Source: Salegentibacter sp. R32 (GTDB lineage Bacteria; Bacteroidota; Bacteroidia; Flavobacteriales; Flavobacteriaceae). Taken from it: DNA of 64,000 bases. Every line of letters begins with the position of its first letter. The first letter of the stretch is position 1. Below are positions 1-64,000 of the stretch, piece by piece. The notes beneath the pieces were generated by a model. It did not search any database, was not told the DNA's origin, and saw only the letters and a list, made by a program, of their open reading frames with translations. A program made the position numbers and the translations under genes. Location of the stretch: positions 1-64,000 of the forward strand of contig NZ_RXOM01000068.1 in the NCBI RefSeq assembly GCF_008692195.1, read 5' to 3'.

Positions 1-112
1 AAAGTACCTTCAATTATACCTGAATGAATTCATCTATAAGCTAAACCGAAGATATTTTGGGGAGAAGCTTTTCGATAGGCTCGTCATTGCTGGAATCACA
101 GGATATGACTAA
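1..112 (+). mobile_element. IS1595-family transposase, C-terminal end only (cut by window edge)
   Basis: Frame 2 is open from the window edge to a TAA at 110-112 and encodes 36 residues. The signature YLNEFIYKLNRR, followed by LFDRL, matches from memory the C-terminus of ISXO2-like transposases of the IS1595 family, where a Tyr/Glu/Phe/Asn-Arg-Arg helix ends the DDE-type domain. Only the tail is present, so intactness cannot be judged. It converges on the alpha-2-macroglobulin gene, whose stop lies 97 bases further on. No terminal inverted repeat could be recognised between the two. The assignment is good for the family, not for a named element. Confidence 0.75.
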
Positions 113-175
113 TTACGGATATTCAAATAACACAATATAGGTATAATAAAACTTCATTACTTTATTCATAAAATT

Positions 176-198
176 GCTTCGACAAGCTCAGCATGACA
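176..198. repeat. Dispersed short repeat at end of A2M gene
   Basis: A short stretch containing TTCGACAAGCTCAGCATGAC lies between the transposase tail and the A2M stop codon. I recall this sequence as a common intergenic repeat in many bacterial genomes, Bacteroidetes included. Only one copy was noticed in this window, so the repeat call rests on memory. Apart from this and the transposase tail, nothing else was seen in bases 1-208. Confidence 0.35.
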
Positions 199-208
199 AA
201 ACTCAAAA

Positions 209-3200
209 TCACTGCACCACTTTAATCCATTGACCTTTGGTTCTTGCAAAATAGGTGTTGTCGTACATCGCTTCGGCTTGTGTGCCCGGCAAATAATACG
301 TACCTAAATAAGAAGCGTTCAATTTCACCGAGAAAGTTTTGGTTTTCTTACTGCCCAATTCAAAATAAAAATTTACCCGATCGTCTCGAATATCTTTATA
401 ATCGGCTTCACCATCGGCGCCACCATTTAAATCGGTAAAACTAGTATTTACCACTTCCCACCCACTTGGGAAAATTTGTGAAAGCGCAATATTATCTACA
501 TTATCCATCGAAATATTGGTAACGCTCACTTTTGCGGTGACTTCTGTTCCTTGTCTTAATTCAGAAACATCGATGCTGTTGCCAGCGCCATCTACAAATC
601 TAGTTTTTACAGCAAGTTTACTTTGGCTGGTTAATTCTTCACCTAACGGAAGTTTTCCGCTTTGCGAAACTGTCACATACAAAATATTGTCTTTCTGGTT
701 TTCTAAACTCAATTGGTTACTACCCATTTTTACCTTCAAATCTCGTTTAGCTAATGCCTTCGTGGTTTGAATGTTTTCGCTATTTCCGTTGAGTTCATAG
801 TTTACTTCAACAGACTTTCCGCCATTTTTATTGGCCATTTTCGCTAAAGCTAATAATGCGTAAGAAGTTTCTTGCGTGCTGTACCAACGAGAAGAAGATA
901 AATTTTTCGCTAATGAAATTGCTAGTTCTCGTTGTTGATTATCTTCTAAAACAACCATGGTTTCTAAGGCCATCGCTTTGTTTCTAAACGGCGAACCATA
1001 GGTGTAATAGCTATAATCTTTGCTTTCAAAATTAATGTTGGCGGTTGCGGCAATTTCTTTTGCTACACGATCTTTTCCTGCTAGCGCGTAAGCGGCAGCC
1101 AATCGCCATTTAGCATCATTACTCATTTCTCCAGATTCACGTAAACGGTTCATCGCTGCTAATTCCGGTTGCCCTGCTAAAGCTAAGGTGTAAAGACGGT
1201 AAGCCTGAATTAAACTTGAATTGTAGCGAGTTCTCGAATTTCGCCATTGTCGGGCTTCGTTTCTTTGGTAACGCATCCAATTGCTTAAAAAGGTAATCGG
1301 TAAAGCGTAACCTTTTTTCTTAGCTTCTAACATAAAATGACCGGCATAATTGGTGCCCCATTCGTTAGCATTGCCACTTCCGGGCCAGTAACTTAAACCG
1401 CCGCTTGCCGTTTGAAAATTGTTTAAGCGGTTAATGGCGTGTTTAATATTCTCTTCTATTTCTTGTTTTTTGTTGAAGGAAAGATCAAAAATATCTCCCA
1501 TAAATAACTGCGGAAATGCTCCGGAAGTCGTTTGTTCTACACAACCGTGTGGATATCGAATTAAATACTCAATTCGTTTGCTGAAATCCATCGGAGGAAG
1601 TGTTGAAAATTCTACGGAAGCAGCATTACTTCCTTCAACCCCAAAAGTAGTCAGGTCAATTTCTTGGCTTTGCTTATTTTCTAAAGTATAGGTTGTTGAT
1701 TTTTGAGTAATAGGATTCGGATTCTCCACATCAATCTCTACCAATGTTTTCGCTTTTTCTCCGTTTCCGGAAGCGTAGATCTGAAAGGTTTGTGGCTGAT
1801 CGGTCGCTTTTACTTCAAATTCAAAATTTACGATTTGTTCGCCTACTTCGTTAAAAGAAATATTTTTGGAAGTTTCTCCAACAGCTGTGAAAGCTTCATC
1901 GGCTTTTACTTCAACCTTTACATTTTTTACTTGCTTTTCCATCGCAAAAACAGTCACCGGTAAAGTCACTTTTTCTCCCGGAGAAAGTTTTCTAGGCAAA
2001 GAAGCCAAGACCATTAAAGGTTTTCTTACCGGAGTTACTTTTTCAGCATTTCCGTAGGCAGAAGTTGAATGATCTCCGGCAACGACCATGGTTTTTACTG
2101 AGCCTACATAATTTGGCATAAATAATTGGTGCGTTTTCGATTCGCCTGCTTTTAAATGAAACGGACCTAAATACGTGACTACCGGTTTAAAACGATCGGC
2201 TTTTCTATTTTTAGCTCCGGCTGCCGCATCGCCACCACCGATTTCATAAATATTCTCCACGCTACCGGAATAGGCACCGATCACATCATCAAAAATATCG
2301 TAGGTTTTAACGCCTAAAGCTTCGCGAGCATAGAAAGCACCGTGAATATTTGGCGTGGTAAATCTTGTTAAATCGAGTAAACCTTCATCGACCACGGCAA
2401 GAGTGTAAGTCATTTCTCGATCTTGAGTTTCAGAAACTTTTACGGTATAATTTTCTTCCGGTTTAAGCACTTCCGGCATTTCAATTTTAGGTTGAAGTTT
2501 TGTTTTTGGGTTTTCAACCATTAGCGGAATTACTCCGTATAACCGAATAGGTAAATCATTTTTGGTTTGTGCGTGAGCTTGCAATAAAGAAATATTCACA
2601 TAAACATTCGGTGCCATTTCTTTGGTAAGCGGAATTTTAACTTGCGTTTCTCCTTTTTGCGTGGCTACCCATTGTTTAGAAAGTACTTCGGTACCGTTTT
2701 CAATACTAATAAAAGCGCTTCCTTTACTTCCTGAAGGGAACGTGATAACAGCTTCTTCACCAACTTTATAGTTTTCTTTATCGGCAGAAAAAACGAGCAT
2801 TTTAGAACTTTCTGCATTGGCTCCGGAAGGGCGTTTCCACCAATTTCTATAAAAATAAACGGTTTTACCGGTCGCGTGACCAGAAGCTTTATCGATCACT
2901 CGAATTAAATAACGACCACCATTTCGTTCAGGAATATTCAAGGTAAACTGACCTCTACCATTAGCGCCTGTAGAAACGGTAAAATCTTTTACAGGTCGGT
3001 ACGTATTGGTGTTTTCATAACGAGAAAGATTATCGCGACCGCGGCTCCACCACCAACGCCATTCGATCTCAAACACTTTTACTTCTAATTCGCGATTGCC
3101 AGAAACTTCACCTTGCGCATCAACGCTTACTACATCGAAAACAGTATTTTCGTCGGTATAATAAGAACCGTAGCGATGAGGTTCTGGTGCGAGTAAACCA

Positions 3201-5764
3201 ACAAAATAATCGTAAGGCGCCAAGTTTTTAGAAAATACATCGATCGAGAAATCGCCGCCACCTTCAAAAACTTTGGTTAAAAAGGTTGCTTTTAGCATTC
3301 CCGGAGATTTTTCATTCAGCTCAATTTTTTTACTGAAATAAGCTTCGCCTTCAGAAGAAAGTTGCGTTTCTAACATGGGTTGCTCGATCTTCTCAAAACT
3401 ACGAACAGGATCGATAAAATCGTAGTTGGTAAATTTGTCGAAAGCACTTGAAGTTGAAGTGAGCGTTACTTCCATTTCAGCTTTTAAATTTCTTGCCGGC
3501 GCGCCGTGTAACCACGTAGAACTTAAATTACCCGAAATAGGTTGAGTTGCATCGAGAATTTCATCGTCAAAATCGATCTTAATTTTTAATCGGTTAGGTT
3601 TTACGGTAGCGACTTTTAGATTTTTAGAAAAGCTGGCGCCGCCTACGTGAACCGTCGCATTCCAATTTCCGGTAGGATCGGTATCTTGGGTAGCGATAGG
3701 AAAGTAGTAAAAACCATTTTTAGCTTGTTGCGGATTCACATTTTCACTTAAGATCTCTTGTTTTACTAATTTTCCGCGAGCATCGGTCACTTCTAACTTG
3801 ATCGGATGGTTTTTAGGTAAAGGATTGGCTTGGTCATTCAATGCGAAAGTTAAATGAATCGTATCTCCCGGCCGATGAACACCACGTTCAGTATATAAAA
3901 AACCTTTTAAACCTTTTTCTAAAATTTTACCGGAAACATCAAACTTGCTTAGAGAAAGTGCATTCCCATCATCCAGTTTTGCATAGGCATAATTCTTTCC
4001 TTTGTGCGCAATGGCAAAAGCGGCACGTTTATCACTATCGATAATGGCAAAACCTTCTTCATCTGTAGTCATTGAAGCGATAAGTTGTTGCTGGTAATTA
4101 TAAATTTCTACCGTAACACCGGGTTCTGCTGTTGCATTTAATAAGTTGGTCGTAGCAAAATGATAAGAACGATTATTACTTTCTTTAACGATAAAACCAA
4201 GATCAGAGCCTAACACATTGGTGACGGCAAAACGATTTTCTCGATAATAAGAGATGTGACAAGGGTTGTCGCGTTCTTGCCAGTTGTAAGGGGAGTTTCG
4301 CCAATCGTAAATTTCGTTATCCCAATATTGCTCTTCACGTTCTTCTTCATCACTAATGCTGGCGTTTTGGTAACGCTCATTTTGCTCTGTTGGGGTTTCT
4401 TCGGTTTCACTTCCGCAGTCAAAAGTGCTATAAGCTTTTTTAAAACTTATTTCTACCTGATACATCGCTCCGGGATCGGCTTTAATGTAATCTGAAATAT
4501 TAAGCGCGTGCGCCTTCCAAGAACTTAGCTCAAACTCGTTATTGGTATTTAATGAAATTGTTTTTCTAGCAACGCGTCTTCCTACACGACGAAGGTTGTA
4601 AGAATTTTCTTCGTGCAATTCGGCGTTTTGTAAAAACTGAAGCATATTGTCTTCATAAATTTTAATCACACGAACATCGACTGCAGAAAGGTTAACGCTT
4701 TCAAAATAAATAGGGGTTTGCTCAGAATTTGGTAAAATAACGCCTTGTGAAAGCAAACGTATGGCCGGTTTGAGTTGTTGAAAAGAAAGCGTCTCAGAAA
4801 AATCTTTTTTAAGTTGATAACCGTAGCTGTTTTTAATTCCTTTGAAAATATCGATTTTTATTGCGCTCGTAATTCGGTTAGAAGGGTAAACGTGCAGCAC
4901 ATTTCCGTCAACTTCAAAGCGGAGTTTATTTTGATTTTGAATATTTACTAAACCGTCAAAATTTTGATCTTCTTGTAAAGGGTCTGAAAAATTGATCGAA
5001 ACCGAACTTTGTTCACCACGAGACGAGCGTAAATCGATCACGGTAAAATTGTTTTTTCCCGGAATCGGGAAAGTATTTTTACCTTCATTTTCTGCTTTGA
5101 TCGGTTTACCATCCCAGGAAATTTCTACTTGAGAATCATCAATTTTACGCTGAATGCTATCGATGGTAAACGTGAAATAGTTAGCATCGGCTGTCTCTTC
5201 CGGCCAAGTGATCTTTAGATTTTTTCCTTCTTGATCTGCTTCAATAATTTTTTTAGCATTTTTTAGCTGAATCACATCCGAAGCTTCTAAAGTTCCGGTG
5301 ACGTATTGCCATTCTTTGTCGTAAGACTGTAAATTATCAAGGTTAATTTTGAAGTTGGGCTGAATGGTTTTAAAACTGAAAGTAAAACTCTCGAATCCAT
5401 CTTTTACGTCTTCGTATAATTCATCTAGATCTAGCCGAACCGAATATTCGGTATCGGGTTCTAAATAGTTTTCCGGTTTAAATAATAAGGTAGTACTGTT
5501 TTCTATAAGTAACTTTCCTTTTGTTGAAGGTGTAACTTTTATGTATTTTGAAGGAATTTCCTGCGTCATTTCAAATTGCTCCAAAGGCTGTGCTAAGTCA
5601 ATACGAATAGGATCGGCAATAGAAGACCTGCCTTGCGTATGAAAAGAAATATATTCTTTAAATCTAAACAGATTGTCGGTATTTTTTGTGGTAGTGTCTT
5701 TGTCTTTACAAGCGGAAATAAGGCATAAGCACAGCAGGGCAAATGCTCGATAAATGTTTTTCAT
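209..5764 (-). CDS. Thioester-containing alpha-2-macroglobulin family lipoprotein
   Basis: A 1851-residue bacterial alpha-2-macroglobulin, a large periplasmic or surface protease trap. The signal peptide ends in a lipobox with Cys19 (ISAC) followed by KDKD, so the protein is lipid-anchored. The middle carries MG-type beta domains with the typical 'RGVHRPGDTIHL' MG2 signature. The thioester motif GCVEQ is intact with Cys1408, so covalent trapping of cleaving proteases is plausible. An alpha/alpha-toroid complement-like domain and a C-terminal receptor-binding-like beta domain follow. In many bacteria this class sits beside pbpC (PBP1C); no pbpC is in this window, and the downstream side is occupied by an IS1595 transposase tail. 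The start ATG is followed directly by a good signal peptide. The family call is certain; the target protease is unknown. Confidence 0.93.
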   Translation of the reverse strand: MKNIYRAFALLCLCLISACKDKDTTTKNTDNLFRFKEYISFHTQGRSSIADPIRIDLAQPLEQFEMTQEIPSKYIKVTPSTKGKLLIENSTTLLFKPENYLEPDTEYSVRLDLDELYEDVKDGFESFTFSFKTIQPNFKINLDNLQSYDKEWQYVTGTLEASDVIQLKNAKKIIEADQEGKNLKITWPEETADANYFTFTIDSIQRKIDDSQVEISWDGKPIKAENEGKNTFPIPGKNNFTVIDLRSSRGEQSSVSINFSDPLQEDQNFDGLVNIQNQNKLRFEVDGNVLHVYPSNRITSAIKIDIFKGIKNSYGYQLKKDFSETLSFQQLKPAIRLLSQGVILPNSEQTPIYFESVNLSAVDVRVIKIYEDNMLQFLQNAELHEENSYNLRRVGRRVARKTISLNTNNEFELSSWKAHALNISDYIKADPGAMYQVEISFKKAYSTFDCGSETEETPTEQNERYQNASISDEEEREEQYWDNEIYDWRNSPYNWQERDNPCHISYYRENRFAVTNVLGSDLGFIVKESNNRSYHFATTNLLNATAEPGVTVEIYNYQQQLIASMTTDEEGFAIIDSDKRAAFAIAHKGKNYAYAKLDDGNALSLSKFDVSGKILEKGLKGFLYTERGVHRPGDTIHLTFALNDQANPLPKNHPIKLEVTDARGKLVKQEILSENVNPQQAKNGFYYFPIATQDTDPTGNWNATVHVGGASFSKNLKVATVKPNRLKIKIDFDDEILDATQPISGNLSSTWLHGAPARNLKAEMEVTLTSTSSAFDKFTNYDFIDPVRSFEKIEQPMLETQLSSEGEAYFSKKIELNEKSPGMLKATFLTKVFEGGGDFSIDVFSKNLAPYDYFVGLLAPEPHRYGSYYTDENTVFDVVSVDAQGEVSGNRELEVKVFEIEWRWWWSRGRDNLSRYENTNTYRPVKDFTVSTGANGRGQFTLNIPERNGGRYLIRVIDKASGHATGKTVYFYRNWWKRPSGANAESSKMLVFSADKENYKVGEEAVITFPSGSKGSAFISIENGTEVLSKQWVATQKGETQVKIPLTKEMAPNVYVNISLLQAHAQTKNDLPIRLYGVIPLMVENPKTKLQPKIEMPEVLKPEENYTVKVSETQDREMTYTLAVVDEGLLDLTRFTTPNIHGAFYAREALGVKTYDIFDDVIGAYSGSVENIYEIGGGDAAAGAKNRKADRFKPVVTYLGPFHLKAGESKTHQLFMPNYVGSVKTMVVAGDHSTSAYGNAEKVTPVRKPLMVLASLPRKLSPGEKVTLPVTVFAMEKQVKNVKVEVKADEAFTAVGETSKNISFNEVGEQIVNFEFEVKATDQPQTFQIYASGNGEKAKTLVEIDVENPNPITQKSTTYTLENKQSQEIDLTTFGVEGSNAASVEFSTLPPMDFSKRIEYLIRYPHGCVEQTTSGAFPQLFMGDIFDLSFNKKQEIEENIKHAINRLNNFQTASGGLSYWPGSGNANEWGTNYAGHFMLEAKKKGYALPITFLSNWMRYQRNEARQWRNSRTRYNSSLIQAYRLYTLALAGQPELAAMNRLRESGEMSNDAKWRLAAAYALAGKDRVAKEIAATANINFESKDYSYYTYGSPFRNKAMALETMVVLEDNQQRELAISLAKNLSSSRWYSTQETSYALLALAKMANKNGGKSVEVNYELNGNSENIQTTKALAKRDLKVKMGSNQLSLENQKDNILYVTVSQSGKLPLGEELTSQSKLAVKTRFVDGAGNSIDVSELRQGTEVTAKVSVTNISMDNVDNIALSQIFPSGWEVVNTSFTDLNGGADGEADYKDIRDDRVNFYFELGSKKTKTFSVKLNASYLGTYYLPGTQAEAMYDNTYFARTKGQWIKVVQ

Positions 5765-5861
5765 GAAGCACGAGGTTTGTTGGTCTTTAAAGTTAAAGAA
5801 ATACTAACGAAAATTATCGTTATTAATTAGAATTTTTTGTTTTTAATTTTAAAACGCCTTT

Positions 5862-6052
5862 ACTTTTTTTCATTGCCAAAAAAAGTAACAAAAAAGTCTA
5901 GGCTTACTATAAAATTATAGTAAAATACTACGGAAACCCCAGCCACGGATGAAAAGAAACTTAACCTTCCTACGGTCGGTCTCAAACAGCTTTTCATCCA
6001 ATCTCCAATGCTGCTTCCTTGATTTTGGAAATTTTATAGATAGGCCGTTTTG
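5862..6052. repeat. Intergenic palindromic repeat between A2M and LytTR regulator genes
   Basis: This non-coding gap of about 290 bases holds a structured sequence. A 16-base palindrome lies near 5906-5921 (ACTATAAAATTATAGT). A perfect 10-base inverted repeat, GGATGAAAAG at 5947-5956 and CTTTTCATCC at 5990-5999, encloses a 33-base loop. The stretch starting 'cattgccaaaaaaagtaac' and the 'cttcctacggtcggt' core resemble a dispersed intergenic repeat I recall from other flavobacterial genomes. Only one copy is present here, so the repeat status is from memory. No ORF is supported. Confidence 0.45.
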
Positions 6053-6056
6053 AAAA

Positions 6057-6764
6057 TTATTTCAACTTTTCTAAAACTTCATTTTTATAGGAACGGCTTA
6101 TGGGAAGGGCTTGGTTTTCAATTTCGATAAATTCGTGGGTGTAGGCTTGAATGTGTTTTAAATTGATGATAAATGAACGATGAATTCTTAGAAAAGAAGT
6201 TGTGGGTAGTTTTTCCTCATATTCTGAAAGGGAATCACGCGTGACCCAAACTTTAGCTGAAGTATGAAATTTTAAATAATCGCCAGTACTTTCAACATAA
6301 AGAATTTCAGCTAGATTAATTTTTACCATTTTCCTGTCGGCACGAATGTAAATGGAGTCAGAAGTTAAAAGACGTTCTTGCGATAGGGTAGTTTTTTTAG
6401 TTGGATGAAGCTCGGTGTATTTTTGAATAGCTTTTAAGAATCTTTCAAAAGAAATGGGTTTAAGTAAATAATCTAAGGCTTGTACTTCAAAACCATCGAG
6501 GGCATATTCCCGATACGCAGTGGTGAAAATTACTTGGGTTGGTTTGTCTAAAGCTTTGGCCAATGAAATACCAGTAAGTTCCGGCATGTTGATGTCTAAA
6601 AACAATAAATCGATAGATTTTTGCTGAAGCGTTTGAAAAGCTTCCATTCCGTTTTTACAGGTTCCAATGAGTTCCAAAGTATCTATTTTTGCGACATAGC
6701 TACAAATAATTTCTCTCGCCATCGGCTCATCATCTACCACCAAACAAGTAATTTTCTTTTCCAT
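6057..6764 (-). CDS. LytTR-family response regulator
   Basis: A 235-residue two-component response regulator. The N-terminal receiver domain (about residues 4-118) has the acidic pair D11-D12, the phospho-acceptor D57 (LFLDINMP), T81 and K102 (LLKP). The C-terminal LytTR DNA-binding domain (about 135-235) contains the usual 'LYVES.GDYLKFHT' and 'FLRIHRSFIIN' segments. It starts 4 bases after the stop of the upstream histidine kinase gene, so the two are co-transcribed and form a cognate pair. LytTR regulators usually bind direct repeats in promoters of cell-envelope or secreted-factor genes; the targets here are unknown. The family is certain. Confidence 0.95.
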   Translation of the reverse strand: MEKKITCLVVDDEPMAREIICSYVAKIDTLELIGTCKNGMEAFQTLQQKSIDLLFLDINMPELTGISLAKALDKPTQVIFTTAYREYALDGFEVQALDYLLKPISFERFLKAIQKYTELHPTKKTTLSQERLLTSDSIYIRADRKMVKINLAEILYVESTGDYLKFHTSAKVWVTRDSLSEYEEKLPTTSFLRIHRSFIINLKHIQAYTHEFIEIENQALPISRSYKNEVLEKLK

Positions 6765-6768
6765 CGTA

Positions 6769-7824
6769 TTAAAAGCTGAGTTTTAAATCTACTATAAATT
6801 TTTGTTCTTGTTGAAGAATTTTCAAGTCGTGTTTTTCAGGATAAAGCAATTGTAAACGCTTTTGAATGTTTTTAATACCAATTCCGCTTTGTTTAGTTTC
6901 GGTAGCTTGACAAGTGTTTTCAATGTGAAAATGAAGCTGATTTTGTTTTTCTTCCATCTTAATTTCGACTTGTAAAAAACCGTTGAGGATTTTCCCGTGT
7001 TTAAAGCTATTTTCGACGAACGGTAAAAACAGCATCGGACTGATTTGCCGGTGAGGGTTTTCAATTTGCTGCGAAAATTTAACTAAAAGTGTATCTTGAA
7101 ACCGCATTTGTTCTAACGCAATATAATCTTGAATGTTCTTTAGTTCTTCTTCTAAACTCACTTTTTCTTTTTGCGTTTGGTAAAGAATGTAATCTAAAAG
7201 ATTGGAAAGTTTCAATACCATTTCCGGCGCTTCTTCTTTTTTGGATAAGGTGAATCCGTAAATGGTATTCAGCGAATTGAATAAAAAATGCGGATGGATT
7301 TGCATTTTCAACGTGTCTAATTGTTGCTTTTTTAGCTCTAATTCAGTCGTAAGGAATTGTTGTTTCAGCTGTTCTTTTTCGGTGGAGGTTTGGTACAGAT
7401 GAACAATTACCTGAAACACCGTCGCGAATAAAATAACCATTAAAATTCCCAGTAAAATAAAGGGTAAACTTTTGGTGATGGGCGTAATTTCTTCGGTTTG
7501 AAAATCTTGTAGAAATACCAAAGCATATAAAATAGATTGAATGCTCAGATAAGAGGTGATGATGAGTGTGTAGCAACTATACAAAGCATACCAGCCGTAT
7601 TTTTTAGCGATTAAATACTTTGGGATTAAATAGTAAACAAACACATAAGCGGAAGCCATCGTGACCGGCATCAAAAAGAGCGTGAACCGATTTACATAGG
7701 CCGTGTTCGTGCTTCCATAGCCTAAAAAATAGGTGAAAAAGAAATACATGCCCATCCAAAAAAGTAGATGAATAAGTATTTCTAGAAATTTCTTAAAGAG
7801 TTTATTCCGCTTCATGACCGTCAC
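6769..7824 (-). CDS. LytS/YehU-type sensor histidine kinase
   Basis: A 351-residue membrane histidine kinase. Four hydrophobic helices lie in residues 12-142, with no extracytoplasmic sensor domain. A short coiled-coil linker (about 145-172) leads to the His_kinase motif QIHPHFLFNSLN with phospho-accepting His179. A HATPase_c domain follows, with an N-box (ENSFKHG) and a G-box (GIGIKNI). It forms an operon with the downstream LytTR regulator. Kinases of this class sense through the membrane helices or their surroundings. An in-frame ATG at codon 4 is an alternative start and changes little. Confidence 0.94.
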   Translation of the reverse strand: MTVMKRNKLFKKFLEILIHLLFWMGMYFFFTYFLGYGSTNTAYVNRFTLFLMPVTMASAYVFVYYLIPKYLIAKKYGWYALYSCYTLIITSYLSIQSILYALVFLQDFQTEEITPITKSLPFILLGILMVILFATVFQVIVHLYQTSTEKEQLKQQFLTTELELKKQQLDTLKMQIHPHFLFNSLNTIYGFTLSKKEEAPEMVLKLSNLLDYILYQTQKEKVSLEEELKNIQDYIALEQMRFQDTLLVKFSQQIENPHRQISPMLFLPFVENSFKHGKILNGFLQVEIKMEEKQNQLHFHIENTCQATETKQSGIGIKNIQKRLQLLYPEKHDLKILQQEQKFIVDLKLSF

Positions 7825-7992
7825 AATTTCCGTATTTTCAATGAAACTTCAGCAGTTTTGCGACCAATTGCATGTATTTTTCTATAGATAACAGAAAAAA
7901 TGCGGCTTTCAGGAACTTCTTGTAAAATTGGTTAAAACCACGTTGAAACACGTTGTCGGTCGATTAAAAATAAATCGGCTTGCATTTGCCAG

Positions 7993-8000
7993 TAGTTTTG
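7993..8000 (+). promoter_or_regulatory. -7 box TAGTTTTG upstream of the small MotA/TolQ-like gene
   Basis: The octamer fits the Bacteroidetes consensus TAnnTTTG and lies 30 bases before the preferred ATG at 8030. That placement favours the shorter gene model over an upstream start at 7928. No TTG at the expected -33 spacing was found. Confidence 0.45.
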
Positions 8001-8029
8001 AAATGTGTTTAACTTTAAAACTGAAAATT

Positions 8030-8428
8030 ATGCAAACGTTATCTATTCATCTTATCCCAAATGTAATTAGTCTTTCACTTACCGATAGATTAAACGAAGG
8101 AGGACCGCTTTTTATGTACACTATATTATTGGTGTTGTTGGCGATTGTGATTTTATTTATTGTTGAATTAATTCAATGGAAAAACCTTCCGAAAACCATG
8201 AGCTTGATAAGTTCTTTAAGCCTTTTTGCTTTGGTTTGGGGATTTTTAGGTCAGCTTATCGGTTTAATTTCTGCTTTTGATAGTATTGAAGCGATTGGTG
8301 AAAGTTTATCGCCAGCTTTAATTGCCGGTGGTCTTAAGGTAGCTTCGTTAGCTCCGGTTTTTGGAATGATTACTTTTTTAATTGGTAGAGTAGCCATTAT
8401 TGTGTTGACGATTTTGAAAAAGGAATAG
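8030..8428 (+). CDS. Small MotA/TolQ/ExbB-like membrane protein
   Basis: A 132-residue integral membrane protein. The ATG at 8030 is preferred over an in-frame codon at 7928 because the upstream extension is non-hydrophobic, is not protein-like, and would include a -7 promoter box. Three hydrophobic helices are visible: about 23-43, 52-74 and 90-128 (the last probably broken). The segment GFLGQLIGLISAFDSI followed by 'ALIAGGLKVASLAPVFGM' resembles the conserved core of the MotA/TolQ/ExbB proton-channel family, but the protein is shorter than the usual 200 or more residues and has no ExbD partner nearby. It may be a stand-alone small homologue. The family is fairly sure; the function is unknown. 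Confidence 0.7.
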   Translation: MQTLSIHLIPNVISLSLTDRLNEGGPLFMYTILLVLLAIVILFIVELIQWKNLPKTMSLISSLSLFALVWGFLGQLIGLISAFDSIEAIGESLSPALIAGGLKVASLAPVFGMITFLIGRVAIIVLTILKKE

Positions 8429-8452
8429 TTTGGTGTTGCCAAAAACCAACCC

Positions 8453-8552
8453 TGTCTAAATAAATTTTAGACATTCCTCCTTGGGAAAGAGGGAAGCTGT
8501 TCAGAAATGAAAAAAAGTAAGATTAAAGTTCCCCTTCTTTTAAAAAAAGAGT
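8453..8552. repeat. Hairpin-rich intergenic repeat after the MotA/TolQ-like gene
   Basis: The gap between the two convergent genes contains the inverted repeat TGTCTAAA/TTTTAGACA (about 8454-8473), then a CCTCC/GGGAAAGAGGGAA stretch and a CCCCTTC/GTTAGGGGAC pairing near 8529-8560. The arrangement of small hairpins loosely resembles the composite repeats at 48-54 kb. It may also serve as a terminator for the isoaspartyl peptidase gene. The evidence is structural only. Confidence 0.4.
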
Positions 8553-8560
8553 TAGGGGAC

Positions 8561-9622
8561 TTAATCTTCCGAATACATTTTAATGGTCAATTCATCAATT
8601 AAATAACTTGCTCTAAACATTCCGGGAGTGTTGAATTCCATCGCGATATTTCCCAGATGATCGATCGCGATGATGCCGCCATTACCGCCTAAATCGGGTT
8701 GTTTTTCGTAAATCACTTTTTTAACAGCTTCAGCTAAGCTTAAACTTTTATATTCCATCAATGCTGAAATATCGTAAGCCACAACGCCACGAATATAATA
8801 TTCGCCCCAACCTGTTCCAGAAACGGCGCAGGTTTTGTTGTTGGCATAAGTTCCTGCGCCGATGATAGGCGAATCGCCAATGCGTCCCCATTTTTTGTTG
8901 GCCATTCCGCCGGTTGAGGTTCCGGCAGCAAGATTTCCGTTTTTATCTAAAGCCACACAACCTACCGTTCCAAATTTAGTTCCGTTAATATCGGGATTAT
9001 AAAATGCCGATTGCTTATGTTCACTTTCTCTTTTTATACGCTGAATATTTTGAAGTTGCTTATCGGTAATAAAATATTCTGGATCGACGATCTCTAAATT
9101 TCTGGTTTTCGCAAAAGCTTCAGCACCTTCGCGGGCGAGCAACACGTGGTCTGAATTTTCCATCACTTCGTAAGCTAAATTAATTGGATTTTTTACGGTT
9201 GAAATTCCCGCAACTCCACCGGCATTCAGGGTTTTACCATCCATAATCGAAGCGTCCAGTTCCGGCAACTCTTCGTTGGTAAGTACGGCGCCTTTCCCTG
9301 AGTTGAATAAAGGTGAATCTTCCATCACATTAATCGTGCGTTGCACGGCTTCGACGGCCGAACCTCCGTTTTTTAAAATTTCATTTCCGGTCGTGATGGC
9401 TTCTTGCAATTTGTCGTGATAAGCCTGTTCTAATGAATCTGATAAATTTCCTTGTTTGATGTATCCTGCACCACCGTGAATCACGATCCCAAACGGAGCT
9501 TTTTGCTTCGCGATTGTATCTGCGGAAACTTCTTCGGTAGAATTTTTATCGGAATCTGTAGTGGTTTTTTGACAGCTAAGACTTAGCAAGAGAATAGAGA
9601 AGAGGAGGAAGGGTTTTTTCAT
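8561..9622 (-). CDS. Isoaspartyl peptidase/L-asparaginase (Ntn-hydrolase), lipoprotein
   Basis: A 353-residue Thr-type N-terminal nucleophile hydrolase (asparaginase 2 family), which matures by autocleavage into two subunits. The nucleophile is Thr219 in the sequence FGTVG, and the glycine-rich substrate loop GTSTGG is at about 234-239. The alpha subunit starts with the family signature IHGGAGY (about 48-54). A lipoprotein signal peptide with Cys17 (LSC) exports it, so it acts on isoaspartyl peptides or asparagine in the periplasm or at the outer membrane. The usual His before GTVG is Phe here, a small deviation. It is probably monocistronic. Confidence 0.93.
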   Translation of the reverse strand: MKKPFLLFSILLLSLSCQKTTTDSDKNSTEEVSADTIAKQKAPFGIVIHGGAGYIKQGNLSDSLEQAYHDKLQEAITTGNEILKNGGSAVEAVQRTINVMEDSPLFNSGKGAVLTNEELPELDASIMDGKTLNAGGVAGISTVKNPINLAYEVMENSDHVLLAREGAEAFAKTRNLEIVDPEYFITDKQLQNIQRIKRESEHKQSAFYNPDINGTKFGTVGCVALDKNGNLAAGTSTGGMANKKWGRIGDSPIIGAGTYANNKTCAVSGTGWGEYYIRGVVAYDISALMEYKSLSLAEAVKKVIYEKQPDLGGNGGIIAIDHLGNIAMEFNTPGMFRASYLIDELTIKMYSED

Positions 9623-9842
9623 AATGAGTTGATTTTTAACTAAGATATAAAATTTGATATTTCTCCTGTCTCAAGGATGAAGGTGTTGTTAGCTTTGTAG
9701 GGATTCCCGTCTGCAAAGAAATTTAAAAGTAGCTGACGATAGCTTGCGTATTATTCAACAGACAATGAAATTAAAAAAGACCTGAAAACAACAAGAGATA
9801 GCTTGAAAATATGTAACTTTAAGAGTTTAAAAATCTAAAATT

Positions 9843-10382
9843 ATGGCTATTCAAAAACCGTTTAACCTCAACCAGTGGATAGAAGAAAATAGAGATACCT
9901 TAAAACCACCGGTAGGTAATAAAAATTTATATAAAGATGCAGGCGATTATATTGTAATGATTGTTGCTGGACCTAATGCAAGAAAAGATTATCACTATAA
10001 TGAAACCGAAGAATTATTCTATCAGTTAGAAGGAGAAATAGAGGTGCATATTCAAGAAGATGGCGAAAAGAAAACGATGAAGTTGGGAGCGGGAGATATG
10101 TATTTACATCCTGCAAAAGTCCCTCATTCTCCCGGCCGTAAGGAAGGCTCTATTGGTTTGGTGGTCGAGCGTAAGCGGGCTCATTTAGAGGGTAAAGATG
10201 GTTTGCTTTGGTTCTGTGATAATTGTAACCATAAACTATATGAAGTTTATTTTCCGTTACACGATATTGAAAAAGACTTTTTAAAACACTTTAAGCATTT
10301 TTACGGAAGTGAAGAATTACGTACCTGTGACAATTGCGGAGAGGTGATGCCGGTCGATACTCGTTTTGTAGCTGATGAATAA
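9843..10382 (+). CDS. nbaC: 3-Hydroxyanthranilate 3,4-dioxygenase
   Basis: A 179-residue cupin-fold dioxygenase that opens the ring of 3-hydroxyanthranilate in tryptophan/kynurenine degradation, yielding the precursor of quinolinate or 2-aminomuconate. The iron ligands His51, Glu57 and His95 and the substrate arginines Arg47 and Arg99 are in place. The C-terminal rubredoxin-like metal site has Cys125, Cys128, Cys162 and Cys165, as in the Ralstonia type enzyme. Length is standard for bacterial two-metal members. An aldehyde dehydrogenase gene follows 150 bases downstream. Other kynurenine genes (kynureninase, kynurenine monooxygenase) are not in the window. A near-consensus -7 box (TAACTTTA) lies just upstream. 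Confidence 0.95.
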   Translation: MAIQKPFNLNQWIEENRDTLKPPVGNKNLYKDAGDYIVMIVAGPNARKDYHYNETEELFYQLEGEIEVHIQEDGEKKTMKLGAGDMYLHPAKVPHSPGRKEGSIGLVVERKRAHLEGKDGLLWFCDNCNHKLYEVYFPLHDIEKDFLKHFKHFYGSEELRTCDNCGEVMPVDTRFVADE

Positions 10383-10534
10383 AATCCAATTCTGACTTTA
10401 CCAAAAGTGAGGAGTTCCTAGAGCTTTTTAATAGGAAACAATTTTTTAGTTAATAGACATTGATATGGGTTTGCATTTAAATTTTATTATTTTCGTAAAA
10501 ACTAAAACAATAAATTTATAAAACTGCAAAATTG

Positions 10535-12088
10535 ATGAGTCAAATCGCAAAAGATTTTGGAATTGATAAAGCCTTAGAAGAATTAGGGCTACAAGAAATA
10601 AATAATGGAACATCAACAGGAAAAGATTTTTTCTCTAATGGGGAAATCATTGAATCTTACTCTCCTGTAGATGGAGCTTTAATTGGAAAAGTAAAAGCAA
10701 CTACATCTGATGATTACGAAAAAGTAATTACGACAGCAACCGGAGGTTTTAAGGAATGGCGAACTATGCCCGCACCGCAGCGTGGCGAAATTGTGAGAAA
10801 ATTCAATGATGAATTACGTCGATTAAAAGAACCGCTGGGAAAACTGGTTTCGTATGAAATGGGAAAATCTTACCAGGAAGGTTTAGGTGAAGTTCAGGAG
10901 ATGATCGATATCTGTGATTTCGCAGTAGGTCTTTCACGACAGTTGCACGGCTTAACCATGCATTCAGAACGTCCCGGTCATAGAATGTACGAACAATACC
11001 ATCCGTTGGGTGTAGTTGGGATCATTTCAGCATTTAACTTTCCGGTGGCCGTTTGGTCTTGGAATACAGCTTTGGCTTGGGTTTGTGGCGATGCTTGTAT
11101 TTGGAAAGGTTCAGAGAAAACTCCATTAACCTCAGTAGCTTGCCAAAATATTGCAGCACGTGTTTTTGCTGAAAATGGAGCTCCTGCAGGAATTTCCTGC
11201 TTAATTACCGGTGATTATAAAGTGGGCGAGTTGATGACAAAAGATGAGCGAATTCCATTAATTTCTGCAACAGGATCAACCCGAATGGGAAAAACCGTAG
11301 CGAAAGAAGTTGCCGGGCGTTTAGGAAAATCACTTTTAGAGTTAGGCGGAAATAACGCCATTATCGTAACACCCGATGCGAATATTAAAAATACGGTGAT
11401 CGGAGCGGTATTTGGAGCCGTAGGAACCTGCGGACAGCGTTGTACTTCAACCCGCCGATTAATTGTTCACGAAGATGTATATGATAAAGTGAAAGATGCG
11501 GTGGTTGATGCCTATAAGCAAATTAAAATAGGAAATCCGTTAGATGAAAATAATCATGTTGGTCCGCTTATCGATAAAGATGCGGTTAAAAATTACCAAG
11601 CAGCTTTAAATAAAGTAGTGGAAGAAGGCGGAAAAGTATTAGTAGAAGGAGGTGTTTTAGAAGGTGAAGGATATGAAAGTGGCTGCTATGTAAAACCGGC
11701 AATTGCTGAAGCTGAGAATCATTTTGAAATCGTCCAGCACGAAACTTTTGCACCGGTACTTTACATTATGAAATATAAAGGTGATGTTTCAAACGCACTA
11801 GAACTACAAAATGGTGTTCGCCAAGGACTCTCTTCAGCAATCATGACCAATAATTTAAGAGAAGCTGAACGTTTCTTGTCTGTAGAAGGTTCAGATTGTG
11901 GAATTGCCAACGTAAATATTGGAACTTCCGGTGCTGAAATTGGTGGAGCTTTTGGAGGTGAAAAAGAAACCGGTGGCGGTCGCGAATCAGGTTCTGATGC
12001 TTGGAAAATATATATGCGCCGACAAACCAATACTATCAATTATACCACTGAATTGCCATTAGCGCAGGGTATTAAATTTGATTTGTAA
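10535..12088 (+). CDS. amaB: ALDH7-type aldehyde dehydrogenase (piperideine-6-carboxylate/aminoadipate semialdehyde type)
   Basis: A 517-residue NAD(P)-dependent aldehyde dehydrogenase. The ATG at 10535 is chosen over the TTG directly before it. The catalytic Cys303 lies in GTCGQRCTSTRR and the general base Glu269 in ELGGNN. The segments 'SERPGHRMYEQYHPLG' and FNFPVAVWSWN resemble the antiquitin/ALDH7 subfamily, which oxidises alpha-aminoadipate semialdehyde in lysine breakdown. It follows the 3-hydroxyanthranilate dioxygenase gene, but its sequence type argues for lysine rather than tryptophan catabolism. The substrate is therefore inferred from the subfamily. A hairpin followed by a T-run ends the transcript. 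Confidence 0.88.
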   Translation: MSQIAKDFGIDKALEELGLQEINNGTSTGKDFFSNGEIIESYSPVDGALIGKVKATTSDDYEKVITTATGGFKEWRTMPAPQRGEIVRKFNDELRRLKEPLGKLVSYEMGKSYQEGLGEVQEMIDICDFAVGLSRQLHGLTMHSERPGHRMYEQYHPLGVVGIISAFNFPVAVWSWNTALAWVCGDACIWKGSEKTPLTSVACQNIAARVFAENGAPAGISCLITGDYKVGELMTKDERIPLISATGSTRMGKTVAKEVAGRLGKSLLELGGNNAIIVTPDANIKNTVIGAVFGAVGTCGQRCTSTRRLIVHEDVYDKVKDAVVDAYKQIKIGNPLDENNHVGPLIDKDAVKNYQAALNKVVEEGGKVLVEGGVLEGEGYESGCYVKPAIAEAENHFEIVQHETFAPVLYIMKYKGDVSNALELQNGVRQGLSSAIMTNNLREAERFLSVEGSDCGIANVNIGTSGAEIGGAFGGEKETGGGRESGSDAWKIYMRRQTNTINYTTELPLAQGIKFDL

Positions 12089-12115
12089 ATTAATTTTAGA
12101 TTTTAGAAATTATAT

Positions 12116-12144
12116 AAAGCCTCGCATTTTATGTGGGGTTTTTT
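12116..12144 (+). terminator. Rho-independent terminator after the aldehyde dehydrogenase gene
   Basis: A 12-bp stem (AAAGCCTCGCAT pairing with ATGTGGGGTTTT, three G-T wobbles) is followed by a T-run, 28 bases after the stop codon. Confidence 0.7.
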
Positions 12145-12222
12145 AATTCTTGAAGTTTAAAATAAATTGTAACGCTTCATTATTACTTTCGTATTTCTAA
12201 TAATACTATAGAACTTAAAAAA

Positions 12223-13086
12223 ATGAATAAAATTTACTTCAGTTTAATTTTACTATTAACAATTAGTAGTGGTTTTGCACAAACCAATCAAGAGCTACAA
12301 AAAATGGCCGATGCCGATCAAGAAGAACGTTTTAATGGTACAGATTGGAGAATAAGGAATAAGCACGATAGTATTCGTCTAGCTAAAGCCACAAGGCTTT
12401 TTAATAACGGAGCATTAAAAACGGCCAAAGATTATTATAATGCTGGGATTATTTTTCAGCACGGTAATGATACTATCGCCTCAAAAATGGCGGTAGAAAG
12501 TTTTAAAACAGCGATTGCAATGGACTCGACTTTAAACCGATGGTGGTATGCCGCAGCAGTAGATCGTGATTTGATGCGGCGAGAAGAACCACAAATTTAT
12601 GGGACACAATATATTGGCGATGGTTCTGGAAAACAAAAACAGTATAAGATGGATACTACCAAAGTCACTGATCAGGAAAGAACTTATTATAGTGTACCCA
12701 CTTTAGCGCAACAAAAAGAGAATGAAAGAATAATGAACTTGAAAAAAGTTTTTTTCTACTATACAGAAACAAACTCGATTGACAAAACAACTGATTTAGT
12801 TAAAATTGAATTTAAAAAAGGAAAAGAAAGTGAATATTATATTGCAGAGAGCGATTTAAATAATTTTGGATATCATTTAATGTCACAAAATAAATTGGAG
12901 GAGTCTTTAAAAGTTTTAAAACTGAATACGGAATTGTACCCTAAAGCAGCAAACACTTGGGATAGTTATGGTGAAATATTACTGAAGTTGGGCAAAGAAA
13001 AAGAAGGCATAGAAGCCTATAAAAAATCTTTGGCACTCGACCCCAATAACGAAAATGCAAGAAATATACTTGCAGAACATAAGTAG
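12223..13086 (+). CDS. Exported DUF6624-like/TPR protein
   Basis: A 287-residue protein with a cleavable signal peptide (about residues 1-19, ending FAQ). Residues 20-130 resemble DUF6624: conserved acidic and Arg residues, an LFNNGALKTAKDYY segment, 'IFQHGND', 'AAAVDRDLMR' and QIYGTQ. The C-terminal part (about 195-287) contains two tetratricopeptide-like helix pairs (ANTWDSYGEILLKLGKEKEG). Such proteins are periplasmic in Bacteroidetes and of unknown role. It is probably monocistronic: a hairpin overlaps its stop codon and separates it from the convergent PhnA gene. The domain call is from memory of family signatures. Confidence 0.75.
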   Translation: MNKIYFSLILLLTISSGFAQTNQELQKMADADQEERFNGTDWRIRNKHDSIRLAKATRLFNNGALKTAKDYYNAGIIFQHGNDTIASKMAVESFKTAIAMDSTLNRWWYAAAVDRDLMRREEPQIYGTQYIGDGSGKQKQYKMDTTKVTDQERTYYSVPTLAQQKENERIMNLKKVFFYYTETNSIDKTTDLVKIEFKKGKESEYYIAESDLNNFGYHLMSQNKLEESLKVLKLNTELYPKAANTWDSYGEILLKLGKEKEGIEAYKKSLALDPNNENARNILAEHK

Positions 13087-13100
13087 CCTTTTGGCTACTT
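13081..13100. terminator. Bidirectional hairpin terminator overlapping two stop codons
   Basis: AAGTAGCC and GGCTACTT form an 8-bp stem with a 4-base TTTT loop. The stem contains the TAG stop of the upstream gene (13084-13086) and the TAG stop of the convergent PhnA gene (13095-13097, other strand). T-rich sequence follows on the + side. Confidence 0.65.
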
Positions 13101-13679
13101 TGTTTTCTTTACGTATTGGGTAAGGATTACAATATGCTGGCCTTCTACTCGGCCTTCAATTTGTTCGGCATTGTCCCAAACCAATGAAATTCGATGAACG
13201 GGAGTCCCTCGTTTGGCTGTAAAATTGGCTCCTTTTACATCTAAATCTTTAATAAGTACTACTGAATCTCCATCGGCTAAAATATTGCCATTGCTATCTT
13301 TATGGATAATTTTTTCTGCTTCATCTTGAGTGTCTTCCGTAGCTTTTGCCCAAGCTAAAGCTTCTTCATCCAGATACATCATTTCCAGTAAATCTTGTGG
13401 CCATCCTTCGGCACGTAATCTATTCAGCATACGCCAAGCGACAATTTGTACCGGTAAATGCTCGCTCCACATACTTTCGTTTAAACAACGCCAGTGATTG
13501 GGTTCTACTTTTTCAGGATCTTCAATTTGCGCCACACAGGTTTTACAAGCTAAAATGGAATCTTCTAAAGTTCCTTCTGAAGTTGGAGGTACTTGATAAA
13601 TTTGCAAGTCGTGTTCGTAACCGCATAATTCACACTTATTACCGCTACGGTCCTTTAATCGTTTTTCAAGTACGCTCAT
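13095..13679 (-). CDS. PhnA-like zinc-ribbon protein
   Basis: A 194-residue cytoplasmic protein of the PhnA family. The N-terminal zinc ribbon has Cys16-x2-Cys19 and Cys45-x2-Cys48. The C-terminal SH3-like PhnA domain begins near residue 120 and contains DGDSVVLIKDLDVKG. An extended middle segment with Trp-rich helices (AWRMLNRLRAEGWP) is typical of the longer members. Despite the family name, no phosphonate genes are nearby and the function remains uncertain. A perfect -7 box lies 17 bases upstream of the ATG, so it has its own promoter and a short leader. Confidence 0.85.
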   Translation of the reverse strand: MSVLEKRLKDRSGNKCELCGYEHDLQIYQVPPTSEGTLEDSILACKTCVAQIEDPEKVEPNHWRCLNESMWSEHLPVQIVAWRMLNRLRAEGWPQDLLEMMYLDEEALAWAKATEDTQDEAEKIIHKDSNGNILADGDSVVLIKDLDVKGANFTAKRGTPVHRISLVWDNAEQIEGRVEGQHIVILTQYVKKTK

Positions 13680-13695
13680 ATTTTAAAAATTTTTG

Positions 13696-13703
13696 CAAAA
13701 ATA
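13696..13703 (-). promoter_or_regulatory. -7 box TATTTTTG for the PhnA-like gene
   Basis: The octamer on the minus strand matches TAnnTTTG and ends 16 bases before the ATG of the PhnA-like gene. No -33 TTG was located. Confidence 0.45.
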
Positions 13704-13737
13704 ATTTTTTATATAAAATAGAGCGATAAAAAATTAA

Positions 13738-14289
13738 TTAAAACCGATAGCCAACGTGAAAACCTGCATTAAATTCAATGGCAGAAAAGCGTTCTTTTAC
13801 TTCTTCACTAAAATTACGGGCAATATTTACAAATGGCCCTAAAACAAATTTGTCACTAAAATTCCATTTATAACCGGCTCCCAAACCAACCATAAAAGTA
13901 TTCATGTCGGTTTCTAGGTTTACTGTTTGACCTTCAATCGTTTTGTCTTGTGTAAAATCTCCAAATCGGTATTTCACAAATGGATTGGCATAAATTCCTG
14001 ACCCCGCATTTTCTTGGTTGAAATAATAATTATAGCCCAATTTAATACTGTTGGTATTGAATTCTCTTGAACCGCTTTCGCTATGGTAATTAATACGCTC
14101 GTTGATGAGTCCAATAATTTCTATCGATTGGTTAAAACCGATAAACCGTTCGTAGCCTACTTCTACGGAAGCAATGGCGATGGTGTTAGCGATGTTTAGT
14201 TTTACTTCGTTTTTAGGAAATTCTTCTTGTTGCGCTTTTGCTAGAAGGGTAACTAAAAGTAAGCTGAATAAAATATATATTTTTTTCAT
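13738..14289 (-). CDS. Outer-membrane beta-barrel family protein
   Basis: A 183-residue protein with an N-terminal signal peptide (about 1-19, ending AKAQ) and a C-terminal aromatic residue (HVGYRF), as in outer-membrane barrels. Alternating hydrophobic strands such as INTIAIASVEVGYERF, KLGYNYYF and FMVGLGAGYKWNF suggest a small barrel of about eight strands, comparable to the DUF3575/OmpW-like group. It is 14 bases downstream of the phosphatase gene and probably shares its transcript. The exact family and ligand are unknown. Confidence 0.7.
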   Translation of the reverse strand: MKKIYILFSLLLVTLLAKAQQEEFPKNEVKLNIANTIAIASVEVGYERFIGFNQSIEIIGLINERINYHSESGSREFNTNSIKLGYNYYFNQENAGSGIYANPFVKYRFGDFTQDKTIEGQTVNLETDMNTFMVGLGAGYKWNFSDKFVLGPFVNIARNFSEEVKERFSAIEFNAGFHVGYRF

Positions 14290-14303
14290 GATTTGGTGTT
14301 GTT

Positions 14304-15029
14304 TTAATTTCTACCGGGTTCGTTAGGGTAAAGTTGATGAACGGGATTGCTTTGTATAATTTCTTTTGTTTCAACATTTAACATGGTGAGTGGTCCTTTA
14401 AAAGCTGCACCGGTATCTACATTCCAAACATTGGCAGCGTTTACCGGTTGGGTTTCGTTAATTCGCGTGACGGGAGTATGACCGATAAAAATTTCATTGA
14501 ATAACTTTAATCTTTTAGGGTAAAGTAAATCATCGGGTTTTAATTTCTTGTCTAAAGAAAGAGCCATTTCCCACAGCGTTCTGTCCCAATAGACCATGTA
14601 AGCTTCATATTCATTCTGTGGACCGTGCATGTTGGCAAAACCTGCATGTACAAAAAGATTGTTGTTTTGGTCGATGTAATAATTTTCAAGTTGACTGAAG
14701 AAGTTTTTATGTGCTTCTATTTCAGCTTTGCTCAATTCGGCGTAAGAATCCTTGCTGGATTGCCCGCCGTGTTTTAACCAATTTTCGTTTTGCTCATCGG
14801 TTTTTAACCAATGATGAACTAAATCGTCATGATTACCGCGAATAAAAATACAATTGTGAGTTTGGGAAAACTCGATAAGAAATGAAACGACATTGGCAGA
14901 ATCACTCCAGCCATCCACATAATCACCCAAAAATATTAATTGGTCTTGTGGGGTAACTTTCGCTCGCTCTAAAACTTGCTGTAGCGCTTTAAGTCCACCG
15001 TGAATGTCTCCTATTGTAAATCTTCTCAT
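14304..15029 (-). CDS. Calcineurin-like metallophosphatase (PPP type)
   Basis: A 241-residue dinuclear metallophosphatase. Metal-binding signatures GDIHG (7-11), GDYVDG (35-40) and GNHDD (65-69) are complete, and later His residues appear in 'FVHAGF' and 'GHTP'. Proteins of this size and order include serine/threonine phosphatases and diadenosine-tetraphosphatases (ApaH/PrpE type); sequence reading alone does not decide between them. The beta-barrel gene follows 14 bases later. The start ATG has no in-frame alternative nearby. The catalytic class is secure, the substrate is not. Confidence 0.87.
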   Translation of the reverse strand: MRRFTIGDIHGGLKALQQVLERAKVTPQDQLIFLGDYVDGWSDSANVVSFLIEFSQTHNCIFIRGNHDDLVHHWLKTDEQNENWLKHGGQSSKDSYAELSKAEIEAHKNFFSQLENYYIDQNNNLFVHAGFANMHGPQNEYEAYMVYWDRTLWEMALSLDKKLKPDDLLYPKRLKLFNEIFIGHTPVTRINETQPVNAANVWNVDTGAAFKGPLTMLNVETKEIIQSNPVHQLYPNEPGRN

Positions 15030-15159
15030 TGAGGTAAAATTACAACTTCCAAGCTTAGTTTGCTCGGAAGTGTTTCAGATTAACAAAGATTTAAATTTAT
15101 TCTTTAATAAATTTTCGTACAATAGTTTTTCCATAAGTATCTTGATACTAGAGTTGAGA

Positions 15160-16293
15160 TTAATTATACCTCACTTTTCTTAATATTCTTAAATTATCTT
15201 TTAAACGTTGATAGGTCTGCGGGTAATTTTTTAAAAGCATTTTAGCTTGGTCAAGCTTATCATAAGCTTTTTCAATGCCGTTTAGGTAACATAAAAGTAA
15301 GGTGTCGGGAAGGCGTTTGATGTCTTTTTCTTCATCGGGTTGCAAGTTAAAGTTTTTGGATAATTTGCTGATTAATGCTGAATTACTGTTATAAATATGG
15401 TATAAAGTTTTCTTTGAAAATTGTGGCGGTTCAAAAACAATTTTACTTTCAATCTCGTAACTCATGTTATTTTTGAAGCTAATTTTCACTTCTTCCAACG
15501 GATAATATTGATAGTTTTCATATAAGCCCAAATACACATATTCGATAATTTTGAATTCATCTGGAGCGAAAAAAATACTTATTTCATCTAAATCTGAATA
15601 AAATAGCTTTACCTGCTCGTTAATCAATTCAATATTTACGCGACTGTAATACTTTTGGTCTTTGACTACTTTTTCTTTTCCGGCCCAGCACACCACAAAA
15701 TATTCTTGGAACACTTTGTAAGTTGGGCGATAATCCCTGTTTTTCTGCATAAAATCAAAAACACCATCAAGAGTGTATTCAATGGTATTGTGCGAATGAC
15801 TTTCAATAGAAGCAACAATTTCAGAATTTCTATCTTTTAAATCAATACCAAAATCTTTGGGCATACTGATGCTTCCATCCCGAAAGAAAACGGCTCCCCC
15901 ATAGTATTTCCAAATGTTTTTCCGAAGACTACAAACCCTTCCGTGGTTGGCTCTGATAATTACCAAACCAACTACCTTATCGTTAGGTAAGTGCGGAAAA
16001 AGGATATTTTCATAAGTGATTTGTGGCGGATTCGTTAAATAGGCATTAACTAAATTCTGAATTTTACTATCATCAAAAAAATCGACCCCCACAATACTAT
16101 TATCACGGTCTTCCACACCCACTACAATGTAACTATTGTTAAATGGATTACTGTTAGAAAGTGCGCACACATGCTTTAAAAACTTCGCTTTTCCTTCCTT
16201 GTCACCCAGATTTAATTTACGCTTTTTGTCATAAAAACTGTTCTCATCGTTATGAGCCAAAAGATTTTTTATGAGTAAGCGCTTGTTAATCAT
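15160..16293 (-). CDS. AlbA_2 (Schlafen-like) domain protein
   Basis: A 377-residue cytoplasmic protein. Residues about 15-130 form an AlbA_2/Schlafen-type putative nucleic-acid-binding domain, recognisable by KHVCALSNSNP, 'YIVVGVEDRDNSIVGVD' and LVIIRANHGRV. The C-terminal two thirds carry no motif I recognise and end in a Lys/Arg-rich helix. Its start lies one base after the stop of the SDR gene, so the two genes form an operon. AlbA_2 proteins are often transcription regulators or accessory defence factors; nothing nearby supports a defence role here. Confidence 0.75.
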   Translation of the reverse strand: MINKRLLIKNLLAHNDENSFYDKKRKLNLGDKEGKAKFLKHVCALSNSNPFNNSYIVVGVEDRDNSIVGVDFFDDSKIQNLVNAYLTNPPQITYENILFPHLPNDKVVGLVIIRANHGRVCSLRKNIWKYYGGAVFFRDGSISMPKDFGIDLKDRNSEIVASIESHSHNTIEYTLDGVFDFMQKNRDYRPTYKVFQEYFVVCWAGKEKVVKDQKYYSRVNIELINEQVKLFYSDLDEISIFFAPDEFKIIEYVYLGLYENYQYYPLEEVKISFKNNMSYEIESKIVFEPPQFSKKTLYHIYNSNSALISKLSKNFNLQPDEEKDIKRLPDTLLLCYLNGIEKAYDKLDQAKMLLKNYPQTYQRLKDNLRILRKVRYN

Positions 16294-16294
16294 A

Positions 16295-17047
16295 TCATTT
16301 TTTATCTACAATAGTGGAAGAAGCCTGAGCAGTACACATCACGATTAAATCGGCAATATTTACGTGATAAGGCCGGGTTACGACAAAGCGGATAATATCG
16401 GCAACATCTTCGGGGTGTAGCGGTTCAAAACCTTGATAGACTTTTGAAGCTTTTTCGCTGTCTCCTTTAAACCTCACTTTGCTAAATTCTGTTTCAACCA
16501 TTCCCGGATTAATGGCACCAACCCTTATTCCCGTGCCATTAAGGTCAATTCGCATTCCTTGATTAATTGCATCTACCGCATGTTTACTGGCGCAGTACAC
16601 ATTTCCATTAGGGTAAACTTCTTTTCCGGCAGTAGAACCAATATTAATAATGTGTCCGTTACCACGTTTTACCATCTGCGGAATAATTTGCTTGCTCACA
16701 TATAGTAAGCCTTTCACATTAATATCAATCATTGCTTCCCAATCATCAACACTTCCGTTTTGAATAGGATCTAGTCCATGTGCGTTTCCGGCATTATTAA
16801 TTAAAATATCAATTTGCTGAAATTCTTCCGGTAACGAATCAATCGCTTGTTTTACCTCTTCTTTATTTCTGATATCAAAACTTAGCGTATGAACTTTTAC
16901 TTTCGTGGAAAGTTCAGTTTTCAATTCATCTAAACGGTTTTTTCTTCTTCCACAGAGAATTAAGTTTATATTTTCTTTAGCCAGTTCAATAGCGGTGGCT
17001 TTTCCAATTCCGCTAGTTGCTCCCGTAATAAATGCAGTTTTGCTCAT
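16295..17047 (-). CDS. Short-chain dehydrogenase/reductase (YdfG-like)
   Basis: A 250-residue classical SDR. The ATG at 17047 is preferred to the TTG just upstream. The dinucleotide-binding motif TGATSGIG is at about 8-15, NNAG at about 87-90 and the catalytic YCASK tetrad segment near 152. The sequence type resembles YdfG-like 3-hydroxy acid dehydrogenases, which prefer NADP; this is suggested by the Arg-Arg-Lys stretch after beta strand 2 (GRRKNR). It is the first gene of a two-gene unit with the AlbA_2 gene. The substrate is unknown. Confidence 0.88.
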   Translation of the reverse strand: MSKTAFITGATSGIGKATAIELAKENINLILCGRRKNRLDELKTELSTKVKVHTLSFDIRNKEEVKQAIDSLPEEFQQIDILINNAGNAHGLDPIQNGSVDDWEAMIDINVKGLLYVSKQIIPQMVKRGNGHIINIGSTAGKEVYPNGNVYCASKHAVDAINQGMRIDLNGTGIRVGAINPGMVETEFSKVRFKGDSEKASKVYQGFEPLHPEDVADIIRFVVTRPYHVNIADLIVMCTAQASSTIVDKK

Positions 17048-17219
17048 CAAATTTTACTTTTTGTTTAAAAGTAATTCAATTTAAAAATTATAAAAAGAGT
17101 TTTGGTTATTTATCCAAAATTCTTTAAGCAATTGTTAACCTATTCGTTAAAGAGCGTTAAGGACTATTTTGAAAAGAGTTTCATTCACTAAAATAGCCGA
17201 AATTTTAAAAGCAATAATG

Positions 17220-18026
17220 ATGAAAAAAATGAATGTAAAATCAGTATTAGCAATCTTTTTAGGATTAGTTTTATTTACTTCTTGTAGCGATGACGATGAT
17301 TCTTCAACAGGAAATAGTGAAGGCAACGCTAGAATGTCTGTGAAATTAGTAGATGCTCCCGGCGATTATGAAGCGGTGAATATTGATGTAGAAGATGTTG
17401 TGATTAAATACGAAGGTGATGAAGCTGAATATCATGTAGGCGAAGTAAATGCCGGAATTTATGATTTGTTAGAGTTGACAGGAGGGCAAAGTGCTAATTT
17501 AGCCATTGATGAAGAAATCCCTGCAGGTGACATTTCTCAAATTAGATTGGTCTTGGGAACAGAGAACACTGTAGTTGTAGATGGAGAAACGATGGATTTA
17601 CAAACTCCGAGTGCACAACAATCAGGTTTAAAAATTAATTTAAACGAAACTTTAGAAGATGGTATTCTATATGAGTATGTTTTAGATTTTGATGTAGAAG
17701 CATCTGTTGTAGAGCAAGGAAACGGAGGTTATTTGCTAAAGCCTGTAATAAGAGCTAGTAAGTTGGCCGTTACAGGGATTATTTCAGGAACTGTAACTCC
17801 TAGCACGATGCAAACTTTAGTAACCGCTACAAGTGCAGACGGTAATGTTGTCGTTTCAGCATATACCGATGCAAATGGTAATTATACTTTGTACGGTTTA
17901 CCTGAAGGTTCGTATACTTTAACTTTTACTCCGGAAATAGGTCTTGATTTAGATATTCAAATTCTTGAAAATATTGGAGTAGATGTTGAACAGACCACCA
18001 CTGTTGAAGTGGTAACTTTTCAGTAA
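17220..18026 (+). CDS. DUF4382 lipoprotein with carboxypeptidase-regulatory-like tail
   Basis: A 268-residue exported lipoprotein. Several in-frame starts exist (17169 TTG, 17217 and 17220 ATG); an ATG at 17217-17229 directly precedes a good signal peptide with lipobox FTSC followed by an Asp run. The DUF4382 domain (about 25-175) has the signature 'MSVKLVDAPGDYEAVNIDVEDV', and its end is marked by LKPVIRASKLAVTG. A transthyretin/carboxypeptidase-regulatory-like beta domain (about 185-268) follows with 'DANGNYTLYGLPEGSY'. It probably sits on the envelope surface. It is monocistronic with a clear terminator. Confidence 0.82.
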   Translation: MKKMNVKSVLAIFLGLVLFTSCSDDDDSSTGNSEGNARMSVKLVDAPGDYEAVNIDVEDVVIKYEGDEAEYHVGEVNAGIYDLLELTGGQSANLAIDEEIPAGDISQIRLVLGTENTVVVDGETMDLQTPSAQQSGLKINLNETLEDGILYEYVLDFDVEASVVEQGNGGYLLKPVIRASKLAVTGIISGTVTPSTMQTLVTATSADGNVVVSAYTDANGNYTLYGLPEGSYTLTFTPEIGLDLDIQILENIGVDVEQTTTVEVVTFQ

Positions 18027-18042
18027 CACACAATAAAGTTAT

Positions 18043-18078
18043 AAAGAGTGAGATAATGTTTTTTCTCGCTCTTTTTTT
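18043..18078 (+). terminator. Rho-independent terminator after the DUF4382 gene
   Basis: The stem AAAGAGTGAGA / TCTCGCTCTTT (one G-T wobble) has a 10-base loop and is followed by TTTT, 17 bases after the stop codon. Confidence 0.85.
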
Positions 18079-18281
18079 ATTTTCTTCAAAAAAATTGCAA
18101 CACAAAAATATCTCTTAAGTCTTTTGAATAAAAGACTTAAAAATTGCTCCATTTTAACGATTCATTTTATATTTGAAAACTCTGTTATTTTAACCAAATA
18201 TTAACAATATTAAATGAATATTTTGGGACTTTGCCAAGTCTTAGAAAGAGAATAGAATGAATTTAATTTTAGTTATAAATT

Positions 18282-19283
18282 ATGGAAGAAAACACATCCG
18301 TAGATATTGCAGGTTTAAATGAAAAAATACAACGGGAAAGTGCGTTTGTAGATTTATTGACCAATGAAATGAACAAAGTAATCGTGGGTCAAAAACATAT
18401 GGTCGAGCGATTATTAATCGGTTTATTGGGGCAGGGTCATATCTTGTTGGAAGGAGTTCCCGGATTGGCAAAAACCTTGGCGATTAATACCCTTTCCAAA
18501 GCAGTAAAAGGAAGTTTTAGCAGGATTCAATTTACACCAGATTTACTTCCTGCCGATGTAGTAGGAACGATGATTTATAATATGAAGGTGAATGACTTCA
18601 GCATTAAAAAAGGTCCAATTTTCGCTAATTTCGTATTGGCAGATGAGATTAACCGTGCGCCGGCCAAAGTACAATCCGCGTTACTGGAAGCGATGCAAGA
18701 AAAACAAGTTACCATTGGTGAGCAAACCTTTGTATTAGACAAACCATTTTTGGTAATGGCAACGCAAAATCCGGTAGAACAAGAAGGAACTTACCCATTG
18801 CCCGAAGCGCAAGTTGACCGTTTTATGCTGAAAACTGTCATCGATTATCCTAAACTGGAAGAAGAGCAATTGGTCGTGAGAGCCAACTTAAAAGGTTCTT
18901 TCGAGAAAGTGAATCCGGTGGTTTCGTTAGAGCAAATTTTAACCGCTCAACAAGCCGTTCGTGAAGTTTATATGGATGAAAAAATTGAAAAATATATTCT
19001 CGATATCATTTTTGCGACCCGTTACCCTGAGAAATATAAACTAGAATCCTTAAAACCATTAATCTCTTTTGGAGCTTCACCAAGGGGTAGTATTAACTTG
19101 GCAACAGCAGCTAAATGTTATGCTTTTATCAAAAGGAGAGGTTACGTAATCCCAGAAGACGTAAGAGCGGTAGTGATGGATATTTTACGTCACAGAATCG
19201 GAATCACCTATGAAGCCGAAGCCGAAAATATCACTTCAGAAGATATTGTAGGTAAAATCGTAAATGAAATTGAAGTGCCATAG
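18282..19283 (+). CDS. MoxR-family AAA+ ATPase
   Basis: A 333-residue MoxR ATPase, a chaperone-like AAA+ protein thought to load or mature metal/von Willebrand proteins of the Bat system. Walker A is GVPGLAKT (58-65), Walker B ends in D120-E121 (LADEINRAP), and the Arg-finger region (LPEAQVDRFM) is intact. Length and start are standard. It opens a tight operon with the DUF58 and batA-E genes. The 255-base upstream gap should hold the operon promoter, but no perfect TAnnTTTG octamer was found there. Confidence 0.95.
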   Translation: MEENTSVDIAGLNEKIQRESAFVDLLTNEMNKVIVGQKHMVERLLIGLLGQGHILLEGVPGLAKTLAINTLSKAVKGSFSRIQFTPDLLPADVVGTMIYNMKVNDFSIKKGPIFANFVLADEINRAPAKVQSALLEAMQEKQVTIGEQTFVLDKPFLVMATQNPVEQEGTYPLPEAQVDRFMLKTVIDYPKLEEEQLVVRANLKGSFEKVNPVVSLEQILTAQQAVREVYMDEKIEKYILDIIFATRYPEKYKLESLKPLISFGASPRGSINLATAAKCYAFIKRRGYVIPEDVRAVVMDILRHRIGITYEAEAENITSEDIVGKIVNEIEVP

Positions 19284-19338
19284 AATAGACAAAACTGGTT
19301 AATTTTTTTCAGTTGAAAATCTAATCTGATGCGGAATA

Positions 19339-20205
19339 ATGAACACGAAAGAACTTCTTAAAAAAGTAAGAAAAATAGAAATTAAAACACGGCGGTTAAG
19401 CAACCACGTGTTTGGTGGTGAATATCATTCAACCTTTAAAGGTCGTGGGATGACCTTTAGCGAAGTACGTCAATATCAATTTGGTGATGATGTGCGTAGT
19501 ATTGATTGGAATGTAACCGCACGTTATAACGAACCTTTTGTAAAAGTTTTTGAAGAAGAACGTGAATTGACCATGATGTTGGTAGCCGATGTTTCGGGCT
19601 CTGAGTTTTTTGGTTCTACCGAAACCTTCAAAAAAGATATCATCACTGAAATTGCTGCAACTTTGGCTTTTTCAGCAACCCAAAATAACGATAAAATAGG
19701 TTTGTTACTCTTTTCTGATGAGGTTGAATTATACATCCCGCCTAAAAAAGGGCGTTCTCACGTGTTGCGGATTATTCGGGAGCTGTTAGAATTTCAACCG
19801 AAAAGCAAACAAACAGACCTTTCCAAAGCCCTAAAGTTTCTTCAGAATATGATGAAGAAAAAAGCTATCGTGTTTATTCTTTCAGATTTTCTAACCGATG
19901 ATTATCAGCATACACTCAAAATTATGGGTAATAAACATGACGTTACCGGAATTCGGGTTTACGATAAACGTGAAGAAGAAATGCCCAATGTGGGAATGGT
20001 GCAAATGCAAGATGAAGAAACCGGAGAGCTTATTTGGGTAAATACCGGTTCCAAATCAGTAAGGACAGGTTATGCCAAATATTTTAGAGAGCGAGCAGAT
20101 TATTTTCAGTCCAGTTTTAGGTTGAGTGGTTCAGGAAGCATTAATACCCGAACAGATGAAAGTTATGTAAAAAAATTGTTGGGCTATTTTAAACAGAGAG
20201 GTTAA
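19339..20205 (+). CDS. DUF58 domain protein of the Bat operon
   Basis: A 288-residue cytoplasmic DUF58 protein with a degenerate von Willebrand A fold. It shows the family signature GDDVRSIDWNVTARYNEPFVK and a MIDAS-like DVSGS motif near residues 81-85. It is a fixed companion of MoxR ATPases and the natural client or adaptor of the preceding gene product. It lies 55 bases after moxR and one base before the next gene. Confidence 0.93.
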   Translation: MNTKELLKKVRKIEIKTRRLSNHVFGGEYHSTFKGRGMTFSEVRQYQFGDDVRSIDWNVTARYNEPFVKVFEEERELTMMLVADVSGSEFFGSTETFKKDIITEIAATLAFSATQNNDKIGLLLFSDEVELYIPPKKGRSHVLRIIRELLEFQPKSKQTDLSKALKFLQNMMKKKAIVFILSDFLTDDYQHTLKIMGNKHDVTGIRVYDKREEEMPNVGMVQMQDEETGELIWVNTGSKSVRTGYAKYFRERADYFQSSFRLSGSGSINTRTDESYVKKLLGYFKQRG

Positions 20206-20206
20206 C

Positions 20207-21841
20207 ATGAAGCAGTTACTAGAGCAAATATCAGTCAACAAGTTGATGCTTTTTGCGGTATTGGGAGTGCTTTTTCTTCAGCAAACTTCGGCGCAGGAAA
20301 TTTCATCTTCCATCGATACCAGCCAAATAAAAATAGGCGAACAGATTCGCTATAAAATAAATGTGGAGGCAGATACCACTTCCACCATCGTATTTCCCGA
20401 AGGGCAAACCTTTATGCCACTGGAAATGGTGGAAGCTTATAAAATAGATACCACCAAACTCAAGGATGCCAAAAGTTGGAAGTTAACCCGTGAATATGCT
20501 TTAACTCAATGGGATTCTGGAGGCTATACCATTCCTAGACAGAAAATTCAGGTAAATAATCAATCCTTTTTTACCGATTCTGTAAAAGTGGAAGTCGCTA
20601 CCGTTGCTGTCGATACCACCAAACAAGAAATTTTTCCTATTAAACCCACTATCGAAATTGAAAAACCTATGCAATTTCCTTTATGGATATTGTGGGTGTT
20701 CATAGGATTATTGGTTATAGCGGGAATTGTTTTCTTGATTATCAAGCTCCGTAAGCGAAAACTGGAAAAAGAAAAGCAGTTGCCGCCTTACGAGCAAGCC
20801 ATGCAAACGCTTCATAAGTTAGATGAAAGTAAGACCTTGGAACAAGGAGAAATGAAAACTTACTATTCAACCCTAACCACTGCTATAAAAAGATATATCG
20901 ATGAAGAAATTGACGAGCGGGCGTTGGAGAGTACCACAGATGAATTAATCACGAGATTAAATAGGTTGAAGAAAAATCAGAAGATTCATCTTGATCAAAA
21001 AGTCATTGACGAATTAGCTGAAATCTTACGAAGAGCAGATTTAATAAAGTTTGCCGGTGGCGGAATGGACAAACTTACCGCCAAAAACGACCGAAAACTT
21101 ATAGAAGAAGACATCAATAGTATTAAACAATCAAAGCCAGAACCTACTGAAGAAGAACGTTTGCAAGACGAAGCTTATCGGGAAGAAAAACGCCGAAAGA
21201 AAAAAAGAAGAACAATTATTTTTTCTGTTGCGGGAGGTGTTTTTCTAATTCTTGCGGTAGTTATAGGTTTTGTTGTGGTTAAAGGTTACAACACGGTAAA
21301 AGACCAAGTGTTCGGTACGCCTACCAAAGAATTATTGCAAGGTGAATGGGTTACCAGTGAATACGGTAATCCACCCGTAAAAGTTTCAACTCCGGAAGTT
21401 TTAAGAAGAAGTTCAGATTCTCTCAATTTACCAACTCAAGGTCAAGCTCCAAATCCAGAGATATTTACTTATGGAGCTTTAATGGGGAATTTTCATATCA
21501 TGGTAACAACGGTTCCTTTTCCTCCCAACACTAAATTTGATTTTGATAAAGCAGTGGATGGCATTTATAATGAGATGGAAAAAAATGGTGCACGAAACAT
21601 TTTAATGAAAGATGAAAAATTTACCATTCCATCAGGACAAGAAGGCGTAAAGGTTTTTGGAAGTGCAGTTTACAAAAACCTACTAACGCAAAAAGATGAA
21701 GAAAAAAGTTATACTATTTTGAATCTTGCTGTGAATGGCGGTTTTGAGCAAATCATGATTATTTACAATAAGAATGATGAATATGCCGAAGAGATTGCGA
21801 ATAGGGTAATTAATTCTGTTGAATTTAATAGCGAAAATTAA
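20207..21841 (+). CDS. Bat-operon membrane protein with BatD-like N-terminus
   Basis: A 544-residue protein in the Bat operon. A signal sequence (about 12-29, ending SAQ) precedes an extracytoplasmic beta-rich domain like the BatD/oxygen-tolerance N-terminus. Transmembrane helix 1 is at about 156-180, followed by a cytoplasmic charged helical segment like DUF4381 (EEIDERALESTTDEL). Transmembrane helix 2 is at about 335-360, and a C-terminal domain of about 180 residues ends the protein. I do not recognise that C-terminal domain. Its stop overlaps the start of batA by one base (TAATG). It probably connects the periplasmic and cytoplasmic sides of the complex. Confidence 0.78.
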   Translation: MKQLLEQISVNKLMLFAVLGVLFLQQTSAQEISSSIDTSQIKIGEQIRYKINVEADTTSTIVFPEGQTFMPLEMVEAYKIDTTKLKDAKSWKLTREYALTQWDSGGYTIPRQKIQVNNQSFFTDSVKVEVATVAVDTTKQEIFPIKPTIEIEKPMQFPLWILWVFIGLLVIAGIVFLIIKLRKRKLEKEKQLPPYEQAMQTLHKLDESKTLEQGEMKTYYSTLTTAIKRYIDEEIDERALESTTDELITRLNRLKKNQKIHLDQKVIDELAEILRRADLIKFAGGGMDKLTAKNDRKLIEEDINSIKQSKPEPTEEERLQDEAYREEKRRKKKRRTIIFSVAGGVFLILAVVIGFVVVKGYNTVKDQVFGTPTKELLQGEWVTSEYGNPPVKVSTPEVLRRSSDSLNLPTQGQAPNPEIFTYGALMGNFHIMVTTVPFPPNTKFDFDKAVDGIYNEMEKNGARNILMKDEKFTIPSGQEGVKVFGSAVYKNLLTQKDEEKSYTILNLAVNGGFEQIMIIYNKNDEYAEEIANRVINSVEFNSEN

Positions 21842-22857
21842 TGTTCGATTTTAATTTTAATAACATCACTTTTGAAAATCCTCAATGGTTTTGGCTGTTT
21901 TTGCTTTTTCCATTGCTCATTGCTTGGTATATCTGGAAAAGGAATAAACAAACCCCGGAAGTAAAAATATCCAGCATTAAAGGTTTTAAAGTAAAACAAG
22001 GCTTGTTGCCGAAGTTGAGACCGGTTTTGCTGTTACTTCGGTTGTTAAGTTTAGCCTTACTCATCACGGCAATGGCAAGACCAAGAACGGTAGATGTAAC
22101 TTCAAGAACCAAAAAAACGCAAGGGATAGATATTGTCATGTCTATAGATGTTTCCCCAAGTATGTTGGCAAGAGATTTAAAACCCAACCGTTTGGAAGCT
22201 TTAAAAGAAGTAGCGGCAGACTTTATTAACGACCGTACCAACGACCGAATTGGGTTGGTGGTTTATTCCGGAGAGAGTTTTACCAAAACCCCAATTACCA
22301 GCGACAAAAGTATTGTGCAAAGTGCGTTGCGTGACGTTCAGTATAGCGATTTACTGGAAAACGGAACCGCTATCGGGATGGGCTTGGCAACATCGGTTAA
22401 CCGTTTAAAAGAAAGTAAAGCTAAAAGTAAAGTCATTATTTTACTTTCAGACGGGGTGAATAACGCCGGATTTATAGATCCACAAATCGCCACCGAACTA
22501 GCCGAAGAATATGACATTAAAGTGTATACCATTGGTTTAGGTTCTAACGGGACAGCAATGGGACCTATCGGAATTTCTCCCAAAGGACAATTGAGATATG
22601 GACCTACCAAAGTTCAGATAGATGAAGAATTATTAAAACAAATTGCCAACCAGACCGGCGGAAAATACTTTCGGGCGACCAATAATGAAAAGCTGGAGGC
22701 AATTTATGAGGAAATCAATAAATTGGAAAAAACAGAAATAGAAGAATCTAAGTTTTATAATTACGAAGAAAAATACAGGCCCTTGGTTATCTTAGCAGGA
22801 ATTCTATTTCTATTGGAAATTTTATTAAGAAACACCGTATTTAGAAGTTTTGTATAA
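21841..22857 (+). CDS. batA: BatA, von Willebrand A membrane protein
   Basis: A 338-residue VWA membrane protein. N-terminal helices at about 11-27 and 58-76 and a C-terminal helix at about 310-330 flank a VWA domain whose MIDAS starts with DVSPS (about 103-107), followed by MLARDLKPNRLEA. BatA is part of the Bacteroides aerotolerance system, proposed to act with BatB-E and MoxR in the envelope under oxidative stress. It abuts batB with no gap, and the two are paralogues. Confidence 0.93.
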   Translation: MFDFNFNNITFENPQWFWLFLLFPLLIAWYIWKRNKQTPEVKISSIKGFKVKQGLLPKLRPVLLLLRLLSLALLITAMARPRTVDVTSRTKKTQGIDIVMSIDVSPSMLARDLKPNRLEALKEVAADFINDRTNDRIGLVVYSGESFTKTPITSDKSIVQSALRDVQYSDLLENGTAIGMGLATSVNRLKESKAKSKVIILLSDGVNNAGFIDPQIATELAEEYDIKVYTIGLGSNGTAMGPIGISPKGQLRYGPTKVQIDEELLKQIANQTGGKYFRATNNEKLEAIYEEINKLEKTEIEESKFYNYEEKYRPLVILAGILFLLEILLRNTVFRSFV

Positions 22858-23907
22858 ATGGTAGTATTAGAAGAAAAAATATTCTTTTGGCTGTTACTGG
22901 CAATCCCGGTGGTTTTGCTGTTGTATTTTCTAAACATTCTTTGGAAAAAAAGAACACAGAAAAAATTTGCTACTACGACATCGCTAGAGCGTTTAAGTCC
23001 GAATAAATCCAAATTTAAACCAGTTTTAAAAGTGATTTTGTGGAGTTTAGCGATTGCCTTTTTAACCATGGCGATGGTCAACCCTAAAATTGGTTCTAAA
23101 ATGGAAACCGTCAAACGCGAAGGAATCGACATTGTGTTCGCAATTGATGTAAGTAAAAGTATGTTGGCCGAAGATATTGCGCCCAATCGTTTAGAAAAGT
23201 CGAAGCAATTGGTTACGCAAATCATCAATAATTTAACCAGTGATCGCATTGGGATTATCGCGTATGCAGGCTCGGCATTTCCGCAGTTACCCATTACCAC
23301 AGACTATGGTTCAGCCAAACTATTTCTACAGGCGATGAATACCGATATGGTTTCCAGTCAAGGAACTGCCATTAATGAAGCTATTGAGTTGGCGCAAACC
23401 TATTACAATGATGAATCTGAAACTAATCGTGTTTTATTTCTTATCAGTGATGGGGAAGACCACGGAGGTGATATTGCCGATATTGCTGAACAAGCCGCCG
23501 AAAAAGGTATTCGTATTTTTACCATCGGCGTAGGAACCAGCAAAGGAGGGCCAATTCCTATCAAGAGAAATAATGTCATTCAATCTTACAAGAAAGATAG
23601 AAGTGGAGAAACCGTAATTACGCGTTTAGATGAAGCTACCTTAAAACAAATTTCAGAAGAAACCAACGGCGAATACATTAGTGGTACAAACACAAACGAA
23701 GTAATAGACAAAGTCAACGAGATTTTGGCGAATATTGAAAAAACCGAATTCGAGAGCAAACAATTTGCAGATTATAAAGACCAGTTTCAATGGTTTTTAG
23801 GCTTTGGCATACTTTTTATAGTATTAGATGTGTTTATTTTAGAAAGAAAAACGGCTTGGATTAGACGCCTTAACCTGTTTAATGAAAAGAAAGAAGATGA
23901 AGTGTAA
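22858..23907 (+). CDS. batB: BatB, von Willebrand A membrane protein
   Basis: A 349-residue paralogue of the preceding BatA. Two N-terminal hydrophobic helices (about 8-25 and 57-74), a VWA domain with an intact MIDAS DVSKS followed by MLAEDIAPNRLEKSK, and a C-terminal helix near 307-327 are seen. BatB works with BatA in the Bat complex. The start codon follows the batA stop directly, and the end overlaps batC by up to 26 bases, so translation is coupled. Confidence 0.93.
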   Translation: MVVLEEKIFFWLLLAIPVVLLLYFLNILWKKRTQKKFATTTSLERLSPNKSKFKPVLKVILWSLAIAFLTMAMVNPKIGSKMETVKREGIDIVFAIDVSKSMLAEDIAPNRLEKSKQLVTQIINNLTSDRIGIIAYAGSAFPQLPITTDYGSAKLFLQAMNTDMVSSQGTAINEAIELAQTYYNDESETNRVLFLISDGEDHGGDIADIAEQAAEKGIRIFTIGVGTSKGGPIPIKRNNVIQSYKKDRSGETVITRLDEATLKQISEETNGEYISGTNTNEVIDKVNEILANIEKTEFESKQFADYKDQFQWFLGFGILFIVLDVFILERKTAWIRRLNLFNEKKEDEV

Positions 23908-24757
23908 GCTTATTATATTTTTACTCATTGGTTTGACAGCTTTTCAGCTTCAGGCACAAAATAAAGAAGGAGAAAAAAGAAAGCGTGAAGCTAGGGTTCT
24001 TGCTGCGGAAGCTCAAGAGGCGATGGCAGAAAATAACTTTATTGATGCCGAAGCTAAATACCGAAAAGCCATCTCTAAAGACCCCGATAATGCTGAATTA
24101 AAATATAACCTGGGAACCGTTTACCATAACAAAGAAAAAAATCCGGAAGCTTTCTCTAGATTAAATCAATCTGCCAAAATAGCAGAAAGTAAAGCATTAA
24201 AACACAGCGCTTATCACAATCAAGGAAATACTTTTATGAAAGAAGAAAAGTATGAAGAGGCGGTGCAAGCTTATAAAAACGCTTTACGCAATGACCCAAC
24301 CGATGATGAAACCCGTTACAATCTTGCTGTAGCCAAAGAAAAGGCGAAGAAAAAACAACAAGACCAAGAGAAGCAAAAAGACAAGGACAAGGAAGATAAT
24401 AAAGAAAAAGACAAGAATAACGAAGGAAATCAGGAAGGAGAAGACCAGAATAAAGAAAATAAAAATCAAGATAACCAAGGCGACGAAGGCAAGAAAGAAG
24501 AAGATAAAGAAAAACAAAACCAGCAGCAGAAAAAAGAAGGCGAAGGCGATCAAAAGAAAAACCAACAACAACAGCAAGACAGTGGTGAAAAAGGAGATGA
24601 AAAGAGTGAGCAGCCGCAGCCGCAAGAAGGTAAAATGTCTCCGCAGCAAATAAAAAACCTGTTAGAAGCCATGGAAAATCAAGAAAAAGAAGTTCAAGAT
24701 AAAATCAATGCCCGCAGAGCAAAAGGGCAACGAAATAATACAGATAAAGATTGGTAA
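23882..24757 (+). CDS. batC: BatC, TPR protein with long charged tail
   Basis: A 291-residue exported TPR protein. The ATG at 23882 is used here; an in-frame ATG at 23897 also gives a good signal peptide and reduces the overlap with batB. Three TPR motifs span about 30-150 (PDNAELKYNLGTVYHNK, 'AYHNQGNTFMKEEKYEEAV'). Residues about 155-250 are an extreme Lys/Glu/Asp/Gln/Asn-rich low-complexity stretch, predicted to be disordered, and a short conserved helix (MSPQQIKNLLEAMENQE) follows. The tail may bind partners in the periplasm. The final stop overlaps batD by one base. Confidence 0.88.
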   Translation: MKRKKMKCKLIIFLLIGLTAFQLQAQNKEGEKRKREARVLAAEAQEAMAENNFIDAEAKYRKAISKDPDNAELKYNLGTVYHNKEKNPEAFSRLNQSAKIAESKALKHSAYHNQGNTFMKEEKYEEAVQAYKNALRNDPTDDETRYNLAVAKEKAKKKQQDQEKQKDKDKEDNKEKDKNNEGNQEGEDQNKENKNQDNQGDEGKKEEDKEKQNQQQKKEGEGDQKKNQQQQQDSGEKGDEKSEQPQPQEGKMSPQQIKNLLEAMENQEKEVQDKINARRAKGQRNNTDKDW

Positions 24758-26526
24758 TGAAGCTGAAACAAATTTTATTCATACTTACCTTATTTGTTTC
24801 CTTTACCGGATTGGCACAAGTAGAATTTGAAGCCAAAGCCAGTAGAGAAAAACTAGGCGTGAACGAGCGTTTGCGTATAGATTTTACAATGAATCAAGAT
24901 GGAGATAATTTTAATCCACCGGATTTTCGGGGATTCAAAGTCATTGGTGGTCCCAATCAATCTATCAGTCAGAGTTTTGTGAATGGGAAACGTTCCTTTC
25001 AAAAAAAATATAGTTACTATTTGCAACCCAACGGAAGAGGAAATTTCACCATAGGTCAGGCAACTATTGAAATACAAGGACAAACCTACAAAACGCCTCC
25101 TATTGATGTGGAAATTACTGCAGCGGTAGATAAGCCTACTGATGGCAGCAATCCTGAAATTATCGCGGCAGATAACATTCATCTTGTGGTAAATGTTTCC
25201 GATAGAACGCCCTATTTAAATGAAGGTATTTCCATTGAATATAGATTGTATTTTAGTCAAGACGTCAATGTTCGTCAGTGGTATCCTAAAGACGTTCCGC
25301 AATACACAGATTTCTGGAGTCAAGATATCGATATTCCTCAGTATAGTGCAAAAGAAGATTTGTACAAAGGAGACCCATATCAATACGTAACTGTAAAGAA
25401 AACGGTATTGTATCCGCAGAAAACCGGAGAGCTGAAAATAGATCCTTTAACTTTTACCGTTCCCGTCAATGTTCCTTCAGACCGGCGTGATATTTTTGGA
25501 AGAAGATTATATGAAACGGTGGAAAGAACGGTAGCTTCCCCCAGCACCATCATTAACGTAAAAGCATTACCAACTGAAGGGAAACCGGCTAATTTCACAG
25601 GAGCCGTAGGAAGTTTTGACTTTAAAGTGACCAACAGTAAAGACCAATTGGATGCCAATGAATCTTTACAGGTAAAACTTCAGGTGAATGGAAACGGAAA
25701 CTTAAAACTATTTCAACTTCCGAAGTTAAATTTACCTGCTTCCTTAGAAGTATATGAGCCTGAACATCAGGAAAATGTAAATACCAATATGAACGGAATG
25801 TATGGAAATATTTCTGATAGTTATACCGTGGTTCCACAATCTAAAGGGAAATACCCTATAAATCCGGTGAGTTTTTCTTATTTCGACCCAAGAAGTGAAA
25901 CTTATAAAACGATAACGTCCAGAGAATTATTGATTAATGTTGAAAACGGTCCTGCAAGAGTAAACACTCCGGTAGCTACTGCAGATTCTAACAGTGTTTC
26001 CAAACAACCGGTTGCTTCCGCAGGTAAACAATTTAGGTATATAGACTTAGAACCGAATTTAAAACCAAAGAACAGCGGTGAATTTTTTAAAAGTGCGGGA
26101 TTTTGGACAGCTTTAATCGCTCCGTTACTATTAATTCCCATCGGAATAGTTACTGGTAGAAGACGTGAAAGTTCGATGAGTGATGTGGAAGGAAAACGCT
26201 CTAAAAAAGCAGATAAACTCGCTAGAAAATATTTATCTGAAGCCAGAAAAAATCTAGGAGATCAAAAGCAATTTTATGAGTCTTTAGAACGTGCGCTGCA
26301 TAATTATTTAAAAGCGAAGCTTTCCATCCGGACCGGTGAAATGAGTAAAGAGAAAATAAAATCTTTACTCGCTGAAAAAGGAGTAGGAGCGGAAACCATA
26401 AACTCTTTTATTGGTATTTTAGAAAGTTGCGAATTTGCCCGTTACACGCCAACTTCTAATGTAGGAATGCAGCAAGATTATGATAAAGCCAAAAAAACAA
26501 TTTCAGAATTAGATAAGCAGTTGTAA
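24757..26526 (+). CDS. batD: BatD, oxygen tolerance membrane protein
   Basis: A 589-residue BatD. The ATG at 24757 is preferred over the TTG two codons upstream, because it overlaps the batC stop (TAATG) and leads directly into a signal peptide (ending GLAQ). A large extracytoplasmic part of repeated Ig-like beta domains (about 20-435) has the family signature 'LNVRL/IEYRLYFSQDVN'-like strands. A single transmembrane helix (about 446-466) and a cytoplasmic helical region of about 120 residues end the protein. It belongs to the Bacteroides aerotolerance set and is membrane-anchored beside BatA/B. Confidence 0.92.
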   Translation: MKLKQILFILTLFVSFTGLAQVEFEAKASREKLGVNERLRIDFTMNQDGDNFNPPDFRGFKVIGGPNQSISQSFVNGKRSFQKKYSYYLQPNGRGNFTIGQATIEIQGQTYKTPPIDVEITAAVDKPTDGSNPEIIAADNIHLVVNVSDRTPYLNEGISIEYRLYFSQDVNVRQWYPKDVPQYTDFWSQDIDIPQYSAKEDLYKGDPYQYVTVKKTVLYPQKTGELKIDPLTFTVPVNVPSDRRDIFGRRLYETVERTVASPSTIINVKALPTEGKPANFTGAVGSFDFKVTNSKDQLDANESLQVKLQVNGNGNLKLFQLPKLNLPASLEVYEPEHQENVNTNMNGMYGNISDSYTVVPQSKGKYPINPVSFSYFDPRSETYKTITSRELLINVENGPARVNTPVATADSNSVSKQPVASAGKQFRYIDLEPNLKPKNSGEFFKSAGFWTALIAPLLLIPIGIVTGRRRESSMSDVEGKRSKKADKLARKYLSEARKNLGDQKQFYESLERALHNYLKAKLSIRTGEMSKEKIKSLLAEKGVGAETINSFIGILESCEFARYTPTSNVGMQQDYDKAKKTISELDKQL

Positions 26527-26527
26527 G

Positions 26528-27277
26528 ATGAAAAAGGTATTAATTGTTTTTTTATTAGTAAGTGGTTGTTTGTTTGCCCAGGATAATGAAAGTTTGTTTC
26601 AACAAGCTTCACAAGACTATGCTAATGGAAACTATGAAGCTGCGATAGACAAATATGAATCTATTTTAAAAAATGGCGAATCTTCTGCAAGTCTGTATTA
26701 CAATCTAGGAAATACACATTATAAATTAGATCATATTGCGCCGAGTATTTATAATTATGAAAAGGCTTTACAGCTGAATCCTGCTTACGAAGATGCCGAA
26801 AATAATCTGGCTTTTGCACAAAATATGACCTTAGATGCGATTGAAGATTTGCCTAAAAGCAGCCTGTCCAAAATTTTTGACGGTATTATATCTAAGCTCA
26901 GTTTTAATGGTTGGGCGTGGTTAGCGGTTGTTTCTTCTATCGTTTTAAGTGTTTGCTTTTTGCTGTATTATCTTTCAGCTTCAGCACTCAAAAAACGAAT
27001 TTTCTTTACAGGGTTTGGTGTTGGGATTATAGTGATGGTAGCTTCTGTAAGTTTTGCTTATATGCAATATGGAATTCAGCAAAATAAAAAATTTGCGATA
27101 GTTTTTGCTGAAGAATCTACCGTGCGTTCAGAGCCCAATCCGCAATCGTCTAACGCTTTCTTGCTTCACGAAGGGACAAAAATTAAAATATTAGACAATT
27201 TCAACGGTTTTTATAAAATTGAATTGTCTGATGGAAGACAAGGTTGGATAAAAGAGAATGACTTAAAAGCGCTTTAG
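26528..27277 (+). CDS. batE: BatE, TPR and SH3-like domain protein
   Basis: A 249-residue final gene product of the Bat operon. A signal sequence (about 1-17) is followed by two or three TPR motifs (about 20-95; ASLYYNLGNTHYKLDH), two transmembrane helices (about 133-153 and 162-181), and an SH3b domain (about 190-249) with 'VRSEPNPQSSNAFLLHEGTK' and GRQGWIKENDL. SH3b domains of this kind often bind peptidoglycan peptides. The gene starts one base after the batD stop. Confidence 0.9.
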   Translation: MKKVLIVFLLVSGCLFAQDNESLFQQASQDYANGNYEAAIDKYESILKNGESSASLYYNLGNTHYKLDHIAPSIYNYEKALQLNPAYEDAENNLAFAQNMTLDAIEDLPKSSLSKIFDGIISKLSFNGWAWLAVVSSIVLSVCFLLYYLSASALKKRIFFTGFGVGIIVMVASVSFAYMQYGIQQNKKFAIVFAEESTVRSEPNPQSSNAFLLHEGTKIKILDNFNGFYKIELSDGRQGWIKENDLKAL

Positions 27278-27350
27278 TTTATATTTATTTTAAATAAGAG
27301 GCTTGAAAGCATAAATTTTATTACTTTAGTGTTAAATAAAACTTAATTGC

Positions 27351-27653
27351 TTGAAGTCGCTGGCCTCCATATTTCTTTTTTTATTTATAGCTTTTATCGT
27401 AACGCCAACGATAGTTACGTTAATTAAGCATAATGCTGATGTGTCTTTTGTGTTCAATTATAATGAAGATGAAGAGAATTCGGGAGAGACCGGAGAAAAG
27501 AAAAGCGACGAATTTCAATCCAAACTCATTCCAGAATCTAATCTAACTTCTTTTATTTTAGAAGAAAACATCACTTCATTTGGTGATTATTATGTAATGC
27601 CTTTACCGGTTATTTACTTTGATTTACTTTCCCCTCCACCAGAATTTGCTTAA
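27351..27653 (+). CDS. Small hypothetical membrane-anchored protein
   Basis: A 100-residue ORF with a probable TTG start, since no ATG lies in frame before the hydrophobic helix. Residues 5-25 form one transmembrane helix or an uncleaved signal. The rest is a short polar region rich in Glu/Asn, then a Pro-rich C-terminus (PLPVIYFDLLSPPPEFA). I do not recognise a family. It lies between the Bat operon and the SulP gene on the same strand. Codon use is like that of its neighbours, and the C-terminal pattern looks conserved rather than random. It may be a small envelope protein. Confidence 0.55.
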   Translation: MKSLASIFLFLFIAFIVTPTIVTLIKHNADVSFVFNYNEDEENSGETGEKKSDEFQSKLIPESNLTSFILEENITSFGDYYVMPLPVIYFDLLSPPPEFA

Positions 27654-27751
27654 GCATTCTAGTAGTATTTCATAAAAATTTCATTTAAAAAAATAAACAA
27701 TGTTGCTTTTGTAAATCATACAACAGCAAAGCATTGTAAAATTCAATAGGT

Positions 27752-29329
27752 ATGTTTAAGCATTTAAATAAGGATATTCCTGCAAGTGTTGTTGTATTTT
27801 TTGTGGCTTTGCCACTTTGTTTGGGTATTGCTTTGGCAAGTGGAGCACCCGCTTTTTCAGGATTAATAGCAGGGATTATTGGTGGTATTGTGGTAGGAGC
27901 AATTAGTGGTTCGCAATTGGGAGTTAGTGGTCCGGCAGCAGGCCTGGCTGTAATTGTGCTGGGAGCAATTGCGACCTTGGGCTTCGAACAGTTTTTGGTA
28001 GCTGTAGTAATTGGAGGGGCGCTTCAAATTTTATTGGGTATTTTAAAAGCCGGAGTGATTGGCTATTATTTTCCTTCGTCAGTAATTAAAGGAATGTTGG
28101 CCGGTATTGGGATTATTATCTTCCTAAAACAAATTCCACACGCGTTTGGTTACGATAAAGATTATGAAGGCGATTTGGATTTTTTTCAGGCCGATGGCGA
28201 AAATACCTTTTCAGAACTCTTCAATATGCTTGATTATATTTCTCCCGGAGCAATTATTGTAACGGTTATTTCATTGGTTATTTTATTACTTTGGGAAAAC
28301 ATACTTTCTAAAAAACATAAAATTTTTACCATTATTCCGGGTCCACTGGTAGCTGTAGTAACCGGAGTGGTTTACTATATGGTGATGCAAGGAACTAATT
28401 TAGAAATTGCTGAAGCACATTTGGTGAAAGTTCCTGTTCCGGAAAGTTTTGAAGATTTTACAATGCAATTTACTTTTCCAGATTTTAGTGCTATTTCCAA
28501 TATGCAAGTTTGGATTACAGGAATCACTATTGCTATCGTAGCTAGTTTAGAAACGCTTTTATGTGTAGAAGCTGCAGATAAGTTGGATCCTCAAAAACGG
28601 GTAACACCAACCAATCGGGAATTGTTAGCACAAGGAACAGGAAATATTGTTTCCGGGTTGATTGGAGGTTTACCTATTACGCAAGTAATTGTGCGTAGTT
28701 CTGCAAATGTACAGTCGGGAGCAAAAACAAAAGTTTCAGCCATTTTACATGGTATTTTCTTATTGATTTCTGTGGTGACTATTCCGGTGTTGCTAAATAA
28801 AATTCCGTTGGCAGTATTAGCAGCCATTCTTTTCGTTGTAGGTTATAAACTAGCCAAACCAGCCTTGTTTAAAAAGATGTATAGTTTGGGAAAAGCACAA
28901 TTTATTCCATTTATTGTCACCATTATTGGAATTGTTTTTACCGATTTGTTAATTGGGATAGGATTAGGATTGGCCGTAGGGATTATCACTATTTTGCTAA
29001 ATAGCTATAAAAATTCACACTTCCTGCACAAAGAAGGATTTGAGACCAATGATAATAAATTTAAAATGCATTTAGCTGAAGAAGTTACCTTTTTAAATAA
29101 AGGAGCGATTAACCGTGAATTACATAATTTACCAAAAGGTGCTCATTTAGAGCTTGATGTAACCAAAACTAAATCTTTAGATTACGATATTGTAGAAATT
29201 TTAGATGAATTTGCTATTCATGCCAAAGAAAGAAATATAACCATTAAATTAGTCTCCGAAAGAGGAACTGTAGAAAACCCTAATAGCTACAGAGAATTTT
29301 TTGAAAAAGAAAAAAAACAAACCGCCTAA
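27752..29329 (+). CDS. SulP-family inorganic anion transporter with STAS domain
   Basis: A 525-residue SulP permease with about 12-14 transmembrane helices (7-410) and a C-terminal STAS domain (about 435-520). The family signature near the N-terminus (PASVVVFFVALPLCLGIALASGAP) and the 'SGPAAGLAVIV' helix are clear. It lies 12 bases before a beta-carbonic anhydrase gene. That pairing, common in marine bacteria, points to bicarbonate (BicA-like) rather than sulfate as substrate, which is an inference from context. Confidence 0.9.
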   Translation: MFKHLNKDIPASVVVFFVALPLCLGIALASGAPAFSGLIAGIIGGIVVGAISGSQLGVSGPAAGLAVIVLGAIATLGFEQFLVAVVIGGALQILLGILKAGVIGYYFPSSVIKGMLAGIGIIIFLKQIPHAFGYDKDYEGDLDFFQADGENTFSELFNMLDYISPGAIIVTVISLVILLLWENILSKKHKIFTIIPGPLVAVVTGVVYYMVMQGTNLEIAEAHLVKVPVPESFEDFTMQFTFPDFSAISNMQVWITGITIAIVASLETLLCVEAADKLDPQKRVTPTNRELLAQGTGNIVSGLIGGLPITQVIVRSSANVQSGAKTKVSAILHGIFLLISVVTIPVLLNKIPLAVLAAILFVVGYKLAKPALFKKMYSLGKAQFIPFIVTIIGIVFTDLLIGIGLGLAVGIITILLNSYKNSHFLHKEGFETNDNKFKMHLAEEVTFLNKGAINRELHNLPKGAHLELDVTKTKSLDYDIVEILDEFAIHAKERNITIKLVSERGTVENPNSYREFFEKEKKQTA

Positions 29330-29341
29330 AAAATAATTATT

Positions 29342-29980
29342 ATGGGAAAAGAATTTTATAAGAGAATTCTGGATAACAATAAAAAATGGGTAGAAAGTAA
29401 ATTAGAAGAAGATCCTGAATTTTTTAAGAGATTAGAAAACGGCCAACAACCACCTTTACTGTGGATTGGTTGTGCCGACAGTCGTGTGCCGGCAAACGAA
29501 ATTATCGGAGCGCCTCCGGGGGAAGTTTTTGTACATCGTAACATTGCCAATATGGTTGTCCATACCGATATGAATATGCTCAGCGTGCTCGATTACGCCG
29601 TAAATGCTTTAAAAATTGAACACATTATTGTCTGCGGTCATTATGGTTGTGGCGGAGTAAAAGCTGCAATGGAGAATAAATCTATTGGGTTAATCGACAA
29701 CTGGGTTAGACACATTAAAGATGTTTACAAAATGCATAAAGACGAATTGGAAAAGATTGAAGATAAAAAAGAACGTTGGGATAAGTTTGTCGAGCTAAAT
29801 GTGGTAGAACAAGTTTTTGATTTGGCGGAAACTTCCATCGTGCAAAACGCTTGGAAAAATGACCAAAAGTTAACTGTACACGGTTGGGCTTACGGAGTAG
29901 GAACCGGGATTGTAAACGATTTAGGGGTTAACCTAAGTAATAATGAAGAATTAGATGAGGTGTATAAACTAAACTTCTAA
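29342..29980 (+). CDS. Beta-carbonic anhydrase
   Basis: A 212-residue beta-class carbonic anhydrase that interconverts CO2 and bicarbonate in the cytoplasm. The zinc ligands Cys44, His100 and Cys103 and the catalytic dyad Asp46-Arg48 (CADSRVPANE) are present. It forms a two-gene operon with the SulP transporter, so imported bicarbonate could be converted for carboxylases or pH control. A bidirectional hairpin terminator follows. Confidence 0.96.
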   Translation: MGKEFYKRILDNNKKWVESKLEEDPEFFKRLENGQQPPLLWIGCADSRVPANEIIGAPPGEVFVHRNIANMVVHTDMNMLSVLDYAVNALKIEHIIVCGHYGCGGVKAAMENKSIGLIDNWVRHIKDVYKMHKDELEKIEDKKERWDKFVELNVVEQVFDLAETSIVQNAWKNDQKLTVHGWAYGVGTGIVNDLGVNLSNNEELDEVYKLNF

Positions 29981-30002
29981 TAACAACAATTTTTAAAAAT
30001 GA

Positions 30003-30030
30003 AAAAGAGCTGATATTTCGGCTCTTTTTT
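30003..30030. terminator. Bidirectional terminator between carbonic anhydrase and cvpA
   Basis: The stem AAAAGAGC / GCTCTTTT has a 10-base loop, a T-run on the + side and an A-run (T-run on the minus strand) on the other. It separates two convergent genes, and its 3' edge touches the cvpA stop codon. Confidence 0.85.
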
Positions 30031-30568
30031 ATGCATTCAATTCTTTTTCTGTTTCTTCAAATTTATCCGTTTCTTTCAATTCGTCCAACCCCTCCAATAT
30101 CGGAGGTAAAATTAATGGAGCAATTTTTTTTACTGGTTGAAATAAAACGGAAGTTCTAAACTTTCCTTCGTGAATAAAAGTGATGTTTTTGTTGAAGCCT
30201 TCAATAAACATTAAAATAACGCTAAGTACAAAGGCAAATTTAATCAATCCAAATACACCACCCATAACTCGGTTAACTACGCCCAGAGCCATTAAACCGG
30301 CAAGTTCAGTGAGCATTTTTCCGGTAAAAAATATTAATACAGAAATAAAAAGAAAAGTAATGGCAAAACCAGCAATCTGAATATATTTTTCATCCCAAAA
30401 AAGCCTTTCAGATAAAAAATCAATTGCGAAATAAGAGAAGTGAATAGCCCCGTAAATTCCCGCAATAATTGCCAAAAGTGAAGCAAGCTCTATAATAAGT
30501 CCACGCATAGCACCACGCACAAATCCTAAAATAAGAACTACTACAATAATTACGTCAATAATATTCAT
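30029..30568 (-). CDS. cvpA: CvpA family inner-membrane protein
   Basis: A 179-residue CvpA-like membrane protein, a family linked to colicin V production and envelope maintenance in E. coli. Four to five hydrophobic helices lie between residues 1 and 125, and the start MNIIDVIIVVVLILGFVRGA is typical. The C-terminal 40 residues are charged and cytoplasmic. It is divergent from the next gene, and the two promoters' -7 boxes lie within 30 bases of each other. The molecular role of the family is unclear. Confidence 0.9.
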   Translation of the reverse strand: MNIIDVIIVVVLILGFVRGAMRGLIIELASLLAIIAGIYGAIHFSYFAIDFLSERLFWDEKYIQIAGFAITFLFISVLIFFTGKMLTELAGLMALGVVNRVMGGVFGLIKFAFVLSVILMFIEGFNKNITFIHEGKFRTSVLFQPVKKIAPLILPPILEGLDELKETDKFEETEKELNA

Positions 30569-30572
30569 TCGG

Positions 30573-30580
30573 CAAATATA
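30573..30580 (-). promoter_or_regulatory. -7 box TATATTTG for cvpA
   Basis: A perfect TAnnTTTG octamer on the minus strand ends 4 bases before the cvpA ATG. If used, the transcript would start at or just inside the start codon, i.e. be leaderless or nearly so. No -33 TTG was identified. Confidence 0.5.
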
Positions 30581-30600
30581 ATTAAAAATGAGAAGTTAAC

Positions 30601-30608
30601 TATCTTTG
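30601..30608 (+). promoter_or_regulatory. -7 box TATCTTTG for the divergent 118-residue gene
   Basis: A perfect TAnnTTTG octamer ends 6 bases before the ATG at 30615, which predicts a very short or absent leader. It also argues against the alternative TTG start at 30606, which lies inside the box. Confidence 0.5.
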
Positions 30609-30614
30609 CAACTT

Positions 30615-30971
30615 ATGGCAAGAGATGAAGATTTAAAAAGACATTGGGAAGACGTTCAACAGAAACTATCTTCTCAGTTTGGAGAAGGTGAAATCTTAGA
30701 ATTGGATGCAATTATTTATTTAATTGGTGTGCAAGAACTAGGTCAATTACACCGCCGGTTTAAAAAAGACCAAAAAATAGATTTAATGCATATAGCCATT
30801 TGCCGTTTGTTAGAACCTTATGGTTATTATGAGTTTGATTATATAGACGAAGACGGCTGGCCGCATTACAAAACCTTGGAGCAATTGCCCAATTTAAAAG
30901 CAGGAGAACAATCTATTATGATGAAAGAAGCGATTGTTCAATATTTTTTAGAAAAAGAATATATTAGCTAA
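30615..30971 (+). CDS. Conserved hypothetical protein, 118 residues
   Basis: A small soluble acidic protein. The ATG at 30615 is chosen because the in-frame TTG at 30606 falls within a -7 promoter box. It contains helical segments with conserved-looking HRRFKKDQKIDLMHIAICRL and 'YYEFDYIDEDGWPHY' patches and no membrane segment. I do not recognise a named family; it looks like a flavobacterial core hypothetical protein. The next gene starts directly after its stop codon, so the two are co-transcribed. Confidence 0.75.
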   Translation: MARDEDLKRHWEDVQQKLSSQFGEGEILELDAIIYLIGVQELGQLHRRFKKDQKIDLMHIAICRLLEPYGYYEFDYIDEDGWPHYKTLEQLPNLKAGEQSIMMKEAIVQYFLEKEYIS

Positions 30972-31667
30972 ATGATTTTCTTGCTTTTGGCTTTTAGTTT
31001 TCCTAATGATAGTGGCCCCATTTATAAAGAAACCATACAAGGTAGGTTTCCGGTAGAACCGTTCAACACATTTAGTAATTTGCTGTTTTTGGCAATTATC
31101 CTGTACTTTTCAGTAAGAGTTTATAGAAACGTCAAACAACAAACTTTTTTAGCTTACGCTTTACCTATTTTACTAATCGGTTTTGTGGGTGGTACGGTTT
31201 ATCACGCCACACGAAGCCATGAAGTTTGGTTGCTGATGGATTGGGTGCCTATTGTGGTTTTATGTTTTTCAGCTTCTGTTTATTTTACCTTTAAAGACGG
31301 GGAGAATTCCTTTCAAAAATACGGATTGCTGGCCTTGGTTTTAGTATTGCTTTTTGGTGTAAGGTTTATTGATTGGCCTAATAAACTGGGGACATCTATT
31401 GGTTATATAGCTACTGCTCTAGGTTTATTGCTGCCCATGTGCATTTACCTAATAAAAACTAAATTTAGGTTTGGCAAGTACATTCTCTTTGCTTTATTGT
31501 CGTTTTGCGGAGCGATTAGCTTCAGGATTTTAGATAAACGTTCAGATTTTTTAGAAATGGGAACCCATTGGCTCTGGCATAGCTTTGGCGCTATAGCGGT
31601 CTTCTTTTTAATGATGTATATCTATAAAGATCGGCTACGATTAGCTTCCAAAAATATAGCCGCTTAA
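30972..31667 (+). CDS. CREST-superfamily (alkaline ceramidase-like) membrane protein
   Basis: A 231-residue protein with about seven transmembrane helices. The motif order fits the CREST hydrolase superfamily (alkaline ceramidases and relatives): an N-terminal 'EPFNTFSN' (29-36), a helix ending VYHAT with His78, then Asp90 (LLMDWVP), and near the C-terminus HWLWH with His199 and His203. These would form the three-His/Asp zinc site. The conserved Ser four residues before the first His is Gly74 here, followed by Thr75. Bacteroidetes make sphingolipids, so a lipid amidase role is possible but not shown. It starts immediately after the preceding gene. Confidence 0.72.
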
Positions 31668-31694
31668 AAAGCTTCAATTAGTTTTCTATTTTCT

Positions 31695-31702
31695 TAACTT
31701 TG
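31695..31702 (+). promoter_or_regulatory. -7 box TAACTTTG for pheS
   Basis: A perfect TAnnTTTG octamer ends 20 bases before the pheS ATG. The upstream -33 region has no clear TTG. Confidence 0.5.
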
Positions 31703-31722
31703 CCGCTTTAATTGATGAACAA

Positions 31723-32745
31723 ATGATAGATAAGATTAAAAATTATATTGCTGAAGTTGAAAAGTTTAGTGCTTCTTCTCAAGAGGAAATCGAAAATTTC
31801 AGAATTAAATTTTTAGGAAAAAAAGGAATTTTAAACGAGTTTTTTGCTGAATTTAAAAACGTTCCCAATGAATCTAAAAAAGAATTTGGGCAAACAATTA
31901 ATCAGCTAAAAAATTCAGCGCAAGATAAAGTTAACCAGTTAAAAGAAGAACTGGAAAGTAAACTGGAAGAAAAAGGCGTTTACGGTGATTTAACCCGACC
32001 CGGTGAACCTATTGAAATCGGTTCGCGCCATCCTATATCTATCGTTAAAAATCAGATTATTGAAATCTTTTCCAACATCGGCTTTAATGTTTCTGAAGGT
32101 CCCGAAATGGAAGACGATTGGCATAATTTTACAGCATTAAACCTTCCGGAATATCATCCGGCGCGTGATATGCAGGATACGTTTTTTATTCAAACCGATC
32201 CAGAAGAAATTTTGCTAAGAACGCACACATCAAGTGTTCAGGTGAGATATATGGAAAATAATCAACCGCCAATTCGTACGATTTCCCCAGGAAGAGTTTT
32301 CAGAAATGAAGCTATCTCTGCACGTTCGCATTGTATTTTCCATCAAGTAGAAGGGCTCTATATTGATAAAGGTGTTTCCTTTGCCGATTTAAAGCAGACT
32401 TTGCTATATTTTACCAAACAACTTTTCGGAAAATCTAAAATACGACTTCGTCCTTCTTATTTCCCATTTACTGAGCCAAGTGCTGAAGTAGATATTTACT
32501 GGGGACTGGAAACCGAAACCGATTACAGAATTACCAAAGGAACCGGTTGGCTAGAAATTATGGGCTGCGGAATGGTAGACCCCAACGTATTAAAAAATTG
32601 TAACATCGACCCAGCCGAATACTCAGGTTTTGCCTTTGGAATGGGAATCGAGCGTATTGCGATGTTGTTGTATCAAATTGGCGATATTAGAATGTTTTAT
32701 GAAAATGACGTTCGCTTCTTAGACCAGTTTAAATCTGTTTTGTAA
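31723..32745 (+). CDS. pheS: Phenylalanine-tRNA ligase alpha subunit
   Basis: A 340-residue alpha chain of the (alpha-beta)2 phenylalanyl-tRNA synthetase, holding the class II catalytic core. The N-terminal coiled-coil arm (about 1-90) binds tRNA. Motif 2 ([12 protein letters not shown] and '[11 protein letters not shown]') and motif 3 ([11 protein letters not shown]) are complete, and the [11 protein letters not shown] segment is family-typical. pheT is not adjacent, as in many Bacteroidetes. A small membrane-peptide gene starts one base after the stop codon. Confidence 0.98.
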
Positions 32746-32746
32746 T

Positions 32747-32917
32747 ATGAAGAAGATAGGCTTTTTTGCATTGGTAATTATTGTGTTGGGCGTTATTTTA
32801 TACGTCACCTTTATCATTGCGCTTTTAAAAATTACCATTGGTTTAATCTTATTAGCGGTTGCCGTGATCTTATTTGCGATTGCCTATCAAAAAATTAAAC
32901 ATCGACTTAACGATTAG
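32747..32917 (+). CDS. 56-residue membrane peptide downstream of pheS
   Basis: A short ORF beginning with ATG one base after the pheS stop and ending at TAG 32915-32917. It encodes 56 residues: MKKIG, then two closely spaced hydrophobic helices (about 6-26 and 28-47, joined at LLKITIG), and a basic tail (YQKIKHRLND). The next ORF starts 5 bases later, so it is probably translated as part of a pheS transcript. Codon use and the positive-inside charge pattern support a real small membrane protein. No family is recognised. Confidence 0.6.
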   Translation: MKKIGFFALVIIVLGVILYVTFIIALLKITIGLILLAVAVILFAIAYQKIKHRLND

Positions 32918-32922
32918 AAGTT

Positions 32923-33318
32923 GTGAAGAAAGATATTGAAATTCCTGAAGTTGAAGGCGTTTACTTAGTAGCGGTCAATGAGTTTAATAAAGACCACCGT
33001 ACGCATGATTGGTATGCATATTTAATTAATGAAAACAACTATCCATTAGAAACTGTATTGATCGTTTCTAATGGCTACGATAACAAAGACAAAACATCTA
33101 CTATGCGTCACACGTTAAAAGTTTTGGGCGCAAAGTCTTTTGCAAAAGTTGAATACTTAGAACCTAATGTGTTAAAACTGAATAACGAATTTTCAGTTAG
33201 TTTTTTTGCTGAAGGAAAAATGCTTCATAAGAATTTTATCTTCAAAAAGCATACTATTGCTGAAGCTAACGCCAAGAAAGTTCCGGTAATGAAGGAAGAA
33301 GGTATATTAGCGAGTTAA
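32923..33318 (+). CDS. Conserved hypothetical protein, 131 residues
   Basis: A soluble 131-residue protein with a probable GTG start 5 bases after the preceding small ORF. The sequence is beta-rich with the conserved-looking HRTHDWYAYLINEN and 'IVSNGYDNKDKTSTMRHTL' segments. No motif of a known enzyme is seen. It ends the pheS transcript, and its stop lies 2 bases from the stop of the convergent EamA gene. The role is unknown. Confidence 0.7.
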   Translation: MKKDIEIPEVEGVYLVAVNEFNKDHRTHDWYAYLINENNYPLETVLIVSNGYDNKDKTSTMRHTLKVLGAKSFAKVEYLEPNVLKLNNEFSVSFFAEGKMLHKNFIFKKHTIAEANAKKVPVMKEEGILAS

Positions 33319-33320
33319 AT

Positions 33321-34214
33321 TTATTGCTGAAGTTTTCTCAAATTCATCACCACAATTGCTGTTAAGATGAATAAAATACCCAACCATTGGTAAAAATTTA
33401 CTTCTTCATTTAAAATGAAATAAGCCGCAATCACGGCAACAGGTAATTCTATTGAAGTAATAATTACCCCTAAACCCACATTCAATTTCGGCATTCCTTG
33501 TGTCATTAATAAAGGCGGAAGAATGGTGCCGAACAATGCTAAAATTAGGCCCCATTTTGTAAACACACTCCAGTTGAAGTTTTCATTTAAATAGGGAATG
33601 GAAATCAAAAGGACAATGATAAACCCGCCTAACATCATCCATTTACTTCGGGTAATGGCGGGTAAATGTTTGGCCACAGTATTTGAAGTGTAAATCGTAA
33701 CGGTATACGACAGCGCGGCAAGCAAACCGAATAAAACACCTAACGGGCTAATCTTAAATTCATCGAATAAAATATTTGTTGCCAATGCGGTTCCTGTGAG
33801 GATTAGTATAACTGCCAATATTTTTAAAAAAGACGGCCTTTCTTTGGTTAAAATAGAATTGAACACTACACCCATCCAAACACTTTGCATCAATAATACA
33901 ATTCCAATCGAAACCGATACATATTGTACCGCTAAATAATAGAAAATACTGGTAAGTCCTAAAGAAGTTCCTGCTAAGGCTAAATGAAAAATGTTTTTAC
34001 TTGAAGGCTTATTCGCTTGATTGTTATGCTTTTTACCTTTAAAGAATGAATTGATAAGTAATAAAGCTAAAAATCCTATCAACATTTGCGAGAAAGTTAC
34101 CTCGTAAGTAGTATAGCCTTCACTATATGCTAATTTCACAAAAGTGGTAAGTATTCCATAGCTAGCGGCGCCTAATGCAACTAGAATTCCACCTAAAAAC
34201 GTATTGTTTTTCAA
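33321..34214 (-). CDS. EamA/DMT-family exporter
   Basis: A 297-residue drug/metabolite transporter with ten transmembrane helices arranged as two EamA repeats (about 5-145 and 155-292). It may export amino acids or other metabolites; the substrate cannot be read from the sequence. It lies 10 bases after gpsA and probably shares its promoter. A second, distinct EamA protein is encoded at 38.1-39 kb. Confidence 0.9.
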   Translation of the reverse strand: MKNNTFLGGILVALGAASYGILTTFVKLAYSEGYTTYEVTFSQMLIGFLALLLINSFFKGKKHNNQANKPSSKNIFHLALAGTSLGLTSIFYYLAVQYVSVSIGIVLLMQSVWMGVVFNSILTKERPSFLKILAVILILTGTALATNILFDEFKISPLGVLFGLLAALSYTVTIYTSNTVAKHLPAITRSKWMMLGGFIIVLLISIPYLNENFNWSVFTKWGLILALFGTILPPLLMTQGMPKLNVGLGVIITSIELPVAVIAAYFILNEEVNFYQWLGILFILTAIVVMNLRKLQQ

Positions 34215-34224
34215 TATAAATCTC

Positions 34225-35229
34225 TTAGTCTAACTTATCGATTAATTTTAAAAATACCTTTTTGGGGTTTTTATTGTCGTAGAGAATGTGATAAACCGCG
34301 TTAATAATAGGTGTTCTGGCCTTCTTTTTCCCTTTGTCTTTATTTAGTTGATAAGCGCTTTTAGAAGCATAATAACCTTCAGCGACCATACTCATTTCCA
34401 TTTGGGCACTTTTTACGGTATAGCCTTTCCCAATCATATTCCCGAACATTCTATTTCTACTAAAAACAGAATAACCGGTTACCAGTAAATCTCCTAGATA
34501 AGCAGAATCATTAATGTTACGTTTCATCTTGTAAGTCTTTTTAATGAAACGCTTCATCTCCCGGATGGAATTACTCATTAACACACTTTGAAAATTATCT
34601 CCATAACCCAATCCATGGGCAATCCCAGCGGCAATAGCGTAGATGTTTTTCAGCATAGCGGCATACTCAGTGCCTACAATGTCTTCACTGGTTTTACATT
34701 TAATATAATGACTGCTTAGGTGTTCCGCTAGAAAATCGGCATTATCTTCATCGGCGCAAGCAATGGTAAGGTAAGAAAGTCGTTCTAATGCTACTTCTTC
34801 CGCATGGCAAGGCCCTGTAATTACTCCAATATTTTTAAAAGGAATATCATAAACCTCGTGAAAATGCTCTCCGACAATTAAACTCGTTTCCGGGACAATA
34901 CCTTTAATAGCACTAAAAACAATTTTATCTTTTAAAGAAGCAGTGAGTTCGTCTAATTCGGTTTTTAGAAATGCTGAAGGAATTACAAATATTAAATAGT
35001 CTGCATTTTCTACCGCTTCATTAATATTGCTGGTTAAATGCAATTGTGCCGTATCAAATTCAACAGAACTTAAATAATTGGGATTGTGGTCTTCTTTACG
35101 TATATGCTCTATTGCAGCTTCATTGCGCATATACCAGTAAATTTCATTTACATTTTCACATAACATTTTGGCGATGGCCGTTGCCCAACTACCGCCACCA
35201 ATTACCGCAAATTTTGCGTTTTTGTCCAT
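34225..35229 (-). CDS. gpsA: NAD(P)H-dependent glycerol-3-phosphate dehydrogenase
   Basis: A 334-residue enzyme that makes sn-glycerol-3-phosphate from dihydroxyacetone phosphate for phospholipid synthesis. The Rossmann motif GGGSWATAIA (11-20), the 'GPCHAEEVA' segment and the catalytic-Lys region MLKNIYAIAAG are all present. It is transcribed from a good promoter (TTG-N22-TAACTTTG) upstream and followed by an EamA transporter gene. Confidence 0.96.
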   Translation of the reverse strand: MDKNAKFAVIGGGSWATAIAKMLCENVNEIYWYMRNEAAIEHIRKEDHNPNYLSSVEFDTAQLHLTSNINEAVENADYLIFVIPSAFLKTELDELTASLKDKIVFSAIKGIVPETSLIVGEHFHEVYDIPFKNIGVITGPCHAEEVALERLSYLTIACADEDNADFLAEHLSSHYIKCKTSEDIVGTEYAAMLKNIYAIAAGIAHGLGYGDNFQSVLMSNSIREMKRFIKKTYKMKRNINDSAYLGDLLVTGYSVFSRNRMFGNMIGKGYTVKSAQMEMSMVAEGYYASKSAYQLNKDKGKKKARTPIINAVYHILYDNKNPKKVFLKLIDKLD

Positions 35230-35250
35230 ACCTAAAATTTAAGTCCTTTT

Positions 35251-35283
35251 CAAAGTTAAAAGCTAATCTTCTTTTAATAACAA
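35251..35283 (-). promoter_or_regulatory. Promoter of gpsA (TTG-N22-TAACTTTG)
   Basis: On the minus strand the -7 box TAACTTTG (35258 to 35251) is preceded by TTG (35283 to 35281) with 22 bases between them, matching the Bacteroidetes two-element consensus. The gpsA ATG begins 21 bases downstream. Confidence 0.6.
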
Positions 35284-35376
35284 AAGCAAGATATTTTTAA
35301 CATTCACATATTTAAATTCATGCAATTATATAGAAAACCACCCGTTATACAAATAGATTTTTTGGTTGGTTATTTA

Positions 35377-35414
35377 GTAAAGCCGTTTTGTGAGACTTCG
35401 CAGAGCGGCTTTAC
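35377..35414. terminator. Hairpin at the end of nadD
   Basis: A perfect 9-bp inverted repeat, GTAAAGCCG (35377-35385) and CGGCTTTAC (35406-35414), encloses a 20-base loop. It overlaps the nadD stop codon. The T-run expected of an intrinsic terminator is weak on the minus strand. Confidence 0.55.
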
Positions 35415-35998
35415 GATTTATAAAAGTTCATTTCATCTATATAATTCCAAACTTTTGTAGGAAGCAATGGAGTGATTCTCTTGCCGGCTTTTATTGATTT
35501 TCTAATAAACGTACTGGAGATTTCCATAATTGGCGCATCAACTTTTGTAATCTTGGGATGGTTCTGAAACTCTTCTTTTAGTTGGGTTGAAGTCACCCGC
35601 GGATATACAAAAATTTCAAACCGCTCAAGAATCACTTCGTAGTTTTTCCATTTATGTAGTGTGTTGAGATTGTCTTCGCCCATAATTAAAGCGAAAGCAT
35701 AATCAGGATATTTTTCTTCTAAATGAGCAAGCGTATTTACCGTATAATTGGGTTGCGGTAATTTAAATTCGATTTTGCTGGGCTGAAGACGGTCGTATTC
35801 TTCCGTAGCTTGGTAAACCATTTCATAACGATGATGGTCTTCTAAAAGTGTTCGTTTTTTCTTTAGAGGATTATGAGGGGTGACAACTAGCCAGACTTCA
35901 TCGAGTTCTGTAAATTCAACCATATGGTTGGCAATGGCCAAATGCCCGATATGAATGGGATTAAAGGTGCCGAAATATAAGCCTATTCTCTTTTTCAA
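35411..35998 (-). CDS. nadD: Nicotinate-nucleotide adenylyltransferase
   Basis: A 195-residue NAD biosynthesis enzyme that adenylylates nicotinate mononucleotide. The nucleotidyltransferase motif GTFNPIHIGH (10-19) and the C-terminal ISSTFIRK motif are complete. It is the last gene of the yicC-gmk-nadD operon, 3 bases after gmk. Confidence 0.96.
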   Translation of the reverse strand: MKKRIGLYFGTFNPIHIGHLAIANHMVEFTELDEVWLVVTPHNPLKKKRTLLEDHHRYEMVYQATEEYDRLQPSKIEFKLPQPNYTVNTLAHLEEKYPDYAFALIMGEDNLNTLHKWKNYEVILERFEIFVYPRVTSTQLKEEFQNHPKITKVDAPIMEISSTFIRKSIKAGKRITPLLPTKVWNYIDEMNFYKS

Positions 35999-36001
35999 AA
36001 C

Positions 36002-36574
36002 TTATTGATGAAGAAAGTTTTTGACCAAATTATAAGATTCGTCCAATGCTTTTTGCAAATCGTTATTCACAATAATAAAGTCGAATTGTGGTGCGGTTGC
36101 CATCTCGATAGAAGCTTTCGCTACGCGCATATTTATTCTGTCTTCGGTTTCGGTTTTACGCTTTTTTAACCTGATCTTTAGCTCTTCAATACTTGGCGGC
36201 TCTACAAAAACGGCCAACGTACGCTCAGGATAAATATGTTTAATGTCTAAACCGCCAACTACATCAATATCAAAAACTACGTGTTTGCCTTGTTCCCAAA
36301 TGCGCTCAACTTCCTTTTTTAATGTACCATAAAAATTATCGCGATAAACTTCTTCCCATTCTAAAAAATCGTCGTTTTTAATATGGGTTTTAAACTCTTC
36401 CAACGACATAAAGTAATAATCTTTTCCGTCTACTTCATTTTCTCTTGGAGGCCTGGAAGTTGCTGAAATTGAAAAATCGAGGTTCAAGTCTTTTTGCTTC
36501 AACAAATGCTGAACAATAGTAGTTTTACCGGAACCTGATGGAGCCGAAAAGACAATGAGTTTACCTTCTATCAT
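36002..36574 (-). CDS. gmk: Guanylate kinase
   Basis: A 190-residue GMP kinase. The P-loop PSGSGKTT (12-19) is present, and the GMP-binding segment TSRPPRENEVDGKDYYF is intact. It directly follows yicC with no gap and precedes nadD by 3 bases; the yicC-gmk order is widely conserved. Confidence 0.97.
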   Translation of the reverse strand: MIEGKLIVFSAPSGSGKTTIVQHLLKQKDLNLDFSISATSRPPRENEVDGKDYYFMSLEEFKTHIKNDDFLEWEEVYRDNFYGTLKKEVERIWEQGKHVVFDIDVVGGLDIKHIYPERTLAVFVEPPSIEELKIRLKKRKTETEDRINMRVAKASIEMATAPQFDFIIVNNDLQKALDESYNLVKNFLHQ

Positions 36575-37441
36575 TTAAAGTACGTTTAAAAGTTGTTCTT
36601 TTATTTTTTCTAGTTCGTCTTTCATTTGAACGACAAGTTTTTGCATCGGTGCAAAGTTAGACTTACTTCCAATGGTATTGATTTCCCGCCCAATTTCCTG
36701 ACCTATAAATCCAAGTTTTTTACCGTTAGAATCGCTAGAATTCAGCGTTTCCATAAAATAGCTTAAATGGTTTTCTAAACGCGTTTTTTCTTCAGTGATA
36801 TCGTATTTTTCAATGTAATAAACCAGTTCTTGCTCAAAACGGTTTTCATCTACATTTTCCTTTAATTCTTCAATACCTTTTTGCAAACGCTCTTTCACGC
36901 CTTCCACCCGTTGGGGGTCAATTTCTATCACTTCTTTTAATAATTGTTGAAGTGTTTCTACTCTTAATACAAAATCTTTTTCAAGTGCTTTTCCTTCCGC
37001 AGTTCTAAAATCATTAATTTCTGTCAATGCTTCAGCTAAACCTTGGTCAATAGCATTAAATTCAGATTCATCTATTTCTTCACGTTCCGTTTTTAGAGTA
37101 TCAGGTAAACGCATCGCAACTTCTAACAAAGAAGCATCATCGGATATTCCTGTAGAAGGAATTTCTTTTAATTGCTGAATGTATTTTTTTACGACTTCAG
37201 CATTAACGGAAGCCGAAGTAGCTTCGCCGGTAATTTCAACATACAACGAAAAATCTACCTTTCCCCGAGAAAGTGATTTGGCAATTTTGCTTCTTAAATC
37301 TAATTCGCGTTCCCGGTATTGAGAAGGCATACGAGCATTAAGGTCTAAATTTTTACTGTTTAAAGATTTTAGCTCGATAGTGATTTTTTTGTTGGGAAGC
37401 TCTACAATACTTTTCCCAAAACCCGTCATTGATTGAATCAT
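36575..37441 (-). CDS. yicC: YicC/YloC-family endoribonuclease
   Basis: A 288-residue member of the YicC family, recently recognised as metal-dependent endoribonucleases. The N-terminal signature MIQSMTGFGK and the C-terminal DUF1732 segment GKKLGFIGQEIGREINTIGSK are complete; length is standard. It is the first gene of the yicC-gmk-nadD operon, driven by a promoter with a perfect -7 box. Confidence 0.95.
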   Translation of the reverse strand: MIQSMTGFGKSIVELPNKKITIELKSLNSKNLDLNARMPSQYRERELDLRSKIAKSLSRGKVDFSLYVEITGEATSASVNAEVVKKYIQQLKEIPSTGISDDASLLEVAMRLPDTLKTEREEIDESEFNAIDQGLAEALTEINDFRTAEGKALEKDFVLRVETLQQLLKEVIEIDPQRVEGVKERLQKGIEELKENVDENRFEQELVYYIEKYDITEEKTRLENHLSYFMETLNSSDSNGKKLGFIGQEIGREINTIGSKSNFAPMQKLVVQMKDELEKIKEQLLNVL

Positions 37442-37462
37442 GCGCTCGTTTTAAAAGTTGCG

Positions 37463-37470
37463 CAAAGTTA
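37463..37470 (-). promoter_or_regulatory. -7 box TAACTTTG for the yicC-gmk-nadD operon
   Basis: A perfect TAnnTTTG octamer on the minus strand lies 21 bases before the yicC ATG. No TTG at the right -33 spacing was found. Confidence 0.5.
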
Positions 37471-37590
37471 GTAAAAACAAACTAGTTTGAAGATGTATCA
37501 CGCAATGCTGATTTTTCGATTATTAAAATTCTTTTAAAAACTATGCTTGCATAACAAGTTTTAGTAAGTTTACTTCAAAATTTTTACAAG

Positions 37591-38082
37591 ATGTACCATA
37601 AAGAATTTGAAATTAGGTGGAGTGATATTGATGCGAATCGTCATTTGGCAAATTCAGCTTATATGAATTTTATGAGCCATACGCGAATGGCTTTTCTCAT
37701 GGAAAACGGCTTTGGCCAAAAACAGTTGGCCGAGTTAAATATTGGGCCGGTGGTTTTTTATGAGCACATCTATTATTTTAAAGAGGTGATGGCAGGAAAA
37801 CCGGTAAGCGTAACTTTGCAGTTAAAAGGCTTATCGGAAAACGGAATGTTCTTTGAATTTGTGCATAATATTTACAATAATAAAGGAGAACATTGTGCTA
37901 GTTGTGAAATGCTAGGTTCGTGGATAGACTTAAAAGAACGTAGTTTAACAAAATTACCGGATTATCTAATTGAAAACTTAGATCATTTAGAAAAAACGGA
38001 AGATTTTAAAGTTTTGACCAAGGAAGATACCCGACGTCATGGCAAAAAACCGCAAAATATTAATCTTTCTGAACTGTCGTAG
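37591..38082 (+). CDS. Acyl-CoA thioesterase, hot-dog fold (4HBT-like)
   Basis: A 163-residue hot-dog fold thioesterase of the 4-hydroxybenzoyl-CoA/YbgC-like group. The catalytic Asp is in the conserved WSDIDANRHLANSAYM segment (about 11-26), where Asp13 or Asp15 is the candidate, followed by the helix FMSHTRMAFL. It hydrolyses acyl-CoA or acyl-ACP thioesters; the chain length is unknown. Its 3' end overlaps the convergent EamA gene by 23 bases. Confidence 0.88.
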   Translation: MYHKEFEIRWSDIDANRHLANSAYMNFMSHTRMAFLMENGFGQKQLAELNIGPVVFYEHIYYFKEVMAGKPVSVTLQLKGLSENGMFFEFVHNIYNNKGEHCASCEMLGSWIDLKERSLTKLPDYLIENLDHLEKTEDFKVLTKEDTRRHGKKPQNINLSELS

Positions 38083-38962
38083 TTGGGTTTTTAGAAACCA
38101 TATAAACGCCTACAAATACTAAAATTGCAGCTACTATCTTTATCGTATTTAACGTATCGGCTCCCGTGGTGATGGAATAAAAAATGGCAATAAGTGGTTG
38201 CAAATAAATAAACGCACTTAAGGTAGAAGCCGATAAATATTTTAAAGCATACAGATTGAGTAAATAAGTGAAAAAAGTGGTTCCTATCACAACAAAAGCC
38301 ATTTTCCAAATAGCTTCAAAAGGCAAACTTCTCCATTCCACGGCTTGAAATTCTGAAAAAGTAATCGGGAAATTGACGATGACAGCGATGGTAAAAATCC
38401 ATTTCATCAAGGTAATCGTATCGTATTTTCTTGCCAGAGGTTTAACTATAATGAGATAAACCCCAAACGAAAGCGCATTTACAATAAAAAATAAATTCCC
38501 TAACGGAATATTAGCAGCGGTTTGATTACTGTCTTTACTGAAAAATACCAATACTAAAGCTCCGGCTAATCCCACTACAATTCCCGTGATTTTTAATAAG
38601 GTAATTCTTTCCTTTAATAAAAAAGCAGAAAGAATAATTACCATCACCGGTGATAAAGTGGTAATTACTGAACTGTTGATGGGTGTAGACATATTTAGTC
38701 CCTGAAAGAAAAATAGCATATTAATGACCATTCCAAAAAGGGCGCAGGCAATTAATCGTGGCCAATCTTTTCTTTTAATTTTCTCCCAAGGTGTAAAAAT
38801 ACTAACCAACCAAAATAGAACTGCAGCTCCCGTGACCCGCAATAAAATAAAGCCAAAAGGTTGAATGTACGTGGGCATTACTCCTTTGGCTACCGTGTGA
38901 TTTATTCCGTAAATGGTACTTGCGCCAATGGCAGCAAGAATGGCGAGAATACGTTTATCCAT
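38060..38962 (-). CDS. EamA/DMT-family transporter
   Basis: A 300-residue transporter with ten transmembrane helices in two EamA repeats (about 7-145 and 157-291). The substrate is unknown. Its start overlaps the stop of the ArsC-like gene by 8 bases, so translation is coupled. Its 3' end overlaps the convergent thioesterase gene by 23 bases, and no terminator separates them. Confidence 0.9.
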   Translation of the reverse strand: MDKRILAILAAIGASTIYGINHTVAKGVMPTYIQPFGFILLRVTGAAVLFWLVSIFTPWEKIKRKDWPRLIACALFGMVINMLFFFQGLNMSTPINSSVITTLSPVMVIILSAFLLKERITLLKITGIVVGLAGALVLVFFSKDSNQTAANIPLGNLFFIVNALSFGVYLIIVKPLARKYDTITLMKWIFTIAVIVNFPITFSEFQAVEWRSLPFEAIWKMAFVVIGTTFFTYLLNLYALKYLSASTLSAFIYLQPLIAIFYSITTGADTLNTIKIVAAILVFVGVYMVSKNPTTTVQKD

Positions 38963-39308
38963 GAAGGTGTTGCTTCACGGCCTGTACCGTTTTTTTACTG
39001 TTTCCAATAAAAATTTCTCCGTCCAAGATAAAAACCGGACGCTTTAAAAAAGTGTAATGTTCTAGAATTAAGCTTTTAAAATCGTCTTCTTGTAAGTTTT
39101 GATTTTTTAAATCGCGTTTGCGGTAAAGTTGTGCCCGTTTGCTAAACAAGCTTTCGTAGCTTCCAGAAAGCGATTGCATTTCTTCCAATTGTGAAGTGGT
39201 AATTGTATTGGTTTTAATGTCTTGCTTTTCTACGTCTTCCGGTAGATTTACTTCATCAAAAATTCGCTTACAAGTATCGCAGGTAGATAAATAATATACT
39301 TTTTTCAA
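38955..39308 (-). CDS. ArsC/Spx-family thioredoxin-fold protein
   Basis: A 117-residue ArsC-related protein. The active-site-like CDTC motif (Cys10 and Cys13) follows the first beta strand, and the segment 'RPVFILDGEIFIGNSKK' corresponds to the conserved cis-Pro/Arg region of the family. Members include arsenate reductases and Spx-type redox regulators; no arsenic genes are near, so arsenate reduction is not supported by context. It lies between the DUF3298 lipoprotein gene (10 bases) and an EamA gene (overlap). Confidence 0.85.
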   Translation of the reverse strand: MKKVYYLSTCDTCKRIFDEVNLPEDVEKQDIKTNTITTSQLEEMQSLSGSYESLFSKRAQLYRKRDLKNQNLQEDDFKSLILEHYTFLKRPVFILDGEIFIGNSKKTVQAVKQHLHG

Positions 39309-39318
39309 GATGTGGATT

Positions 39319-40113
39319 TTAATAGTTTAAAAATTGTTGAACTTCGTCTTTACTAACAATCAACTCCAATTGTCCCTGAGCGTAACTTGCTGCTTCATAA
39401 GGATTGTAAATTAATAACACTTCATTTTCAGTAATGGCAATGTTTTCCGGTAATTTATAGGTGTCGTCTTCAAAGAAAAAGCCTTTTGAATTAATACTTT
39501 CTGAAGTGATTTCAAACTTCTCTCTAAATTTCTTTTCAGCATATTCAGTAAAAGCTTCTTCATCAGAAAACAAATCAGCATTCGATAAGCGTTCCCCGTT
39601 TTTCAGATTGAAGTTTAAAAACCGGGTCGCCCCGTAACCGTGCGCTCCACCGGTAAATAAGTAAAATTTAGTTTTGTAAGTAAGCAAACTGTCATTTTTT
39701 ACCAATTCTTCCTGAGAAATTTCAGCCTCGTAAGTTGCCGGAGATTCCGGAAACTCATTTTTAAATTTAAAATAATCATCGATAAATTTTTCAGCAGCTT
39801 TATCTAACGTTTTAACTGAAGATGAATCTGGGGTTGAATTAAAAATTTCAACTAAATAAGCTTCATTTTGCGTGTTGATTTTTTCTGAATGTTCTCCTTT
39901 GGCTACCAAATAATTCAACTGAACTTTTGGGCATTCATTCTCTTGGCAAACTTCAAATTGATTACTTTGAATAGCTGCAGAATTTAATTGAAGCGTTTTT
40001 TCTTCGGAAGCATTTATTTCGTCAGAAACTTCGGTTTCCTCTTTTTTAGAATCGCTTTTACAAGCGGAAAGCAAGAAAACCAATAATAGGCCTAAGCTGA
40101 AGAATTTTTTCAT
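39319..40113 (-). CDS. DUF3298/DUF4163 lipoprotein
   Basis: A 264-residue exported lipoprotein with lipobox LSAC (Cys18 or close) followed by a Ser/Lys/Glu linker. The N-terminal part is like the DUF4163/PdaC domain. The C-terminal DUF3298 domain is recognisable by FYLFTGGAHGYGATRFLNFNL and 'LIYNPYEAASYAQGQLEL'. Such domains occur in peptidoglycan- or anti-sigma-related envelope proteins. It is the first gene of a three-gene unit with the ArsC-like and EamA genes, starting from a -7 box at 40134-40141. Confidence 0.85.
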   Translation of the reverse strand: MKKFFSLGLLLVFLLSACKSDSKKEETEVSDEINASEEKTLQLNSAAIQSNQFEVCQENECPKVQLNYLVAKGEHSEKINTQNEAYLVEIFNSTPDSSSVKTLDKAAEKFIDDYFKFKNEFPESPATYEAEISQEELVKNDSLLTYKTKFYLFTGGAHGYGATRFLNFNLKNGERLSNADLFSDEEAFTEYAEKKFREKFEITSESINSKGFFFEDDTYKLPENIAITENEVLLIYNPYEAASYAQGQLELIVSKDEVQQFLNY

Positions 40114-40133
40114 AGTTAATTCAAATTAGTCAT

Positions 40134-40141
40134 CAAAATTA
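40134..40141 (-). promoter_or_regulatory. -7 box TAATTTTG for the DUF3298 gene
   Basis: A TAnnTTTG octamer on the minus strand lies 20 bases before the ATG. A TTG 25 bases upstream is slightly further than the usual 17-23. Confidence 0.4.
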
Positions 40142-40155
40142 AAGATAATGCCTTT

Positions 40156-40186
40156 TTGTTTAAACACAAACGGAATGGTACATTTG
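40156..40186 (+). promoter_or_regulatory. Promoter TTG-N20-TACATTTG for the cystathionine synthase/lyase gene
   Basis: TTG at 40156-40158 (inside a T-run) and TACATTTG at 40179-40186 are 20 bases apart, a full match to the Bacteroidetes promoter consensus. The ATG lies 30 bases downstream. No SAM riboswitch fits in the short leader. Confidence 0.65.
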
Positions 40187-40216
40187 CTAAGACAAGACAA
40201 AAATAAAAAATAGATT

Positions 40217-41359
40217 ATGAAATTTAACACGAAAACGATTCATGGCGGACAAGAAAATGTAGATCCTGCATACGGTTCTGTGATGCCACCTATATATCAA
40301 ACTTCAACCTATTCTCAGGATACTCCGGGAGGTCACAAGGGATTCGAATATTCCAGAAGTGGAAATCCAACCCGAACTGCTTTAGAGAATTCTTTGGCAA
40401 GTATAGAAAATGGCAAATATGGTTTAGCCTTTGGTTCTGGTTTAGCGGCCATCGATGCGGTTTTAAAATTGTTGAAACCGGGTGATGAAGTAGTTTCAAC
40501 GAATGATTTATATGGAGGTTCTTACCGTTTATTTACCAGTATTTTTAAAGATTTCGGTATTAAATTCAACTTTATTGGAATGCAAAATGCTGAAGATATT
40601 GAACAACATATTACCGAAAATACAAAGCTCATTTGGGTTGAAACACCAACTAATCCAATGATGAATATTATCGATATTGAAGCTGCTGCGAAAATTGCTA
40701 AAAAGCATAATGTTCTGTTGGGAGTAGATAACACCTTTGCAACTCCTTATTTGCAACGACCTCTAGATTTAGGAGCCGATTTAGTGATGCACAGTGCAAC
40801 CAAATATTTAGGAGGTCATAGTGATGTAGTAATGGGAGCTTTAGCGGTTAAAGATAAAGAGCTCGCAGATAAGTTATATTTCATTCAAAACGCAAGTGGA
40901 GCCGTCGCCGGACCTCAAGATAGCTTCTTGGTATTACGCGGAATCAAAACTTTGCATTTACGCGTTCAGCGTCATTGTGAAAACGGTAAAGCGGTAGCTG
41001 AGTTTTTAAGCAGTCATCCAAAAGTAGATAAAGTTTATTGGCCGGGATTAGAAAATCATCCTAATCACGATATTGCCAAAAAACAAATGAAGGATTTTGG
41101 AGGAATGGTTTCATTTACCACAAAAAACAATTCTCTTAAAGATGCAGTAAGTTTTGTTGAAAATTTAAAAGTGTTCACGTTGGCTGAATCACTTGGTGGG
41201 GTAGAATCTTTGGCCGGACACCCAGCGAGTATGACCCACGCTTCTATCCCAATGGAGGAAAGAGAAAAAACAGGAGTGGTTGATTCTTTAATTAGATTGA
41301 GTGTTGGTATTGAAGATGAACAAGATTTAATTGAAGATTTAAAACAAGCCTTGGGATAA
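40217..41359 (+). CDS. metB: Cystathionine gamma-synthase/lyase (PLP-dependent)
   Basis: A 380-residue Cys/Met-metabolism PLP enzyme. The cofactor lysine is Lys196 in the signature SATKYLGGHSD, and the N-terminal GFEYSRSGNPTR segment contributes the phosphate-binding Tyr and Arg from the partner subunit. The family contains cystathionine gamma-synthases, gamma-lyases and methionine gamma-lyases, which cannot be separated safely by eye; the symbol metB is therefore provisional. It is monocistronic with its own promoter and terminator. Confidence 0.88.
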   Translation: MKFNTKTIHGGQENVDPAYGSVMPPIYQTSTYSQDTPGGHKGFEYSRSGNPTRTALENSLASIENGKYGLAFGSGLAAIDAVLKLLKPGDEVVSTNDLYGGSYRLFTSIFKDFGIKFNFIGMQNAEDIEQHITENTKLIWVETPTNPMMNIIDIEAAAKIAKKHNVLLGVDNTFATPYLQRPLDLGADLVMHSATKYLGGHSDVVMGALAVKDKELADKLYFIQNASGAVAGPQDSFLVLRGIKTLHLRVQRHCENGKAVAEFLSSHPKVDKVYWPGLENHPNHDIAKKQMKDFGGMVSFTTKNNSLKDAVSFVENLKVFTLAESLGGVESLAGHPASMTHASIPMEEREKTGVVDSLIRLSVGIEDEQDLIEDLKQALG

Positions 41360-41381
41360 TTAAAAAATATCTTATAAAAAT

Positions 41382-41415
41382 AAAAAGCTTCCAATTTAAT
41401 TTGGAAGCTTTTTTT
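41382..41415 (+). terminator. Strong rho-independent terminator after metB-like gene
   Basis: A perfect 13-bp stem, AAAAAGCTTCCAA and TTGGAAGCTTTTT, with a 6-base loop is followed by T residues, 22 bases after the stop codon. It can also act for the convergent gene. Confidence 0.9.
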
Positions 41416-41443
41416 ATATTTATTATTATTAGTATAATAATGA

Positions 41444-42214
41444 TTAATCTAAATAGAAAACATAACCAACATTTAACCAAAATATCCAATCATTGCTTTC
41501 GTTTGAAGGAGTATCATGATCAAGACCATCAACGAAATCAGAACCATAATAATGCCAGCGTGCGTCTATTATGATGTCTCCTAAATCGCTCACACGGTAA
41601 CGAGTACCTGCACTAAATGCAATTGAGTAAGTTGATCCTCCATCAGTATCTATATAAGGATTTGAGGGGTCTGGACTTATAAATTTATCAAAAGTAGTAG
41701 AGGTCTGTCCAAGTGGACCTAAATCACTACTTGCTTCAGGAGAATAGCTTACATAATGTAAACCTAAACTAACATAGGGAGAAAAATTTTGAGAAGCTGA
41801 ATCAAAGTCACGAATACTGAATAAATGCCATTCTAATAAAGAACCTACTTCTAGAACATTTGCCTGTCCCTGCATCGCACTTAACCGAATGTCTTTCTCA
41901 GCAAATTTTCCGAAGTGATTAAGGGTCGTTGTATGATATAATAATTCATTTCTTATCTTGAAATGGTCATTAAAATATGTATCCCTGGTATATCCACCAT
42001 TGGCACTATAAGAAAAATTAATAAAGTGCATCAAACCTATACCAAAACCAATATTTCCAAAGTTAGTTTCTGAGTTACCTTCTATACCATAATCAGATTT
42101 AAAAGCAACGGGTCCTAGAGTTAAACCTAATTCACTAGAGAAATTTTGAGCCATAGAGGTAAAGCTTATAATAAAGCTTATTAAAAGTGTAATTATTAGG
42201 TGGTTGGTTTTCAT
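41444..42214 (-). CDS. Outer-membrane beta-barrel-like protein of flavobacterial type
   Basis: A 256-residue exported protein. The ATG at 42214 (or 42220) is preferred to the ATG at 42253, because it leads straight into the signal peptide (LLISFIISFTSMAQ) and because the upstream extension would run into the promoter. The mature part has alternating strands, the segments SSELGLTLGPVAFKSDYG and 'IGFGIGLMHFINFSY', and ends in an aromatic/hydrophobic strand (VGYVFYLD). From memory it resembles the flavobacterial THC0290_0291 family. It is probably an outer-membrane protein; the function is unknown. Confidence 0.72.
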   Translation of the reverse strand: MKTNHLIITLLISFIISFTSMAQNFSSELGLTLGPVAFKSDYGIEGNSETNFGNIGFGIGLMHFINFSYSANGGYTRDTYFNDHFKIRNELLYHTTTLNHFGKFAEKDIRLSAMQGQANVLEVGSLLEWHLFSIRDFDSASQNFSPYVSLGLHYVSYSPEASSDLGPLGQTSTTFDKFISPDPSNPYIDTDGGSTYSIAFSAGTRYRVSDLGDIIIDARWHYYGSDFVDGLDHDTPSNESNDWIFWLNVGYVFYLD

Positions 42215-42236
42215 ATACATAGCACTTTTTATAAGG

Positions 42237-42244
42237 CAAATATA
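42237..42244 (-). promoter_or_regulatory. -7 box TATATTTG for the beta-barrel-like gene
   Basis: A perfect TAnnTTTG octamer on the minus strand lies 22 bases before the ATG at 42214. It falls inside the longer ORF version, which supports the shorter start. Confidence 0.5.
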
Positions 42245-42362
42245 AAAAAACATTATTTAGGACGAAACTATTGATGAACTATAATAACATAATTTTAAAA
42301 TCTTTAAAAAATCTTAAAATTTATAAGAATAAAGAAAAAATAAAGCCCTAATGTTTAATTAA

Positions 42363-43766
<1,404 letters not shown>

Positions 43767-43790
43767 TTTACAATTAGAAATATAAACGAG

Positions 43791-43821
43791 AAAAGCTACA
43801 GAGAGATTTGTAGCTTTTTTT
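43791..43821 (+). terminator. Rho-independent terminator after gdhA
   Basis: The 10-bp stem AAAAGCTACA / TGTAGCTTTT with an 8-base loop is followed by a T-run, 24 bases after the stop. Confidence 0.9.
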
Positions 43822-43837
43822 ATGAGTTTTATTCAAA

Positions 43838-43845
43838 TATATTTG
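43838..43845 (+). promoter_or_regulatory. -7 box TATATTTG for porZ-recO
   Basis: A perfect TAnnTTTG octamer lies 57 bases before the porZ ATG, just after the gdhA terminator. No well-spaced TTG was found. Confidence 0.45.
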
Positions 43846-43902
43846 CAGCTGAATAAACAATAATTTCAACAGAAAAAATGTTATTGTATTAGATTCTTTT
43901 AT

Positions 43903-46209
43903 ATGAAAAATTTTTTCACGGTTTTATTAAGTGTTTGCTTCTCTATTTCAGTTTTCTCACAAGATTACTCATCCAATTGGGAAGATTTTTTTTCATATTA
44001 TAATATTGGAGCCCTTCATGCAGATGGAAATACAGTTTATGTTGCGGCGGAAAATGCTGTATTTACTTATCAAAAAACTACAGGAGAAGTAAAAAAAATT
44101 ACTTCGGTTCAGGGAATTGCAGGAGATAGAATTTCTGCAATCCATTATTCTTCTAACTATAATGTCTTAGTAATAGGTTATCAAACAGGTTTAATCAATG
44201 TTTATCGATTTTCCTCAGGAAGTACACTTCAAGTAATTGATATTACTGAGAAAGAAACGATCTCTCCGGATAAAAGGCGAATAAATGATTTTTATGAATA
44301 TGGGGGTCGTCTTTTAGTTTCTACTAATTTCGGTATTTCAGAATATAATTTATCTAGTTTAGAATTTGGAGATACTTATTTCATAGGAGATGCGGGTGAA
44401 CAATTACAAGTTGAGGAGATTACAGTTTATAATAACATCATTTATGCGGCAACACAAGGGCAGAATGTAAAATATGCCAACGCAAATAACCCTAATCTGA
44501 TTGATTTTAACCAATGGAAACAGGTGTCTCAAACTCCTGCGGAAATTAAAAATGTTTTCAATTTTAATAGCTCCGTTTATGCAATAGGAAGCAATAATAT
44601 TCTCTATGAAATTTCAGAAAATAATAGTATACAAATTGAAAACTTCAATAATAGTATAAGAGATGTAAGTATATCAAATTCTAATTTAGTGATAACTTTC
44701 TCTACTGTGATTAGGATTTATAATGAAAACTTCAATCCTACTTTTACATTAAATAACATAGGAGAATTCCCACCTAGCTTTTCCTCTTCAGTATTGTTAG
44801 AAGATGAATTATTTATAGGGGATTATAATGAAGGTTTATTGAACTTCTCGATCAATGCCGGTACAGGACCTAAATATTTGAGTCCAAGAGGTCCATTAAG
44901 AAATAGTATATTCCATATGGAGGCAATTCCAAATGAATTATGGGTCGTTTATGGAGATTATGATTTGTTTTACAATCCTTATCCTTTAGAAAGTTACGGT
45001 GTTAGTCATCTAGAAAATGACGGATGGATAAATATTCCTTATGAAGAAATTAATGCACGTAGTTTGGTGAACATTGCCATAAACCCAAATAATATAAATC
45101 AAGTATTTATTAGTTCCTATTTTGATGGATTAGTTGAAATTGAAGATAACGAAATAGTAAATTTATATAATCAAAACAATTCACCAATTGAAGAACTAAT
45201 AGATAAAGGAACACCAGTAGCTAATGATACTCGTGTAAATGGAATTTCATTTGATAGAAATGGAATGTTATGGGGAAATGTTTCTAGGGTCCAACACGGA
45301 CTCTTTAACCTTTCTACTGAAAGCAATAGCTTTAAAGTCTTTGATGTTTCTGAAGCTATTCCGGAACCAGACTATTATTCTCAAAATTTAGGGTTTAGCG
45401 ATTTAGTAACAGAAAACTCTGGAAATGTTTATTTTGGAAGCTATGAATATGGTATTATAGGCTATCAACCCTCTTCAAATACATTTGCAAAAATAATTGG
45501 TGGAGAAAACCAAGGAAATTTATCTGATGATTACGTGACGACCTTAGCCTTAGATAACAACAATCAATTATGGATAGGAACTTTAAGAGGGCTGAGGGTG
45601 CTTTATGGACCATCCGCAATGTTTAACGATCCAAATACCCAAGCCCAAGAAATTATAATTTTAGATGATGACGGAGTTGCACAAGAACTCCTAGCAGGAG
45701 CAAGTATTACCGATATTGAAGTTGATGGTAATAATAACAAATGGATAGCTACCGAAAGCGGAGCCTTTTACCTTTCTTCTAACGGACAAGAAACCATTTA
45801 TAACTTTACTACAGAAAATTCTCCGCTGCCTACAAACACAGTTACCGATATTGAAGTCGATGGCTCTTCAGGAAGAGTTTATTTTGGGACGCCACAAGGA
45901 ATTGTTGCTTTTAATGGGACAGCTACTAGCGCGCAAGAAACCCTAGAAAATGTACGTGCTTTCCCTAATCCCGTGCGACCAACTTATTCTGGATTGGTCA
46001 CCATAGACGGATTAATGGAAAATGCTAACGTAAAAATTACCGATATCGAAGGGAATTTGGTTTACGAAGAAGTTTCAGAAGGAGGAAGCATCCAATGGGA
46101 TACCCGTGCCTTTGGGAAACACAAAGTAGCATCCGGCGTTTATTTGGTTTTGATCACTTCCGCAGATCAATTAGAAACGAAGGTTACTAAAATTATGGTC
46201 ATTCGCTAA
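43903..46209 (+). CDS. porZ: PorZ-like type IX secretion beta-propeller protein
   Basis: A 768-residue exported protein with signal peptide (about 1-19, ending FSQ). Two consecutive seven-bladed propellers are suggested by repeated blades such as GALHADGNTVYVAAENAVF and ITDIEVDGNNNKWIATESG. The C-terminal domain (about 690-768) is a type IX-sorting-like beta sandwich: 'AFPNPVRP', 'VKITDIEGNLVY', W-D-T-R, then ASGVYLVLIT and KIMVIR. This layout matches PorZ, which works on the cell surface in attaching A-LPS to secreted cargo. Adjacency to recO (one-base overlap) is usual in flavobacteria from memory. Confidence 0.85.
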   Translation: MKNFFTVLLSVCFSISVFSQDYSSNWEDFFSYYNIGALHADGNTVYVAAENAVFTYQKTTGEVKKITSVQGIAGDRISAIHYSSNYNVLVIGYQTGLINVYRFSSGSTLQVIDITEKETISPDKRRINDFYEYGGRLLVSTNFGISEYNLSSLEFGDTYFIGDAGEQLQVEEITVYNNIIYAATQGQNVKYANANNPNLIDFNQWKQVSQTPAEIKNVFNFNSSVYAIGSNNILYEISENNSIQIENFNNSIRDVSISNSNLVITFSTVIRIYNENFNPTFTLNNIGEFPPSFSSSVLLEDELFIGDYNEGLLNFSINAGTGPKYLSPRGPLRNSIFHMEAIPNELWVVYGDYDLFYNPYPLESYGVSHLENDGWINIPYEEINARSLVNIAINPNNINQVFISSYFDGLVEIEDNEIVNLYNQNNSPIEELIDKGTPVANDTRVNGISFDRNGMLWGNVSRVQHGLFNLSTESNSFKVFDVSEAIPEPDYYSQNLGFSDLVTENSGNVYFGSYEYGIIGYQPSSNTFAKIIGGENQGNLSDDYVTTLALDNNNQLWIGTLRGLRVLYGPSAMFNDPNTQAQEIIILDDDGVAQELLAGASITDIEVDGNNNKWIATESGAFYLSSNGQETIYNFTTENSPLPTNTVTDIEVDGSSGRVYFGTPQGIVAFNGTATSAQETLENVRAFPNPVRPTYSGLVTIDGLMENANVKITDIEGNLVYEEVSEGGSIQWDTRAFGKHKVASGVYLVLITSADQLETKVTKIMVIR

Positions 46210-46925
46210 TGTTGGTAAAAACCAGAGCCATTATAATTCATTCCATTCGTTATCGCGAAGCAGATTTAATTGTAAAAGCTTACACCCAAAGTAGCGGACT
46301 CAAATCTTACCTCGTCCGCGGAGTGCTAAAATCAAAAAAAGGAAAACTTCGTGTCTCTATGTTTCAGCCACTTACATTGTTAGGTGTGGAAGCTAATCAT
46401 AAAGATAAAGGCTCCTTAGAAAGTATCCAGGAAGCAAAAGTATATCCAGCTTATCAAAGTCTTACCAGCAATATTTATAAATCTTCGATCGCTATGTTTT
46501 TGGCAGAAGTGTTGCACCAAGCCATTCAAGAAGAAGAACAAAACCAAGCCTTATATCGGTTTTTAGAAGAATCATTTCTTTGGCTTGATGGAACTGAAAA
46601 ATATGCTAATTTTCATTTACTATTTATGGTGAAACTTAGTTCGTTTTTAGGATTCTATCCGCATCAATACGATCCCGACTTGCCTTATTTCAATTTACTC
46701 GACGGTAAATATCAGCTAGACGATACTAACAAATATTGCATTCAAAATGAAAATTCAGAATTGCTGAAGCAGTTTTTACTCGTTAATTACGATGAAGTTT
46801 CCGGCATTAAACTCAATCAAAGCAAAAGAAAATACTTCTTAGAAATGCTCATTCTCTATTTTGAGTTGCATTTACATGGATTTAAAAAACTACGTTCGTT
46901 AGATATCTTACATCAGTTATTTTAA
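46209..46925 (+). CDS. recO: DNA repair protein RecO
   Basis: A 238-residue RecO, which with RecF and RecR loads RecA onto SSB-coated gaps. The N-terminal OB fold (1-80) shows the family start VKTRAIIIHSIRYREADLIVK, followed by a helical C-terminal domain. The zinc-finger cysteines of some RecO proteins are absent, as is common in this phylum. The start ATG overlaps the porZ stop by one base, so translation is coupled. Confidence 0.93.
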   Translation: MLVKTRAIIIHSIRYREADLIVKAYTQSSGLKSYLVRGVLKSKKGKLRVSMFQPLTLLGVEANHKDKGSLESIQEAKVYPAYQSLTSNIYKSSIAMFLAEVLHQAIQEEEQNQALYRFLEESFLWLDGTEKYANFHLLFMVKLSSFLGFYPHQYDPDLPYFNLLDGKYQLDDTNKYCIQNENSELLKQFLLVNYDEVSGIKLNQSKRKYFLEMLILYFELHLHGFKKLRSLDILHQLF

Positions 46926-46940
46926 TTTAGGCATGTTAAA

Positions 46941-46958
46941 TTCCTGCGTAGGCAGGAA
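46941..46958. repeat. Palindromic repeat TTCCTGC-GTAG-GCAGGAA
   Basis: A 7-bp perfect inverted repeat 16 bases after recO. A near-identical copy lies at 53991-54008, right after the helicase gene. It may work as a terminator-like hairpin; the core is known to me from dispersed repeats in several bacterial groups. Confidence 0.6.
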
Positions 46959-47087
46959 TCTTCAAAAGAGTTCCAATAAAAGAATATTTAAGGGTTTATG
47001 AGCCCCTCACGCAACACCTCTTAAAATTCCGCTAAGATTTAAGCAGTTTTCGATATCCAAGAACGCTTTTTAGTAAATTCAATCTTT

Positions 47088-48101
47088 ATGAAAACACCTC
47101 TACTCGTTTTTAACCAAAAAGGAATTTACTGTGAAGCCGCCGATGTCTATTTAGACCCGTGGAAACCGGTCAAAAAAGCCATCATTTCGCACGGTCACGC
47201 AGATCATTCTCGTTGGGGACATCAACAATACATTACGCATCACACCAATGTGCCAATTATCAAACATCGTTTAGACGATATTTCTGTGACCGGAAAAGCC
47301 TGGAACGAAACTTTTACCATTAATGGAGTTAAATTTTCGCTTCATCCTGCCGGGCATATCGTGGGTTCCTCACAAATTCGAGTAGAACATAAAGGAGAAG
47401 TTTGGGTGTTTACCGGCGATTATAAAACCGAAGACGATGGTTTAGCCGTTCCTTACGAAGTGGTGAAATGCCATACGTTTATTACCGAATGCACATTTGG
47501 TTTGCCCGCTTTCAAATGGCTTCCGCAGCAACAGGTCTTTAACGATATTAATAATTGGTGGCAACAAAATCAAGATGATGGCAGAACCTCGATTCTGTTT
47601 GGCTATTCTTTAGGGAAAGCACAACGTCTTTTAAAACATTTAGACACTTCCATCGGTAAAATTTATACGCACGGCGCCGTTGAAAATATGACAGAAGTGG
47701 TCCGAGAAATTGCCGATTTACCTCCAACCGAAAAAATTACAAGAGATACCAAAAAAGAAGACATCAAAGGTAATATTGTGATTGCGCCGCCAAGCACACA
47801 CGGCTCTCCGTGGATCAAGAAAATGGTGCCTTACGTTACAGCTTCTGCCAGCGGTTGGATGACGTTTCGTGGAGCGCGTCGTCGTCGAGCGATCGATAAA
47901 GGTTTTGTACTTTCCGACCATTGTGATTGGCAAGGTTTACTCACTTCAATTAAAGCAACAGGACCAGAAAAAGTAATTTGTACGCACGGCTACACCGATA
48001 TTTTTTCTCGCTTTTTAGCAGAACAAGGCTATGATGCCAGAACCGAGCAAACGCAATATGAAGAAGAAAATGCCGAGCAGACAAGTAAAGAAAAAGATTG
48101 A
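47088..48101 (+). CDS. Ligase-associated MBL-fold DNA exonuclease
   Basis: A 337-residue metallo-beta-lactamase/beta-CASP nuclease of the ligase-associated DNA-damage-response set. The metal motif HGHADH (35-40) and later motifs TECTFG, AGHIVGSSQ and SDHCDW are complete. The family is predicted to process DNA ends before ligation. It is the first of four repair genes in the region; the DNA ligase gene follows 138 bases later with a composite hairpin repeat between them. The role in repair is from family knowledge. Confidence 0.92.
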   Translation: MKTPLLVFNQKGIYCEAADVYLDPWKPVKKAIISHGHADHSRWGHQQYITHHTNVPIIKHRLDDISVTGKAWNETFTINGVKFSLHPAGHIVGSSQIRVEHKGEVWVFTGDYKTEDDGLAVPYEVVKCHTFITECTFGLPAFKWLPQQQVFNDINNWWQQNQDDGRTSILFGYSLGKAQRLLKHLDTSIGKIYTHGAVENMTEVVREIADLPPTEKITRDTKKEDIKGNIVIAPPSTHGSPWIKKMVPYVTASASGWMTFRGARRRRAIDKGFVLSDHCDWQGLLTSIKATGPEKVICTHGYTDIFSRFLAEQGYDARTEQTQYEEENAEQTSKEKD

Positions 48102-48117
48102 AGATATTTTAATAAAA

Positions 48118-48228
48118 CCACTCCGTCAAAACAAGTTTTGACACTTCTCCTTATTAAGGAGAGGAACTTTTTAAGATTCCTTCCCTAACTTAGGGAAGGT
48201 GGCATTCCGAAGGAATGACGGAAGGGTA
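48118..48228. repeat. Composite hairpin repeat, copy 1
   Basis: Two inverted half-units. The first runs CTCCGTC, hairpin AAAAC-AAGTTTTG, then a CTTCTCCTT/AAGGAGAG hairpin; the second runs TTCCCTAACTTAGGGAA, GGTGG, hairpin CATTCC-GAAGGAATG, ACGGAAGGG. It lies between the exonuclease and ligase genes. Similar copies are at 49836, 50850, 51373, 54051 and 54131. Confidence 0.8.
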
Positions 48229-48239
48229 AAACAAAAGAA

Positions 48240-49835
48240 ATGAAGCAATTTGCAGAACTCATACGAACTTTAGATAGCACCAACAAAACCACGCTCAAGG
48301 TTGAAGCACTTGCACATTACTTTAAAACTGCAAGCGATAAAGACAAAGTCTGGACTATTGCTATTCTTTCTCACCGTCGTCCGCCAAGACCGGTAAATAC
48401 AAGATTAATGCGAGAATGGGCTTCAGCGTTTTCTAAAATTCCGTTATGGTTGTTCGAAGAGTCGTATCATATTGTGGGCGATTTAGCCGAAACAATTGCG
48501 CTTGTGATTCCGCCTTCAGAAGAATCTTCAGAGAAAAGTTTAAATCAGTTCCTGCAAGAAATTATTGAACTTAAAGCACGTTCAGAAGAAGAGAAAAAAG
48601 AGTATTTATACGAAAGTTGGTTCAGCTTAAATTATTATGAACGTTTTGTATTTACCAAACTCATTACCGGTAGTTTTCGCATTGGCGTAAGTCAGAAATT
48701 AATGACACGAGCTTTATCGAAAGCCACAGAAATCGATGAAGATATTCTCGCTTATAAACTGATGGGAAATTGGGATCCTGCAACCACCACATTTACCGAT
48801 TTGGTCTTAGAAGAAAAACCGGAAGATTACCTTTCTAAACCTTATCCGTTTTATTTGGCCTATGCGATTGAAGACGAACCGCAAAGTTTGGGTGATGTAA
48901 AAGAATGGGCAGCCGAGCATAAATGGGACGGTATTCGCTCGCAAGTGATTATTAGAAATGGAGAGTTATTTGTTTGGAGTCGTGGTGAAGAATTGGTGAC
49001 CGATAAATATCCGGAGTTTGAAAAATTTATCAACCTTATTCCCGACGGGACGGTGATCGACGGAGAGATTTTACCTTTTCCGAAGAATGAAATCGGTACG
49101 TTTAAAGATTTACAAACCCGAATCGGCCGAAAAAATATCACCAAAAAACTTTTAGAAAAAACGCCGGTTATTCTAAAAGCTTACGATCTTCTAGAATGGA
49201 AAGGCGAAGATATTCGAGAAAACGCCTATCAAAATCGAAGAGAAATTCTAGAACAACTTTTTACTGAAGTAGCTTCGGAAGAGATTCCGTTACATTTATC
49301 ATCAACGATTTCTTTTCAAACTTGGGATGAGGTCGCTAAAGAACGCGAACGCTCACGAGAAGTAAAATCGGAAGGATTAATGCTGAAGCGTTGGGATTCT
49401 CCTTACCTCGTCGGAAGAAAAAAAGGCGATTGGTGGAAGTGGAAAGTCGATCCGCTCACCATCGATGCAGTGTTAACCTACGCAATGCGCGGTCACGGAA
49501 GGCGAAGCAACTTGTTTACCGATTATACCTTCGGACTTTGGGACGATGAGAAAGAAGAATTGGTCACTTTTGCCAAAGCATATTCCGGACTTACAGACGC
49601 TGAGTTTAGAAAAGTAGACGCGTGGATCAAGAAAAATACACTTGAGCGTTTTGGTCCGGTGCGAAGCGTAACGCCACATCACGTGTTCGAAATTGCTTTT
49701 GAAGGAATTGCAGAATCGACCCGACATAAAAGCGGAGTCGCGACTCGTTTTCCTCGAATTTTACGTTGGAGAAAAGACAAAAAAATTGAAGAAGCCAATA
49801 CCTTAGAAGATTTAAAAGCATTAATTCCGAAGTAA
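48240..49835 (+). CDS. ATP-dependent DNA ligase (ligase-associated DDR module)
   Basis: A 531-residue ATP-dependent DNA ligase. The nucleotidyl-accepting lysine is Lys228 in KWDGIR; later motifs IDGEILPF, EGLMLKRWDSPY and 'WWKWKVDPLTIDAVLTYA' are intact. An N-terminal helical DNA-binding domain (1-200) precedes the adenylation and OB-fold domains. Length agrees with the bacterial ligases paired with the Lhr-type helicase, MBL nuclease and PdeM. It is not LigD: no polymerase or phosphoesterase domain and no ku gene are present. Confidence 0.94.
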   Translation: MKQFAELIRTLDSTNKTTLKVEALAHYFKTASDKDKVWTIAILSHRRPPRPVNTRLMREWASAFSKIPLWLFEESYHIVGDLAETIALVIPPSEESSEKSLNQFLQEIIELKARSEEEKKEYLYESWFSLNYYERFVFTKLITGSFRIGVSQKLMTRALSKATEIDEDILAYKLMGNWDPATTTFTDLVLEEKPEDYLSKPYPFYLAYAIEDEPQSLGDVKEWAAEHKWDGIRSQVIIRNGELFVWSRGEELVTDKYPEFEKFINLIPDGTVIDGEILPFPKNEIGTFKDLQTRIGRKNITKKLLEKTPVILKAYDLLEWKGEDIRENAYQNRREILEQLFTEVASEEIPLHLSSTISFQTWDEVAKERERSREVKSEGLMLKRWDSPYLVGRKKGDWWKWKVDPLTIDAVLTYAMRGHGRRSNLFTDYTFGLWDDEKEELVTFAKAYSGLTDAEFRKVDAWIKKNTLERFGPVRSVTPHHVFEIAFEGIAESTRHKSGVATRFPRILRWRKDKKIEEANTLEDLKALIPK

Positions 49836-49956
49836 CCACCCCAACTTCACTAGTGAAGTTTTCCCCTCCTTGAAAAGGAGGGGAGCAAAGAAAAGTTCCT
49901 TCCCTAATTTAGGGAAGGTGGATTCTGAAGCGATACCGAAAGAAGACGGAAGGGTA
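49836..49956. repeat. Composite hairpin repeat, copy 2
   Basis: It starts at the base after the ligase stop codon. The first half-unit has a different but still perfectly paired hairpin (AACTTCAC/GTGAAGTT) followed by CCCCTCCTT/AAGGAGGGG. The second half-unit is TTCCCTAATTTAGGGAAGG with a diverged inner hairpin and GACGGAAGGG. Variable stem sequence with preserved pairing suggests that structure is what is conserved. Confidence 0.78.
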
Positions 49957-50030
49957 AAAATCATTCACTTAAATCCTAACTAAAACCTTGAAAACACTTA
50001 CTTTTAATGCTTCAATAAAATAAATAGACA

Positions 50031-50849
50031 ATGAAAAAAATACTTTATACTGCAGCAATTGTAAGTTTACTCTTTGCTTGTAAAAATGAAGAAAAAAAGC
50101 AAGATTCAACTGAAAAACAGAACCAGGAAGAAGTTTATGAAGTAAACGAAACAGCTTCTAATAGCTCTGAAGAAAAAGAGAATCATCAACTCAGAAGTAT
50201 TTCCAAAGCTCAGGTTGCACCAGAAATTGACGGACTTGCAAACGATACGGTTTGGCAAAATTTAGAATGGTACCAACTTGACCAAAAGTGGGTAGGCGAA
50301 GATTATTCCGAAGAAGATTACCAAGGAAAATACAAACTCACTTGGGACGAAGAAGCGATTTACATTCTAGCTGAAATTCAAGACGATATTTTAATCGATC
50401 AATACGAAGATCCTTTTAAACAATGGTGGGATGACGATTGTGTAGAGGTTTTTGTAGATGAAGATAATTCTGGAGGGGAGCATCAATACGGTCACAATGC
50501 TTTTGCTTATCACGTGGCGCTTGACGGGAATGTGGTCGATTACGGTCCCGATAAAAAACCACATTTGTATAATGATCACGTAAAATCGGCACACAAAACC
50601 GAAGGAAACACGACAACTTGGGAGCTGAAAGTAAAAATCTATCCAGACACCTATCAAGATGAAAATAATAGCATAGAACCGATACAACTTTCCGCAGGAA
50701 AAAACGTAGGATTTGCCTTAGCGTATTGCGACAACGATACTAGCAAAACCCGTGAAAACTTTATTGGTTCAGTGTATGTTCCCGGGGAAGATAAAAACCA
50801 AGGCTGGATCAATTCCGATATTTTTGGGACTTTGCATTTAGAAGAGTAA
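50031..50849 (+). CDS. CBM9-like carbohydrate-binding lipoprotein
   Basis: A 272-residue exported lipoprotein with lipobox FAC at Cys17 and a 40-residue acidic linker. Residues about 58-270 form a CBM9-like/DOMON-type beta sandwich, recognised by 'DGLANDTVWQNLEW', YKLTWDEEAIYILAEIQDD and 'WWDDDCVEVFVDEDNSGG'. It probably binds sugar or glycan ends at the cell surface; no catalytic residues are apparent. It separates the ligase and helicase genes of the repair module and has no functional tie to them, so it may be an insertion carried between repeat copies. Confidence 0.85.
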   Translation: MKKILYTAAIVSLLFACKNEEKKQDSTEKQNQEEVYEVNETASNSSEEKENHQLRSISKAQVAPEIDGLANDTVWQNLEWYQLDQKWVGEDYSEEDYQGKYKLTWDEEAIYILAEIQDDILIDQYEDPFKQWWDDDCVEVFVDEDNSGGEHQYGHNAFAYHVALDGNVVDYGPDKKPHLYNDHVKSAHKTEGNTTTWELKVKIYPDTYQDENNSIEPIQLSAGKNVGFALAYCDNDTSKTRENFIGSVYVPGEDKNQGWINSDIFGTLHLEE

Positions 50850-50951
50850 AAACCTCCCCTAACCCCTCCTTTTTAAGGAGGTGAGTAAAAAAAGTTCCTT
50901 CCCTAAATTAGGGAAGGTGGATTTTTCTGATAAGAAAAATTCGGAAGGGTA
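50850..50951. repeat. Composite hairpin repeat, copy 3
   Basis: It starts at the base after the CBM9 gene stop codon. The first half-unit is a CCTCC/GGAGG hairpin variant. The second half-unit has TTCCCTAAATTAGGGAA, GGTGG, a hairpin TTTTTCTGATAAGAAAAA and TCGGAAGGG. A solo half-unit follows at 50962-50995. Confidence 0.75.
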
Positions 50952-50961
50952 AATATCAAGT

Positions 50962-50995
50962 AAAGGTGACATTCCGTAGGAATGACAGAAAGGTT
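50962..50995 (-). repeat. Solo half-unit of the hairpin repeat, directly upstream of the DUF559 gene
   Basis: AAAGGTGA, hairpin CATTCC-GTAGGAATG, ACAGAAAGGT: the second half-unit type on its own. It ends 12 bases before the ATG of the DUF559 gene, and its reverse complement matches the half-unit that begins 2 bases after that gene's stop. Confidence 0.72.
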
Positions 50996-51007
50996 CAAAT
51001 AGCTAAA

Positions 51008-51370
51008 ATGAAAAATAAACCAATTCATAATAGAAAACATTTAGAATCTTTCCGAAAAGAATTAAGGGAGAATTTAACTCCTGCGGAAGCTTTTCTTTGG
51101 AAGCATTTGCAGAGAAAACAATTGAAAGGAAGAAAATTCAGAAGACAACATAGTATAGAAAATTTCATTGTGGATTTCTATTGCGCTCAAGAGAAATTAA
51201 TCATTGAATTAGATGGCGAAATTCATAAAAATGCTACTGCTGAAGAGAAAGATAGAAAAAGGGATCAAAGATTAGAGGAGCTAGGATTTAAAGTTTTACG
51301 TTTTGAAAATAAAATGGTTTTTGATTTTTTACCGTCTGTACTAAAAGAAATAGAAGATAATTTTGAATAG
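51008..51370 (+). CDS. DUF559 endonuclease (Vsr-like PD-(D/E)XK)
   Basis: A 120-residue nuclease-fold protein. The ATG at 51008 is chosen; the in-frame GTG at 50966 lies inside a repeat half-unit and would give repeat-encoded residues. Family segments are NRKHLESFRKELRENLTPAEA, LKGRKFRRQHSI, then the active-site core 'FIVDFYCAQEKLIIELDGEIH' with Asp and Glu of the PD-(D/E)XK/Vsr type, and 'KVLRFEN' at the end. Inverted half-copies of the hairpin repeat flank it on both sides, so it may be the enzyme that spreads the repeat (inference). The biochemical function of DUF559 proteins is poorly known. Confidence 0.88.
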   Translation: MKNKPIHNRKHLESFRKELRENLTPAEAFLWKHLQRKQLKGRKFRRQHSIENFIVDFYCAQEKLIIELDGEIHKNATAEEKDRKRDQRLEELGFKVLRFENKMVFDFLPSVLKEIEDNFE

Positions 51371-51372
51371 AA

Positions 51373-51484
51373 ACCTCTCCGTCAAAACAAGTTTTGCCAC
51401 CTCTCCTTCAAAAGGAGAGGAGCTTCTAGGGTTCCTTCCCTAATTTAGGGAAGGTGGCATTCCGAAGGAATGACGGAAGGGTAA
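51373..51484. repeat. Composite hairpin repeat, copy 4 (most regular copy)
   Basis: It begins 2 bases after the DUF559 stop. First half-unit: ACCTCTCCGTC, hairpin AAAAC-AAGTTTTG, CCACCTCTCCTT, closed by AAGGAGAGG. Second half-unit: TTCCCTAATTTAGGGAAGGTGG, hairpin CATTCC-GAAGGAATG, ACGGAAGGGT. The outer ends (CCGTC and GACGG) are themselves complementary, so the whole element can fold into one branched structure. Confidence 0.82.
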
Positions 51485-51515
51485 ATACAGATTCTGAAGT
51501 AAAGTAATAAACAAT

Positions 51516-53990
51516 ATGAACAAAAAAGAGCTTTTAGCCATTGCAGAAAATTGGTTTGCCCGGCAAGGTTGGAAGCCCTTTCCTTTTCAGAAAAAAACTT
51601 GGGATGCTTATCTTAAAGAAAAAAACGGACTCCTAAACGCACCTACCGGAAGTGGAAAAACGTACGCACTTTGGGTGCCGATCGTTTTAGAATACCTAAA
51701 GCAAAATCCAGATTATAAAACCAAACCTCAAAAAGGTTTAAAAGTCATTTGGATCACGCCGCTTCGAGCACTTTCTGTAGAAATTGCGCAAGCGGCTACT
51801 CGTTTTGCAGAAGAAACCAATTCGGGATTAACAGTGGGGATTCGCACTGGCGACACTTCTCAAAAAGAACGCTCGGCACAAAAAAAGTCGATGCCCGATT
51901 TGCTAATTACCACGCCAGAGAGTTTACATTTATTACTTTCTTCAAAAAACTACCCGAAACTTTTTAAAAATCTAAATGCGATCGTCGTCGATGAGTGGCA
52001 CGAGTTGCTAGGCAGTAAACGTGGCGTTCAAACAGAATTGGCACTTTCTCGCTTAAAAACAGTTTCAAAAAATTTAAAAATTTGGGGTATTTCGGCCACC
52101 ATCGGTAATCTTCCGCAGGCGCAAGAAGTTTTGTTGGGAGCAGAAAGTGAAGCACTTCAAAATTCAACATTAATCAAAGCGAATATTCAGAAACAAATAG
52201 AAGTGAAATCGATTATTCCGGAGTCGATGGAAAAGTTTCCGTGGCGCGGTCATTTGGGTTTGCATTTGTTAGATGAAGTGATCCCGATTTTAAACAATTC
52301 AAAAACCACGTTAGTTTTTACCAATACACGTTCGCAATGTGAATTGTGGTTTCAAAAATTAATGAATAAGTATCCCGAATTTGCCGGAGAAGTGGCGATG
52401 CATCACGGAAGCATCAATAAAGAAACGCGACTTTGGGTAGAGCAAGCGATTAGAAACGAAAGTCTAAAAGCAATTATTTGTACGTCGAGTTTAGATTTAG
52501 GTGTCGATTTTGCTCCGGTAGAAACCATTATTCAAATTGGCGGTCCAAAAGGCGTTGCTCGTTTTTTACAACGTGCCGGGAGAAGCGGCCACCAACCGGG
52601 CAAAGCCAGCCGAATTTACTTTTTACCCACGCACGCCATAGAACTTATCGAAGCGGCTGCACTCCAGAAAGCGGTCGAGAAAAAAGCGGTGGAAGATCGT
52701 ATTCCGTATTTACAGAGTTTCGACGTTTTGGTGCAGTATTTAACGACTTTGGCAGTTTCCGACGGATTTTATCCTAAAGAAATTTACCCTGAAATAAAAT
52801 CGACCTTCTGTTTTCAAGGTTTAACCGAAGACGAGTGGCGTTGGTGCTTAAATTTTATCACGAAAGGAAGTCAAAGTCTGCAAACCTACGACGAATATAA
52901 AAAGGTTGAAATTGAAGACGACGGTAAGTTTAAAGTGAACCATCGAGGGGTTGCGATGCGTCATCGGTTACAGATCGGGACAATTGTAAGTGATGCGATG
53001 CTGACCGTAAAATATGTAAAAGGCGGTTTTATTGGCACTATCGAAGAATGGTTCGTTTCAAAATTAAAACCTGGAGACGTATTCACGTTTGCCGGCAGAA
53101 ACCTAGAGCTCTCCAGAATTAAAGGCATGCAAGTTTTAGTAAGAAAGTCGAAAAAGAAAACTGCGAAAGTGCCAAGTTGGATGGGCGGCAGAATGACTTT
53201 TTCTGCACAAATGAGTGAATTACTTCGAGAAGAATTATACGAAGCCGCAGAAAGTATCGCCTCTAATTCAAAGAAGAAAAGTGCCGAGTTGACAGCACTT
53301 CAACCTATTTTAGAACGCCAGCAATTAGAATCGATCATTCCAAAACAAAACGAATTTCTTATCGAAACTTTTAAAACTCGCGAAGGTTATCACGCTATTT
53401 TTTATCCGTTCGAAGGGCGTTTTGTTCACGAAGCTTTGGGCAGTTTGTTGGCGTATCGCATTAGTTTGTTGTCGCCAATTTCCTTCAGCATTGCGTTTAA
53501 CGATTATGGGTTCGAGCTGCTTTCAGACCAAGAGATCGATATGCAACAAGTCTTAGATAACGATTTGTTTTCCGCAGAATTTTTGATGGACGATCTTTAT
53601 AAAAGTCTAAACGCCACCGAAATGGCTCGCCGAAAATTTAGAGATATTGCCGTCGTTGCCGGGTTGGTTTTTACCGGTTATCCCAACAAGTTGGTTAAAA
53701 GCAAACATCTACAATCAAGCTCTCAGCTACTGTTTGATGTATTTCGAGATTACGAAGACGATAACTTATTATTTCAACAAGCGTTTCGAGAAACCTTTGA
53801 ACATCAGTTAGAAGAAGGCAGATTGCGGTTGGCATTAGAGCGAATTCATCAGCAAAAAATCGTTTGGAAATCCTGCCAAAAACCCACTCCGTTTTCATTT
53901 CCTATCATCACCGATCGATTACGTGAAAAGCTCTCTTCAGAAAAATTAGAAGATCGTATTCAACGTATGCTTAAACAACTCGAAAAATAA
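51516..53990 (+). CDS. Ligase-associated DEXH-box helicase (Lhr-core type)
   Basis: An 824-residue superfamily 2 helicase. Walker A APTGSGKT (42-49), the DEWH box at 159-162, motif III 'SATIGN', and motif VI QRAGRSGHQPG are intact. The C-terminal Lhr-core winged-helix and beta-barrel region follows (about 440-824). It belongs to the ligase-associated DNA-damage-response module with the MBL nuclease, ATP ligase and PdeM. Length fits the family. A copy of the hairpin repeat lies upstream, and another palindromic repeat begins directly after the stop codon. Confidence 0.95.
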   Translation: MNKKELLAIAENWFARQGWKPFPFQKKTWDAYLKEKNGLLNAPTGSGKTYALWVPIVLEYLKQNPDYKTKPQKGLKVIWITPLRALSVEIAQAATRFAEETNSGLTVGIRTGDTSQKERSAQKKSMPDLLITTPESLHLLLSSKNYPKLFKNLNAIVVDEWHELLGSKRGVQTELALSRLKTVSKNLKIWGISATIGNLPQAQEVLLGAESEALQNSTLIKANIQKQIEVKSIIPESMEKFPWRGHLGLHLLDEVIPILNNSKTTLVFTNTRSQCELWFQKLMNKYPEFAGEVAMHHGSINKETRLWVEQAIRNESLKAIICTSSLDLGVDFAPVETIIQIGGPKGVARFLQRAGRSGHQPGKASRIYFLPTHAIELIEAAALQKAVEKKAVEDRIPYLQSFDVLVQYLTTLAVSDGFYPKEIYPEIKSTFCFQGLTEDEWRWCLNFITKGSQSLQTYDEYKKVEIEDDGKFKVNHRGVAMRHRLQIGTIVSDAMLTVKYVKGGFIGTIEEWFVSKLKPGDVFTFAGRNLELSRIKGMQVLVRKSKKKTAKVPSWMGGRMTFSAQMSELLREELYEAAESIASNSKKKSAELTALQPILERQQLESIIPKQNEFLIETFKTREGYHAIFYPFEGRFVHEALGSLLAYRISLLSPISFSIAFNDYGFELLSDQEIDMQQVLDNDLFSAEFLMDDLYKSLNATEMARRKFRDIAVVAGLVFTGYPNKLVKSKHLQSSSQLLFDVFRDYEDDNLLFQQAFRETFEHQLEEGRLRLALERIHQQKIVWKSCQKPTPFSFPIITDRLREKLSSEKLEDRIQRMLKQLEK

Positions 53991-54008
53991 TTCCTGCGAA
54001 GGCAGGAA
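53991..54008. repeat. Palindromic repeat TTCCTGC-GAAG-GCAGGAA
   Basis: Second copy of the 7-bp inverted repeat seen at 46941-46958, starting at the base after the helicase stop codon. Confidence 0.6.
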
Positions 54009-54050
54009 TCTAAAAACCTGATTTAATTAATTCATTTTAATCGCCTTTAG

Positions 54051-54184
54051 TTTCTTCCCTAATTTAGGGAAGGTGGGTTCTGCAGCGTTAGCAAAAAAAC
54101 TTGGAAGGGTTAAATTAATATTATTCTTAAAAGTTCCTTTCCTTATAAAGGAAAGGTGGCATTCCGTAGGAATGACGGAAAGGT
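54051..54184. repeat. Two further copies of the hairpin repeat (partial)
   Basis: The first fragment (54051-54110) has TTCCCTAATTTAGGGAAGGTGG and a degraded inner hairpin ending GGAAGGGTT. The second (54131-54184) has TTCCTTTCCTTATAAAGGAAAGG, TGG, hairpin CATTCC-GTAGGAATG and ACGGAAAGG. Both are in the second half-unit orientation. They fill part of the 378-base gap after the helicase gene, which contains no ORF. Confidence 0.72.
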
Positions 54185-54196
54185 TTAGAAAAATTT

Positions 54197-54299
54197 GAGC
54201 GTTTCCCTTCGGGTCGGGCTATTCGTTACAATTCCTCGTAAGTTTTCGCTAGCGCTACAACTTACTGCGGGATTTTCACTGCTATCCCTAACGCAAAAA
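54197..54299. repeat. Dispersed GC-richer repeat with inverted ends
   Basis: This stretch runs from GAGCGTTTCCCTTCGGGTCG to CTATCCCTAACGC, with terminal GCGTT/AACGC pairing. It contains CGCTAGCGCTACAACTTACT and is less AT-rich than its surroundings. From memory, similar 'gggtcgggctat...tatccctaacgc' units are scattered in flavobacterial genomes. Only this copy is in the window. Confidence 0.5.
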
Positions 54300-54368
54300 G
54301 CATGTTAACAAGAATACATTTCAACCACCTATTTTCTATCTTAGCTTTCTAAAATCAAATCTATTTGT

Positions 54369-54824
54369 ATGAAAAATTTAGTTTATATCTGTTTTGCGAT
54401 CTTTATGTTTAGTTGTAATTCAGCAAAAAATACGCAACATATGGCGCCAAAAGTAATTTCTGAAGGTAACTTATTCGGTAGCGGGAGTGAAGGTTTAATG
54501 CAACAGAATACGGTGATCACTAATGAAACCGAGTGGAAAGAATTTATGATGAGGTTAAATGCAACCAATGAAACCATTAAAAAAGATCAAGTTTCAGAAA
54601 TCGACTTTGATGAACAAAATGTAATTGCCATCATTGACAAACAACGTAACACTGGCGGACATAAAATTGAAATCGCAGAAACTTATACCCAAAACGGAAT
54701 TGTTTATTTCACCGTCAAAAAAACACATCCTGAAGGTATGGCAACCAGCGTGATGACGCAGCCTTATTATATAGCAACCATTCCTAAAACCAAACAAGAA
54801 ATAGAATTTAAAGAGGCGGAATAA
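54369..54824 (+). CDS. PrcB-like lipoprotein
   Basis: A 151-residue exported lipoprotein with lipobox FSC (Cys16). The C-terminal part (about 55-145) fits the PrcB_C domain, named after a subunit of the dentilisin protease complex: 'NETEWKEFMMRLNAT', DFDEQNVIAIIDKQRNTGGHKIEI and the final 'QPYYIATIPKTKQEIEF'. The function in flavobacteria is unknown. It lies 4 bases before the pdeM start and may be co-transcribed with it, though it is not a usual member of the repair module. Confidence 0.78.
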   Translation: MKNLVYICFAIFMFSCNSAKNTQHMAPKVISEGNLFGSGSEGLMQQNTVITNETEWKEFMMRLNATNETIKKDQVSEIDFDEQNVIAIIDKQRNTGGHKIEIAETYTQNGIVYFTVKKTHPEGMATSVMTQPYYIATIPKTKQEIEFKEAE

Positions 54825-54828
54825 GTAG

Positions 54829-55458
54829 TTGAAAATCACAATCCTAAATAACCATTTTCAGTTGGCGTGTAGCGGCGTTTCTTATTGGGAAGAGCAAAAA
54901 GCTTTGCTGGTGGCCGATGTGCATTTAGGTAAGATCTCTCATTTTAGAAAATACGGTAGCGCGGTGCCACAATCGGCGATCCAGACGAATTTTGATCGGT
55001 TAGATGAAGCGGTAACCGAGTTTCAACCGCAGAAAGTCATCTTTTTAGGGGATCTTTTTCATAGTGCGCTGAATGCCGAATGGAATTTATTCGAAAACTG
55101 GCTTGAAAAACAACAAGCTGAAATCATTTTAATTGCCGGAAATCACGACATTATTTCTCCGATTTATTATGAGGATTTGGGAGTAAAAATTTATCAGGAA
55201 TTACAAATCGGGGACTTCCGTTTAACGCACCATCCTGAAGAAAAGGAAACCGATTTTAATATCTGCGGACATATTCATCCCGGTTATCGATTAGTTGGTT
55301 TGGCAAAACAACATTTAAAGTTGAAATGTTTCTTCCGAAGCAAAAACCAATTGATCTTACCTGCTTTTGGTGAATTTACCGGCGCTTTTTTAATGAAACC
55401 TGAAGAAGAAGATCAAGTCTTTGTTTGTGCAAAATCTGAAGTAATTCGAGTAAACTAG
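54829..55458 (+). CDS. pdeM: Ligase-associated phosphoesterase PdeM
   Basis: A 209-residue calcineurin-like phosphoesterase, the fourth gene of the ligase-associated DNA-damage-response module. The start is TTG, 4 bases after the preceding stop; no ATG exists before the conserved N-terminal strands. Metal motifs ADVHLGK (about 28-34), GDLFHS, GNHD, 'THHPEE' and CGHIHPG are complete. The family is predicted to act on DNA ends or 2',3'-phosphates during repair. Confidence 0.92.
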   Translation: MKITILNNHFQLACSGVSYWEEQKALLVADVHLGKISHFRKYGSAVPQSAIQTNFDRLDEAVTEFQPQKVIFLGDLFHSALNAEWNLFENWLEKQQAEIILIAGNHDIISPIYYEDLGVKIYQELQIGDFRLTHHPEEKETDFNICGHIHPGYRLVGLAKQHLKLKCFFRSKNQLILPAFGEFTGAFLMKPEEEDQVFVCAKSEVIRVN

Positions 55459-55545
55459 AATTCACCCTATTTTCATACAAAATCAAACTTTAACCTAACA
55501 CTAACGTTGGTTTAATTCGCTTATAATTAATTTCCAAATTAATTA

Positions 55546-55612
55546 CGTCATCCCGGACTTGATCCGGGATCTCATCTTTCCTGTGGGATTCTGAAACAAA
55601 TTCAGAATGACG
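55546..55612. repeat. Dispersed palindromic repeat CGTCATCCCGG-type, copy 1
   Basis: The ends CGTCAT (55546-55551) and ATGACG (55607-55612) are inverted. Inside are the hairpins CCCGGA-CTTGA-TCCGGG and TTCTGAA-ACAAA-TTCAGAA. A diverged copy is at 57263-57347. The CCCGGACTTGATCCGGG core is widely repeated in unrelated bacteria, from memory. Confidence 0.7.
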
Positions 55613-55628
55613 ACTTAGACTAAAAACT

Positions 55629-56417
55629 ATGAAACCAAAATTACTCGCTGTTCTCAATTTTATTTCCGTAGTGATCACACTTTTTGTGAGTTACTATACG
55701 CAGGCGGTAAAACTCAACGGAAATACGATGGGAAGCCTAAGTCACGAATATTTTAATTTGTTTACACCGGCAGATTATGCTTTTGCGGTCTGGGGAATTA
55801 TTTACTTGGGATTGTTGGCATTTTCAGGCTATCAAATTTATCAGGCTTTTGGTCCTAAAAAAGATTTGAAATTTCTTCAGCAAACAAAATTTTGGTTCAT
55901 TTTAGCGAATCTCGCCAATGCCGCCTGGGTTGTGGTTTGGTTATACGAATACACCGGTTTATCGATCTTTTTGATGCTGCTGATTCTCTTTTCGCTTATC
56001 AAAATCATTCTAAATACCAATATGGAGCGCTGGGATGCACCTTTTAAGATCATCGCGTTTAGCTGGTGGCCAATTTGCTTGTATTCGGGTTGGATTGCGG
56101 TGGCGACTATCGCCAATATTGCCGCTTATTTGGCGAAGATTGGATGGAATGGAGGTATTTTTTCTGAAGTACAATGGACGATCATTATGATCGTGATCGC
56201 TACGGTTTTAAATATCGTTATGGTCTATACTCGAAATATGCGCGAATTCGCTGCCGTTGGAATTTGGGCTTTATTCGCGATCTATATGCGACATTCAGGA
56301 AATCAAACTTCAATTGCTTACGTCGCTCTTGGCGCTGCAATTTTAATCGGAATTAACACGGCTTACCACGGTTTCATCAACCGAAAACAAAACCCAATGT
56401 ATCGAATGATGAAGTAG
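55629..56417 (+). CDS. TspO/MBR-related tryptophan-rich membrane protein
   Basis: A 262-residue membrane protein with about eight hydrophobic helices. The segment 'FTPADYAFAVWGIIYLGLLAFSGYQ' (about 41-65) and the Trp-rich stretches AAWVVVWLYEYTG and FSWWPICLYSGWI resemble the TspO/MBR family. The protein is longer than classical TspO (about 160 residues, five helices). It may bind tetrapyrroles or act in stress sensing; this is uncertain. It is a single gene with repeats on both sides. Confidence 0.78.
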   Translation: MKPKLLAVLNFISVVITLFVSYYTQAVKLNGNTMGSLSHEYFNLFTPADYAFAVWGIIYLGLLAFSGYQIYQAFGPKKDLKFLQQTKFWFILANLANAAWVVVWLYEYTGLSIFLMLLILFSLIKIILNTNMERWDAPFKIIAFSWWPICLYSGWIAVATIANIAAYLAKIGWNGGIFSEVQWTIIMIVIATVLNIVMVYTRNMREFAAVGIWALFAIYMRHSGNQTSIAYVALGAAILIGINTAYHGFINRKQNPMYRMMK

Positions 56418-56641
56418 TAGTTAGACCGGCTTCGCCTGTTAGATATTAGAATTTAGATCGCTTCCTTCGCTTTAAGAGTTTTGAATATAGATTAAGGATA
56501 CAAGAGCCAAGGAATCAAGATTGAAAATGTTAAATTTTGAATGTTTTTTCTGAAAGCTTTTCTGAATTTATATCGTTTGCTCTTAAAGATTAGATAATTT
56601 GAAAATAAAGAAGCCTTTCTAAGCTTACTTGCCAGCTTGAA

Positions 56642-56959
56642 TTATTTCTCACGTTCAATTTTAATCGGATTTTGCCTCGTATCAAAAATATCGTTTATTT
56701 CAATTCGATTTTGATTTCTATTTATCCAATAAATAATCTTATAGTTCTTAAAAATTAAATATCTAAATTCTTGCTTTTTAGTCTGAAGTAAACTTTCAAG
56801 TTGGCCAATTTCAGGTTGGCTTTTTAGTTTTAATGATTCATTGTAGATTCCATTCACAAGTTTTTTAGCAATTCTAACTCCAGCTTTTTCTCTGTAATAT
56901 TCGTAAATTTTCTCAAGTTCGTTTTCCGAGAAGTTCGTCCAATATAACTCTAACTCCAT
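56642..56959 (-). CDS. RelE/ParE-family toxin
   Basis: A 105-residue protein of the RelE/ParE superfamily. Typical features are the N-terminal 'YWTNFSENELEKIYEYYREKAG', the central KLKSQPEIGQL and the beta-sheet segment FRYLIFKNYKIIYWINRNQ followed by 'IEINDIFDTRQNP'. ParE toxins poison gyrase and RelE toxins cut mRNA; the sequence is closer to the ParE-like branch. Its start overlaps the upstream antitoxin gene by 10 bases, the classical toxin-antitoxin arrangement. Confidence 0.9.
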   Translation of the reverse strand: MELELYWTNFSENELEKIYEYYREKAGVRIAKKLVNGIYNESLKLKSQPEIGQLESLLQTKKQEFRYLIFKNYKIIYWINRNQNRIEINDIFDTRQNPIKIEREK

Positions 56960-57192
56960 TTATCAATTTTAGCTTTTAATTCACTAGCACTTATTAATCG
57001 ACCATTTTTAGAATCTTCCATAGATTGATCAATGCGAGAATTAAATTCTTCAATTGTCATCGGTTTAAAATTTTCATTCTTTAATTTATTCTTCTCTTTT
57101 TTAAGAATATTTTCAAGACGAGAAACTACTTCTTCACTTTGAATTTTTAGAAATTCTTGTATAAATTCTTTTTTTCTTGTCTGTAAATCCAT
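56950..57192 (-). CDS. Antitoxin of the RelE/ParE pair
   Basis: An 80-residue helical, charged protein. The ATG at 57192 is preferred over that at 57228, because the extension is not conserved in character and the shorter form has typical antitoxin size. The N-terminal part (MDLQTRKKEFIQEFLKIQSEE) and the C-terminal 'PMTIEEFNSRIDQSMEDSKNGRLISASELKAKI' match the pattern of flavobacterial ParD-like/addiction-module antitoxins, where the C-terminus wraps the toxin. It overlaps the toxin gene by 10 bases. Confidence 0.85.
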   Translation of the reverse strand: MDLQTRKKEFIQEFLKIQSEEVVSRLENILKKEKNKLKNENFKPMTIEEFNSRIDQSMEDSKNGRLISASELKAKIDKWS

Positions 57193-57262
57193 TCTATTCA
57201 AGTTTTTATCAAAGATAATGAAATCCATTTTAAAATTAGAGTTTAGAAAACTTTTCTTATTT

Positions 57263-57347
57263 CGTCATCCCGGACCTGATCCGGGATCTCATCGCTCTTA
57301 TGTGATTTTGAAACAAGCCCGCCTACCAAACGGGCAGGTCAGAATGA
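57263..57347. repeat. Dispersed palindromic repeat CGTCATCCCGG-type, copy 2
   Basis: Diverged second copy of the element at 55546-55612. The CCCGGACCTGATCCGGG hairpin is kept, while the 3' part carries an extra hairpin (GCCCG-CCTACCAAA-CGGGC) before CAGAATGA. The surrounding gap also has 'tctagaatctagactctaa'-type AT-rich repeats and no ORF. Confidence 0.65.
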
Positions 57348-57507
57348 AAACCATTTCTTATTGAGTTACTGGACAAGAAACCTACCAACTAAAGTCTATT
57401 CTCTAGAATCTAGACTCTAACCTCTCAAATCTAATAACCAAAACCTGATAAATATCATATTTTAAACGGTGGCTACTTTTCATCTTTGGTGATTAAACCT
57501 AAAACAA

Positions 57508-59298
57508 ATGAAAAACGCCATATCCCCACATCAATTTCATATTCCGGTGATGGGCATTGCTTATACCATCGATACGCCGGTGAAAGTGGCGCATTTTGGG
57601 ATAAATTCTTCCATTTCTATTATCGAAGATCACCTTATCGAAAAAATGCGCGAGTATTATTATAAACTCAACAACGAGACTTTTCAACCCATAACCAAAA
57701 AAGAACCAAACTTCAGGGCCAAGCGAATTACAGATTATCTTAATTTGATTAGCGAGGAAGTGAAAAAGAAAGTAGAAGAGGTGAAAACCGCTGCTTTTTC
57801 AAGCACTTCAGAGATTACCAAGTATTTCGAAATGCTCCCTGAAGTTTCAGAATTAAAGCAGAAATACCTCAAATTTCTTCAGCTTAATGATTCTTCGGAA
57901 AAAGAAAATCTGGAATCTGAACTTCGCGAGGAAGTAAAACCCGGTGCGATCGAAGTCAATATTATGACGAAGATCGATAACGATCAGCTTGATGAAAATA
58001 AAGAACCGGTAGAGAATGGTTCTGATGCTTTGCAGGCGCTAAAAGGCTATGCTGAAAGTGATTTAGAGAATTCAACTTTGGTCTTTTCTGCAGGGATGAA
58101 TCCAAGATTGTTTAATTACCTGTCTTCTTTCAAAACCTTCAGTCCAGATGAAAACGGAAATTTCCAGAAAGCAATTGCTATCAAAGTCAGCGATTATCGT
58201 TCGGCTTTGATTCAGGGAAAATACCTCGCAAAACGTGGAATCTGGGTTAGTGAATTCAGAATCGAATCTGGCTTGAATTGCGGCGGACACGCTTTCGCGA
58301 CCGATGGTTATTTGTTGGGGCCGATTATGGAAGAATTTAAGCAGAAAAAGGACGAATTACAGTCAGAATTAACTTCTTTATACCGAAGTGCTGTTGCTGA
58401 AGAAACCGAAATTTCAGCGTTACCGGAAATTAAGATCACCGTTCAGGGCGGGATTGGTACGTTTGAAGAAGACACTTTGCTGAAAGACTATTTTCAAGCC
58501 GATGCAACTGGTTGGGGTTCGCCATTTTTGTTATGTCCTGAAGCTACAAATGTTGATAAAGAAACCCTCGAAAAACTTCAAAAAGCTAAAGAAAAAGACA
58601 TTATTTTAAGTCATAGTTCACCGCTTGGCGTTCGTTTCAATTATTTGAAAGGCGCGAGTGGAGAAGAATTCCGAAGAAAAAATCTTTTGCGTAATAAACC
58701 CGGCAGCTCCTGTCCCGAGAAATTGTTAGAATCGAATACTGAATTTACCGAGAAGCCTATTTGTACCGCTTCGCATAAATATCAAAAATTAAAACTGAAG
58801 CAAATTCAGCATTCAGATTTATCGAATGAAGAAAAAGCGAAAGAAGCCCAGAAATTGTTTCAAAAAGAATGTTTGTGTACCGGTTTGTGCAATAGTGTCG
58901 CTAAGAATTACAATTTCAGCTTTATAAAGAAAATGGATTTTGTGACCGTTTGTCCCGGGCCAAATTTGGCGTATTTCGATGGTGAATATTCTGTGCAGGA
59001 ACTTACAGACCATATTTACGGGCGTAAAAATGTGTTGGATGGTTACCGCCCGCATATGTTCATTAAAGAGTTGCAATTGTACATCAATTATTTAGCCGAA
59101 TTAAAAGAAAGCACCGATTTTTCGAATAAGAGAGAGGCAAAAAAATTTACGCGATTTTCACAGAATTTGGATGAAGGGATCAATTATTACAAGAATCTTT
59201 TCTTCGGAAATGTGATAAAAGAGCATCAATTTTTAACGGATTTATTGATCTGCGAAAGCAGAATTTTAGAAATCACGCATCAGGCAGAAGTGGCTTAA
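57508..59298 (+). CDS. Unrecognised 596-residue protein, nitronate monooxygenase-like with cysteine cluster
   Basis: I do not recognise a named family. Residues about 10-40 and 220-345 follow the order seen in nitronate monooxygenase/PfaD-like FMN TIM barrels: a GLNCGGH motif (255-261), then LLGPIMEEF, a phosphate-binding-like VQGGIGTFEED (312-322) and 'ADATGWGSPFLL' (331-342), which parallels GADgvqmGTrFl. An insertion of about 110 helical residues sits at 80-190. The C-terminal part has unusual cysteines: Cys343, Cys402, Cys419, Cys455-x-Cys457-x3-Cys461 and Cys482, which suggests a metal or iron-sulfur site. The gene stands alone, flanked by repeats. A redox flavoenzyme is inferred, not shown. 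Confidence 0.55.
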   Translation: MKNAISPHQFHIPVMGIAYTIDTPVKVAHFGINSSISIIEDHLIEKMREYYYKLNNETFQPITKKEPNFRAKRITDYLNLISEEVKKKVEEVKTAAFSSTSEITKYFEMLPEVSELKQKYLKFLQLNDSSEKENLESELREEVKPGAIEVNIMTKIDNDQLDENKEPVENGSDALQALKGYAESDLENSTLVFSAGMNPRLFNYLSSFKTFSPDENGNFQKAIAIKVSDYRSALIQGKYLAKRGIWVSEFRIESGLNCGGHAFATDGYLLGPIMEEFKQKKDELQSELTSLYRSAVAEETEISALPEIKITVQGGIGTFEEDTLLKDYFQADATGWGSPFLLCPEATNVDKETLEKLQKAKEKDIILSHSSPLGVRFNYLKGASGEEFRRKNLLRNKPGSSCPEKLLESNTEFTEKPICTASHKYQKLKLKQIQHSDLSNEEKAKEAQKLFQKECLCTGLCNSVAKNYNFSFIKKMDFVTVCPGPNLAYFDGEYSVQELTDHIYGRKNVLDGYRPHMFIKELQLYINYLAELKESTDFSNKREAKKFTRFSQNLDEGINYYKNLFFGNVIKEHQFLTDLLICESRILEITHQAEVA

Positions 59299-59371
59299 TT
59301 TTATAGATCGCTAAGCTTTTAGATGTTAGATTTTAGAGCGGCTGATGACTTTTAGAAAATAAAATTTGATA

Positions 59372-59414
59372 ATGTGATTGCAATTGAAAAATTCATTTTC
59401 AATTGCAATCACAT
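59372..59414. repeat. Perfect 19-bp inverted repeat in the gap after the 596-residue gene
   Basis: ATGTGATTGCAATTGAAAA (59372-59390) and its exact reverse complement (59396-59414) flank a 5-base loop. The rest of the 355-base gap (59299-59653) holds repeated ATCGAG/CTCGAT words between about 59466 and 59600 and a 'aactgccaactgcgactg' stretch, typical of dispersed flavobacterial repeats. No gene is supported in the gap. Confidence 0.75.
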
Positions 59415-59653
59415 AAATGTTAGGTCAAGTGATTTTAATGCAGCTTTAGCGAAATTAAAATAGTATCGAGATCTGTTTTTTCCGATCAAAAAGCATTTGT
59501 CATATCGAGTGGATTTCAATTGAAATTTGTATCGAGTTATCGTTTCCAACAAATTCTCGATACAATCCCGATAATATCGAGATCACTCGAATTGACAATT
59601 TTATGATATAGAGTTTTTAAACTGCCAACTGCGACTGTTTACTGCAAACTGAA

Positions 59654-61012
59654 TCACGTCATTCCCTTAATATCATTACTCCAGGTTGGGTAGGCAAAGA
59701 TCATTGCTTTAAGGTCTTTGCAAGAAAGTCCGCCACACATTGCCATTACAAACATATTGATCATTTCACCGGCTTCCGGACCAACCAGGTGAGCGCCGAG
59801 AACCTGTTCGGTTTTTTTGTCTTTGATGACTTTAAAAGCGTAATGTCGATTTGCGATTCGTTTAGAATTAAACCAACTCGGTGCCGATTTGTGATTCACT
59901 ACATAATCAAAACCTCTTTCCTTGGCTTGCTGTTCTGAAAGTCCTACGGAAGCCACATTGGGAAGCGTAAAAACTACCGAAGGTTGCGGAGGATAATGCG
60001 CTTCAGTTTTATTGTATTTCCCTAAAAGATTTGCTGAAACCACTCGGGATTCCTGAGAAGAGAGCGGCGTAAGTGGTAAACCTTCACTATCTGAAACATC
60101 TCCGCAGGCATATACATCTTTATTTGAAGTATTCTGTAAATGTTCGTTGACAGAAATCCCTTTGTTGGTAAAGGCGACATTTCCTTTTTCCAAATCTAAT
60201 TCATCAATGGAAGGAACACGCCCGGCGGTATTAAAAACCAATTCGGCTTTTGCTGAAACTTCTTCTCCGTCTTTGGTTTCCGCAGTTACTCGAAGATATT
60301 TTCGAAGCTTTTCAACCTTTGAAGCTTTCGCGTTAAAAATGAATTTGATTCCGATTTTCTCGGAAGCTTCAGTCAGATGAGCTACCATATCTTCATCAAA
60401 ATTAGAAAGCGGTCTTGTTTCTGTATCGATCATTGTGACTTCAACGCCAAGGCGTGCAGCGATATGAGCAAATTCCATCCCAATGTAACCGGCACCGATA
60501 AAGATCATTGATTCCGGTAGTTTTTCCAATTCTAGAAAATCATCACTATTCAGCATTAATGCTGCTCCCGGAACTTTGAGCGGCATTGGTTTGTTTCCGG
60601 TAGCGATCACGATCTTTTTTGCTTTTACCGTTTTTCCTTCAACTGAAAGTGTGTTCTCGTCTAAAAATTTAGGTGACTGGTGGTACATTTTTATACCAAG
60701 TTCAGCCAGATCTTTTTCGGTGGCAGCGGGTATCGCTTCGGTGAATTTAAGCTTGAATTTTTGGAGATCCTGCCAATTGACTTCAGGCATTTTTGAAATT
60801 CCTAGTCCCATCATATTTTGGGAACGCTCGATAATTTCTGTAATACCAACCAGAACTTTTTTAGGATCGCAACCGCGATTTGGGCAGGTGCCACCATATT
60901 CCCGATTATCGGCGATAGCAACTTTCCAGCCGGCTTCAGCACAATCTTTTGCCACGCCTTTTCCGGCAGTTCCGGTACCGATTACAAAAACATCAAATTC
61001 TTCTATTCCCAT
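59654..61012 (-). CDS. Glutathione-reductase-like FAD/NAD(P) oxidoreductase
   Basis: A 452-residue flavoprotein disulfide reductase. The FAD motif GTGTAGKG (12-19), the redox-active pair Cys43-x4-Cys48 (GGTCPNRGC), the NAD(P) motif GAGYIGMEFA and the FAD-contacting ACGDVSDSEG are present. The dimerisation domain is kept, but the C-terminus ends AYPTWSNDIKGMT, where classical members have HPTxxE; the His that serves as acid-base catalyst is replaced by Tyr. The substrate may therefore differ from glutathione or mercury. It is a single gene. Confidence 0.85.
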   Translation of the reverse strand: MGIEEFDVFVIGTGTAGKGVAKDCAEAGWKVAIADNREYGGTCPNRGCDPKKVLVGITEIIERSQNMMGLGISKMPEVNWQDLQKFKLKFTEAIPAATEKDLAELGIKMYHQSPKFLDENTLSVEGKTVKAKKIVIATGNKPMPLKVPGAALMLNSDDFLELEKLPESMIFIGAGYIGMEFAHIAARLGVEVTMIDTETRPLSNFDEDMVAHLTEASEKIGIKFIFNAKASKVEKLRKYLRVTAETKDGEEVSAKAELVFNTAGRVPSIDELDLEKGNVAFTNKGISVNEHLQNTSNKDVYACGDVSDSEGLPLTPLSSQESRVVSANLLGKYNKTEAHYPPQPSVVFTLPNVASVGLSEQQAKERGFDYVVNHKSAPSWFNSKRIANRHYAFKVIKDKKTEQVLGAHLVGPEAGEMINMFVMAMCGGLSCKDLKAMIFAYPTWSNDIKGMT

Positions 61013-61019
61013 ATTTTAT

Positions 61020-61080
61020 TTTTTTAGATATTAGATCGCTTCGCTTTTAGAATTTAGAGAATAGACTAAATTTAATCATT
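61020..61080. repeat. TAGATT-type AT-rich repeat, copy A
   Basis: The segment TTAGATCGCTTCGCTTTTAG followed by AATTTAGAGAATAGACTAA is nearly the same as the stretch at 61937-61980; weaker relatives occur at 56424-56480 and 59304-59335. All are in gaps between genes. They look like a dispersed short repeat of the genome. Confidence 0.55.
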
Positions 61081-61142
61081 CTTAGTTATTTATTATCAAA
61101 ACACTAGTTTCTCTTGTTTCAAATCTCACTTCTAATTTCTAT

Positions 61143-61922
61143 TTAAATATATTTCACTACTCCACCATCTACTCTAAGGCTTGCTCCATTAGTGGCAGAG
61201 GAAAGCGGACTGGCTACATACGCAATCATATTGGCAACTTCTTGTGGATTGGCAAAGCGCTGGATTAGTGAAGTGGGACGCTGTGTTTCAAAAAATTCGT
61301 TTTCTATTTCTTTTTTGTCATTATTTTCAGCATCCACCATATTTTTTACTCCTTCGGAATAGGTTGGTCCGGGTAACACACTGTTAACGGTAACATTGGT
61401 TCCTTTGGTGATTTCGGCAATTCCCCTTGAAATGGAAAGTTGTGCGGTTTTTGTCATTCCATAATGAATCATTTCTACTGGAATATTTAAAGCACTTTCG
61501 CTTGATATGAAAATAACTCTTCCCCAATCTTGGTCGAGCATTTTAGGTAATAAAGCTTTGGTAAGCCGAACTCCACTAAGTACATTTACTTCGTAGAAAT
61601 CTTTCCACTCTTCATCAGGAATTTCAAAGAAATCTTTCGGGTTGAAAATGCCTACATTATTAATGAGTACATCTACTTTTCTAACCTTTTTGATTAAGGT
61701 ATCTATTTCCTCTTTTTTTGAGAAATCACAAGGTATTCCCGAAATTTTAGCATTTTTTATTTCATTGTTTATGGTAGAGGTTGCTTTGTCAATACTTTCT
61801 TGGGAACGTCCGTTAATAATAACTTCGGCTCCCTCTTTTGCTAAAGTTTTCGCAGTGGCAAAACCAATTCCTTTGGTTGATCCTGAAATAAATATTCTTT
61901 TGTCCTTTAACTGATAATCCAT
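61143..61922 (-). CDS. Short-chain dehydrogenase/reductase
   Basis: A 259-residue classical SDR. The dinucleotide motif SGSTKGIGFA (about 14-23), NNVG (about 88-91), the catalytic Ser in 'VIFISSESALN' and YGMTK (Tyr-x3-Lys, about 153-157) are present. The C-terminal SSATNGASLRVDGGV is the usual end of the FabG-like branch. The substrate is unknown. It stands alone, with AT-rich repeats at both ends. Confidence 0.9.
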   Translation of the reverse strand: MDYQLKDKRIFISGSTKGIGFATAKTLAKEGAEVIINGRSQESIDKATSTINNEIKNAKISGIPCDFSKKEEIDTLIKKVRKVDVLINNVGIFNPKDFFEIPDEEWKDFYEVNVLSGVRLTKALLPKMLDQDWGRVIFISSESALNIPVEMIHYGMTKTAQLSISRGIAEITKGTNVTVNSVLPGPTYSEGVKNMVDAENNDKKEIENEFFETQRPTSLIQRFANPQEVANMIAYVASPLSSATNGASLRVDGGVVKYI

Positions 61923-61936
61923 TTTTCGTTCTCTTT

Positions 61937-61995
61937 TTAGTTAGACCGCTTCGCTTTTAGAATTTAGATGCTAGACTAATAATTACTAAGTCTAA
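61937..61995. repeat. TAGATT-type AT-rich repeat, copy B
   Basis: TTAGACCGCTTCGCTTTTAG then AATTTAGATGCTAGACTAA, closely matching copy A at 61020-61080. It lies between the SDR and DoxX genes. Confidence 0.55.
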
Positions 61996-61998
61996 TAT

Positions 61999-62433
61999 CT
62001 AGGCTCTATTTTCTTTAGTCTCAATACTCAATTCTGACTTCTCACTACTCTTCTTTACCGTCCAACCTTCGTATTCCAGACTTTTCAGTAGAAAAAAGAT
62101 GAATAAGGCGTACAACATTTGCGTGCCTACCGCGCCCCAATCTTCTTTAAAAGCACCGCCGGTAATGAGCGTCATTATAAATATGGCCGTTGCAGCTAGT
62201 GATTTTTTACTAAAAATTCCGAAAATGATAAACCCACCCAAAATCACTTCTATAAAAGGAATCGCGTAAGCAATCATTTCAACTAAAGCTAAAGGAAGCA
62301 TTGTGCCTTTGAAACCCTGTGTGAGTTCGCTGGCAAAAGCTTCTAACTTCGGAATTCTAACAAATCCGTGAAGGAAAAAGTTGATTCCCAAAGTGATTCT
62401 GGCGAGCAGAAAAGCGAGTTGGTGGTTAGACAT
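61999..62433 (-). CDS. DoxX-family membrane protein
   Basis: A 144-residue membrane protein with four transmembrane helices and a DoxX-type start (LAFLLARITLGINFFLHGFVRIPK). The conserved 'GTMLPLALVEMIAYAIPFIEVILGGFIIFG' region follows. DoxX proteins are linked to quinone or thiosulfate redox reactions. It starts one base after the stop of the NAD(P)-binding gene, so the two are an operon and probably act together. Confidence 0.9.
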   Translation of the reverse strand: MSNHQLAFLLARITLGINFFLHGFVRIPKLEAFASELTQGFKGTMLPLALVEMIAYAIPFIEVILGGFIIFGIFSKKSLAATAIFIMTLITGGAFKEDWGAVGTQMLYALFIFFLLKSLEYEGWTVKKSSEKSELSIETKENRA

Positions 62434-62434
62434 T

Positions 62435-63085
62435 TTAGGCGTTTTGCTCTACTTCTTGCAAAGCTAATTCTGTTGCAAGATTACCTTCTAAAATTTCAAA
62501 AGTTTTATTTTGAAGCACATTTGGAGGTAGGCAGTCCACCAAGACTTGAGCTACATCTTTTCTAGAAATCTCACCATATTCATTTAAGCGTGCTTTTGCT
62601 TTTATTTTGTTGGTTTTTTCTCCCTCAGTTAACTTTCCTGGTCGCACAATGCTGTAATCCAAAAAACTAGCTTTTAAATGGTCGTCGGCCGTTTTTTTGG
62701 CTTCTAAATAATGTTCAAGTTCTGGTTTTTGCGAAGGATCTTCGGTTCCCATGGCACTTAACATGACAAATTTTTTAACTCCTGCTGCCTTCGCTCTGTC
62801 AATAAGGTTAATAGCACCTTCTTGATCTACGGCAATGGTTTTATCTTTACCTGTATGGCCACCACTCCCTGCGGCAAAAATTACGCGATCTACACCTTGT
62901 ACAGCATCGGTGAGATCACCTTCTAAGTCGGCTAATTCAACTTTTACATCTTTATTTTCAAAATAAGCCGACTGATCTTCATCTCTAACCATCGCTACAG
63001 GTTCGTAACTAGAATGGTCTTGTAAAATGTTAATTACTTCTCTTCCTGTTTTTCCGTTTGCTCCGGCTACTAAAATAGTTTCCAT
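62435..63085 (-). CDS. NAD(P)-binding oxidoreductase (NmrA/YwnB-like atypical SDR)
   Basis: A 216-residue atypical SDR. The start ILVAGANGKTGREVI (about 4-18) is the NADP-binding glycine motif, followed by 'VIFAAGSGGHTGKDKT' and the segment 'FVMLSAMG' typical of the NmrA/YwnB/BVR-B group. The classical YxxxK is absent, as expected for atypical SDRs. It lies directly upstream of doxX (one-base spacing), suggesting a shared redox or stress role. Confidence 0.88.
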   Translation of the reverse strand: METILVAGANGKTGREVINILQDHSSYEPVAMVRDEDQSAYFENKDVKVELADLEGDLTDAVQGVDRVIFAAGSGGHTGKDKTIAVDQEGAINLIDRAKAAGVKKFVMLSAMGTEDPSQKPELEHYLEAKKTADDHLKASFLDYSIVRPGKLTEGEKTNKIKAKARLNEYGEISRKDVAQVLVDCLPPNVLQNKTFEILEGNLATELALQEVEQNA

Positions 63086-63177
63086 AAAGTTTTTTCTTTT
63101 GAAGATACTAAGGAAGCAAAAGATGCTTTCTCAAAGAAAGCTTAAATAACAAAGGATTAACAGATTTTTACGGGTAA

Positions 63178-64000
63178 TTAAAGTCCGTAATCTAGTGGTA
63201 AAAGGTTGGAAGCTCTTTGACTTCCCATATCGCCACCAAATGAAAAATTATAATTTGGATAAAAATTTCCTAACTTATCAATATAAAAAGTAGTTGATAG
63301 CTTATCATCATTTACTTGAATAAAAGATTGTAGAATATTGTTGTAAAGAATGGAAAGTTTAGAGGTTTGAATTGTAATCTCAGTAAGTTTGTTTAAAGGC
63401 TTAACGGTAAAATATCTATAAGGTTGGGTTTGCATACTTTCATAGAAAATTTTGTAATCGTTCTCTTTTAATTGTTTATTAGCTAAAGCACGCATAAAAT
63501 GAGTGATTGAACCCAAATAGGTTTCTGCTCTTCTTTTTTTAAACTTCTTTTTTGTTTTTCTTTTTAATTCTTTAAAAAAACTAGTTCCTATATAATAAAA
63601 TGAGTAGGGAGAATAATATTTATTGCCATCGTAATCGCTGGTTTCGTTAAACCGAAGTACAAAATCTTGAAGTTGATAATGAATTTTATAGCCTAAATAT
63701 TTGTTTTCAATAATCAAGGTTTGTGGTGTATTTGCAGTCATTTCTTTTTTGCTGGGGCTAAATCGCAGCTGGATATCATCTTCATTTAAAATTTTGCATC
63801 TTTTATTTTTATAATCAACGCCTAGAAACCACTCTCTAAAGTAATTAAGTTTTTTCTTTCTCGACCAAGGATCTGTTTCTAGCATAACTTCATCTAAAGA
63901 TTCGATACTTGGTTGTAACGATATCACTTTTAGGTTGGTTTCTTTAGCTGTAATCTGAAATTGTTGCGCCTCGTAACCCATAGAGCTAACAACGAGTAAG
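63178..64000 (-). CDS. Carboxypeptidase-regulatory-like domain protein, 5' end outside window
   Basis: The reading frame stays open to the right edge (codons for LLVVSS precede the first internal Met at 63981), so the true start lies beyond position 64000. The visible part begins with the end of a CarboxypepD_reg-like beta domain (SSMGYEAQQFQITAKETNLKV, 'LQPSIESLDEVML'). About 230 residues of a basic, strand-rich region with RKKKLNYFREWFLG follow. In Bacteroidetes this architecture is an exported protein of unknown role. Any signal peptide is outside the window. Confidence 0.75.
   Translation of the reverse strand, partial: LLVVSSMGYEAQQFQITAKETNLKVISLQPSIESLDEVMLETDPWSRKKKLNYFREWFLGVDYKNKRCKILNEDDIQLRFSPSKKEMTANTPQTLIIENKYLGYKIHYQLQDFVLRFNETSDYDGNKYYSPYSFYYIGTSFFKELKRKTKKKFKKRRAETYLGSITHFMRALANKQLKENDYKIFYESMQTQPYRYFTVKPLNKLTEITIQTSKLSILYNNILQSFIQVNDDKLSTTFYIDKLGNFYPNYNFSFGGDMGSQRASNLLPLDYGL

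Follow-up and report, generated by a model that had tools for sequence, protein, structure and literature searches.

DUF559 nuclease genes and triplex-motif repeats as a probable mobile element family

In several phyla, DUF559 genes occur together with one type of inverted, palindromic repeat far more often than control genes do, in line with the original prediction that flanking repeats would be commoner at these genes than at control genes. We consider it likely that the two belong to one family of mobile elements, with triplex-motif repeats spread by a nuclease of Vsr/EDxHD type and gene-free composites as derivatives. The system had been proposed to be REPIN/RAYT-like: a similar way of working is retained, but membership is not, as the enzyme is not a RAYT and the repeat is nearer to BoxC/PIT/TM elements. 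Taken part by part, we hold with good confidence that the DUF559 gene and its surrounding repeats make up one mobile family, the nuclease is on balance probably the mobilising enzyme, and its recognition of a triplex is rather doubtful. Three features described below had gone unseen at first: the clustering of composites, the mirror pyrimidine blocks, and DUF559 domains inside leuS and ileS.

The DUF559 locus and its repeats

In the window, the whole 64-kb stretch of DNA analysed, a DUF559 gene (PF04480; 51008..51370, + strand; Pfam E 8.6e-34) encodes a 120-aa protein predicted to be a PD-(D/E)XK, Vsr/EDxHD-like nuclease. It lies between genes for an ATP-dependent DNA ligase (48240..49835, + strand; TIGR04120, E 1.3e-191) and a ligase-associated DEXH helicase (51516..53990, + strand; TIGR04121, E 0). 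A complete composite repeat begins at 51373, 2 bases past the DUF559 stop, exactly as first described. Its left half-unit (51373..51423, + strand) and right half-unit (51431..51482, − strand) score 64.2 and 59.4 bits with R1, a covariance model built from 21 half-units of the window and the flanks of related DUF559 genes, both copies being themselves R1 seeds.

Upstream of the gene, an unstranded composite (50852..50950; R1 23.9 and 33.9 bits) consists of a + half without hairpin 1 (50852–50886) and a − half (50894–50950). Just 5' of the gene stands a solo half-unit (50963..50994, − strand), comprising hairpin 1, tag, and tail only and 88% identical to 51451–51482. Its place before the ATG had been recognized correctly, but the gap is 13 bases measured from 50994, not 12 bases from 50995. 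The half-unit build first described likewise needs correction for this solo copy, in which the tag reads CTGTC, the tail reads GTCACC, and the second hairpin is missing; it is absent from the R1 matches in the window.

Further R1-matched, unstranded composites lie 5' (48117..48227) and 3' (49835..49955) of the ligase gene, and two right half-units lie 3' of the helicase gene (54050..54184, − strand). A CBM9-like gene (50031..50849, + strand; Pfam CBM9_1, E 3.4e-40) is located between two composites and is possibly a passenger. Composites thus cluster around the DUF559 gene. A scan for pyrimidine-arm hairpins (5' arm all C/T, perfect stem ≥ 7, loop 2–10) returned nine in the 64 kb, all at 48179–54156 and within 2.9 kb of the gene, and 11 of the 12 R1 matches at E ≤ 1 fall at 48117–54184, R1 being seeded partly from the same window. 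The remaining R1 match is weak and lies far from the cluster, at 8448–8497. Rfam returned no family at gathering score over 47500–54500. Short intergenic ATTCCTGCG...GGCAGGAATC palindromes resembling CGTC-type REPs occur at 46940–46960 and 53990–54010 and represent a second repeat family.

At least 17 R1 matches were found in the window's own genome, with up to 19 candidates scored. The copies that could be placed in this genome are largely local: five of the six R1 copies placed among the matches listed, and five of the nine placed by BLAST, are local.

Association with DUF559 genes across lineages

Of 94 sampled DUF559 genes, 88 had a pyrimidine-arm hairpin no more than 300 bp away, compared with 0/24 Y1_Tnp (RAYT/IS200-type) and 0/26 GIY-YIG genes. 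The positive loci include 19/20 named DUF559 genes from Flavobacteriaceae and close kin, 27/27 further Flavobacteriaceae genes, 30/30 Pseudomonadota genes, and 12/17 genes of other lineages (seven other Bacteroidota, two Clostridia, one Gallionellaceae, one Geobacteraceae, and one Actinomycetota genome). No hairpin was present within this distance at the other five of the 17 distant loci (Deinococcales, Flavisolibacter, a cyanobacterium, Neomarinimicrobiota, and one Clostridia) or at locus L051. Hairpin density at 500–1000 bp from DUF559 genes was at least 12-fold below that at 0–250 bp. These counts exclude L013 and L014 (the window's gene and a repeat of L048) and L038 (contig end), together with 6/30 Y1_Tnp and 4/30 GIY-YIG control loci cut by contig ends.

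The covariance model gave a similar picture, with 160 matches at E ≤ 0.5 in 30 Flavobacteriaceae DUF559 loci and at least one match at E ≤ 0.01 in 29 of them, some R1 seeds being derived from these same loci. R1 matched none of 30 GIY-YIG loci, the sole match of that run being weak and beside a leuS-borne DUF559, and none of 30 Y1_Tnp loci, on which RAYT was rejected as driver of the repeats.

We also used a model-free measure, namely a repeat common to the upstream and downstream flanks with a score ≥ 25. By this measure 26/37 named DUF559 genes share a repeat between their flanks, against 1/156 for the remaining ORFs in these loci; 15 of 400 mismatched DUF559 flank pairs also reach this score. 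Sharing was found for 15/28 further Flavobacteriaceae DUF559 genes versus 2/28 Y1_Tnp genes, for 9/17 further distant genes, and for 9/29 Pseudomonadota genes. We left out ten loci that duplicated named ones, L118 and two Y1_Tnp loci because one flank was shorter than 60 bases, the duplicates L119 (of L076) and L123 (of L070) from the distant set, and L173 from the Pseudomonadota set. Loci are not fully independent, because some share a genome or contig (e.g. L036 and L061).

The association extends to whole genomes. Among 299 Flavobacteriaceae genomes, R1 was present in 41/44 with the close DUF559 clade (bits ≥ 112) and in 26/255 without it (Fisher 5e-29), and at least five TM patterns occurred in 29/72 Pseudomonadota genomes with DUF559 (E 1e-15) versus 6/177 without (p 8e-13); both p-values are too small, since the genomes are related and the statistics ignore kinship. 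R1 scans scored up to 19 candidates per genome, and with this depth the clade genomes G177, G259, and G267 gave no match. The TM pattern fits one variant and is missing from 27/72 Pseudomonadota DUF559 genomes; read backward as a control, it still finds matches in some genomes (e.g. G366, G370, and G451). Presence of Y1_Tnp correlates weakly with R1 (37/105 against 30/194 genomes, p 1e-4).

The expectation that repeat-bearing genomes also carry DUF559 did not hold throughout, an outcome named in advance as refuting the idea unless such genomes had lost the gene. While 15 of the 26 R1-bearing genomes without the close clade have another DUF559 match, 11 have none at E 1e-5, and two of the six TM-rich Pseudomonadota genomes without DUF559 have 73 and 95 TM patterns. 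DUF559 is patchily distributed among genomes and can be present in several matches per genome (nine in G300, eight in G302, and eight in G336). The most dispersed copies were seen in G094 (L141, L143–L149, and L151–L155), where an element of ∼0.3 kb bears two triplex-like half-units; as proof of mobility these are weakened, because by eye they appear nested in copies of another repeat.

Half-unit anatomy and relation to known repeats

Each half-unit reads, in order, ∼ACC, pyrimidine block 1, hairpin 1, CACC, pyrimidine block 2, a short loop, and a complementary purine block, and a composite is a half-unit, a spacer, and an inverted half-unit. In the R1 seed alignment 92.1% of cells pair and 70 cells change on both sides, with pairing dropping to 46–61% when partners are shifted by 1–3 columns. 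Because the seeds were picked with the fold in view, they do not prove it independently. Around Flavobacteriaceae DUF559 genes, with every hairpin read on both strands, the mirror match of block 1 was longer than its direct copy 111 times and shorter 22 times (n = 237 readings). The corresponding counts were 37 vs 20 in Pseudomonadota (n = 125) and 14 vs 8 in distant loci (n = 50), the latter a weak excess. Half-units thus carry a pyrimidine block, its purine complement, and often a mirror block on one strand, the arrangement of a triplex motif.

Judged by its sequence, the half-unit fits better among the triplex motifs of the BoxC/PIT/TM kind than among REPINs. According to the available part of the survey by Holder et al. 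2015 (PMC4666352), BoxC/PIT/TM elements are laid out as pyrimidine block, loop, purine block, loop, and mirror block, the E. coli motif has been shown to form a triplex in vitro, and no mobility activity is reported near E. coli TM sites. The present repeats resemble these elements in block layout, intergenic placing, and the occurrence of some inverted pairs. What the present analysis adds is the DUF559 link, the in-frame units, and a hairpin within the second loop.

CGTC-tagged REPs, which seem to have no transposase of their own according to the accessible portion of Di Nocera et al. 2013 (PMC3733652), share with the half-unit a CGTC tag, a hairpin, and a CCA-like tail. The half-unit differs in its variable tag, free stem sequence, and second hairpin with mirror block. 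The 21 seeds depart from the full pattern (CGTC, an 8–9 bp stem starting with AT, a 4–5 nt loop, and a CCA tail) in having stems of other composition and a second hairpin, and identity with CGTC-REPs was dropped because tag and stem vary and a second hairpin with mirror block follows.

REPIN/RAYT systems consist of small palindromes in inverted pairs, a gene flanked by them, and gene-free copies. Inverted palindromic pairs, a flanked gene, and gene-free copies are found on both sides of the comparison, but the flanked gene here is DUF559, a PD-(D/E)XK family, and not a Y1 (HUH) transposase. The claim that the DUF559 gene is flanked by inverted palindromic units was borne out in the window, at related loci, and in leuS and ileS. 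Among the nearest half-units at R1 E ≤ 0.01, the tag faces the gene in 37/44 (20/22 upstream and 17/22 downstream, by reading the matches), so that the DUF559 gene sits between two composites; the opposite orientation was seen at L049 and L018. Tandem repeat arrays adjoin the gene at L048 (steps of ∼180 bp) and L157 (∼200 bp).

Insertion sites, the nuclease, and alternative readings

Six Mesonia genomes (the window and L043–L047) have a DUF559 gene between ligase and helicase, with varying surroundings. L046 (M. aquimarina) and L047 (M. oceanica) lack the composite 5' of the ligase gene, and these two and L044 have no half-units 3' of the helicase gene. Three of the six (the window, L043, and L044; not L045, L046, or L047) carry the CBM9-like gene at this position. 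Comparison of empty and filled sites, which had been suggested as a check, revealed both states between related species. Two genomes of the window's genus (G053 and G273) have neither a DUF559 nor an R1 match and show a ligase–helicase junction without DUF559; the junction is empty in G285 and filled in its genus mate G074, and is empty in G054 and G031 and filled in G144 and G257. As judged from these comparisons, the pattern is compatible with gain or loss alike.

The two other strong DUF559 domains of the window's genome (L009 and L011; contigs C19 and C68, outside the window) lie in frame inside leuS and ileS, and the DUF559-bearing leucyl- and isoleucyl-tRNA synthetase genes are both above family cut-offs. 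By eye, these inserts have a hairpin motif at each end, inverted and with block 1 outermost, so that the smallest unit seen is a half-unit, the nuclease gene, and an inverted half-unit, 445 bp long in leuS. Their end motifs face the opposite way from the nearest half-units of most intergenic loci, which can be reconciled if the intergenic gene lies between whole composites.

The leuS site is filled in two of six Mesonia genomes, empty with a short linker in two, and occupied by another repeat in two. Occupied and empty alleles of one conserved site, the sign looked for in a homing element, therefore coexist at leuS in Mesonia. One of the two filled Mesonia is M. oceanica, which has the insert of the window's genome; two Salegentibacter are empty, and a third Salegentibacter and Gillisia are filled. 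By coordinates, DUF559 is found at this linker in at least 13 of 156 leuS genes from scattered lineages, the variable linker being replaced rather than cleanly interrupted. No target-site duplication could be called at either the exo-lig or the leuS sites. Other in-frame inserts occupy the same linker in L243, L250, L255, L256, L261, L266, and L269, several of the GTCATTCCGA...TCGGAATC kind, and from such sequences the leuS linker looks like a hot spot for repeats in Flavobacteriaceae.

The protein itself is predicted, from its profile and modelled structure, to be a PD-(D/E)XK, Vsr/EDxHD-like nuclease. Its AlphaFold2 model (mean pLDDT 90.2) matched 3hrl, a relative from N. gonorrhoeae (Foldseek E 1.5e-7), the homing endonuclease I-Bth0305I (3r3p, E 9.7e-5), and, weakly, Vsr (1cw0, E 0.03), and a profile match to I-Bth0305I was also obtained (E 2.5e-5). 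Across 35 DUF559 sequences, the 14 invariant columns include residues T24, E27, D56, H73, D82, and R85, and family profile and fold agree on a DUF559 protein of the Vsr-like PD-(D/E)XK kind.

The E. coli member of the family, YcjD, had been assigned earlier to the PD-(D/E)XK superfamily, according to the part of that work available. In E. coli K-12 the end of ycjD is overlapped by a degenerate TM-type repeat, and a further TM-type copy, with the TTA second loop, follows 166 bp downstream of the gene. A sequence of 51 bases flanking ycjD in a different E. coli has matches in 4861/5426 genomes, at a median of 16 places. Flanks of other Pseudomonadota DUF559 genes (e.g. L163, L165, and L176) also carry BoxC/PIT/TM-kind sequence.

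The likeness to I-Bth0305I raises the alternative, in our view an unlikely one, of a selfish homing gene that targets the repeat or a site beside it, with the repeats spreading otherwise and giving only flanking homology. Besides the profile and fold match, the occupation of the leuS linker in scattered lineages and its polymorphism within Mesonia would fit such a gene. I-Bth0305I is deposited as a mobile-intron protein, whereas the DUF559 gene here has triplex-motif ends. Against the homing reading, some link between enzyme and repeat is called for by gene-free composites at positions that are plain in L046 and L047, and by the flanking of most sampled DUF559 genes, by eye, with their lineage's own repeat variant.

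It is very improbable that the nuclease is instead a host repair enzyme that resolves folded repeats and was gained together with them without moving them. The weak fold resemblance to the repair enzyme Vsr points that way, as does the greater rearrangement of TM loci in E. coli described in the available text of Holder et al. 2015 (PMC4666352), but the presence of up to nine DUF559 matches in a genome, the patchy distribution, and the in-frame inserts in leuS and ileS argue against it. Least credible, and disfavoured, is a bystander role for the nuclease beside repeats that would be REPs of the RAYT/IS200 type or ordinary terminators: the repeats are palindromic and mostly intergenic, resemble CGTC-type REPs in tag and tail, and correlate weakly with Y1_Tnp across genomes, but no hairpin accompanies any of the 24 Y1_Tnp or 26 GIY-YIG genes, a place in frame inside leuS and ileS is unexpected for terminators, and earlier work, as cited in the accessible part of Holder et al. 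2015 (PMC4666352), did not find promoter or terminator activity in PIT elements.

We therefore return to mobilisation by the DUF559 nuclease as the preferred reading. The nuclease would recognise the folded end motif, perhaps in single-stranded DNA, or an empty target, and make a nick or break at the site, after which repair could copy the unit or composite into it. Gene-free composites would then be non-autonomous derivatives. Recombination between repeats would account for tandem arrays, for repeats at either flank of the gene, and for a passenger gene enclosed by composites. The sequence comparisons gave no sign of cutting, transposition, or target duplication, and we weighed three points against mobilisation: some repeat-rich genomes have no DUF559 gene, junctions are not clean, and the G094 copies are nested.

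A broader generalisation is more tentative: DUF559 nucleases might define a phylum-spanning class of minimal mobile elements with triplex-forming ends, whose folded motif is recognised, which insert between genes and in frame in essential genes, and whose gene-free derivatives are the BoxC/PIT/TM repeats, including those of E. coli. In the titles and abstract openings of the literature on DUF559 or ycjD, preprints and most subscription papers aside, none concerned these repeats. Two surveys, as far as their available text shows, left a similar gap, with no mobility gene found near the E. coli triplex repeats (Holder 2015) and CGTC palindromes apparently lacking a dedicated transposase (Di Nocera 2013). 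A candidate enzyme for triplex-motif repeats that is present in E. coli K-12 as ycjD makes the question directly testable. Mobilisation by DUF559 nucleases would offer a possible role for this uncharacterised protein family, and would explain the in-frame inserts in tRNA synthetase genes.
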